Virus record (IMG/VR): IMGVR_UViG_3300047409_000298
Coordinates: 1 to 34,194 of that record
Reading direction: 5' to 3' (one strand)
Source: a virus
DNA: 34,194 bases
Shown here: positions 1 through 34,194 of the stretch, one piece after another
Layout: each line of letters begins with the position of its first letter
How positions within the stretch are numbered: the stretch's first letter is position 1
Made by a program: the position numbers and the translations under genes
The notes under the pieces: model-generated
Database searches by the model: none
What the model was told of the DNA's origin: nothing
Seen by the model: only the letters and a program-made list of their open reading frames with translations

Positions 1-127
1 GGCGACGCCGAACATGGTCGTCAAGTTCGACCTCGACTCGGTCGAGAAGATGCGCCCCTGGATCGACCTGTTCCGCGAAGGCCACGAAGGGTCGATGAAC
101 GCGTACAAAACGCTGTTCATCGGCGCC
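1..127. repeat. Terminal direct repeat, left copy (assembly overlap)
   Basis: These 127 bases are identical to positions 34068-34194 and lie inside the portal gene. Joining the two ends keeps the portal frame open. A 127-base exact overlap equals the largest k-mer commonly used by de Bruijn assemblers, so I read this as the overlap of a circular contig, not a biological repeat. The unique length is 34,067 bp. Confidence 0.95.
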
Positions 128-667
128 GGCACCGACGCCACCGTTGTCGGCGCGAACCTTCAGGAGATGGATTTCAAGATGACGCAGGGCGCCGGCGAAA
201 CCCGGATCGCCGCTGCTGCGGGGACGCCGCCGGTCATCGTCGGGTTGTCGGAGGGGTTGCAGGCGGCGACCTACTCGAACTATTCGCAGGCGCGGCGCAG
301 GTTCGCGGATGGGACGATGCGGCCGATCTGGCGGAACGCCTGCGGATCGTTGGCGAACATCGTCACCGCCCCCGCCGGGGCGGAACTCTGGTACGACGAC
401 CGCGACATCCCCGCCCTGAAAGAAGACATCCAGGACAAGGCCAAGGAGATGCAGGAGCTCGCCACCGCCGCCAACCAGCTCGTCTCCGCCGGCTACGACC
501 CCGACTCGATCGTGCAGGCGCTCGAGGCCGGCGACTTCTCGCTCCTCACCCACACCGGGCTCACCAGCGTCCAGCTGATGCCGCCCGGCAAGGACACCGT
601 GGCGAACCCCGGCGTCGACAAGGTCTCACCCGTTCCGGCCACCAACGGCTCGGCCGCGACACCTTAG
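1..667 (+). CDS. Portal protein, C-terminal part (gene continues from 33373 across the junction)
   Basis: This is the C-terminal half of an HK97-type portal, the dodecameric ring at the capsid vertex through which DNA enters and leaves. The reading frame is open from the first bases of the window and continues the frame that begins at 33373. Joined through the 127-base overlap, the whole protein is 453 residues, a normal length for the family. Visible features include the segment around GAGETRIAAAAGTPPVIVGL, typical of the portal crown/wing region, and a Lys/Glu-rich helix near residues 370-395. The first ATG (position 14) is internal, not a start. The stop TAG (665-667) overlaps a strong AGGAGG ribosome site for the next gene. 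The identification rests on the family pattern and on the terminase-portal-protease-capsid order. Confidence 0.93.
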   Translation, partial: ATPNMVVKFDLDSVEKMRPWIDLFREGHEGSMNAYKTLFIGAGTDATVVGANLQEMDFKMTQGAGETRIAAAAGTPPVIVGLSEGLQAATYSNYSQARRRFADGTMRPIWRNACGSLANIVTAPAGAELWYDDRDIPALKEDIQDKAKEMQELATAANQLVSAGYDPDSIVQALEAGDFSLLTHTGLTSVQLMPPGKDTVANPGVDKVSPVPATNGSAATP

Positions 668-680
668 GAGGACATTGCTT

Positions 681-1652
681 ATGAGCGATACAGCCACTGC
701 CAACGGGCAGGGGATCATCCGTGCCTACCGGCCTGGCGTCGAGCTCAGGGCGGCCACCGACGACGGAATGCCCACGCTGCACGGCCACTTCGCCGTCTTC
801 AACAAGTGGACGGAGATCGACTCGTTCTGGGAAGGCCGGTTCATGGAACGGATCGTCCCCGGCGCGTTCAAGAAAACGTTTCAGGAGAACCGCAACCAGG
901 TCAAAGCGCTCTTCCAACACGGCCAAGACCCCCAGATCGGCGATAAGCCACTCGGCCCCGTGAAACTGCTCGAGGAGGACGCGACCGGCGCCGCCTACGA
1001 AGTTCCGCTCCTCGACACCGCGTACAACCGCGAACTCATCCCCGGCCTCGAAGCGGGGCTGTACGGGGCGTCGTTCCGGTTCAAAGTGACCCGCGAGGAG
1101 ACCGTCGACGACCCCGAAGCGTCCGACACGAATCCGCAGGCGCTTCCGGAGCGGTCGATCAAGGAGCTTCGGCTGTTCGAGCTCGGCCCCGTCACGTTCC
1201 CCGCATACGCCGACGCGACAGCCGGCGTCCGGTCGCTTACGGACAGGTTCCTGTTCGACGCGCTCGAGCGTGACCCGGCCCGCGTCCAGGAGCTGCTCGC
1301 CGCGATGCGGATGGACGTCGAAGACCTCGACACGCTCGCCCAGATGATCCAACTCGGCGCCGTGTACATCGAGGACCAGGACGAACCCGAAGACCAGAAA
1401 AACATTCCGGTCATGGAGGGCGTTCTGGCAACGCTCGCCGGCCTCGTGCCGGTCGAAGTGCAGGAGAACGAACCCGTCGAACCCGAAGACGAGGCGATGG
1501 GGCGAAGTACGGACGACGCCGCGAATCAGAGCACCTCAGACCGAAAGTCTGACGCCGCGACGACTCGCACCTCGGACGATCAGGAAACCGTCAAACAGTG
1601 GCCGACAGTGCCACGAGAGGAGTTCGAGGAGCTATGGATCCACAGGATCTAG
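681..1652 (+). CDS. HK97-type prohead protease (S78 family)
   Basis: This is the capsid maturation protease that cleaves the delta domain of the major capsid protein inside the prohead. The 323-residue product has the conserved fold in its first 190 residues: AVFNKWTEID near residue 36, the catalytic His in FQHG (H80), and the catalytic Ser in YGASFRF (S131). Residues after about 195 form an acidic, low-complexity extension that may help scaffolding; this is inference. I chose ATG 681 because AGGAGG lies at 666-671, 9 bases upstream; a TTG at 675 is in frame but too close to that site. The end overlaps the capsid gene by 19 bases, which suggests coupled translation. Confidence 0.93.
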   Translation: MSDTATANGQGIIRAYRPGVELRAATDDGMPTLHGHFAVFNKWTEIDSFWEGRFMERIVPGAFKKTFQENRNQVKALFQHGQDPQIGDKPLGPVKLLEEDATGAAYEVPLLDTAYNRELIPGLEAGLYGASFRFKVTREETVDDPEASDTNPQALPERSIKELRLFELGPVTFPAYADATAGVRSLTDRFLFDALERDPARVQELLAAMRMDVEDLDTLAQMIQLGAVYIEDQDEPEDQKNIPVMEGVLATLAGLVPVEVQENEPVEPEDEAMGRSTDDAANQSTSDRKSDAATTRTSDDQETVKQWPTVPREEFEELWIHRI

Positions 1653-3118
1653 ACCAGCTTCGCTCCGTCGACGAACTGAACACGTTCATCGACGAGGCGA
1701 AGGGACGGCAGTCCGAACTGAACAAAGAGTACGAGGGGCTGCCGTTCCCCGACGAGGCCCGCGACGAGTTCGCGGGGCTTCGCAAGCAGCAGCATGACGC
1801 CGAGAAGCGCGTCGAGGAGCTCGAGGCCCGTCACCGGGCGATCGAGTCGAACGGCGAGCAGGCCAAGCGCGTCGAGAGGATGGAAGACGACCTCGGCCGC
1901 TACGCCGGGAAAGCGACGCCGAAGGAGCAGAACATCTACGACCTGACTCGCGGCATCGACTGGTCGAACCCGGAGCGGGCCGGCCGCGAGCTGAACGACC
2001 AGGCGAAGCGGGCGATCGAGATCGCGAAGTTCCCGCACGTCGAGAAGGGCCACGAGGACATCCAGGGGCACGTCGAGCGGCTGCTGAACAGCACGCACCA
2101 GACCCATCCGGGCGAGGTCGCCATGCATCTGCTCAAGACCGGAAGCCCGCTGTACAAGCGGGCGTTCTGGAAGGCGGCCCTCTCCGGCGGCAGCGCGGCT
2201 CTCTCTTCGGAGGAGCAGCGTGCCCTGTCGCTCGGCGCGACGACGGGCGGCCAGGCGGTCCCGTTCACCCTCGACCCGACCGTCATCCCGACGTCAAACT
2301 CCGTCGTCAACCCCGCCCGCGCTCTCGCACGGGTCGAGACGATCTCCGGGTCGAACACCTGGAACGGCGTCAGCTCGGGTGCCATCACGGCGACCCGTGT
2401 GGCTGAGGCGGCGGCGGCGACCGACAACACGCCGACGATGGCCGCACCAACGTTGACGGTCACGAAGGCGCACGCGTTCGTTCCGTTCTCGATCGAAGTG
2501 CAGGAGGACTGGGGTGCGCTCGAGGCCGAAATGGGCAAGCTGCTCCAGGACGCCAAGGACGACGAAGAGGCAAACGCGTTCGTTGTCGGTGTCGGCACCA
2601 CGGTGTTCCCGCAGGGGTTCGTCGTCGGCACCACGAACACGTCGGCGGCCGCAACCGGGCTGACCGTCACCGCCGCGAACGTGTACGCGCTGGAGGCGGC
2701 GCTCCCGCCAAGGTTCCGGCCGAACGCGTCGTTCGTCGCGAACCGCAGCATCTACAACATCATCCGCGGCATCGACACCGCCGGCGGCGCAGCCCTGTGG
2801 CTGTACATCAGCCAGGGGCTCGTCACGCAGGCGCCGACGCCCGGCAACACCGGCGCAACCCTGCTCGGTCGTGGCGCGTGGGAGGCGTCGGCGATGCAGG
2901 CCACGGTCGTGAACGCAACCAAGATCATGATCGTCGGTGACTTCAACTACTTCCTCATCGTCGACCGGATCGGGCTGAACATCGAGCTGATCCCGTTCCT
3001 GTTCGGGGCGGGCCAGGGCAACCTGCCGACCGGCCAGCGCGGGCTGTACTGCTGGTATCGGAACTCGTCGAAGGTGCTCTCCGCGAGCGCGTTCGTCGCG
3101 ATGACCGGCACCACCTAA
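1634..3118 (+). CDS. Major capsid protein, HK97 fold, with N-terminal delta domain
   Basis: This is the main shell protein of the head (494 residues). Residues 1 to about 130 are strongly charged and predicted helical coiled coil (repeated Glu, Lys, Arg and Leu), as in delta/scaffold domains that the upstream protease removes. The HK97 shell domain starts around residue 200 (TTGGQAVPF), followed by motifs such as FVPFSIEVQEDW that are typical of the family. The start ATG 1634 has GAGGAG-type purine runs upstream and lies inside the protease gene in another frame; an in-frame upstream ATG at 1598 is less likely. A strong hairpin follows the stop. The order protease then capsid is standard for HK97-like phages. 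Confidence 0.95.
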   Translation: MDPQDLDQLRSVDELNTFIDEAKGRQSELNKEYEGLPFPDEARDEFAGLRKQQHDAEKRVEELEARHRAIESNGEQAKRVERMEDDLGRYAGKATPKEQNIYDLTRGIDWSNPERAGRELNDQAKRAIEIAKFPHVEKGHEDIQGHVERLLNSTHQTHPGEVAMHLLKTGSPLYKRAFWKAALSGGSAALSSEEQRALSLGATTGGQAVPFTLDPTVIPTSNSVVNPARALARVETISGSNTWNGVSSGAITATRVAEAAAATDNTPTMAAPTLTVTKAHAFVPFSIEVQEDWGALEAEMGKLLQDAKDDEEANAFVVGVGTTVFPQGFVVGTTNTSAAATGLTVTAANVYALEAALPPRFRPNASFVANRSIYNIIRGIDTAGGAALWLYISQGLVTQAPTPGNTGATLLGRGAWEASAMQATVVNATKIMIVGDFNYFLIVDRIGLNIELIPFLFGAGQGNLPTGQRGLYCWYRNSSKVLSASAFVAMTGTT

Positions 3119-3138
3119 GCCGGACTGAAGGAGTGCTT

Positions 3139-3168
3139 GGCGGGGGCGGGCTTCGGCCTGCCCCCGCC
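3139..3168 (+). terminator. Strong stem-loop after the capsid gene
   Basis: A 13-bp GC-only stem (3139-3151 with 3156-3168, one G:U pair) closes on a C(UUCG)G tetraloop, one of the most stable RNA loops known. No T-tract follows, so it is not a textbook intrinsic terminator. It may end part of the transcripts or protect the 3' end of abundant capsid mRNA. Confidence 0.7.
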
Positions 3169-3185
3169 GGGGCGAAAGGAGACAG

Positions 3186-3350
3186 ATGGCGAAACCGAAG
3201 ATGACCCCCCAGGTACACCCCAAAGCAGCGGCGACCGGCGCCGGTGTGAAGAAACAGACGCCGGGGAACGCCGGGTCGCCGGGCCAGTCGAACCACGTGC
3301 CGGTCGTCGGCGCATCCGGGAACTACTCGAGCGAGCAGCAGCAGCAGTGA
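3186..3350 (+). CDS. Small hypothetical head-region protein (54 aa)
   Basis: This short gene lies directly after the capsid hairpin and has a good ribosome site (AAAGGAG, 3176-3182 region) just before ATG 3186. The product is basic at the N-terminus (MAKPKMTPQVHPKAAATG) and Gly/Ser/Gln-rich at the C-terminus, ending in four Gln. It looks disordered, with no recognised domain. The stop overlaps the next start as GTGA. The position suggests a minor capsid, decoration or linker protein; this is inference from location only. Confidence 0.7.
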   Translation: MAKPKMTPQVHPKAAATGAGVKKQTPGNAGSPGQSNHVPVVGASGNYSSEQQQQ

Positions 3351-3646
3351 GCGAGTCGTATTCGGGCGGCTACCAGCCCGGCCAGCAACAGCAGAAGCGC
3401 GGCAAAGCACTCTCGAAGGCGATCACGGGCGCCGTTACCCATGGCGGCCTGATCCAGATCACCGCCACCGCTCACACGTTCAAAACAGAGGACCGGATCA
3501 CGATCAGCGGCGTCGGCGGCACCGTCGAAGCCAACGCCGCCAACTGGCGGATCACCGTCACCGGCGCCAACACCTTCGACCTCCAAGGGTCGACGTTCAC
3601 GAACGCGTACACCTCCGGCGGCACCGCCAAACGCACCCAGGGATAG
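3347..3646 (+). CDS. Small beta-rich structural protein (FCCH-like domain), putative head protein
   Basis: The 99-residue product has a short Gln/Lys-rich N-terminus followed by a beta domain with the patterns LIQITATAHTF, DRITISGVGG and NTFDLQGSTF. This resembles the small beta-barrel called E1_FCCH-like that recurs in phage virion proteins. It probably decorates the head or binds near the neck. Start GTG 3347 overlaps the upstream stop (GTGA), which fits this genome better than a start further upstream, because the upstream codons read an Arg-rich shadow of the 54-residue gene. The function is inferred from the fold pattern and the position next to the capsid gene. Confidence 0.75.
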   Translation: MSESYSGGYQPGQQQQKRGKALSKAITGAVTHGGLIQITATAHTFKTEDRITISGVGGTVEANAANWRITVTGANTFDLQGSTFTNAYTSGGTAKRTQG

Positions 3647-3656
3647 GAGACAAACG

Positions 3657-4004
3657 ATGGCAAAGAAGTCCGGGTACTACAGGGCCAACCAGGGATTCGC
3701 GACCGTCCTCGACGGCGAGAACGTATTCGTCAAAGAGGGCGAGTTCGTCCCCGCAGGCCACCCGCTCCTGAAAGGACGGGACGACCTGTTCGAACCCGCC
3801 ACCAGTTTCGGCCGGTGGGACAACGACGAGGTCGAGCAGGCGACCGCCGCCCCAGGGGAGAAGCGCGGCCGGCCGAAGAAGAAGGCAGCCCCGAAGAAAC
3901 CAGAGCCCAAGCCGGAGCCGGAAGTCTCATCGCCGCCGGCGCCCGAGCCGACCCGCGGCCACTTCGGCCTACGCACGAGCGACATCGGCGGGACCTCCAG
4001 TTAG
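3657..4004 (+). CDS. Hypothetical head-region protein with Lys/Pro/Glu-rich tail (115 aa)
   Basis: AGGAGA overlapping the previous stop provides the ribosome site for ATG 3657. Residues 1-60 look folded (FATVLDGENVFVKEGEFVPA, a beta-hairpin-like pattern also common in small phage head proteins). Residues 62-95 are low-complexity Lys/Pro/Glu/Ala (KKKAAPKKPEPKPEPE), probably disordered and possibly DNA- or capsid-binding. No family is assigned with confidence. The location between capsid and connector genes suggests a minor head or head-tail protein. Confidence 0.75.
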   Translation: MAKKSGYYRANQGFATVLDGENVFVKEGEFVPAGHPLLKGRDDLFEPATSFGRWDNDEVEQATAAPGEKRGRPKKKAAPKKPEPKPEPEVSSPPAPEPTRGHFGLRTSDIGGTSS

Positions 4005-4006
4005 GG

Positions 4007-5197
4007 GTGGCTGACCCTGTCGTCAACTTCGGCTACACCACAGTTGCGGTAGCCCCCACGCCCGCGGACTCGGGGACGACCGTCGAGTTCGCCGACCCGG
4101 CGGTGCTGCCCGGAGACCCCGGCGACAGCGGCCCGTACAACCTCGTCATCTGGCCGGCGGATGTTGCGCTGGCGCTCGCGTCGAACGCGGAAATCATCCG
4201 GTGCGTCGCGCTCGCGGCCGGCGTGTTCACGATCGACCGTGAGCAGGAGGGCACGTCGCCCCGGACGATCGTGGTCGGCGACCAGGTAGCGCTCGCAGCC
4301 ACAGCGAAGACGTTCCATGATCTTCTCGCCGCCGCGCAGGCCGTCCCGGCTCTCTCAGCAATCTGGACTGGCGTTCAGATCGACGTGTTCGGCCAGATCA
4401 CCGGTTACGCCGGCGGAACTCCCATCCCAGGCGGCCAGATTCTCGTCGGGAGGAACTCCTCGGGCGCGTTGGAGTTGAGGCAGATTCCCGGGTGGACGTG
4501 GGACGACACCGGAGATGCCGGCTGGTCGGCTATCGCGGTCGGCGGGATCGCCCTGGTCAACGCCAAGTACATCGTCGGCGAAGACCTCGGCCTCGTCATC
4601 GGCACCGCGGGAGTCGTAAGCACCGCGGGTCACCCGATGACGGTCGAGGGTGGCGTCGCCGACCGGGCAGACCATGTCGGCGCAGACCTCCAGCTCGACG
4701 GCGGCCCGAGCCGCGGCAACCAGGTAGGGGGCGACATCGTGTTCCGCACCACCGGGGCCGGGTCGAGCGCGAGCATCGCCGCCGAGCAGATCAAGGCAGG
4801 CGGCACCGGGGCGAACGTCGAGATCAGCGGCACCCTCGCCCAGATCCCGTTCCTTCCGAGCCTCGCTCCTATCCAGGGGGCAGTCGATGAGGTTCCGCTC
4901 GTCACCGACGCCGCAGCGCAGGCGGTCACGTTCAACGTGGACGGCACCATCACCGGCGACACCGGCTCCGGTGGCACGAACACCTGGGACCCCACCACCG
5001 GCGCGTACAGCTTCAGCTTCGCCGGAGCCTCAACCGGCCCCGTAAACGCCGCCTACGTGATCGAAGGCAAGAACGCTTTCGTCGAGCAGGCACGGCTACG
5101 CGCCTCCGACGGAGCCCTACTCATGAAACCCCCCACCTCCGACCCCAGCATCCCCGGTGTGGTCTGGAACAACGCCGGCACCCTGGCGATCTCATGA
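4007..5197 (+). CDS. Structural protein, putative head fibre or tail-fibre-like
   Basis: This 396-residue protein begins with a domain seen in many actinobacteriophage virion proteins: [18 protein letters not shown] near the start, then [19 protein letters not shown] and [20 protein letters not shown]. The middle and C-terminus are Gly/Ala/Thr-rich beta repeats, as in fibre shafts and tips. The start is GTG 4007, two bases after the upstream stop; the open frame extends upstream but there reads an Arg-rich shadow. It ends with ATGA overlapping the next gene. Because it sits among head genes, a head fibre or head decoration is my preferred reading, with tail fibre as the alternative. Confidence 0.8.
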
Positions 5198-5499
5198 TCG
5201 GCTCCTACGCCATCGGCCAACTGTACGTCGGCCAGACCTACCCGCAACTCGGCGAGGTCATCCTCGTCTTGGACCACTACCGCGGCACCCCCAACCTCGC
5301 CGTCGGCCAAGGCAGCCCCTCCGGCGGCGTCACCGCCGGCACGCCCGCAGGCGGCACCGGAGTAGGGGCACCCGCCGGCGGGGCCGCAGCAGCCTTGCCA
5401 GGCGGCGGCAGCGGCATAGGAGCACCCGCCGGGGGTGTCGCCGTGGGCGCCCCCGCAGAAACCGGACGGTACGCCCCACCAACACCGGAGCAAACATGA
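5194..5499 (+). CDS. Gly/Ala/Pro-repeat small structural protein (101 aa)
   Basis: Residues 1-38 form a short hydrophobic domain ([20 protein letters not shown]). The rest repeats degenerate [15 protein letters not shown]-like units rich in Gly, Ala and Pro, a flexible or collagen-like tail. Both ends overlap neighbours by ATGA, so it is translated with the fibre-like gene upstream and the fusion gene downstream. It may be a fibre tip or surface-exposed decoration. No family assignment is possible by eye. Confidence 0.75.
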
Positions 5500-6425
5500 G
5501 CACCAGCCCACTCTGGTTCATCGCCAACAGAAACCCCAGCATCACCGAGACAATCACCACCGCCGACGGAACCCCAGTCGACCTCAGCGCCGCGACCGTC
5601 GCGTTCAAGATGCGAGCCCTCCGCTCGAGCACGTTGAAGGTGAACGCGTCCGCCACGATCGTCAGCGCACCCGCCGGCACCGTCCGCTACGACTGGGCCG
5701 CGATCGACGTCGACACCGCCGGCCAGTACCTCGTCTGGTGGACCGTCACGATCGGCGGCAAAACCCAGGACATGGCCGAAGCGGTCATCGAGTTCCGCGC
5801 CCACAGCCCCGCCACACCCGCCGCCTACATCGAACTCGAACAACTCAAGAGCTCGCTCGAGATGCAGGGGATGACGTTCGCCGACCAGGACATCACGTTG
5901 GCGATCAACGCCGCCAGCCGCGGCATAGACAGCGCGACCGGCCAGCGGTTCTACCTCGACGTCGACGCCACCCAGGTTCGCTACTACAGCCCCACGTCGT
6001 TCCGCCGGTTGGAGATCGACCCGCTCGCCGTTCTCACCACCCTCGCGATCGACCGCGGCAACACCGGCACGTTCGGCGAGACATGGACGCAGAACACCGA
6101 CTTCGTCCTCGACCCGCTCAACGCCACCGCCGACTTCAAACCCTACGAACGCATCCTCGTCCGGGCGCTGTCGGGCCGGTGGCTCCCCGCCGGCTACGAC
6201 CAGTCCGTTAAGGTCACCGGCCAGTTCGGATGGGCGGTCATCCCCGAGGACGTCAAAGCCGCCACGTCGATCCTCGCCGCCAAGCTGCTGCGCCGCGTCC
6301 GGGAAGCGCCGTTCGGGATCGTCACCGCCGGCATCGACCAGGGCGCCGCTGTACGCATCGCCCGCACCGACCCCGACGTGTTCTCGCTCATCCAGCCGTA
6401 CGCACGCCACGCACCCATCATCTGA
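5496..6425 (+). CDS. Fusion of BppU-N-like domain and head-tail connector (gp6-like)
   Basis: The 309-residue product has two parts. Residues 1-105 match the BppU/DUF2479 N-terminal pattern seen at the base of baseplate and fibre proteins ([40 protein letters not shown]). Residues about 115-309 look like the HK97 gp6-type adaptor that docks on the portal ([50 protein letters not shown]). These are usually separate proteins. I see no start codon with a ribosome site between them. Start ATG 5496 overlaps the previous stop as ATGA. The adaptor function is well supported by position; what the BppU-like part does at the neck is unknown. Confidence 0.82.
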
Positions 6426-6848
6426 GTGGCAACCATCACCGCCATCCGACGCGGCATCGCCGCGAACCTCACCCAACTCGGAACCAACCTCGGCATCCAA
6501 GTGTCCGCCTACGCGCTCGCGAACCCGACCCCGCCAACCATCCAAGTGTTACCGGGCGAAGTCGTCTACGACCGGGCGATGCACCGCGGCCTCGACGACC
6601 TCACGTTCCTCGTCCAGGCGCTCGTCCAGTACGGCTCCGACATCGGCAGCCAGAAACGCCTCGACGAGCTCCTCGACCCCACCGGGCCGAAATCGTTGAA
6701 AACAGCGGTCGAGTCCGACTCGACGCTCGGCGGGATCGTCTCGGACGTCAGCGTGACGAACGCAACCGGGTACCGGGTCGCCCAGGGTGCGAACGGCCCG
6801 ATCCTCCTCTGCGAGTGGTCGGTTCAAGTGATGGCCCAAAACCCATGA
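6426..6848 (+). CDS. Tail terminator / neck protein
   Basis: The 140-residue protein has the pattern of a small neck family common in actinophages: an N-terminal ITAIRRGIAANLTQL helix, a strand ending VVYDRAMHRGLDDLTFLVQALV, a helix KRLDELLDP, and the segment ESDSTLGGIVSDVSVT. These proteins cap the tail tube or connect it to the head. GTG 6426 directly follows the upstream stop, so it depends on coupled translation. It lies between the connector and the tail tube, as expected. Head-tail stopper is the main alternative. Confidence 0.82.
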   Translation: MATITAIRRGIAANLTQLGTNLGIQVSAYALANPTPPTIQVLPGEVVYDRAMHRGLDDLTFLVQALVQYGSDIGSQKRLDELLDPTGPKSLKTAVESDSTLGGIVSDVSVTNATGYRVAQGANGPILLCEWSVQVMAQNP

Positions 6849-6858
6849 AGGAGGAAGC

Positions 6859-7197
6859 ATGGCTCTACTGACCGTCCAGAACATCAGCCGGACGGGGGTA
6901 ACCCCCGCCTACACGGCGGTGTCGGCGTCGGACACGTTCCTGCCGGGGCAGAACACGTTCATCCATGTGAAGAACGCCGGCGCCTCCCCGGACACCTGCG
7001 TCGTGCAGGTGCTCGCCGGTGACCCGCCCGGACTGACGATCGCTGACAACTCCGTGTCGGTCACGAACGCGCAGGAGCGGATGATCGGACCGTTCCCCGC
7101 CCAGTTCTTCGGCGACCCCACCACCGGCCTCGCCACCGTGACGCACGGGTTCACGACCTCGGTCACGTCCGGCGTCTTCAACCTCACCCAGCCGTGA
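6859..7197 (+). CDS. Small beta-sandwich structural protein (112 aa)
   Basis: A strong AAGGAGGA ribosome site precedes ATG 6859. The sequence is beta-rich and resembles small virion proteins often found beside the tail terminator (NTFIHVKNAGASPDTCVVQV, RMIGPFPAQFFGD). The YTAVSASDTFLPGQ opening is typical of that group. Its exact role (neck, tail or decoration) is not known. The end overlaps the next gene as GTGA. Confidence 0.75.
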   Translation: MALLTVQNISRTGVTPAYTAVSASDTFLPGQNTFIHVKNAGASPDTCVVQVLAGDPPGLTIADNSVSVTNAQERMIGPFPAQFFGDPTTGLATVTHGFTTSVTSGVFNLTQP

Positions 7198-7496
7198 ACA
7201 CCTACAAGGTTCTGCTCCCGATCCTCGTCAACGGCGAACACAAACAGGGCGACGAGTTCGAGCACGAGTTCGACAGCCCCGCCGACGAGGAAGCAAACCT
7301 GAACTCCGGCCTGCTCGAGATCGTCCCCCGCACCTACAAGGTCGTGGGTGACTCGGACGTGTTCGAGACGAAGCCCGGCAGCGAGTTCGAGAAGGCGCTG
7401 ACGATGGAACAGGAGCGGCTCCTCCTCGAGGGCGGCTTCATCGAACGCGTCAAACCAAAGGCAACCAAGCCCAGCACGAAGAAGGAGGAGAAGTAG
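7194..7496 (+). CDS. Hypothetical virion-region protein, charged (100 aa)
   Basis: This Glu/Lys-rich 100-residue protein has an initial YKVLLPILVNGEHKQGDEFE beta segment similar to small head/tail accessory proteins and a Lys-rich C-terminus (KATKPSTKKEEK). GTG 7194 overlaps the upstream stop. The stop is followed immediately by the tail tube ATG, with GAAGGAGGAG inside this gene serving as that gene's ribosome site. No function is assigned. Confidence 0.72.
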   Translation: MNTYKVLLPILVNGEHKQGDEFEHEFDSPADEEANLNSGLLEIVPRTYKVVGDSDVFETKPGSEFEKALTMEQERLLLEGGFIERVKPKATKPSTKKEEK

Positions 7497-7916
7497 ATGG
7501 CAATCTTCGCTATGACCGACGCGTTCATCCAGGTGAACGGCGTGACGCTGTCGGATCACGCAAACAAGGTGACGATCGAGGACACCCGTGACACGGTCGA
7601 CATCACCGCGTTCGGCGCGACCAGCAAAGCGGTCACCAAAGGCCTCGGCGACGCCAAGATCACGATTACGTTCTTCCAGGACTTCGCCGGCGGCAAAACC
7701 CACGCAACGTTGCAGCCGCTGATCGGGTCGACGACGGGCGTGACGGTCGAGGTGCGGCCGACAAGTGCGGCCCGTTCAGCAACGAACCCGGCGGCGCTGA
7801 TGACCGCGCTGCTGATGAACTACAAGATGCTCGACGGGTCTGTGGGCGACGCAACCCAGATCGACGCCGAGTTCCAGAACAGCTCGCAGGCGGGTCTGAC
7901 CTACCCGACGGCGTAA
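7497..7916 (+). CDS. Major tail tube protein
   Basis: The 139-residue protein matches the common short actinophage tube subunit: FIQVNGVTLSDHANKVTIED, the signature VDITAFGATSKAVTKGLGDA, ITITFFQDFAGG, and the segment PTSAARSATNPAALM. It polymerises into the non-contractile tail tube. A GGAGGAG ribosome site sits a few bases upstream of ATG 7497. It precedes the tail chaperones and tape measure by two genes, which fits siphovirus order. Confidence 0.88.
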   Translation: MAIFAMTDAFIQVNGVTLSDHANKVTIEDTRDTVDITAFGATSKAVTKGLGDAKITITFFQDFAGGKTHATLQPLIGSTTGVTVEVRPTSAARSATNPAALMTALLMNYKMLDGSVGDATQIDAEFQNSSQAGLTYPTA

Positions 7917-7918
7917 CC

Positions 7919-8281
7919 GTGGAGACGCACGTAGAGGTTCGCGGCGTCCGCGAGGTCAATTCGGCGCTTCGCCAGATCGACCGGAAACTCGCGTCTGAGT
8001 TCGGGGCGGACCTGAAGGTGGCGGCCGCCCCGGTCGTCGAGGCTGCGAAAAGCAAGGAGCAACGCTGGCAGGGTGCGTCGGTTAACACGATCCGGGCTCG
8101 CCGTTCCGGTGCACGTGTCTACGTTGGGCAGGCCGCGAAGAAGGTGACCGGGCTACGCGGCGACTTCGGCGCGTTGCAGATGCGGCAGGCGCTGATCCCG
8201 GCCCTGGACGAGGGCGCTGTCGAGGTGTTCGCCGCTGTCGATGTCGTGCTTGACAAGTACGCCAGCGAAGCGGGCTTCTAA
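7919..8281 (+). CDS. HK97 gp10-like head-tail/tail component
   Basis: The 120-residue basic protein fits the HK97 gp10-like family: an N-terminal VRGVREVNSALRQIDRKLAS helix, a central PVVEAAKSKE helix, and a C-terminal aromatic/acidic strand region. Such proteins act in head-tail joining or tail completion. Start GTG 7919 lies two bases after the tube stop. Its usual place is before the tail tube, so the order here is slightly rearranged. Confidence 0.72.
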   Translation: METHVEVRGVREVNSALRQIDRKLASEFGADLKVAAAPVVEAAKSKEQRWQGASVNTIRARRSGARVYVGQAAKKVTGLRGDFGALQMRQALIPALDEGAVEVFAAVDVVLDKYASEAGF

Positions 8282-8301
8282 CTCAACCTACAAGGAGACT
8301 G

Positions 8302-8733
8302 ATGCCAACCCTGAAGATCGAGGGTGTACCGCCGCTTGACGGCGACTACGACCTCGACATCACGACGTTCACGAACCGGGAGCTCCACATCATCAAGCAG
8401 GAGTCCGGAGTGCGTGCTGGGGAACTCGAGGAGGCGTTCTCCGCCGGCGACAACGACCTGCTGGTGGCGATCACGCTGATCATTCTTCGCCGCGCCGAGA
8501 AGGGCGAACCGGCCCAGCTCCGTGACATGATCTGGGACGCCGCCGCCGGAGCGGTTCAGATCGACCTGACCGACGCCGAGAAAGCCGAGGAGGATGAGCA
8601 GGTCGTCCCCCCGGCGAGCGAGCCAGAAGAAACAAGCGAGCCCGTGACGTCTCCCGATCCTTCTGGCTCCGATTCACCGTCCGATTCGGACCCGCTAGCG
8701 AACGGCCGGAGTCGTATTGGGATCCAGGTATAG
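8302..8733 (+). CDS. Tail assembly chaperone (gpG-like)
   Basis: AAGGAG precedes ATG 8302. Residues 1-95 carry the chaperone-like part, with TTFTNRELHIIKQESGVRAG and VAITLIILRRAEKGEP as helical segments. After about residue 103 the zero frame turns into an acidic Ser/Pro/Asp low-complexity tail. Its position directly upstream of the tape measure gene is diagnostic. It is translated alone and, by -1 frameshift, as a longer gpG-T product. Confidence 0.85.
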   Translation: MPTLKIEGVPPLDGDYDLDITTFTNRELHIIKQESGVRAGELEEAFSAGDNDLLVAITLIILRRAEKGEPAQLRDMIWDAAAGAVQIDLTDAEKAEEDEQVVPPASEPEETSEPVTSPDPSGSDSPSDSDPLANGRSRIGIQV

Positions 8734-8831
8734 CCCACTGGTTCCATCTGCGGCCCTGCGACATCGGCGACCTGACACCCGCACAGCTGCTCGCGTGCGC
8801 GGACTCGATCGCGGACGCCTCCAAGGGATGA
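8302..8831 (+). CDS. Tail assembly chaperone gpG-T, -1 frameshift product
   Basis: A slippery heptamer C CCC CCG (8607-8613), in the correct register of the gpG frame, lies just after a stop in the -1 frame (8595-8597). From there the -1 frame is open to TGA 8829-8831 and encodes WDPGIAHWFHLRPCDIGDLT and LLACADSIADASKG, the kind of segment found in gpT extensions. Joining 8302-8613 with 8613-8831 gives 176 residues. The fusion is thought to recruit the tape measure protein to the growing tail. The exact slip site is inferred; the two overlapping frames are visible. Confidence 0.75.
8607..8613 (+). promoter_or_regulatory. Putative -1 ribosomal slippery site CCCCCCG
   Basis: The zero-frame codons are CCC CCG preceded by C, giving the X XXY YYZ form. 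After a slip, both tRNAs can re-pair on CCC CCC. No other heptamer of that form was seen between the -1 stop at 8595 and the gpG stop at 8731. Confidence 0.65.
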
Positions 8832-8834
8832 CGC

Positions 8835-11800
8835 TTGGCTAAAGCACTCGAAGTTCTGATCATCGGCAAGGCCGAGAAGTACGTTGACTCGCTGAAGGAG
8901 TCGGAGCACGCGACCAGCAAGTTCGGCTCCGGCTTCAAGAAGATGGGGGTGGCTGCGGCGGCCGGTGGCGTGGCTGTAGCCGCTGTCGCCGTCGAGATCG
9001 GCAAGAAAACTCTCGAGGCTGCGATCTCGGCGCAGGAGGCAAACGACAAACTCACGCAGTCGTTCAAGAACCAGGGCCTCGCGATGAACGCCACCTCGCC
9101 GGCGGTGTTGAAACTCGAGCAGGCGTCGCGGGAGCTCGGCTTCTCGAACAACGACACCCGCGAGGGTCTGACCAAGCTAGTCAACTCGGGGAAGTCGTAC
9201 AAGGACAGCGTCAGCGAGATCACAGTGGCCCAGGATCTGGCCAGGGTGAAGGGCATATCGCTCGGCGACGCGACCTCTGGGCTGATCAAACTTCAGACTG
9301 GGGCGACCCGCGCCGCGAAGGAGTACGGCATCGTCCTGCCGCCCGTCACGACGGCGCAGGACAAGCTGAAGGCGTCGAAGGTGGATCTGACGACGCAGGC
9401 GGGGAAGGAGCTGCTCGCACACGCGAAAATCCAGGACAAGCTCGCGACCGGGCAGGCGTATTACGACGCCCTCTCCGGGAAGGTGAAAGACCAGGGCAAG
9501 GTGTTCTCCGAGTCGGCGGAAGGCGGGATGGCGAAGTTCCACGCGTCGCTCGGCAACATCGAGGAGACGATCGGCGCGAAGCTGCTGCCCTCGTTCTCCA
9601 CGGCCATCCAGGGCGTCGACAAGTTCCTGAACTTCGTGACGGGTGCGGGGAGCGCGTCGGACAAGTTCAAGACGGCGCTCGAGAAGATGGGGTTGAGCAG
9701 CACCCAGGCGGGCGAAGTGGTGAAGCGGGCCGGCGAGATTATCCACGAGACGATCGTGAAGATCAAGGAGATCGTGACAGGGACGCTCGACTTCCTCTCC
9801 GACTTCTGGAAGCGGTGGGGAGACACGATCAAACAGGTGGTCGGGATCGCATTCGACTTCATCAGCGGGACGATCCGTAACGCGTTCCAAGTGATCAAGG
9901 GCATCTTCGAGGTGTTCCACGGGCTGTTGACCGGCGACTGGTCGCAGCTCTGGAAGGGACTCAAGGACATCTTCGGAGGGATCTCGGCGCAGATCGTCAA
10001 CGTGGTGAAGACATGGTGGAGTCTGGTTGAGGTGGAGTTCCGGGTGGCGTGGAGCCTGCTCGAAAAACTCGCGTTGGATATTGCGGCGGCGATCGTTGAA
10101 CCGTTCTCTCATCTCCCCGGCAAACTCGGCCACTGGGCACGCGCAGCCAAGGACGGGATCCAGGAGGAGTTGAACAAGGTCAACGCGAAGACCGCCGCGG
10201 ACAAGATCATCGCCGACCTCAACACCGACCGCGTCCACAAAGCAGGAGTAAGCCTCGGCCGGTCGCTCATGTCCGGGCTCGCATCCGGTATCGGCAAGGA
10301 GGAAGGCGAAGCGATGGTCGCGAGCGCCCTCGCGATCGACAAGGTGATCGCGTCGGCTCACGCGGCAGCAGGGAAGCCGAACTCGCCCGCCCCTGCGACG
10401 ATCCCGCTCGGCAAGTCGCTGTTCGAGGGGGTCGCCGCGGGTATCGACAAGGGCGTGAGTGTGGCGATGGCGGCTGCGGCACGCGGCATGGACGCAACCG
10501 TGAAGACGCTGTCGTCGTCTGCTGTCAAGGCGCTCGGGAACGCCGGCTCGGCGATTATCGCTGCCGCGAAGAAAGTCGGCGTCGACGCACGGGCCGCGCT
10601 CGCCGTCGCGATGACCGAGGGCGGCACGTCGTTCGGCGCCGTCGGCGACAAGGGCACGTCGTTCGGGCCGTTCCAGCTCCACATCGGCGGCGCCAACCCC
10701 TACGGGGATCCGGCGAAGGCGGCGGCGTTCGCGAACTCGATCAAGGGGATCGCCTATGCGCTCCGGCTGATGTCCGAGGCCGGGGCTAAAGGCAAGTCCG
10801 GGTTCGACGCGATCAGCGAGATCGTTCGGAACTTCGAGAAGCCTGCCGACCCGTCCGGTGAGATCAGGAAGGCGATCGCGTACTACAAGACGCTTCCCGC
10901 GGAGATCGGCAAGGCGTCTGTGGATGCCGCGGTCATGACCGGCGCACAGGTTAAGGCGGCGGTGACGAAGGCCGGCGCTGACCTTGCGCGGGACACGGAG
11001 GCGCAGATCAAGGCGCAGCTGAAGAAGATCGGTGACGCCAAGGCGACGTTTTCTACCGCGTTCGGAGAGCTCGCCAACGCCGCTCTTGCCGCGTTCGACG
11101 CGAAGATGGCCGCGTGGAAGCCGCCGTCGGGAACGCTGCTCGACGCGTACAAGTTGCAGGATCAGATCACACAGTTGACCGCGGGTCTGGGCCCGGCGGT
11201 GACGACTGCGCAGTCCCGTCTCGCTGCGGCGTTCTCGAGCGGGAACAAGGAGGCGATCGACCAGGCGCAGAACGACCTGAACGCGGCGCTGACGAACTCG
11301 TACAACGCGGTCGACTTCAACACGACGAACATGCTGAACGCCGCCCAGGCGACGCTGGCGCAGGCGCAGGCGGAAGGCGACCCCGACAAGATCGCGACAG
11401 CGCAGGCCGCGTACGACCAGGCGCTAACCGACCGGACGGCAGCTCTCAACCAGAACCAGATCGACCAGCGGGCGCTGATCGAGCAGAACCTCCAATGGCG
11501 GGCTGACGCGGAGCAGCGCACCCATGACGCGATCGCCGCGAAGCAACGCGAAGGGTTGGCGAAGCAGCTAGCCCAACTCCAGACGTGGCTGTTGAAGCAT
11601 CCGGCGGAGTGGGCGAAGATGGCCGGGAAGGTTCAGGGCGTCCTCGGCAAGTACAACATCCAACTTCAAGACGCGGGGCACGCGTGGGCGGACAAGTTCG
11701 CAGCCGGCGTCACAGCCGGCATCCCCGCCGCCGTGAAAGCCGCCCACGCTCTCGCTGCCGCCGTCGCCGCCGTCCTGCCATCGAAGAAGTCTCCGCTCCG

Positions 11801-12083
11801 GCCCGCCAAGGAAGGACCGCTTGCGTTCCACCCCTACGAGATGGGGAAGGAATGGGCGAGCAGCCTCGGCTCCGGGCTCGCCGCCGGCGGCATCCAAGGA
11901 GCGATGGGAACGATGGCAGCCCGGCCCACCGCCGCCCTCGGCACATCCGGCGGCGGCGGCACCACCACCGTCCACGTCCACGTCGCCGGCACCGTCGTCT
12001 CCGAGAACCAGCTCGTCGAGGCGGTCTACCGTGGCCTGGTTCGTAAGTCTCGTCGGAACGCCGGCAACCTCGGGCTCGCCTGA
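8835..12083 (+). CDS. Tape measure protein with embedded lysozyme-like domain
   Basis: At 1082 residues this is the longest gene. It sets tail length and is ejected ahead of the DNA. The N-terminus is alpha-helical with an Ala/Val-rich hydrophobic stretch at about 38-52. A further hydrophobic/amphipathic region lies near 310-420. A transglycosylase-like module follows near 580-695, with a likely catalytic Glu in AMTEGG (E595) and the GPFQLHIGG substrate-site motif. Ala/Gln-rich coiled coil covers about 700-930. The start is TTG 8835, three bases after the gpT stop, with AAGGGA upstream. The wall-cutting domain probably helps local peptidoglycan opening during infection. The end overlaps the next ATG by one base. 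Confidence 0.93.
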   Translation: MAKALEVLIIGKAEKYVDSLKESEHATSKFGSGFKKMGVAAAAGGVAVAAVAVEIGKKTLEAAISAQEANDKLTQSFKNQGLAMNATSPAVLKLEQASRELGFSNNDTREGLTKLVNSGKSYKDSVSEITVAQDLARVKGISLGDATSGLIKLQTGATRAAKEYGIVLPPVTTAQDKLKASKVDLTTQAGKELLAHAKIQDKLATGQAYYDALSGKVKDQGKVFSESAEGGMAKFHASLGNIEETIGAKLLPSFSTAIQGVDKFLNFVTGAGSASDKFKTALEKMGLSSTQAGEVVKRAGEIIHETIVKIKEIVTGTLDFLSDFWKRWGDTIKQVVGIAFDFISGTIRNAFQVIKGIFEVFHGLLTGDWSQLWKGLKDIFGGISAQIVNVVKTWWSLVEVEFRVAWSLLEKLALDIAAAIVEPFSHLPGKLGHWARAAKDGIQEELNKVNAKTAADKIIADLNTDRVHKAGVSLGRSLMSGLASGIGKEEGEAMVASALAIDKVIASAHAAAGKPNSPAPATIPLGKSLFEGVAAGIDKGVSVAMAAAARGMDATVKTLSSSAVKALGNAGSAIIAAAKKVGVDARAALAVAMTEGGTSFGAVGDKGTSFGPFQLHIGGANPYGDPAKAAAFANSIKGIAYALRLMSEAGAKGKSGFDAISEIVRNFEKPADPSGEIRKAIAYYKTLPAEIGKASVDAAVMTGAQVKAAVTKAGADLARDTEAQIKAQLKKIGDAKATFSTAFGELANAALAAFDAKMAAWKPPSGTLLDAYKLQDQITQLTAGLGPAVTTAQSRLAAAFSSGNKEAIDQAQNDLNAALTNSYNAVDFNTTNMLNAAQATLAQAQAEGDPDKIATAQAAYDQALTDRTAALNQNQIDQRALIEQNLQWRADAEQRTHDAIAAKQREGLAKQLAQLQTWLLKHPAEWAKMAGKVQGVLGKYNIQLQDAGHAWADKFAAGVTAGIPAAVKAAHALAAAVAAVLPSKKSPLRPAKEGPLAFHPYEMGKEWASSLGSGLAAGGIQGAMGTMAARPTAALGTSGGGGTTTVHVHVAGTVVSENQLVEAVYRGLVRKSRRNAGNLGLA

Positions 12084-12460
12084 TGACGATTAGTGACTTC
12101 GCCGAGGCGAAGATCCTCGACGCGGTGTTTCGGAACGTCAGCCTCGCCGTCGCTGCGAACTACGTGAAGCTCCATATCGGCGACCCGGGGGAGGCTGGGA
12201 CGGCGAACGCGTCGGCGAGCACGACTCGGAAGGTGGCGTCGTGGGCTGCCGCCTCGAGCGGGTCGATCGCGACGAACGCGGCGCTGACGTGGAGCGGTGC
12301 CGACCTCACGGCGGTTGAGACGCTGACGCATATCAGCGTCTGGGACGCTTCCACGGCCGGCAACCATCTCTGGAACGGCCCGCTCGACATCCCCTACAAC
12401 GTCGCTATCGGCGACACGTTGACCATCCCGTCGGGGCTTATCGTCTGCTCGCTCGACTAG
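12083..12460 (+). CDS. Minor tail / fibre-type structural protein (125 aa)
   Basis: The product has the pattern of a small phage tail protein family: FAEAKILDAVFRN, YVKLHIGDPGEAGT, TRKVASWAAASSGS, and the ending TLTHISVWDASTAGNHLW. ATG 12083 overlaps the tape measure stop (TGATG). It is probably part of the tail tip. It is followed with no gap by the minor tail protein gene. Confidence 0.8.
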   Translation: MTISDFAEAKILDAVFRNVSLAVAANYVKLHIGDPGEAGTANASASTTRKVASWAAASSGSIATNAALTWSGADLTAVETLTHISVWDASTAGNHLWNGPLDIPYNVAIGDTLTIPSGLIVCSLD

Positions 12461-13822
12461 ATGGCTGTCACCGAGATCCAGTCCGGCAACAACTCTGGGT
12501 CGAGCACGAGCGCGTCTCTGACGTTGGCGGCCGCGCCGACAGTGGGGAACCTGCTCGTCGTGTACGTCGGCTGCACCATCGTGGCCGGTGACGTAACGAT
12601 CACGATGCCGGTGGGGTGGACGCAACTCCAGACCAAGGTGACCGCCACCAAGGTCAGACAGACGTCGTTCTACAAGAACGCCGGGGCGAGCGAATCCGCG
12701 ACGATCACCGCCACTTTGACCGCGGCCCGCGCCTGGTCTGTCTGCGTCGTTGAAGCCCACTCCACGAGCGCCGGCGGCTGGACCGTCGACAAGCAGGCGA
12801 GCAACAACGGGTCGAGCACGTCGCCGTCGTCGGGCACGACCGCAACAACAACGCAGGCGGAGGAATACTGGACGGCCGGGTTCACGAGCGCCATCAACCA
12901 GAACCTGACATCGCCGACCAACTCGTTCACGGTCAAGGAACAGAAACTGTGGGGGAGCGGCGGCCTCGCGATGCTAACCCGGATTGTGGCCGCGACCGCG
13001 ACCGCTTCGACCGGAGGCACTTACGCGAGTTCGGCGGTCTGGGTTGGGACGGTCGACACGTTCAAGGCCGCTGCGGCAACGATCACCGTCGGGGGCGCGG
13101 CCCTCTCCGGCCGCGGCACCCTACGAGCCCGCGCGAACTACGCCACACCGACCCTGTCCGTCCTCGCCGCGTTCGGCTACACCCCCACCTCTCCGGTCCC
13201 CGTCTGGACGGACATCTCCAGCTACGGCCGAACGTTCACATGGCAGCGCGGCAAACAGAACGAGCTCAACCAGCTCCAGGCCGGTACCGCGTCGCTCACC
13301 CTGAAAGACCCCCTGTCCTACTTCGACCCGTCGAACACCGCGTCGCCGTTCTATCCCAACGTCAAACCGGGGCTGCCGATCCGCGCGGTGTTGCTCGTCG
13401 GCTCCACCATGTACCCGCTCTTCTACGGGTTCGCCGAACGGCTGCCGCGCACCGCACGCGTCTCGAGCGTCTACACCGAACGGCAGATCGACCTCACCGA
13501 CGGGTTCGCGCTCCTCGCCTACGCCGGGTTGGGTGGCGCCAGTTTCCCGCAGCAGACCTCTGACCAGCGTGTCTCGGCCGTCCTCGACTACATCGGCTGG
13601 CCGACGCTGCAACGGGTGATCGGCACCGGCTCCGAAACGCTCCAGGATGTTGCGTTCCCCGCCGAGGACACCACCACCGCCCAGGCGCACCTCCAGGCAG
13701 TTGCCGACTCCGAAGACGGGTTGCTGTACGTCGACGGCGCGAACAACGTGGTGTTCGTCGGCCGCGCCGCCCTCGCCGCCCCCCCGTACACCGTGTCCAC
13801 CGTGACCTACTCGGACGTCTGA
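12461..13822 (+). CDS. Minor tail protein, N-terminal half of a split tail-tip protein
   Basis: Residues 1-200 form a Ser/Thr-rich beta-sandwich (APTVGNLLVVYVG, VGWTQLQTK), possibly carbohydrate-binding. From about 240 the sequence is a recognised actinophage minor tail domain: WTDISSYGRTFTWQRGKQNE, GTASLTLKDP, and a segment ending in PNVKPGLPIRAVL, then LYVDGANNVVFVGR. The protein stops at 453 (YTVSTVTYSDV), where related single-chain proteins would continue into a TSLVPSYDL-like segment. That missing segment appears at the end of the next gene. ATG 12461 follows the upstream stop directly. It probably forms the tail tip hub. Confidence 0.83.
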   Translation: MAVTEIQSGNNSGSSTSASLTLAAAPTVGNLLVVYVGCTIVAGDVTITMPVGWTQLQTKVTATKVRQTSFYKNAGASESATITATLTAARAWSVCVVEAHSTSAGGWTVDKQASNNGSSTSPSSGTTATTTQAEEYWTAGFTSAINQNLTSPTNSFTVKEQKLWGSGGLAMLTRIVAATATASTGGTYASSAVWVGTVDTFKAAAATITVGGAALSGRGTLRARANYATPTLSVLAAFGYTPTSPVPVWTDISSYGRTFTWQRGKQNELNQLQAGTASLTLKDPLSYFDPSNTASPFYPNVKPGLPIRAVLLVGSTMYPLFYGFAERLPRTARVSSVYTERQIDLTDGFALLAYAGLGGASFPQQTSDQRVSAVLDYIGWPTLQRVIGTGSETLQDVAFPAEDTTTAQAHLQAVADSEDGLLYVDGANNVVFVGRAALAAPPYTVSTVTYSDV

Positions 13823-15240
13823 TGGCTGGTATCGACGCCAACACCGTCCTCTGCCTCCACTGCGACGGCACGGACGCCTCCACCACGTTCACCGACTCGG
13901 CGCTGACACCGCACACCGTCACCGCGAACGGCGACGCCCAGGTCGACACCGCCCAGTCGGTGTTCGGCGGCGCGTCCGCGCTGTTCGACGGCACCGGCGA
14001 CTACCTCTCAACCCCCGACTCGGCCGACTGGGCGTTCGGCTCCGGCGACTTCACCATCGACCTACGTGTGCGGTTCAACTCGATCGGCTCCGAACGCGGG
14101 TTCGTCAGCCAATACGACGTAGCCGGATCCCAGAAGTCGTTCCGGTTTGAATACAACCCGTTCGTCGCTGGGCTGTTGATCCAGTTGAGCGCGGACGGGT
14201 CAACCCACGCCCTCGACTACCGGCCCGCCTGGTCACCGTCCACGAACACCTGGTACCACGTCGCCCTCGTCAGGAACGGCACCACCATCCACGCCTACAT
14301 CAACGGGACAGAAATCGGTGCGGGCGGCTCCATCGGAGCGTCATCCCTGTTCAACTCCACCCACGCACTACAGGTCGGGATAACCGATTCGGCGAGCTCG
14401 CAGAGCCCAATGAACGGCTGGCTCGACGAAATCCGCGTCTCCAAAGGCATCGCACGGTGGACGAGCAACTTCACCCCACCAGCAGCCGCCTACACCGTCG
14501 ACGCGCCAACCAACAGCGTCGCCCCCGTCGCATCCGGCACCCCCACGGTCGGCCAAACACTCACCACCACGGACGGCACCTGGACGGGCGGCCCGTCGTT
14601 CACCTACCAGTGGCAGCGGGACAACACCGGCGGCGGCAGCTACTCCAACATCGGCAGCGCCACCGCGTCCACCTATGTTCTCGTCAGCGGCGACGCCGGC
14701 TGCAACGTCCGCTGCGTCGTCACCGCAACCAACGCAGGCGGATCCGCCTCAGCGAACTCGAACGCGCTCGGCCTGGTCGCCGCCGGTGCGGCCACGTTCA
14801 CCTACACCAGCCTCGTCCCCTCCTACGACCTCGACAACGTCTTCAACAGGTGGACCGTCACCCGCGACAACGGCAGCCCCCAAACCAGCGAAGACACCAC
14901 CTCCCAAACCAAGTACTTCCTCCGGGCAAAACAAACCCAGACGCTCGTCTCCGACGACACCGCCGCCCTCGCCCAAGCCGCACGGAAGATCGCCAAGTTC
15001 AAAGACCCGCTGAACCGGGTCGAGTCGGTGACGATCATGCCGCTCCAATCCCTGACGAACACCGCCCAGATCGACGCCGGGTTCGCACGCCAACTCGGCG
15101 ACCGCATCACCATCAAAGAAACCCCCCCAGGGTTCGCGGGCGTCCAGACGAACGACTACGTCATCCAGCAGATCAGCGGCCAGGTCAACACCGGGCCGAT
15201 CACGTCGGCGACGCTGACGTTCAGCGTCTGGCCCCCCTAA
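13822..15240 (+). CDS. Minor tail protein with LamG and Ig-like domains plus the C-terminal half of the split tail protein
   Basis: Residues 1-225 are a LamG/concanavalin-like lectin domain (VLCLHCDGTDASTTFTDSA, WAFGSGDFTIDLRVRF, WLDEIRVSKGIARW). Residues about 230-315 are an Ig-like repeat (GTPTVGQTLTTTDGTWTGGP, FTYQWQRDNTGGGSYSNIG). From about 325 comes the missing tail domain half: FTYTSLVPSYDLDNVFNRWT, KFKDPLNRVESVTIMPL, and a C-terminus ending in SATLTFSVWPP. ATG 13822 overlaps the upstream stop (TGATG). The LamG/Ig part probably binds host surface sugar. The break falls inside one conserved domain, so the two proteins presumably assemble together. Confidence 0.83.
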   Translation: MAGIDANTVLCLHCDGTDASTTFTDSALTPHTVTANGDAQVDTAQSVFGGASALFDGTGDYLSTPDSADWAFGSGDFTIDLRVRFNSIGSERGFVSQYDVAGSQKSFRFEYNPFVAGLLIQLSADGSTHALDYRPAWSPSTNTWYHVALVRNGTTIHAYINGTEIGAGGSIGASSLFNSTHALQVGITDSASSQSPMNGWLDEIRVSKGIARWTSNFTPPAAAYTVDAPTNSVAPVASGTPTVGQTLTTTDGTWTGGPSFTYQWQRDNTGGGSYSNIGSATASTYVLVSGDAGCNVRCVVTATNAGGSASANSNALGLVAAGAATFTYTSLVPSYDLDNVFNRWTVTRDNGSPQTSEDTTSQTKYFLRAKQTQTLVSDDTAALAQAARKIAKFKDPLNRVESVTIMPLQSLTNTAQIDAGFARQLGDRITIKETPPGFAGVQTNDYVIQQISGQVNTGPITSATLTFSVWPP

Positions 15241-15260
15241 CACACCGACAAGGACACCTG

Positions 15261-15998
15261 ATGCCCACAACAGCCCCCTTCGTGAGGCGGCTTTACCCAC
15301 CCTCGTCTCCGAACAAGTCCGAAGGCGACACCGACGTCCTCGCCGTCAAACGCGCCATCAGCCGCGCCGGCTACTGGACATGGCAGGAGTTCAACCAGGA
15401 CTACACCGAGCTGTTCTCCCACGCTGTTGCGAACTTTCGGAAGAAGCACGGCATGACCGCCTCGCAGATTTACAACGAGGACGTCCACAAGCTGCTCGTC
15501 GCGGCGAAGGCGGTATCCCCGCACGAGGGGGAGCCGGCGTTCGACCGGATCGCCATCCAGTACATGCAGGAGGCGTACGACCGGCGGGTGAAAAGCCCGG
15601 AGCAGTCGAACGCCGAAGCACTCTACGACTACTGCAAGCTTTTCAGCGGCCCGTACGTGTGGGGAGGCGAGCACGACGGCACCGTCGCCGACGACAACCC
15701 CGCGAGCGGGTTCGACTGCTCGAGCTCCTGCTCGGCGGCGCTCGGCCATGTCGGTCTGCTCGGCTCGACGATGGCGCACGTGTCAGGCTGGTTCGAGTGG
15801 TGGGGCTCACCCGGCCGGGGCCGCTACTTCACCGTCCACGCCGCATCCGACCACGTCTGGATCGAGTTCACGATCCCCGGCCTGAAGTGGGCCCGCTTCG
15901 ACACGTCGCCGAAAGGCGACGGCCCTCGGGGGCCGCGGGTGCGTTACTCGGTGAGGGACATGAACAGGTTCGTCAGCCGACACTGGACGGGCTACTGA
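15261..15998 (+). CDS. NlpC/P60-type peptidoglycan endopeptidase (endolysin or tail lysin)
   Basis: The 245-residue protein has an N-terminal helical region (residues 25-70) resembling a small peptidoglycan-binding module (DVLAVKRAISRAGY). The NlpC/P60-like domain covers about 125-245, with FSGPYVWGGEHDG, the catalytic Cys in GFDCSSSC (C153), and the catalytic His in SDHVWIEF (H198). It likely cuts the peptide stems of host peptidoglycan. I start it at ATG 15261 because the upstream extension is an Arg-rich shadow of the tail gene. It is followed by TGATG coupling to a second hydrolase, so this is most likely the start of the lysis cassette. Confidence 0.85.
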   Translation: MPTTAPFVRRLYPPSSPNKSEGDTDVLAVKRAISRAGYWTWQEFNQDYTELFSHAVANFRKKHGMTASQIYNEDVHKLLVAAKAVSPHEGEPAFDRIAIQYMQEAYDRRVKSPEQSNAEALYDYCKLFSGPYVWGGEHDGTVADDNPASGFDCSSSCSAALGHVGLLGSTMAHVSGWFEWWGSPGRGRYFTVHAASDHVWIEFTIPGLKWARFDTSPKGDGPRGPRVRYSVRDMNRFVSRHWTGY

Positions 15999-16603
15999 TG
16001 GGCGAACTGCTCGGCCATCAGCTCCAACCTCGGGAGATCGCAGCTCTCGCGTACGACGCCGGCTGGCAGGACGCCGAGGTGCTGCTTGTCGCCGTGTGCG
16101 TCTGCCTCGCTGAGTCGCAGGGGTTCACGAAGGCGATCAACGTCAACCCGGACGGGAGCCGTGACCGCGGCCCGTGGCAGCTAAACGACATCCACAAGCA
16201 CATCACGGACGAGATCGCGTACGACCCGAAGCGTGCGACTGCGGAGGCGTTCAAGCTGTACGTGGCCCGCTCGAGCAGCTTCGAGGACTGGGCGGCGTAC
16301 ACGTCCGGCGTTTATCTGCACGACTCCTACCTCGGCCGCGCCTGCGTCGGCGTGGCGAACTTCCTCGGAGAACGGTTCCTCGCCGCCCCCGTCCCCGACC
16401 ACCCGGACGGAACACCGTACGTCCACAAGTTCAAGACACCTATAGCCAACTACCAGTTCCGCCTCTCCGGTGTTCTCGGCCACCTCGACCGGGCCCGCCA
16501 CCAGCTCGGCTGGCAGGCGGTAGGGAAGCTGACAGTGGGGGCGGTGCAGCAGGAGTTGGCGGCGGGCGACCGGGTCGCGAAGGCGACGCTCCCGGAAACA
16601 TGA
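15998..16603 (+). CDS. Lysozyme-like transglycosylase
   Basis: The 201-residue protein carries the lysozyme-superfamily pattern: VCLAESQGF with the probable catalytic Glu (E39), DRGPWQLNDIHK, and helices matching the rest of the small domain (YDPKRATAEAFKLYVARSS). It would cut glycan strands of peptidoglycan. ATG 15998 overlaps the stop of the peptidase gene, and the two probably act together at lysis. No signal peptide is visible, so release would depend on a holin. The C-terminal part (about 125-201) has no recognised domain and may bind the wall. Confidence 0.82.
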   Translation: MGELLGHQLQPREIAALAYDAGWQDAEVLLVAVCVCLAESQGFTKAINVNPDGSRDRGPWQLNDIHKHITDEIAYDPKRATAEAFKLYVARSSSFEDWAAYTSGVYLHDSYLGRACVGVANFLGERFLAAPVPDHPDGTPYVHKFKTPIANYQFRLSGVLGHLDRARHQLGWQAVGKLTVGAVQQELAAGDRVAKATLPET

Positions 16604-17250
16604 GCAATTCTCCCCACTCTGGCGGGTCGGAAGGGCCGAGCACCGACCGCTACAACGACCCCGTCATCGACCCAACCAAGAACGTTCTTCAGCTCGTCGA
16701 GGCGGCGATGAAACGCGTCGACGACCTCAGCACGGCGATGGTGAGACGCCAGGACGACCTCCGCGAGGCGGCGTCCCGGCATAGCTCCGAGATGGCGGCG
16801 CTCCGCGCCGAATACCAGGCCGAGCTCCGGCAGGCCGAAACCGAACGGATCAACGCGATCCGCGCAGTCGACGTGGCGGCGGTTCAGCAGGCGTCGTCGG
16901 TGCAGGAAACACGGGCGACCGCCCTTGCAGCCCAGGTAGCCGCATCAGCCGAGGCGATGCGGAACCAGGTGCAGGCCGCCGCGACCGCGGCCGCAACGTC
17001 TCTGGCGGCAGCCCTCGAACCGGTCCAGAAAGACATTGCGGATCTCAGACGCGCCCAGTACGAAGCGCAAGGCGTGAAAGCCCAGACGACGGACGCGCGG
17101 GCCGGTGTGAGCAACGCCACAGCGATCATCGGCGCGGTCGTCGCGATCATCACCATCTCGCTCGTCCTGTTCCTCGGCCCCCGCTCCAAGACGACAACAC
17201 CCGAGGTCGTCGTCCCGCCGACCGTGACCGTCACCACACCCGCCCCGTAA
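16600..17250 (+). CDS. Coiled-coil protein with C-terminal membrane anchor, lysis-region
   Basis: The 216-residue protein has a long charged/Ala-rich coiled coil (about 25-160: RQDDLREAASRHSSEM, ELRQAETERINAIRAVD) followed by one hydrophobic segment (about 172-192, AIIGAVVAIITISLVLFLG) and a short Thr/Pro/Val tail. Proteins of this type are frequent beside phage endolysins; I infer a holin-accessory or spanin-like role, not proven. ATG 16600 overlaps the lysozyme stop. The gene ends just before a good ribosome site for a 24-residue membrane peptide. Confidence 0.78.
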   Translation: MSNSPHSGGSEGPSTDRYNDPVIDPTKNVLQLVEAAMKRVDDLSTAMVRRQDDLREAASRHSSEMAALRAEYQAELRQAETERINAIRAVDVAAVQQASSVQETRATALAAQVAASAEAMRNQVQAAATAAATSLAAALEPVQKDIADLRRAQYEAQGVKAQTTDARAGVSNATAIIGAVVAIITISLVLFLGPRSKTTTPEVVVPPTVTVTTPAP

Positions 17251-17260
17251 GGAGGCCCGC

Positions 17261-17335
17261 TTGCCCATCTGGGAAGTCGTACTGATCGTGCTCGGAATCA
17301 TCGCGCTTTCACTGTTCATCATCGGACGGAGGTAA
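17261..17335 (+). CDS. 24-residue single-pass membrane peptide
   Basis: TTG 17261 is preceded by TAAGGAGG (ribosome site 17251-17255, spacing 5). The peptide MPIWEVVLIVLGIIALSLFI plus IGRR is one membrane helix with a positive C-terminal end. It lies between the coiled-coil membrane protein and the holin-like gene and carries the latter's ribosome site (GGAGG 17328-17332) at its end. A lysis-timing or holin-partner role is plausible from context. Its tiny size makes the call uncertain, but spacing and composition are gene-like. Confidence 0.6.
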   Translation: MPIWEVVLIVLGIIALSLFIIGRR

Positions 17336-17339
17336 CACC

Positions 17340-17564
17340 ATGTTCGGAGGCAAAACCCCAGACATCACCGCGGCACAGCTCCTCGCTGTCGCCGGGTGGA
17401 TCGCAGCCCAGGCCGTCGCGTACGGGTGGCTGACCAGCGAGCAGTCCCAGCTCGTCCTCTCGAGCGGAGCCACGATCGTCGCGGCCGCCTGGAAGATCGC
17501 CGACTCGCTCCTTCGCGGCAACCGCGCGAAAGCACTCGCCGCGAACCCGAACGCACTGAAGTAG
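17340..17564 (+). CDS. Putative holin (74 aa)
   Basis: GGAGG lies 7 bases before ATG 17340. The short protein has two hydrophobic/amphipathic helices (about 10-32, ITAAQLLAVAGWIAAQAVAY, and about 38-58) and a positive C-terminus (RGNRAKALAANPNALK), the general form of a small holin. It is the last gene of the late operon and follows two cell-wall hydrolases. It ends 10 bases before the stop of the leftward membrane protein gene, so the two operons converge here. Confidence 0.72.
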   Translation: MFGGKTPDITAAQLLAVAGWIAAQAVAYGWLTSEQSQLVLSSGATIVAAAWKIADSLLRGNRAKALAANPNALK

Positions 17565-17574
17565 CCGCCCCGGC

Positions 17575-17859
17575 TTAGCGGCCGGTCCGCTGCCCGTACT
17601 CGTCCACGGACACCACCTGGCGCTTCTGGTGCGACGTGATGGCGAGGAAGATCCAGACGATCCCCCAGAGGCCGAGGGTGAAGATCGTCAGGAGCAGGTG
17701 GAGGATGTGGTTCGGCCGCTTCCCCTTGGAGAACACAGCCTGGTAGTCGGAGCGGGACTCGACCCGCCACCCGCCCCGCACCCACTCAGCCTCAGCGGCG
17801 TCCATTAGGTGTTTGCGGTCGTCGGCGGGGATCGGTGTGATGGCTTCTGTGGTCGTCAT
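17575..17859 (-). CDS. Small membrane protein beside the repressor
   Basis: The 94-residue protein (from the ATG at 17859, preceded by AAGGAT) has a soluble part with DAAEAEWVRGGWRVESRSD and FSKGKRPNHILH, one strong hydrophobic hairpin or single membrane segment (LLLTIFTLGLWGIVWIFLAI), and a charged C-terminus (QVVSVDEYGQRTGR). Similar small proteins occur in actinobacterial genomes and prophages. It is on the repressor strand, downstream of it, so it may be expressed in the lysogen and could act in superinfection exclusion; this is inference. An in-frame upstream ATG at 17946 lacks a ribosome site. Confidence 0.75.
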   Translation of the reverse strand: MTTTEAITPIPADDRKHLMDAAEAEWVRGGWRVESRSDYQAVFSKGKRPNHILHLLLTIFTLGLWGIVWIFLAITSHQKRQVVSVDEYGQRTGR

Positions 17860-17959
17860 GTCAGATCCTTTCGTTGTCGTCCGGTCGGTTTGAGAGGGTG
17901 CTCGGTCCGCGCAGGGGGCCGCGGCGGCAAAGTGGACTCGCGTCATGCAGATAGCCCCC

Positions 17960-18364
17960 TCACGTCGCTCGAGCGGATTGATGGGGCTCTCGCTGCTCTA
18001 GACGATCTATTGCGGCAGCGAGGGATCCCAGCAGAGCCACGTTCTTCTCGAAGCCATCAGCCACCCTTGCTTCGAGCTTTGCCAGGCGGGCGTCAAGGTC
18101 GGCCATCGCAGCAGCGGTCGATATGGCCGACCCGTCTTGACCCTCACGGGTCGTAGGATCGACGCCAAGAAAGAACGAGACCGGTTTGCCGGTGATCTCC
18201 GCGATCCGGCGCAGCCGTTTCGCCGGCACCTCGGTTAGCCCGCGCTCGTACTTCGAGATGCTCTGCGGGTGGCTCAGCCCGATCTTCTCGGCGAGCTGCG
18301 GCTGCGTGAGATCCGCGTCTTCACGCGCCTGACGAATCAGCCGACCTAGCTCCTCAGCGCCCAT
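17960..18364 (-). CDS. XRE-family repressor (CI-like)
   Basis: The first 65 residues form a clear XRE helix-turn-helix: LGRLIRQAREDADLTQPQLA, then EKIGLSHPQSISKYERGLTE and RLRRIAEITGKPVSFFLG. The C-terminal 65 residues are Ala/Leu-rich helical (DLDARLAKLEARVADG), a likely dimerisation coil; no RecA-cleavable peptidase domain is visible. I chose ATG 18364 because HTH proteins usually start here and it keeps the CTAG repeats outside the gene. An in-frame ATG at 18427 would add 21 residues. It probably represses the rightward early operon and keeps lysogeny. Confidence 0.87.
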   Translation of the reverse strand: MGAEELGRLIRQAREDADLTQPQLAEKIGLSHPQSISKYERGLTEVPAKRLRRIAEITGKPVSFFLGVDPTTREGQDGSAISTAAAMADLDARLAKLEARVADGFEKNVALLGSLAAAIDRLEQREPHQSARAT

Positions 18365-18475
18365 AGCTATGCGGAGAAGCTGCCTGAGGTGCCTAGTCTT
18401 TGTCGATACTTCCTGATGCTTCTGCATGACTAGGCTTGACAGTACAGCAAAAAGTATCTAAGGTCTAGTCCTTAG
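18365..18475. promoter_or_regulatory. Divergent operator/promoter region of the lysogeny switch
   Basis: Rightward promoter: TTGACA (18436-18441), 17-bp spacer, TAAGGT (18459-18464). An 18-bp palindrome CTAAGGTCTAGTCCTTAG (18458-18475, 16 of 18 positions symmetric) covers the -10 box and the first base of the Cro-like start codon. GCCTAGTC (18391-18398) and its exact inverse GACTAGGC (18428-18435) share the CTAG core. GATACTT (18405-18411) is inverted as AAGTATC (18452-18458). These are likely binding sites for the flanking HTH proteins. The leftward promoter could not be fixed. Confidence 0.75.
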
Positions 18476-18705
18476 TGACCACCGCAGACCGCATAAAGCA
18501 CGTCCGCGCGAACATCCTCGGCCTCACACAACAGGAGCTCGCCGAGCAGCTCGAGTCACGGAAAGGCAAATCGCCAAACCCCGTCAACGTCTCCCGCTGG
18601 GAGCGTGGCGCGTCCGAGCCAAGCCTGAACTACGTGCGGCAGATCGCCGCGCTCGCCGGTCTGCCGGTCTCGTACTTCTTCGAGGACGAGGTCCCGGTCG
18701 CGTGA
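18475..18705 (+). CDS. Cro-like XRE transcription regulator (76 aa)
   Basis: A compact HTH protein: RIKHVRANILGLTQQELAEQ, an insertion rich in Lys/Ser/Pro/Asn (ESRKGKSPNPVN), then VSRWERGASEPSLNYVRQIA and LPVSYFFEDE. It is divergent from the repressor across the operator region, the classical Cro position. The start GTG 18475 lies about 10 bases after a -10-like box, so the mRNA leader would be very short or absent, as is common in high-GC actinobacteria. It should be the first product of the early operon and may turn off the repressor gene. Confidence 0.82.
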   Translation: MTTADRIKHVRANILGLTQQELAEQLESRKGKSPNPVNVSRWERGASEPSLNYVRQIAALAGLPVSYFFEDEVPVA

Positions 18706-18722
18706 CCAGAGGAGGAAACACC

Positions 18723-19406
18723 ATGAACGCATCAGCAAAGGCACATCTCGCCAAGGCGAAGGAGTACGTCGCCAAGGGCGAGCAGTTCTACCGCATGGCC
18801 GCCGAGCAGATCGTGGCGGCGCAGGCTGAGGATTCGACGCTGAGCAACCGGGAGATCGGCGAGTGGTTTGGCCGTTCGCATACGTGGGTTCAGGACATCG
18901 TGCGCTGGCACACAAGCGGCAGCGCGCGCACACCCTTCGGAGAAGACGCACGACCGGGCATGCGGGAACGCACCGATCGCTCGGCTACCAAGAAAGTCCT
19001 CCGCGAGTCCTCACCGGAGGAGATCGCCGAACTGCTCGACGACCGCGACATCCGCGTGAACGTCGCGAAGGCGCAAGACCTGGTCGGCAAAAACCGAGAG
19101 CAGACGTCCAGGGACAAGGAACGCGAGATCCTCGGCGACGAGACCGTCGACAACCTGAACTACCGGCAGGCGCTCGAACACCTGACAGGTCTGCTGCTCT
19201 CCGCCCACGGCAGCGTCGAGGGGTTCGTCCGCCGGGTGCGGATCGACGGCACCGACATCGACGGTGCTCCCGAAAGCTGGAAGAACTACAGCCTAGAACT
19301 CGTGGACGAGGTCGAGGCCGACCTCGGGATGGTCAGGCTGCTGATCGAGGGCGGCACCGTCACGGACGACGACATCACCGAACTGCTTTCACGAGAGGTG
19401 AGTTAG
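18723..19406 (+). CDS. Helix-turn-helix DNA-binding protein (227 aa)
   Basis: A strong GGAGGA site (18711-18716) marks ATG 18723; an in-frame GTG at 18702 overlaps the upstream stop. Residues 1-65 are helical with an HTH-like segment (STLSNREIGEWFGRSHTWVQ). Residues about 85-150 are charged helices (VLRESSPEEIAELLDDRDIR). The C-terminal part (about 150-227) is acidic. It resembles phage early regulators or ParB-like HTH proteins, but no family is secure. Being second in the early operon suggests regulation or replication control. Confidence 0.75.
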   Translation: MNASAKAHLAKAKEYVAKGEQFYRMAAEQIVAAQAEDSTLSNREIGEWFGRSHTWVQDIVRWHTSGSARTPFGEDARPGMRERTDRSATKKVLRESSPEEIAELLDDRDIRVNVAKAQDLVGKNREQTSRDKEREILGDETVDNLNYRQALEHLTGLLLSAHGSVEGFVRRVRIDGTDIDGAPESWKNYSLELVDEVEADLGMVRLLIEGGTVTDDDITELLSREVS

Positions 19407-19799
19407 ATGCGGGCCGACTCGGACGCGGAGACCATTCTGACCGTACTCGAACAGCACCCCGGCGGGCTGACCATGCGGATGCTGCTTCACGAGACCGGGC
19501 TGACGTCGGGCCAGTACCGCAGCGCGTACAACTGGGTTTTCGACAACCTCGACGAGCCGGTGTGGACGAAGCGGTACATCGGCGGCGAGTGGGTCTACAT
19601 GACCACCGAGACCGCTGGCGCCTGCGACGAGGACTGGGCGCGGACGGTCAAGACACAGGTGACCCGGGCGCGACGCGAGCACGCAAAAGCTCGCGCGTTC
19701 GCGACGGCGCACCCCAGCACCGAGCGCAAAGGGTCGGAACTGGAGGCCGAGTACCGGCTACGGAAACTCCAACTGGAGAAGGAACGGCTCTCGGCGTGA
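19407..19799 (+). CDS. Putative winged-helix DNA-binding protein (130 aa)
   Basis: ATG 19407 directly follows the upstream stop. Residues 1-75 look like a winged helix (ETILTVLEQHPGGLTMRMLL, SGQYRSAYNWVFDNL, a wing near GGEWVYMTTE). Residues 85-130 are a basic/acidic helix (LEAEYRLRKLQLEKERLSA). It may bind DNA with the HTH protein encoded before it. The function is unknown. It overlaps a membrane micropeptide start as GTGA. Confidence 0.72.
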   Translation: MRADSDAETILTVLEQHPGGLTMRMLLHETGLTSGQYRSAYNWVFDNLDEPVWTKRYIGGEWVYMTTETAGACDEDWARTVKTQVTRARREHAKARAFATAHPSTERKGSELEAEYRLRKLQLEKERLSA

Positions 19800-19870
19800 C
19801 CTCCGTCGAACTGGTCATCGCCGTCCTCGTCGTCGTGCTCACCGCGGGCTGCCTCTGGAGCCTCCGATGA
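19796..19870 (+). CDS. 24-residue membrane micropeptide
   Basis: GTG 19796 overlaps the upstream stop, and the stop overlaps the next ATG, so it sits exactly between two genes with no spare bases. The peptide is a single hydrophobic helix: MTSVELVIAVLVVVLTAG, then CLWSLR. A function cannot be assigned. The perfect fit of start and stop in the overlapping gene chain is the main reason for calling it real. Confidence 0.5.
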   Translation: MTSVELVIAVLVVVLTAGCLWSLR

Positions 19871-20070
19871 TGAGCGTCCCTCAGCGCAGAACCCTGCTGC
19901 TGGTCGCCGGCCTCGGCCCGCTCGCTTTGGCCGAGCTCGGGACGATCCTGGGACGGAACGCGGGCGTAGCGAGTCTGTCGGTCGACGCTCTCGCCCGCCG
20001 CGGGTTCGTCACGTTCGAGGACGACGGCCGGGTCGTCGTCACCGACAAGGGCGCGAGGCGGGCTTCGTGA
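19867..20070 (+). CDS. Small winged-helix protein (67 aa)
   Basis: The whole product is one wHTH: QRRTLLLVAGLGPLALAELG, then GTILGRNAGVASLSVDALAR as the recognition region, and the wing FVTFEDDGRVVVTDKGARRA. This is the MarR/PadR-like layout at minimal length. It probably regulates phage or host genes. Start ATG 19867 (or ATG 19870) overlaps the micropeptide stop. The end overlaps the next gene as GTGA. Confidence 0.72.
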   Translation: MMSVPQRRTLLLVAGLGPLALAELGTILGRNAGVASLSVDALARRGFVTFEDDGRVVVTDKGARRAS

Positions 20071-20222
20071 CGAAGCGGGAGCGTGTCGAGCGGGCGATGG
20101 CGTTGTACCCGGATGCGTGGCTTCGTGTCCGTGCCGCCTGCCAGTGGGCCGCGTTCGGTTTCGACCTCGACGAGCACGCCGCGAGGGTCGTGCTTGCGGC
20201 GAAGGAGTTGAGGCACCGCTGA
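20067..20222 (+). CDS. Small hypothetical helical protein (51 aa)
   Basis: The 51 residues begin MTKRERVERAMALYPDAWLR and contain CQWAAFGFDLDEHAARV, mostly helical. GTG 20067 and the stop both overlap neighbours (GTGA and TGATG). No family is recognised. Third codon positions are GC-rich as in other genes here. Confidence 0.62.
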   Translation: MTKRERVERAMALYPDAWLRVRAACQWAAFGFDLDEHAARVVLAAKELRHR

Positions 20223-20473
20223 TGCTGGAGCAGACCAGCAACAGCTCGAATATCTCCTGGTGGCGGGACGGCGGTCTCTTCGCTGAGGTGCTCACTGCGG
20301 GGAGCCACAAGGTTCGCGGCAAGTGGGTCGCCTACAGGCCGCCCTGCCAGTCCGTCACCGTCTACCGGAACGGCATTGGCGAGATCGGCAGCTTTACGTT
20401 CCGCGCACGTGAACTAACCGCACGCGGTCTCACGGTTCGCGTCAACCGGTGGCTGAAGGAACAGGCCGCGTGA
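20222..20473 (+). CDS. Small hypothetical protein (83 aa)
   Basis: ATG 20222 overlaps the previous stop. The sequence is beta-rich with basic residues (SWWRDGGLFAEVLTAGSHKV, FRARELTARGLTVRVNRWLK). The function is unknown. The open frame extends upstream, but that portion is an Arg-rich shadow of the 51-residue gene, so the short form is preferred. Confidence 0.65.
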   Translation: MLEQTSNSSNISWWRDGGLFAEVLTAGSHKVRGKWVAYRPPCQSVTVYRNGIGEIGSFTFRARELTARGLTVRVNRWLKEQAA

Positions 20474-20655
20474 CCCGCCTTATCAGAGTCGATCTCGAAG
20501 TGGCTAGACGACTTGCCGAACTTGCCGTAGACGGCGACACGCCTAACGAGACATTGAGGCGGTTCCTCGGCTTGTCGAGAACACAACTGCGTTACAGCAA
20601 CTTCAAGGACAAGACGCTCTCTTCTTACGGCGCGGAGGGCCCGCGGTACCGATGA
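20470..20655 (+). CDS. Ribbon-helix-helix-like DNA-binding protein (61 aa)
   Basis: The N-terminus has the strand-helix-helix pattern LIRVDLEVARRLAELAVDGD followed by TPNETLRRFLGL, close to the SeqA N-terminal/RHH type used in small regulators. It probably binds DNA as a dimer. GTG 20470 overlaps the previous stop. The C-terminal 25 residues are basic and probably flexible. Confidence 0.68.
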   Translation: MTRLIRVDLEVARRLAELAVDGDTPNETLRRFLGLSRTQLRYSNFKDKTLSSYGAEGPRYR

Positions 20656-20828
20656 CCCGTCAGCCGAACCACTCGATGATTTTCGCGCTCCCGATGGTCA
20701 GCGCCGCTCTCGTCGCGCTTCCCTTCGCACTGTTCCTTCCCGGCAACTGGTGTCTGCTGGGCTTCGTGCCGTGGGCGCTGACGGTTGCGATCGGTAGCTG
20801 GCTGATCCTGTCGAGGACTGCGGCATGA
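20652..20828 (+). CDS. Two-helix membrane protein (58 aa)
   Basis: Both ends overlap neighbours as ATGA. The product has two hydrophobic segments (about 9-30, MIFALPMVSAALVALPFALF, and about 35-54, LLGFVPWALTVAIGSWLIL) joined by a short PGNW turn. It is inserted in the early operon among DNA-binding proteins. The role is unknown; membrane-level exclusion or host takeover are possibilities only. Confidence 0.65.
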   Translation: MTRQPNHSMIFALPMVSAALVALPFALFLPGNWCLLGFVPWALTVAIGSWLILSRTAA

Positions 20829-21190
20829 CCAAATGGAGCAACCGGCAGAACCCGTGGTTTGCGAGAACCTTCAAGCCTGTCGGGGCTGTGGGCGGAGCGG
20901 ACTCCAAGGGGACCCCCCCTCCTCTGGGTCAGGAGTCTGCTCCGCCGACCGTCCTCGTCGTCACCACAGCCGAACGGTTGCGTGTCGTCCGCGACTCGCT
21001 CGAGCAGCTCACCGACGCGTTCCAGAAGAACGCGGACGCTGGCATCGGCATCCCCCACGACCTCCTCCTCGACGGGTTGGCGGCGCTCGAAGCGATCCGG
21101 GATTTCGCCCGTGTGACGGAGGAGACCGCCCTGGACACGCAGATCCAGTCTGCTCATTCCGGCCCCAGCCACTTGAGGCGGATCAAGTGA
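20825..21190 (+). CDS. Hypothetical protein with central helix (121 aa)
   Basis: The first 45 residues are Gly/Pro-rich and look disordered. Residues 45-105 form amphipathic helices (AERLRVVRDSLEQLTDAFQK, HDLLLDGLAALEAIRDFARV). No known domain. ATG 20825 and the stop overlap neighbours (ATGA and GTGA). Confidence 0.66.
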   Translation: MTKWSNRQNPWFARTFKPVGAVGGADSKGTPPPLGQESAPPTVLVVTTAERLRVVRDSLEQLTDAFQKNADAGIGIPHDLLLDGLAALEAIRDFARVTEETALDTQIQSAHSGPSHLRRIK

Positions 21191-21339
21191 TACGCGGGTT
21201 CTGTGTCGGCTGCGGCAAGGAGAAGCGGCTCGTGGTGTTGGTGGGCCCGGCCGACGGTCTCGGCGGTCTCGCGGGCCGTCCTGTGATGGGCCGCTGTCGG
21301 CGCTGCCGTAGGGCGCACGCGAAGGAAGCGAAGACGTGA
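21187..21339 (+). CDS. Zinc-ribbon-like small protein (50 aa)
   Basis: GTG 21187 overlaps the previous stop, and the end overlaps GTG 21336. Two Cys pairs, GFCVGCGKE near residue 6 and GRCRRCRRA near residue 37, make a CxxC-x(27)-CxxC zinc ribbon with a basic C-terminus. It may bind nucleic acid or a host protein. The Gly-rich centre is probably a loop. Confidence 0.65.
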   Translation: MIRGFCVGCGKEKRLVVLVGPADGLGGLAGRPVMGRCRRCRRAHAKEAKT

Positions 21340-21362
21340 CCGAAACGATCGAAGGAGAACTC

Positions 21363-22190
21363 GTGACCGAAACCACCGAGTTGGCCGTCCGCGAACCCGC
21401 GGCACCGGCGACCGTCGGACTGTTCAACACCGACGAGCCGGACATCATTCTTGCGAAGTCGGTCAAGGCCGCCGACCTCCTTCTGGATGTCGTCCGGAAG
21501 AAGGGACTCGCTGTCAAGATCGGCCAGGGCGAATACCTGAAAGTGGAAGCGTGGACGACGCTCGGCGCTTTCGTCGGCCTGTTCGGACACACCGAGTGGT
21601 CGCGCCAGCTCCCCGACGGTGCAGGGTGGGAGGCCGCCGTCGTGGTGACAAATCCGCAGGGTGCCGTCTTCGGCCGCGCCGAGGCTCAGTGCCTCCGGGC
21701 CGAGCGGAACTGGAAGAACCGCGACGACTTCGCTTTGCGGTCGATGGCACAGACGAGGGCGCTGGGGAAGGCGCTGCGGATGCCCTTGGGGTTCATCGCC
21801 GTTCTCGGAGGATTCGAGGCGACACCGGCCGAGGAGATGCCTGCGCCGGCGCAGGGGGACGACGTCCCTTTTGAAGATCGCCCCGCCCAAGACCAGGCCC
21901 AGGTGAGGCCCGACCCTAGGCGTGACACCGCTGGAACAGGCGGGGCGAAAACCTATGCGGCCGACCAAAGCGTGACCGAACTCCTCGAGCTCGCCGCGAG
22001 GCTGTCGCCGGAGGCGCACGACAAGGCGTTGGACGCGATCGTGAAACACCGCGAATCGCACAACGGCCAGGTCGATAAGAAGTGGCTCGAGGCGCAGACG
22101 GCGAAGGCGCGGGCGAAGCTGCCGGCGGAGGAGCCTGAGCAGGAGTCGTTCGCGGACAAGATCCCCGCTTCCGCTAGGCGGGACGGGTGA
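21363..22190 (+). CDS. Putative recombination / ssDNA-annealing protein
   Basis: AAGGAG (21352-21357) lies 5 bases before GTG 21363, better than the in-frame GTG 21336 that overlaps the zinc-ribbon stop. The 275-residue protein has an N-terminal domain with SVKAADLLLDVVRKKGLAVK, the segment RNWKNRDDFALRSMAQTRAL and LGFIAVLGGFEATPAEEMP, a pattern common in phage proteins near recombination genes. From about 155 it becomes acidic and disordered, with a helical C-terminal domain. I infer an Erf/Rad52-like annealing role, with low certainty on the family. Confidence 0.62.
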   Translation: MTETTELAVREPAAPATVGLFNTDEPDIILAKSVKAADLLLDVVRKKGLAVKIGQGEYLKVEAWTTLGAFVGLFGHTEWSRQLPDGAGWEAAVVVTNPQGAVFGRAEAQCLRAERNWKNRDDFALRSMAQTRALGKALRMPLGFIAVLGGFEATPAEEMPAPAQGDDVPFEDRPAQDQAQVRPDPRRDTAGTGGAKTYAADQSVTELLELAARLSPEAHDKALDAIVKHRESHNGQVDKKWLEAQTAKARAKLPAEEPEQESFADKIPASARRDG

Positions 22191-22270
22191 GCGACCGGGC
22201 CGCTGTCGTCGCCGCTCTGGCGTCGTTGCTGTGCCTCGGTGTCGGCTGGTCGTTCTGGCGGGCGCATTGA
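22187..22270 (+). CDS. 27-residue membrane micropeptide
   Basis: GTG 22187 overlaps the upstream stop (GTGA), and the stop overlaps the next TTG (TTGA). The peptide MSDRAAVVAALASLLCLGVG then WSFWRAH is one hydrophobic helix with a positive N-terminus. It is the third such micropeptide in the window and has no assignable function. Its exact fit in the chain of overlapping genes supports it. Confidence 0.5.
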   Translation: MSDRAAVVAALASLLCLGVGWSFWRAH

Positions 22271-23220
22271 GTAACACGCCCTCCCCGCCGCCGGTCTGGT
22301 TCGAGCCGTACACCCGGTGGCGGTTCATCGGTCTGCCGCGCGAGTTCCCCGGCAGCCTGGTCAAGTTCCCCCGGCCGGCGTTCCCGCACCGAATCACGCT
22401 CCACGAGACGGGCTGGGTGCTGGACGAGTGGGACAGGTTCGCGCTGTGGTCGACGTGGCTCGATTCGGGGCGGTTGGGGTCGCGTCCGAAGGGGCTGTGG
22501 TTCGGGAAGCAGGGGCAGCCGGTGTCGCCGCCGTGGGCTGTGCGGACACGCCGCCTCGTTCTGCGGAACCGGCGGCCGCCGACACCGATACCGCAGTACC
22601 CCGTACCGCCGGTTCACCCTTTGCCGGACACGTCGTTTGGCAGGAACTGGGTGTGCATGGCGCAGGAGCCGAAGAAGGCGCTCGACTACCCGCACCGGTT
22701 CGGTGTCGCGTTCACCGCTGACCCCGCCTATGAGAAGCCGTCGTTCGACCAGCTCGGCGAGCACATGCGGCGCGGCCAGCGGGTCGCCGTCTGGTGCGAC
22801 TGCCACAGCACGTTCCCCGATGAGGCCGAACACGTTCGGAAGCAACTGAACGCCGACTTGGTGATCGGCGAGGGCGAGTCGGCGGCGGCGTTCCAGGTCG
22901 CATTGGACGCCGGACTGCGGATGGCGTGGATCAACATCAGCGCGTTGACGGGGGCGCAGAAGGACGCGATCCGTGACGGCAAGATCATCACGCCGAACGA
23001 GTGTTACCTCAACCAAGATTCCTCCCGCGCTGACCGGGAGAACTGGGAGAACCTCCCGATCCCCGGCCGGCTCGTCGCGTGTTACGACGCGAGCGGTGAG
23101 GCGTCGACGGGGCGCAGGTTCCCGATGAGCGAGTACATCGCGATCGGGAAGTGGAGCCCGACCACGGATTCCTTCTACGACCCAGGCGCTACCGACCAGG
23201 ACAGGAGGCTCGTCATATGA
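22267..23220 (+). CDS. Putative glycoside-hydrolase-like (TIM-barrel-type) protein (317 aa)
   Basis: The N-terminal 115 residues are Pro/Arg/Trp-rich. The C-terminal 190 residues alternate strands and helices as in a TIM barrel: GQRVAVWCDCHSTFPDEAEH, ADLVIGEGESAAAFQVALDA, LRMAWINISALTGAQ, then LVACYDASGEA. It resembles uncharacterised phage barrel proteins grouped with glycoside hydrolases. No catalytic residues can be named with certainty. TTG 22267 overlaps the micropeptide stop. The next large gene is another glycosidase-like protein, so both may act on surface polysaccharide. Confidence 0.62.
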   Translation: MSNTPSPPPVWFEPYTRWRFIGLPREFPGSLVKFPRPAFPHRITLHETGWVLDEWDRFALWSTWLDSGRLGSRPKGLWFGKQGQPVSPPWAVRTRRLVLRNRRPPTPIPQYPVPPVHPLPDTSFGRNWVCMAQEPKKALDYPHRFGVAFTADPAYEKPSFDQLGEHMRRGQRVAVWCDCHSTFPDEAEHVRKQLNADLVIGEGESAAAFQVALDAGLRMAWINISALTGAQKDAIRDGKIITPNECYLNQDSSRADRENWENLPIPGRLVACYDASGEASTGRRFPMSEYIAIGKWSPTTDSFYDPGATDQDRRLVI

Positions 23221-23519
23221 CGTCGCTCGCTGAGATCGCGCAGATCACCGACATCGACCGGGTCGCGAAAACCGCCGCCGTGTCCGCGAACCGGATCCGC
23301 CGGTTGGAGGCCGAAGCCGAGCTCGCGTTCCGCGAGTGGATCCAGGCGCAGGCCCACGCGGAGGAGGCCGGCCTCGTCATCGACCTGAAGGTCGGCCCGG
23401 GGATCTCGGCGGCGCTGTCGGAGTTCAAGCAGCGCCAGTCGAAGGCGGATGCGAAGGAGATCGCCCGTGAGGAGATGGCGTGGCCTAGTCATTTGGCGAA
23501 CACGACGGTGGCGGCATGA
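23217..23519 (+). CDS. Hypothetical helical protein (100 aa)
   Basis: ATG 23217 and the stop both overlap neighbours (ATGA). The product is almost fully helical and charged (VAKTAAVSANRIRRLEAEAE, SEFKQRQSKADAKEIARE), probably coiled coil. No family is recognised. It separates the two glycosidase-like genes and may be their assembly partner; this is speculative. Confidence 0.65.
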   Translation: MTSLAEIAQITDIDRVAKTAAVSANRIRRLEAEAELAFREWIQAQAHAEEAGLVIDLKVGPGISAALSEFKQRQSKADAKEIAREEMAWPSHLANTTVAA

Positions 23520-25063
23520 CCCTCAACCCGACCTGCAAGCCTGACGCGGCCGGCGTGTGGTGGCTTTTCTGGGGGCCGGATCCCGCCGCAGTCCTGTACG
23601 ACATTCTCCTGCCGGGCGGCGTGCACGTTCAGTCGGCGAAGGGGGCGACGTCGGCGAAGCTGGGGGCGAAACCTTCGTCTCCCCCGGCGGTTGCGGCGGC
23701 GAAGCTCGGAGCCTACGAGCTCGCCGTGGATGCGTCGCCGCCCCCGCCGTCGGCGCTCTCGGTGTCGCAGTCGATCGCGAACGGTTCGGCGCTTACCGCA
23801 CCAATCACGTGGTCGGCGTTGCCGTCGGCCGCGGTGTCAAGGGTCGAGTTCTACATCGACGGCGTTCAGAAGTGGACGGAGAACTACGCGCCCTACGAGT
23901 TCAACGGCGACGGGAACAAACTTGACCCGGCGACGCTCACCCCCGGCGACCACACCTTTGCTGTGCGGGCGGTCTCGAGCGTCGGCGCACCGGACGCGTG
24001 GGCGACAGCGGTAGCCACCGTCCCCGCCCCGCCTCCGCCGCCGCCTCCACCCCCGCCACCTCCGTCGGGCTCGACCAGGGTGCAGCTTGCCGCGGTCGGC
24101 GACACGTCCCTGGACGGTGTGATGAACACCTCCAACCCGGCGTGGAAGCAGTTCGTCAAGGACAACTACACATGCCTGGCCGAGGTGTGGACGGATACGT
24201 GGCTCACGTTCGGGGTGCTGACGTTCTTCTACGTTGACGCGCAGGCGGTCTACACGGGCGGTGCCGACATGAGCCTCGTGTTGAAGAACTCCACAGGGAA
24301 GCCGCTGTACATCGACTGGGGCTGCTCCGGTGGCACGTGTCCGCAGTGGGCCGGCGACATCGGCTCCCCCGCCTACCGAGCTCAGTACATCGCCCGCTGC
24401 CAGCAGCACGTCTCGGCGGGCCACAAGGGGATCTTCATGGACGATGTGAACCTCGGCTTCAACATGACTCCGGGCTCGGGTGGCGGGGCGGCGACGCCTG
24501 TCAACCCGCGCACCGGGCAGGCGTACGACCCGACCACCTACAAGGCCGACTGGGCGAGCTTCCTCGAAGCAGTCCGCGCCGCCCTGCCGGGTACGAAGAT
24601 CGCGCACAACAGCCGGTGGTTCGACAGCCCCAACCACGACGGGAAAGACCTCAACGTGGAACGCCAGATCCTCGCGTGTGACTACGTGAACATGGAACGC
24701 GGCGTCCTCGACGGCGGCATCCACGTCGGGACGGACGAGTGGTCGATCAAACGCTACTTCGATTTCGTGGATTACGTCCACTTCCTGGGCCGGTCGGTGA
24801 TCTGGATGTCTTATGCGGCGAACGACAAGGACGCGATGGCGACGCTGGCTGCCTATTTGGTGATGCGCGACCAGGACGACATGATCTCCACCCGCACAGG
24901 TGTAACCCCGCCGACGCCCTACCCGCCCTATCAGCTCGACCCCGGTGCGGCGCTCGGGGCGAAGGTCGAGACGAGCCCGTACGTGTGGCAGCGCCAGTTC
25001 GTCCATGCGACGGCGACGTACAACCACAACACGCGCACCGGGACTGTGGTGGCGAAGCCGTGA
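23516..25063 (+). CDS. GHL15-like glycoside hydrolase with Ig-like domain
   Basis: The 515-residue protein has a short N-terminal region, an Ig-like domain at about 80-168 (VSRVEFYIDGVQKWTENYAP, LTPGDHTFAVRAVSS), a poly-Pro linker at about 170-182, and a barrel domain at about 185-515. The barrel resembles hypothetical glycosyl hydrolase family 15 (GHL15): VLTFFYVDAQAVYTGG, GHKGIFMDDVNLGF with acidic residues D309/D310, and IAHNSRWFDSPNHDGKDLN. It likely cleaves a host surface or capsule glycan. No signal peptide is seen, so it may be virion-borne or released on lysis. ATG 23516 overlaps the upstream stop. Confidence 0.78.
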   Translation: MTLNPTCKPDAAGVWWLFWGPDPAAVLYDILLPGGVHVQSAKGATSAKLGAKPSSPPAVAAAKLGAYELAVDASPPPPSALSVSQSIANGSALTAPITWSALPSAAVSRVEFYIDGVQKWTENYAPYEFNGDGNKLDPATLTPGDHTFAVRAVSSVGAPDAWATAVATVPAPPPPPPPPPPPPSGSTRVQLAAVGDTSLDGVMNTSNPAWKQFVKDNYTCLAEVWTDTWLTFGVLTFFYVDAQAVYTGGADMSLVLKNSTGKPLYIDWGCSGGTCPQWAGDIGSPAYRAQYIARCQQHVSAGHKGIFMDDVNLGFNMTPGSGGGAATPVNPRTGQAYDPTTYKADWASFLEAVRAALPGTKIAHNSRWFDSPNHDGKDLNVERQILACDYVNMERGVLDGGIHVGTDEWSIKRYFDFVDYVHFLGRSVIWMSYAANDKDAMATLAAYLVMRDQDDMISTRTGVTPPTPYPPYQLDPGAALGAKVETSPYVWQRQFVHATATYNHNTRTGTVVAKP

Positions 25064-25290
25064 CCGACGGCGTTCTCGACTCGATCCTTGCCGACCGGGA
25101 CAGGCTGCGATCCGAACTGGACGCCATCAACACCATTGGCGACTTTGGTGACCTACGGGTGATGCAAGCCGACCTCGCCGAAACACGCGCCTGCCTCCGC
25201 GAGTGCGTGGAGGTGTTGGAGTTCTTCAAGGCCGACGAAAAGCCCACGTTCCGGTTCACGATGGAGTGGGCTCGGAGGCTGTTGGGATGA
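25060..25290 (+). CDS. Small hypothetical helical protein (76 aa)
   Basis: GTG 25060 overlaps the glycosidase stop, and the stop overlaps the next ATG. The product is helical and acidic (LDSILADRDRLRSELDAINT, LAETRACLRECVEVLEFFKA) and contains two Cys. No function is recognised. The upstream part of the open frame is a shadow. Confidence 0.65.
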   Translation: MTDGVLDSILADRDRLRSELDAINTIGDFGDLRVMQADLAETRACLRECVEVLEFFKADEKPTFRFTMEWARRLLG

Positions 25291-25655
25291 GCGACTTGTC
25301 CTCCCTCGGTGACGGTGATGTGACCGAGCCGGATTACGAGACGATGTTGAGAGAGTCGGCCCCGGCCGAGGCGGGAACCTCGCCGGACTCGTGGCCGGGC
25401 GCAGGTCGGTGGTGCGACCGCGTGTCCGGGGCCGATGCCGCGCTCGACGCCTACGACGAAAGCGACAACGACTACCTCGACTCCTGTGATCGGTGTGCTT
25501 GCGGAGCGTTGCTTGTCTCCTGTCACGGCTGCGCCGGGGAGCGTTGCTTGACTTGCGACCCGTACAGCGGCTATGAGCGGACGAACCGTTGCTGCGTGTC
25601 CGGGCCGCATGAGCGGGATGTGGGCGCATTCGACGCCCGGAGCGTCGGGCTGTGA
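25287..25655 (+). CDS. Cys-rich zinc-binding-like protein (122 aa)
   Basis: The N-terminal 65 residues are acidic and probably disordered. Residues about 67-102 carry a dense Cys pattern (CDRCACGALLVSCHGCAGER, then CLTC and CC), likely one or two zinc knuckles. It may bind nucleic acids or proteins. The start MSDLSSL is echoed by MTDLSSL at the start of the next protein, a small sign of duplication. Both ends overlap neighbours. Confidence 0.66.
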   Translation: MSDLSSLGDGDVTEPDYETMLRESAPAEAGTSPDSWPGAGRWCDRVSGADAALDAYDESDNDYLDSCDRCACGALLVSCHGCAGERCLTCDPYSGYERTNRCCVSGPHERDVGAFDARSVGL

Positions 25656-26212
25656 CCGACCTGTCCTCCCTCACCGTGCCCGAACTCGCGGAGAAGGTGT
25701 TAGCGATAGTCGGACCCGCTGGGCCAGCCTTCGGGCGAACGACCGATATGTACCGGCAGGGCCGCGCCGCCCTCGCCGAGCTTGACCGCCGCGCCGCGCT
25801 TGTCGAGCCAGGAACAGGCGCTGAGGACACGGAGGAGTACCGGGTTGTCGTTCTCTACAACGAACTTCTAGAGGCCCGTGCGGAAGCACTCGCGGAGGCG
25901 CTAGAGCGAACCGCTGCTTGTGTCACAGCCGAGGCGGAAGAACGGGCGCGACAGGAGGTTAGGGCCAATGCTGCCGAGGCCCGGGCGGAAGCACTCGCGG
26001 AGGCGCTGGAAGCACTCACAGGGGAACTCGACGCTCTCCACCGCGAGAAACTGAAGAACACTGACGCGCTGCTCTTGCTCGACCGTGCCTGCGTTGAGGT
26101 AGCCCGCTACCGGGGAGAGAAGCCGAAGGAGTCTGCCGACTGGATGCACTCCTGCCCTGACTGTCCCGGCCACCCGTTCCCCGAACACGAAGGCGACCTG
26201 GTCGGGCTGTGA
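25652..26212 (+). CDS. Coiled-coil protein with internal repeat (186 aa)
   Basis: GTG 25652 overlaps the Cys-rich gene stop. Residues 70-140 are a long Ala/Glu/Leu coiled coil with the repeat unit EARAEALAEALE occurring twice, 35 residues apart. The C-terminus carries SCPDCPGHPFPEHEGD, a possible half zinc site. The role is unknown. The end overlaps a small secreted protein gene. Confidence 0.68.
   Translation: MTDLSSLTVPELAEKVLAIVGPAGPAFGRTTDMYRQGRAALAELDRRAALVEPGTGAEDTEEYRVVVLYNELLEARAEALAEALERTAACVTAEAEERARQEVRANAAEARAEALAEALEALTGELDALHREKLKNTDALLLLDRACVEVARYRGEKPKESADWMHSCPDCPGHPFPEHEGDLVGL
25871..25906 (+). repeat. Internal direct repeat, copy 1
   Basis: These 36 bases match 25976-26011 at 33 of 36 positions. 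The copies are 105 bases (35 codons) apart, in frame inside the coiled-coil gene, and encode EARAEALAEALE. Confidence 0.9.
25976..26011 (+). repeat. Internal direct repeat, copy 2
   Basis: Second copy of the 36-base unit at 25871-25906, in the same reading frame. It points to a segmental duplication that lengthened the coil by heptad-compatible 35 residues. Confidence 0.9.
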
Positions 26213-26364
26213 GGCTGGCCGTCCTCGCCGCCGCCGCAACCCTTCTGCTCGCCGCAACCGCGGCAGGCGACACCCCCCACGTGGTCTGCCACGAATCCGC
26301 GCCGGCTGCTGGCGGCGTGTCGTGGGGGATCGGAACGACGATCGTCTGCGAGGGTGGCCGATGA
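26209..26364 (+). CDS. Small secreted protein (51 aa)
   Basis: GTG 26209 overlaps the upstream stop, and the stop overlaps the integrase ATG. Residues 1-20 form a typical signal peptide (MRLAVLAAAATLLLAATAAG with an AxA-type end). The mature part is about 31 residues with two Cys (HVVCHESAPAAGG, GTTIVCEGG) that could form one disulfide. The target is unknown. Confidence 0.6.
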   Translation: MRLAVLAAAATLLLAATAAGDTPHVVCHESAPAAGGVSWGIGTTIVCEGGR

Positions 26365-27386
26365 GCAGCGCCGCGCTCGAGTTCCGCTTGACCGCGCGAG
26401 AGCTAGCACCGATGATCCGCCAGTCCTTGAAGGACAAGCGCTATAGGGCTACCGCCCTTGGCGCGCTCGTGGGGCGGTACATCCGATGGTTTCGGAATGA
26501 AGCGGGCGCGACCCCTAGCTCCGTGCGCGATTACGAGGGCGCACTCGCACGCATGGCGCTCACCCTCGCCGACAAAGACCCCATCGAGATCACCCTCGAC
26601 GACCTCCGCGAAGTCATCGACCTCTGGGCCGACAACGAACCCGCCACCCGCGCCAAGGTCACGAGCATCCTCCGGTCGTTCTGGGAATGGGCCGAAGAAG
26701 AAGGACAGGTTCCGTTCAACCCCGCCACCCGGCTACGCCGCCCCAAGAAGCCAAAGAAGACCCCGAGGTTGCTCCAGGTCGGCACCGACGCCCGGATCCT
26801 CACCGCCGCCGGCAGCGCACGCGACCGCCTCGCCGCGCTCCTCCTGCTCGACTGCGGCATCCGACGCGGAGAGCTCGCAGGCATCCAGGCGCGCGACCTC
26901 GACCTCGCCCGCAGACAGGTCACAGTCACCGGCAAGGGGCGCAAGCAGCGTGTGATCCCTTTGCGCGGCCGGATCGTGCTCGCAGCCGAGGAATACCTGC
27001 TCGACGAGCTCCCCCTCATCGGCCGGCAGCCCGAACCCGACGACTTCCTTCTCTACCCCGAGTGGCGGACACCCGACGGGCGCGTCTACAAGGCCGAGCC
27101 GAAGCAGCCGAAGAAAGGCAACGGGATCCACCGATGGTGGTACCGGCAGCTCGAGGACGCCGGCCTGGTCGGCAAGAACGTCCGCTCCGGGTTGAACATG
27201 CACCGGGCTCGGCACACGTTCGCCCAGGACGTTCGACGCGCCCACCGGGACATCGGGGCTGTCCAGCACATTCTCGGCCACTCCGACCCGACCACGACGA
27301 TCTCGCTCTACGGGGGCTACGCGCAGGAAGACCTCGAGGCCGCGATGGACGACTTCGCCCGTGACAAGCGAGAGGCCGCCGAGTAA
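26361..27386 (+). CDS. int: Tyrosine integrase
   Basis: The 341-residue site-specific recombinase inserts the phage genome into the host. The SAM-like core-binding domain lies at about 30-125. The catalytic domain carries the first Arg in CGIRRGELAG (R168), Lys candidates near GKGRKQRVIP, the HxxR motif in MHRARHTFAQ (H281, R284), His in LGHSDPTTT (H307), and the nucleophile Tyr in ISLYGGY (Y317). ATG 26361 overlaps the small secreted gene. The attachment site follows within 50 bases of its stop, the usual int-attP arrangement. Confidence 0.93.
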   Translation: MSSAALEFRLTARELAPMIRQSLKDKRYRATALGALVGRYIRWFRNEAGATPSSVRDYEGALARMALTLADKDPIEITLDDLREVIDLWADNEPATRAKVTSILRSFWEWAEEEGQVPFNPATRLRRPKKPKKTPRLLQVGTDARILTAAGSARDRLAALLLLDCGIRRGELAGIQARDLDLARRQVTVTGKGRKQRVIPLRGRIVLAAEEYLLDELPLIGRQPEPDDFLLYPEWRTPDGRVYKAEPKQPKKGNGIHRWWYRQLEDAGLVGKNVRSGLNMHRARHTFAQDVRRAHRDIGAVQHILGHSDPTTTISLYGGYAQEDLEAAMDDFARDKREAAE

Positions 27387-27986
27387 GTGTTCCCCCGGCA
27401 GCCTCCCCAACCCCGCATGGTTAAGCCATTGATGGAGGCGGCGGGAATCGAACCCGCGCAAGATGCCTCCGGTCGCCTCGCAGAACGCCTCTGGTCGAAG
27501 GTCGACAAGCGTGGCCCGCAGGACTGCTGGCTCTGGCGCGGTTCACGCGGCATGTGCGGCAAGGGGCATGGGCAGATTGGGCTCGGACGGCGCAAACGCC
27601 TCCAGACCCATCGTGTCTCATGGACGCTGCAGCACGGAGCAATCCCCCCCGGTCTCCTGGTTCTCCACCACTGCGACGTCCCTCACTGCGTCAACCCCGC
27701 GCACCTATTTCTCGGGACGCAAAAGGACAACATGCAGGATGCCAAAGCCAAAGGGCGCGTCCGCAGTGTCAACCCGTCAGGCGACGCTCATTGGACGAGG
27801 AAACGACCGGAGCGACTTGCTCGAGGTGAGAGGCATGGGAGCGCAAAACTAACCGCCGATCAGGTGCGCGAGATCCGCGAGCGCTACGCGAGCGGGGTGC
27901 CACAAAAGCATCTCGTAAACGACTACTCGGTTTCTAAGTCTCAGATCAGCAAGATCCTCCTGGGCCGCTCGTGGGCTGGAGCATGA
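27387..27986 (+). CDS. HNH endonuclease with C-terminal HTH, reading frame running through attP
   Basis: The nuclease covers about 45-115: DCWLWRGSRG, THRVSWTLQHGAIPPGLLVL, HHCDVPHCVNPAHLFLGT, an HNH motif of the His-Asn-His homing type. The C-terminal 55 residues carry an HTH repeat (SAKLTADQVREIRERYASG, SKSQISKILLGRSW). Possible starts are GTG 27387 (next to the integrase stop), ATG 27417 and ATG 27432. None has a clear ribosome site, and no start codon lies between attP and the nuclease domain. Residues near 16-23 (MEAAGIEPA) are the known translation of an antisense tRNA 3' end. Integration would cut this frame near its start. Confidence 0.82.
   Translation: MFPRQPPQPRMVKPLMEAAGIEPAQDASGRLAERLWSKVDKRGPQDCWLWRGSRGMCGKGHGQIGLGRRKRLQTHRVSWTLQHGAIPPGLLVLHHCDVPHCVNPAHLFLGTQKDNMQDAKAKGRVRSVNPSGDAHWTRKRPERLARGERHGSAKLTADQVREIRERYASGVPQKHLVNDYSVSKSQISKILLGRSWAGA
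27433..27457 (-). other. attP core: 3' end of a tRNA/tmRNA-like sequence
   Basis: Read on the minus strand, these 25 bases form a T-arm (GCGGG, loop TTCGATT, CCCGC), the acceptor strand CGCCTCC, and a discriminator A, i.e. the 3' end of a tRNA or tmRNA. No other part of a tRNA is present. It lies 47 bases after the integrase stop, so it is the likely phage attachment core. The acceptor fits a GGAGGCG or GGGGGCG 5' end, as in some tRNA-Ser or tmRNA genes; the exact host gene is not determined. Confidence 0.82.
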
Positions 27987-28363
27987 AGTTGGCCATTGCA
28001 TTTGCGGCGCTTGTCGTGCTCGTGAGCGCTACCGAGGCCAAGGCGTCCTACTACACCAAAGCGAAGAACGTCGTCTACTCCACCTTCCCCGCGGCAACAC
28101 GGGACGCCGCCCTCCGGGTGGTCGGCTGCGAGACCGGCCATGACTACACCCCGTGGTCGTACAACTCGAGCGGGGCGAGCGGCCTGTTCCAGATCCTGAC
28201 CGGGAACGCCGGCCGGGTGCTGTTCTACAGGGGGCAGCGGCTGACGATCGTCGGCTGGTACCACGGTGAGAACCTGCTGTTTAACCCTTGGTACAACGCG
28301 CGGGTCGCGTTGTTTCTGTCGCACGGTGGGACAGATTGGGGCGAGTGGTCATGCCAGCCGTAA
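27983..28363 (+). CDS. Secreted lysozyme/transglycosylase-like protein
   Basis: The 126-residue protein has a signal peptide (residues 1-26, MKLAIAFAALVVLVSATEAK then AS) and a compact lysozyme-superfamily domain: VVGCETGHDYTP with a likely catalytic Glu, SGASGLFQI, and NPWYNARVALFLSHGG near the end. It would act in the cell wall without a holin. ATG 27983 overlaps the HNH stop (ATGA). It may be a lysogenic-conversion or entry-related wall enzyme. Confidence 0.83.
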   Translation: MKLAIAFAALVVLVSATEAKASYYTKAKNVVYSTFPAATRDAALRVVGCETGHDYTPWSYNSSGASGLFQILTGNAGRVLFYRGQRLTIVGWYHGENLLFNPWYNARVALFLSHGGTDWGEWSCQP

Positions 28364-28392
28364 CAAGTTCCGCCAGCAGGGAAAGACAGGGG

Positions 28393-28608
28393 GTGATTCC
28401 AGAGTTCAACTGCGGCGCGGAACGGAATCCCGCTGCGGTTGCACTCACGCAGACGACTGACATGGAGTGTCAGAGGGACCGGGGTTGTTCTGGCCCCGGT
28501 CCCCGCATCTCCAAAGCGGTCGACCTCCTGGAACGCCAGGCGTGCAACTGCGTCCGCAAGATCCAGTGTCTCCGCTGCGAACTGCTGGAGCTCCTCCGTG
28601 CAGCCTGA
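28393..28608 (+). CDS. Small Cys-containing protein (start uncertain)
   Basis: AGGGAAAG lies about 8 bases before GTG 28393. In-frame ATGs at 28351 (overlapping the lysozyme gene) and 28462 are alternatives. The C-terminal part looks truly coding, with helix ISKAVDLLERQACNCVRKIQ then CLRCELLELL and a CxC/CxxC Cys set. The first half has poorer codon bias and contains a perfect hairpin (28475-28503). No function is recognised. It overlaps the next gene by 11 bases. Confidence 0.55.
   Translation: MIPEFNCGAERNPAAVALTQTTDMECQRDRGCSGPGPRISKAVDLLERQACNCVRKIQCLRCELLELLRAA
28475..28503 (+). terminator. Perfect 10-bp hairpin
   Basis: GGGACCGGGG (28475-28484) pairs exactly with CCCCGGTCCC (28494-28503) around a 9-base loop. 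No T-run follows. It sits about 110 bases after the secreted lysozyme gene and could attenuate transcription, or hide the start region of the following small gene. Confidence 0.5.
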
Positions 28609-28897
28609 CCCGCCCGTCCGCAAAGACCTCCGGTGCGCTGAGTGCGGCGGCGAGCGTAAGCACGCCGTCTGGAACAAGTACAGCCACGACGCCGCCATCC
28701 AAGACCCGTTCTGCTCGAGTTCATGCTGCCGTGCGTGGCATGGCCAGCCTGATTTGGACGCCGCCGCCCGCGTCCGCAAAGGAGCCACCCCGCACAAGGG
28801 CACCGCCCCCCACGGCGGAGCCCCACACGGCACCGCGAGAGGCTACGAGCTGTGCGCGTGCGAGTTGTGTGTGGCGGCGGTACGGGACACCGCATGA
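28598..28897 (+). CDS. Zinc-finger-like small protein (99 aa)
   Basis: GTG 28598 is the most likely start. The N-terminal region has a treble-clef-type pattern: LRCAECGGERKHAV and DPFCSSSCCRAWHGQ. A His/Gly-rich linker (HKGTAPHGGAPHGTARG) and a second Cys group (LCACELC) follow. Such proteins often bind nucleic acid beside phage HNH genes. The stop overlaps the methyltransferase ATG (ATGA). Confidence 0.68.
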   Translation: MQPDPPVRKDLRCAECGGERKHAVWNKYSHDAAIQDPFCSSSCCRAWHGQPDLDAAARVRKGATPHKGTAPHGGAPHGTARGYELCACELCVAAVRDTA

Positions 28898-29448
28898 GGT
28901 ACCGCACGATCGTCGCCGACCCGCCGTGGGACTACTCCCGGCCAAACGATTCTACCTACGGGACTGGCGTAACCCCGGAACGCGGAACCACCAACGCCGT
29001 GCCCTATCCGCAGATGTCGTTAGCGGAGATCGCCGCCCTACCACTCAAGACACTCGCAGAACGGGACGCCCATCTCTACCTCTGGACGACGCAACGATAC
29101 GTCGAGAGATCGTTCGGGCTTCTGCGCCACTGGGGATTCCGACCACGAGCGTTGCTCGTCTGGTGCAAAGCCCCCCGCGGATGGTCGCCCGCTGGGACTT
29201 TTATGAACACCACCGAGTTCATCCTTTTCGCTTCGCGAGGCAGTCTGCGCTCGACTGGGCGCTGCAATCGTCAATGGTGGGAGTGGCAACGCGGGAGGCA
29301 TAGCGCCAAACCCGAGGCATTTCTCGACATTGTCGAACAGGTCTCACCCGGCCCCTACCTCGAGCTGTTCGCCCGCCGTCAGCGGCTGGGCTGGGACACG
29401 TGGGGCAATGAAGCCCTCTGCCACGTTGACATCGGAACAGGCGCATGA
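28894..29448 (+). CDS. MT-A70-family DNA adenine N6-methyltransferase
   Basis: The 184-residue protein carries the catalytic DPPW motif at residues 9-12 (VADPPWDYSR), then LYLWTTQRYVERSFGLLRHW, LLVWCKAPRGW, and SAM-fold segments ending PGPYLELFARRQRLGW. It transfers methyl to adenine, probably on phage DNA to avoid host restriction or to control genes. No cognate restriction enzyme is visible. ATG 28894 overlaps the zinc-finger gene. Confidence 0.9.
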   Translation: MRYRTIVADPPWDYSRPNDSTYGTGVTPERGTTNAVPYPQMSLAEIAALPLKTLAERDAHLYLWTTQRYVERSFGLLRHWGFRPRALLVWCKAPRGWSPAGTFMNTTEFILFASRGSLRSTGRCNRQWWEWQRGRHSAKPEAFLDIVEQVSPGPYLELFARRQRLGWDTWGNEALCHVDIGTGA

Positions 29449-29762
29449 GCCGCGGCCACGACCGCGAACGCGCCGTCCGCCGCCACCTCGAAGACGACGA
29501 CTGGTGGACAAGCAGAGCCGCCGGCAGCCTCGGAGACGCAGACATCGTCGCCCTCAAAGCAGGCCGTGTGCCACGCCTCCTTGAGGTGAAGAGCACCGCT
29601 CAGGGGCCGTACGAACACTTCGGCCCCGCCGACCGCAACCGCCTCCTCTACGCAGCCCAGCTCGCCGGCGCTGTAGCGGAGCTCGCCTGGTGGCCGCCAC
29701 GCGGAAAGCTGCGGTTCATCCCCTCAAACGAATGGCCGACAGTGAAGGAGGAGGCCGCCTAA
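29445..29762 (+). CDS. Hjc-like Holliday junction resolvase / nuclease
   Basis: The 105-residue protein shows the PD-(D/E)XK layout: RERAVRRHLEDDDWW with a catalytic Glu, GSLGDADIVALKAG with the Asp, and PRLLEVKSTAQGP with the ExK, followed by a helix (RNRLLYAAQLAGAVAELAWW). It probably resolves branched DNA during recombination or packaging. ATG 29445 overlaps the methyltransferase stop. It is followed directly by a replication-type gene, consistent with a DNA-processing group. Confidence 0.82.
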   Translation: MSRGHDRERAVRRHLEDDDWWTSRAAGSLGDADIVALKAGRVPRLLEVKSTAQGPYEHFGPADRNRLLYAAQLAGAVAELAWWPPRGKLRFIPSNEWPTVKEEAA

Positions 29763-30335
29763 ATGGCGTGGATCGACGACCGCATCTGGTGCCACACCAA
29801 AATCACCGACCTGTCCGACAAAGCGTTCCGAGTGTGGATAAGCAGCATCGCCTACAGCGCCGGTCTCGGCACCAAAGGCCACCTCTCAGAAGCCCAACAG
29901 CGGCTCGTCGGCGCTACCCCCAGAATCCACAGGGAGCTACTCACAGCCGGGCTATGGGATCAAATCTCCGGCGAATCTAACGACCAAAATTCCGCAGAAA
30001 TTCTCATTCACGACTGGAACGAACACAACGAAAAACGCGACGCACGACGCGAGGCAGATCGGCTTAGGAAAAGGGCTCAACGCCAAATGTCCGCAGGACA
30101 GTCCAACGGACAGTCCGCAGGAACGTCCAGTGGAACGTCTACTGGAACGGCGCGCGTTGAAGGTAGTGAAGGTAGTGACATCCCTAAAGACCCCTTACGG
30201 AACAAAGTCAAAACCGAAGGCTACGCCTGCATGTGCGGACGAACCTTCAAGGCTGAGCGCGAGCTCGCCCTCCACATCCAGAACGTCCACGACGGCCCAC
30301 CCGTCCCACTCACCCAAGCCGAGCTCCACGCTTGA
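29763..30335 (+). CDS. Replication-type winged-helix protein with C-terminal zinc knuckle
   Basis: The 190-residue protein begins with a winged-helix-like region found in phage replication initiators or DnaD-like proteins (MAWIDDRIWCHTKITDLSDK, AFRVWISSIAYSAGL, LLTAGLWDQI). Residues about 80-145 are charged, then low-complexity Ser/Gly/Thr/Gln repeats. The C-terminus has YACMCGRTFKAERELALHIQ then NVH, a C2H2-like finger with CxC spacing. It may bind the phage origin and load host replisome parts. ATG 29763 follows the Hjc-like stop directly. Confidence 0.75.
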   Translation: MAWIDDRIWCHTKITDLSDKAFRVWISSIAYSAGLGTKGHLSEAQQRLVGATPRIHRELLTAGLWDQISGESNDQNSAEILIHDWNEHNEKRDARREADRLRKRAQRQMSAGQSNGQSAGTSSGTSTGTARVEGSEGSDIPKDPLRNKVKTEGYACMCGRTFKAERELALHIQNVHDGPPVPLTQAELHA

Positions 30336-30781
30336 ACACTCCTCTCAAACTCGACCAGGCGCGGCTTCGACCCCACCTCCGAAAACCGGAGGAACCCCAA
30401 CCACCTGCCGCACCAACCCCAGCACGCGGCTACTCCCCACGTCGCGTCAACCACCCACGCGCACTTCAAGGAGCCGGCGTCAAGATCCTCAGCCGCAACC
30501 GAGGCAGACTCCTCTCCCCACCCCTTCGCCCAGCGAACACCTTTCCTCCCCGAACAACCCGCAAAGAAGTCCTCAGAAAGTGCCAACACAAGTGCTACCT
30601 CTGCAACCGGCAGCTCGTCATGGCGACGCTCGAGGTCGACCACGTCATCGCAGTCGCACGCGGCGGAAGCAACGCACCGGCGAACCTGCTCGCCTCATGC
30701 CGACCATGCAACCAACTCAAGACCGACCACATCGTCGCGTTCAGCATCAAGACCAGAAGGCCACACTTCATCCCGTGGTAA
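30332..30781 (+). CDS. HNH endonuclease (149 aa)
   Basis: The N-terminal 70 residues are Pro/Arg-rich. The HNH domain follows: KCYLCNRQLVMATLEVDHVI, AVARGGSNAPANLLASCRPC, NQLKTDH, with the two zinc-binding CxxC pairs and the DH pair. TTG 30332 overlaps the upstream stop (TTGA). Such HNH proteins assist packaging or act as homing nucleases. A promoter-containing gap follows it. Confidence 0.82.
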   Translation: MNTPLKLDQARLRPHLRKPEEPQPPAAPTPARGYSPRRVNHPRALQGAGVKILSRNRGRLLSPPLRPANTFPPRTTRKEVLRKCQHKCYLCNRQLVMATLEVDHVIAVARGGSNAPANLLASCRPCNQLKTDHIVAFSIKTRRPHFIPW

Positions 30782-30790
30782 GGCCGTCCC

Positions 30791-30818
30791 TTGACTCATC
30801 CGGAACCTGTGCAACAAT
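30791..30818 (+). promoter_or_regulatory. Putative sigma-70-type promoter before the late operon
   Basis: TTGACT (30791-30796), 16-base spacer, AACAAT (30813-30818). It lies in the 151-base gap 30782-30932, the longest gap in the + strand genes. It is well placed to drive the packaging and structural genes through the circular junction. No other clear signal was found in the gap; a cos site could also be here. Confidence 0.5.
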
Positions 30819-30932
30819 CCACACTGGTAGCAGCGCCGAAAGCTCCCACACCAGGAGCACACACGGAAGCTCAACCCAGCAACCGTGTCGGAACCCTTTC
30901 TTACGGCGTAGCTATCACCTCATGACAGCCGC

Positions 30933-31196
30933 ATGACCAACACGCCCAGCGTCGACGAAGCCCGCTTGCTACCCCGCTACCGACAACCCGGCATCAACAC
31001 CCCCAGCGTCAGCAACAACCACGGCACAGCCAACACCCCCGCCTCAAGCGAACGCACCTACACCGCCAGCGCAGGCGGAGACCACCAACGCCTCCGAGGA
31101 ATCCCAGCCATCGGACGCGGAGTAGCCGGCGCCATCCACAACACCCAACCCGAACAAACAACCATCAACCGCAGCGAACGCAACCGAGCAGCATGA
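30933..31196 (+). CDS. Hypothetical protein, Asn/Thr/Ser-rich (87 aa)
   Basis: ATG 30933 is the first start after the promoter gap, and the stop overlaps the next ATG. The product is low complexity (INTPSVSNNHGTANTPASSE, HNTQPEQTTINRSERNRAA) and probably disordered. It does not look like a small terminase. The codons are unusually rich in C and A, like the neighbours up to 31731. Confidence 0.6.
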   Translation: MTNTPSVDEARLLPRYRQPGINTPSVSNNHGTANTPASSERTYTASAGGDHQRLRGIPAIGRGVAGAIHNTQPEQTTINRSERNRAA

Positions 31197-31366
31197 CCAA
31201 CTGGCTCACACCCACCGACTGGACACAGATCGAAACACTCACCGGACCCGTCGCCCGCGACAACCGACGCGCCATCCAACTCCCACCCGAACCAACCAAC
31301 CCGCAAGCCAGAGCAGCAGCCATCATCACCATCGCCCGCTTCATCAACGAGAAGCGCAACGCATGA
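31193..31366 (+). CDS. Small hypothetical protein (57 aa)
   Basis: Both ends overlap neighbours (ATGA). The product reads MTNWLTPTDWTQIETLTGPV, then a Pro/Asn-rich middle, and ends in a helix (ARAAAIITIARFINEKRNA). It is too short for a usual small terminase, but its position before HNH and large terminase makes it a candidate helper. Confidence 0.62.
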   Translation: MTNWLTPTDWTQIETLTGPVARDNRRAIQLPPEPTNPQARAAAIITIARFINEKRNA

Positions 31367-31731
31367 CCACGCTGAAGGCCTGCACCGTATGCGGACGCAC
31401 CACCACCCACGGCCCACGCTGCCCAACCCACGCACTACCACCACGCGACCACCACTACCGACTCACCGCACGCATCGTCGCCAACTCAGCCAACACCTGC
31501 GCACTATGCGGCGGACCACCAACCACCACCGACCCCTTCACCGCCGACCACATCGTCCCTCGAGCACACGGAGGACCAGACACACTCGACAACCTCCGCT
31601 GCGTTCACAGATCATGCAACAGCCGACGGGGGGCGGGGACACCGCCGAAGAAAAACAACGACACAAACCACCCCGCCAAGTTTCCGCGAGAGAATCTGTC
31701 GCCTGACTTGAAAACGGTTCCCTTCGTATGA
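31363..31731 (+). CDS. HNH endonuclease, packaging-associated
   Basis: The 122-residue protein has an N-terminal CTVCGRTTTHGPRCPTH zinc site, then the HNH domain: CALCGGPPTTTDPFTADHIV, PRAHGGPDTLDNLRCVHRSC, NSRRG. HNH proteins next to the large terminase are needed for genome packaging in several HK97-like cos phages, and this one overlaps the terminase start by ATGA. It probably cooperates in DNA cutting. Confidence 0.87.
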   Translation: MTTLKACTVCGRTTTHGPRCPTHALPPRDHHYRLTARIVANSANTCALCGGPPTTTDPFTADHIVPRAHGGPDTLDNLRCVHRSCNSRRGAGTPPKKNNDTNHPAKFPRENLSPDLKTVPFV

Positions 31732-33188
31732 GTGCGTTGGCGGTCGAGTCGGGTCCGTTCACGGTTGAGCATTTCCGTGAGTGGGCGGCGGAGCTCGTGT
31801 TGGACAGCGAGGAGCCGTGGTTGTTGGAGCCGTTCCAGGAGGGGTTCGCGGCGGATGTTTTCAGTGGTCGGACGGCGTGTTGGCTGGTTGTGCCGGAGGG
31901 GAACGGGAAGACGACGTTGCTGGCGGGGCTGGCGTTGTACCACTGTGAGTTCACGTCGGCGGCGCGGATTCCGGTGGCGGCGTCGGCGAGGGATCAGGCG
32001 GAGGTGATGTACCAGCAGGCGGAGGGGTTTGTGTTGCGGACGCCGCGGTTGTCGGAGGTGTTCAAGTGTTTCGAGGGGTATCGGCGGATCAAGTGTTTGT
32101 CGAACCGTTCCCGCATCCAGATTTTCGCGGCGGATGAGAAGTCGGGTGATGGGGTGATTCCGACGTTGGCGATCATTGACGAGTTGCACCGTCACCGGTC
32201 GCTGGGGCTGTACCGGACGTGGCTGGGGAAGTTGGGGAAGCGGGGCGGCCAGGTGATCGTGATCTCGACTGCGGGCGAGCCGGGGTCGGAGTTCGAGGAG
32301 GTGCGTGAGCAGATGCGCCAGTCGGCGGCCGAGCTCGAGCATGGGGAGACGTTCACGCGGGCGGCGAAGCCGAACTCGGTGCTGCATGACTGGGCGGTCC
32401 CCGAGGGGGCCAACGTCGAGGATTTCGAGCTCGTCGCGAGGGCGAATCCGTTCAGCGGGGTGACGGCTGAGATGCTCGAGGAGAAGTTCGAGTTGCCGGG
32501 GATGTCGTTGCAGCACTGGTCGCGGTTGACGTGCAACCTTCCGACCCGCGGGGTGACGGCGGCGATTACTGAGAGCGAGTGGCACCGCGCCCGCACCGAC
32601 GAGCGGATCCCGGAGGGCCAGGACGTCTGGTTGGGCCTGGATCTGGGGTGGAAGTACGACACGACCGCGATGGTGCCGTTGTGGATTCGGGATCCGGAGT
32701 TCCGGTTGTTCGGGCCGGCGACGATTTTGGAGCCGCCCCGTGACGGTAACCAGTTGGACGCGCACCTCGTCGAGGCCGCCCTGTTGAACATCCACGAGCG
32801 GAACCCTGTTCACACGGTGGTTATGGACATGACGAACGGGGCGCAGCTCTCCCAGTGGATCAGCGAAACGCTCGGCGCCCTGGTGGTCGACCGGACGCAG
32901 GTGAACTCGCTCGCGTGTTTGGATTACGCCCGGTTCATGGAAGCCCTCCGCGAGGGGTGGCTGCACCACTCTGGCGACGCGGGCCTCACGTCGCACGCGT
33001 TGAACGCGATCGCCAGGGTGCTGCCGCAGGGGGACACGAAGTTTGAGCGGCCCAAAGAGTCGCGGACGGTTCGTGACGAGCTCGCCCGCCGGCGTGTGAT
33101 CGACGCGTTGATCGCGGCGGCGATGGCCCACACCAGCGCGGCGGCGAACCTTGGCCGGGTCGAGGAGCCGGCGTTCGCGTGGGCGTAG
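31728..33188 (+). CDS. terL: Terminase large subunit
   Basis: The 486-residue packaging motor has an ATPase domain with Walker A PEGNGKTT (residues 56-63) and Walker B AIIDELHRH (D151, E152), then a nuclease domain with GLDLGWKYDTT (D305) and VVMDMTNGAQ (D367). It pumps DNA through the portal and cuts it. ATG 31728 overlaps the HNH stop. No recognisable small subunit precedes it. The + strand switches sharply from C-rich to G-rich at its start. Confidence 0.95.
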   Translation: MSALAVESGPFTVEHFREWAAELVLDSEEPWLLEPFQEGFAADVFSGRTACWLVVPEGNGKTTLLAGLALYHCEFTSAARIPVAASARDQAEVMYQQAEGFVLRTPRLSEVFKCFEGYRRIKCLSNRSRIQIFAADEKSGDGVIPTLAIIDELHRHRSLGLYRTWLGKLGKRGGQVIVISTAGEPGSEFEEVREQMRQSAAELEHGETFTRAAKPNSVLHDWAVPEGANVEDFELVARANPFSGVTAEMLEEKFELPGMSLQHWSRLTCNLPTRGVTAAITESEWHRARTDERIPEGQDVWLGLDLGWKYDTTAMVPLWIRDPEFRLFGPATILEPPRDGNQLDAHLVEAALLNIHERNPVHTVVMDMTNGAQLSQWISETLGALVVDRTQVNSLACLDYARFMEALREGWLHHSGDAGLTSHALNAIARVLPQGDTKFERPKESRTVRDELARRRVIDALIAAAMAHTSAAANLGRVEEPAFAWA

Positions 33189-33376
33189 TAGTGAGCCGGT
33201 ACGCGGGGATGACCGCAGCCCAGATCGCGGCCGTGGTGGCCGACCGGGTTGCTCGAGCGTTCCTGTTGAAGGATCCCGAGATGCGTCGGCTCGCCCTGGA
33301 TTTCAACGCGCGGCTGATGACGGATCTGCGGGAGGCTGGGCTGTGGCCGCCTCAATGCCGAGGCAGGAAGCCGTGA
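33179..33376 (+). CDS. Small hypothetical protein between terminase and portal (65 aa)
   Basis: The start is GTG 33179 (overlapping the terminase end) or GTG 33191. The product is helical (TAAQIAAVVADRVARAFLLK, MRRLALDFNARLMTDLREAG) with a basic C-terminus. The stop overlaps the portal start as GTGA. The function is unknown; a packaging or portal cofactor is possible. Confidence 0.7.
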   Translation: MGVVVSRYAGMTAAQIAAVVADRVARAFLLKDPEMRRLALDFNARLMTDLREAGLWPPQCRGRKP

Positions 33377-34194
33377 GGCTGAACCCGTTCCGTGGCAAGT
33401 CCGAGAGCCGGAGCGATCCGGCTCTTTCACTTCAGCAGTACGTTCAGATGCTGTCGTCGTTCAGCTTCAACGGCGTCAGTTACACGCTGCCGGGATCGGA
33501 GGGGGAAGAAATCCGCGACTTCTCGAGCCTCATCCGCGGCGCGTACAAGGCGTCGGCGGTTGTGTTCGCGTGCATGGACGTCCGGGCGAAGCTGTTTTCG
33601 GAGGCGCGGTTCCAGTACCGGCGGTACACGAAGGGGCGTCCGGGGCAACTGTTCGGCGACCCGAGCCTCGCGATCCTTGAAACGCCGTGGCCTGGTGGCA
33701 CGACCGGCGACCTGCTCGCGAAGATGCTCCAGTGGGCTGACCTGGCCGGGAACGCGTTCGCGGTCCGCCGGCCGCACGGCGTAGGCCTCCTCCGACCCGA
33801 CTGGGTCGACATCGTGTCCGGCAGCCCGAACGAGGACGCCGACGCATGGGACGTCGACGCCCAGGTCATCGGCTACCTGTTCTACCCCGGCGGCCGCCAC
33901 TCCGGCCGGGACGTCCAGTCGTTTCTGCCGGAGGAGGTGGCGCACTTCGCGCCGATCCCCGACCCCGAAGCCAGGTTCCGCGGCATGAGCTGGCTGACGC
34001 CGGTGATCCGCGAGGTGATGGCCGACAAGGCCGCCACCGACTTCAAAGGCAGGTTTTTCGAGAACGGGGCGACGCCGAACATGGTCGTCAAGTTCGACCT
34101 CGACTCGGTCGAGAAGATGCGCCCCTGGATCGACCTGTTCCGCGAAGGCCACGAAGGGTCGATGAACGCGTACAAAACGCTGTTCATCGGCGCC
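33373..34194 (+). CDS. Portal protein, N-terminal part (continues at 1-667)
   Basis: GTG 33373 overlaps the upstream stop and has AGGAAG just before it; an in-frame ATG at 33355 is the alternative. The visible 274 codons show portal hallmarks: ASAVVFACMDVRAKLFSEAR, LLAKMLQWADLAGNAFAVRR, VAHFAPIPDPEARFRGMSWL, FKGRFFENGATPNMVV. The gene runs off the end of the window and continues at position 1 through the 127-base overlap, giving 453 residues in total. The last 127 bases of this entry duplicate 1-127. Confidence 0.93.
   Translation, partial: MRLNPFRGKSESRSDPALSLQQYVQMLSSFSFNGVSYTLPGSEGEEIRDFSSLIRGAYKASAVVFACMDVRAKLFSEARFQYRRYTKGRPGQLFGDPSLAILETPWPGGTTGDLLAKMLQWADLAGNAFAVRRPHGVGLLRPDWVDIVSGSPNEDADAWDVDAQVIGYLFYPGGRHSGRDVQSFLPEEVAHFAPIPDPEARFRGMSWLTPVIREVMADKAATDFKGRFFENGATPNMVVKFDLDSVEKMRPWIDLFREGHEGSMNAYKTLFIGA
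34068..34194. repeat. Terminal direct repeat, right copy (assembly overlap)
   Basis: Identical to positions 1-127 and inside the portal gene; see the left copy. It marks the circular closure of the contig. Confidence 0.95.

Follow-up and report, generated by a model that had tools for sequence, protein, structure and literature searches.

A gp27-like tail hub probably divided between two genes at a linker that carries a LamG/Ig-like cassette

The gp27-like hub that caps the phage tail tube is normally made of one chain. The locus described here raises the question of whether two consecutive genes, A and B, encode the two halves of a single such hub, and of what the lectin-like domain at their junction is doing there. 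The window, i.e., the whole stretch of viral DNA analysed, comprises the 34,194 nucleotides of IMG/VR record IMGVR_UViG_3300047409_000298 (Table 1). An exact terminal repeat of 127 bases (1-127 and 34068-34194), located inside the portal gene, indicates that the record closes as a circle of ca. 34,067 bases; it is probably complete, though the collection seems to list no completeness estimate for it. Upstream of genes A (453 aa) and B (472 aa) are the tape measure gene and then one small Gp80-like gene, a position shortly after the tape measure that is typical of hubs. The tape measure protein also contains a lysozyme/transglycosylase-like stretch (ALAVAMTEGGTSFGAVGDKGTSFGPFQLHIGGANPYGDP, encoded at about 10500-11000), without Pfam match, that is kept in the related contig L002.

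Table 1. Features of the hub locus and its surroundings (window coordinates)
Feature	Position	Strand	Evidence
Tape measure protein gene	8835..12083	+	phrog_305, E 1.2e-18
Gp80-like small fibre/decoration gene, separating the tape measure gene from that of chain A	12083..12460	+	PF23140, E 1.2e-28
Hub chain A, N-terminal extra domain (~residues 1-215), then first part of hub	12461..13822	+	
TGATG stop/start overlap of chains A and B	13820..13824	+	sequence
Hub chain B	13822..15240	+	ORF; kept in L002 and L003
LamG (concanavalin A-like) domain of the cassette in chain B	13834..14493	+	PF13385, E 4.7e-17, residues 56-208
Ig-like repeat of chain B cassette	14494..14781	+	IG_AIR9, E 8.8e-4, under Pfam cutoff
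C-terminal hub piece of chain B (second ring-forming domain, by homology)	14800..15234	+	profile E 2.8e-7; hhalign E 4.6e-15

Chain A begins with an extra domain of ca. 215 residues before the hub (12461-13105). Hub domain I (13139-13438, E 1.4e-30) and the part preceding the junction (13535-13798, E 1.4e-25) were recognized with HMMs that include the window itself, and a PHROGs scan, which is independent of those HMMs, related chain A to phrog_5313 (E 1.4e-14). The tail of chain B did not reach E 1 against this family in the same scan. Chain B consists of the LamG domain, located right at the junction, the Ig-like repeat and the C-terminal piece, for which there was no Pfam match. A preliminary description of this locus had proposed a LamG plus Ig cassette; the LamG part is well supported, but the Ig-like repeat reaches only 19.5 bits with IG_AIR9 (curated cutoff 27.5). 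The LamG of the window is about 50% identical to the internal LamG of Rhizobium phage proteins and, to judge from such sequence likeness, this type of cassette is widespread.

In order to see where the hub resumes after the cassette, we have used a profile built from ten single-chain relatives, none of them from the window. The match of chain A to it, weak by itself in the pre-junction part (E 0.034), stops near profile position 78, followed by 14 trailing residues, and chain B takes it up again at position 93 with its residues 327-457 (E 2.8e-7), in good agreement with the continuation at about residue 325 proposed before. A different split protein, ORF21/ORF22 of the Thermobifida phage P1312, divides this profile exactly, ORF21 up to position 81 and ORF22 from 81. 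As a template for hhalign we took an alignment of five unsplit hubs from actinobacterial prophages and the Microcystis phage Mae-JY09, whose hub has both parts within one ORF of 432 aa. Chain A aligned to template columns 228-418 (E 2.6e-25) and the tail of B to columns 424-552 (E 4.6e-15). Since A stops at column 418 and the tail of B starts at 424, the two together correspond to one interrupted protein, with the break falling in a single linker. The unsplit prophage hub L049 of this alignment reads GELYVDGGGRVVFRGRAAATSEDRSRLAQAVFSD-GDDGLTYHNLAISADHETMFNRVRITRVGGSEQNALDSVS; visual inspection places the end of A at GLLYVDGANNVVFVGRAALAAPPYTVSTVTYSDV and the resumption in B at TFTYTSLVPSYDLDNVFNRWTVTRDNGSPQTSEDTTS. 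The cassette, suggested earlier to have entered one loop of a tail-tip domain, sits exactly at this interdomain linker, where the second chain begins. We consider it quite probable that one gp27-like tail hub is encoded in two halves by genes A and B, with the LamG/Ig cassette in the linker.

The halves are not independent proteins in all homologues, as unsplit ones were found. The single-chain relatives invoked in the preliminary description do exist, but only among the more distant homologues, and every close relative is also split. A sequence search among viral contigs yielded no unsplit close relatives, only two other IMG/VR contigs with the same break (L002 and L003) together with distant or partial matches. 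In the window, the reading frames, the coordinates and the TGATG overlap are as first described. The upstream gene ends at TVTYSDV, its TGA stop occupies 13820-13822, the ATG of B 13822-13824, and B lies in the -1 frame relative to A. The junction is TAA/ATG in L002 and TAG/ATG in L003, with B in the frame of A in both. Thus all three genomes encode A and B as separate ORFs, and not as the single continuous polypeptide of gp27-like hubs. Identity between these relatives is 81-85% for the tail of B and 64-68% for A.

Since the break is kept in three genomes while stops and frames differ, the split is not a sequencing error. More generally, an error of sequencing or assembly, or a decaying gene, is extremely improbable as an explanation: the break recurs in three independent contigs whose halves are full-length and conserved (64-85% identity), and a break of a second type, described below, is also kept in three prophage lineages besides P1312. 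The atypical L085 may be such a case. Here (reverse strand, 1191-1929) the frames of the two hub halves overlap and no cassette is present. This locus, which is probably due to a frameshift in a prophage hub or to an error in the sequence, was excluded from the count of splits. The abutting or overlapping arrangement of A and B in the three genomes, with a single in-frame stop between them in L002 and L003, could also be read as programmed -1 frameshifting or stop readthrough, by which a one-chain hub would be made and the amount of cassette regulated. We regard this as very unlikely: stop codon and frame relation vary (TGA in -1 against TAA and TAG in frame) while the break persists, so that no linkage of either kind is conserved; no slippery heptamer was seen by eye at the window junction; and in the prophages L059 and L096 a whole gene separates the halves, which are therefore translated separately.

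The latter prophages came from a survey with a C-terminal hub profile that took in viral contigs, phage records and, as three overlapping samples, about 1,090 genome slots of actinobacteria, in which we asked whether the first hub half was in the same ORF as the C-terminal match. Single-chain proteins made up 74 of the 83 non-redundant sequences in the resulting tree. The pre-junction part was called in the same ORF in 73 of them, 9-84 nt upstream in 72 and 216 nt upstream in the other, the latter distance coming from a partial match; no insert of the size of a domain was seen in this linker among the 74. The same linker is broken, with a PhoD cassette, in P1312 and the near-identical contigs L025-L027 and in the prophage lineages L093, L094 and L095, the PhoD assignment of L094 and L095 being by sequence likeness to P1312. 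In these PhoD-type splits the chains overlap by GTGA or ATGA, and the split point of the P1312 type is about ten residues upstream of that in the window. In L059 and L096 the gene after chain A is a complete Gp80-like one (PF23140, 1.1e-11, tested on L059, where it lies on the reverse strand at about 4768-5117), and the second chain, which comes next, has a peptidoglycan-binding domain ahead of the C-terminal part of the hub. A homologue of this Gp80-like gene is the one directly upstream of half A in the window. L098-L100, with partial or isolated C-terminal matches, were excluded from the count.

The tree, made from the C-terminal domain with only 160 columns and with a long branch leading to the window group, sets this LamG group apart from the PhoD group, and L059 and L096 group with three PhoD members. 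Parsimony gives three changes, and the starred branches force two. The tree thus needs at least two separate origins of the split, as far as these sequences tell, and the splits of L059/L096 and of the PhoD members may go back to one common event. On balance we favour the view that the linker before the last hub domain is a recurrent fission point, with at least two, perhaps three, lineages having an obligate two-chain hub, and with LamG/Ig, a PhoD phosphatase or a peptidoglycan-binding array as cassettes at the N terminus of the second chain.

The fact that the halves can stand apart with a gene between them, as in L059 and L096, and that the PhoD and LamG cassettes look like stand-alone host-contact proteins would also fit B being an independent tail fibre or spike, with its hub-like tail a mere anchor and A alone forming a reduced hub. 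This is unlikely, as the tail of B is the most conserved part between the relatives, well above A, as would suit a core structural part, and the split loci searched contained no second C-terminal hub half.

The fold of these proteins can be glimpsed through L028, a single-chain relative whose AF2 model has a pLDDT of 72.6 and a pTM of 0.62. Residues 1-594 of the model matched Mu gp44 (Z 16.1), T4 gp27 (Z 15.0), MuSo2 (Z 16.8) and HFTV1 (Z 16.8), and scores against gp27-like/VgrG hubs, including 3cdd, were between 15 and 18 overall, all for L028 and not for the window proteins. L028 has a LamG of its own as a separate insert at residues 138-359. The model of window chain A, from an alignment of four sequences, was too poor to use (pLDDT 44) and its Foldseek matches are not meaningful. 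In gp27-like hubs the pseudo-hexameric ring is made by subdomains 1 and 4 (PMC9437275), and by this correspondence chain B would supply the last ring-forming domain.

For a hub made of A and B, we envisage that the linker separating the middle domain from the final ring-forming domain was invaded by a LamG plus Ig-like cassette, which supplied a start codon, and that the upstream half gained a stop. Translation of A would end at the TGATG and begin anew there on B (termination-reinitiation), giving similar amounts of both. The N-terminal LamG/Ig of B would project sideways from the linker and, by analogy with the evolved Tal and Dit proteins (PMC7291167), the LamG may bind the receptor by contacting a surface glycan. 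A and the tail of B would fold together without a peptide bond, and the assembled hub would be a trimer of three A and three B, two chains per subunit.

The hub, which closes the tail tube, is strongly constrained in its structure. The repeated, cassette-coupled fission at one linker shows where the hub tolerates a break and how phages gain host-contact modules, and such parts seem to be added at this linker repeatedly. If this is true, splitting would let the tail tip display a large domain without threading it through the hub fold. There is also a consequence for annotation: where a gene labelled phosphodiesterase, LamG or hypothetical lies beside a hub-like protein, it can encode the half that the hub lacks.

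Among known systems, the gp27-like hubs or Tal proteins (T4 gp27, Mu gp44, the 43-kDa tail protein of MuSo2) are matched by the predicted fold of single-chain relatives homologous to A plus the tail of B, but they are one chain whereas the window encodes two. A full-text search of open-licence papers found no hub described as split inside the gp27-like fold. The P1312 cassette is a PhoD-like phosphatase instead of LamG/Ig-like, but the order is the same, ORF22 (L015:7329-10619, annotated as phosphodiesterase) having the cassette first and the C-terminal half of the hub last. ORF21 has an N-terminal extension placed similarly to that of chain A. The authors of P1312 reported that gp38 of phiSASD1 resembles ORF21 in its first part and ORF22 in its last, and read ORF22 as a secreted phosphodiesterase, not half a hub (PMC4569894). 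Their LC-MS/MS of the virion lists coverage for neither protein (PMC4569894), so these data are neutral on co-assembly. In evolved Tal and Dit proteins, gp27-like or galectin loops accommodate inserted domains of carbohydrate-binding or lysin type (PMC7291167, PMC9437275). The window follows the same idea, a carbohydrate-binding-type domain decorating a hub loop, but with gene fission: the insertions of evolved Tal and Dit remain in one chain, whereas here a stop codon and a new start coincide with the insertion and the cassette becomes the N terminus of chain two. Finally, the minor tail proteins of phrog_5313 (Streptomyces phages, Micromonospora pMLP1) belong to the same hub family and are single-chain; many have a LamG-like domain, but it is placed in a different loop, the one joining hub domain I to the middle domain, and the chain is unbroken. 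That the sampled single-chain relatives carry LamG in this other loop and leave the linker without a domain-sized insert suggests a testable rule.
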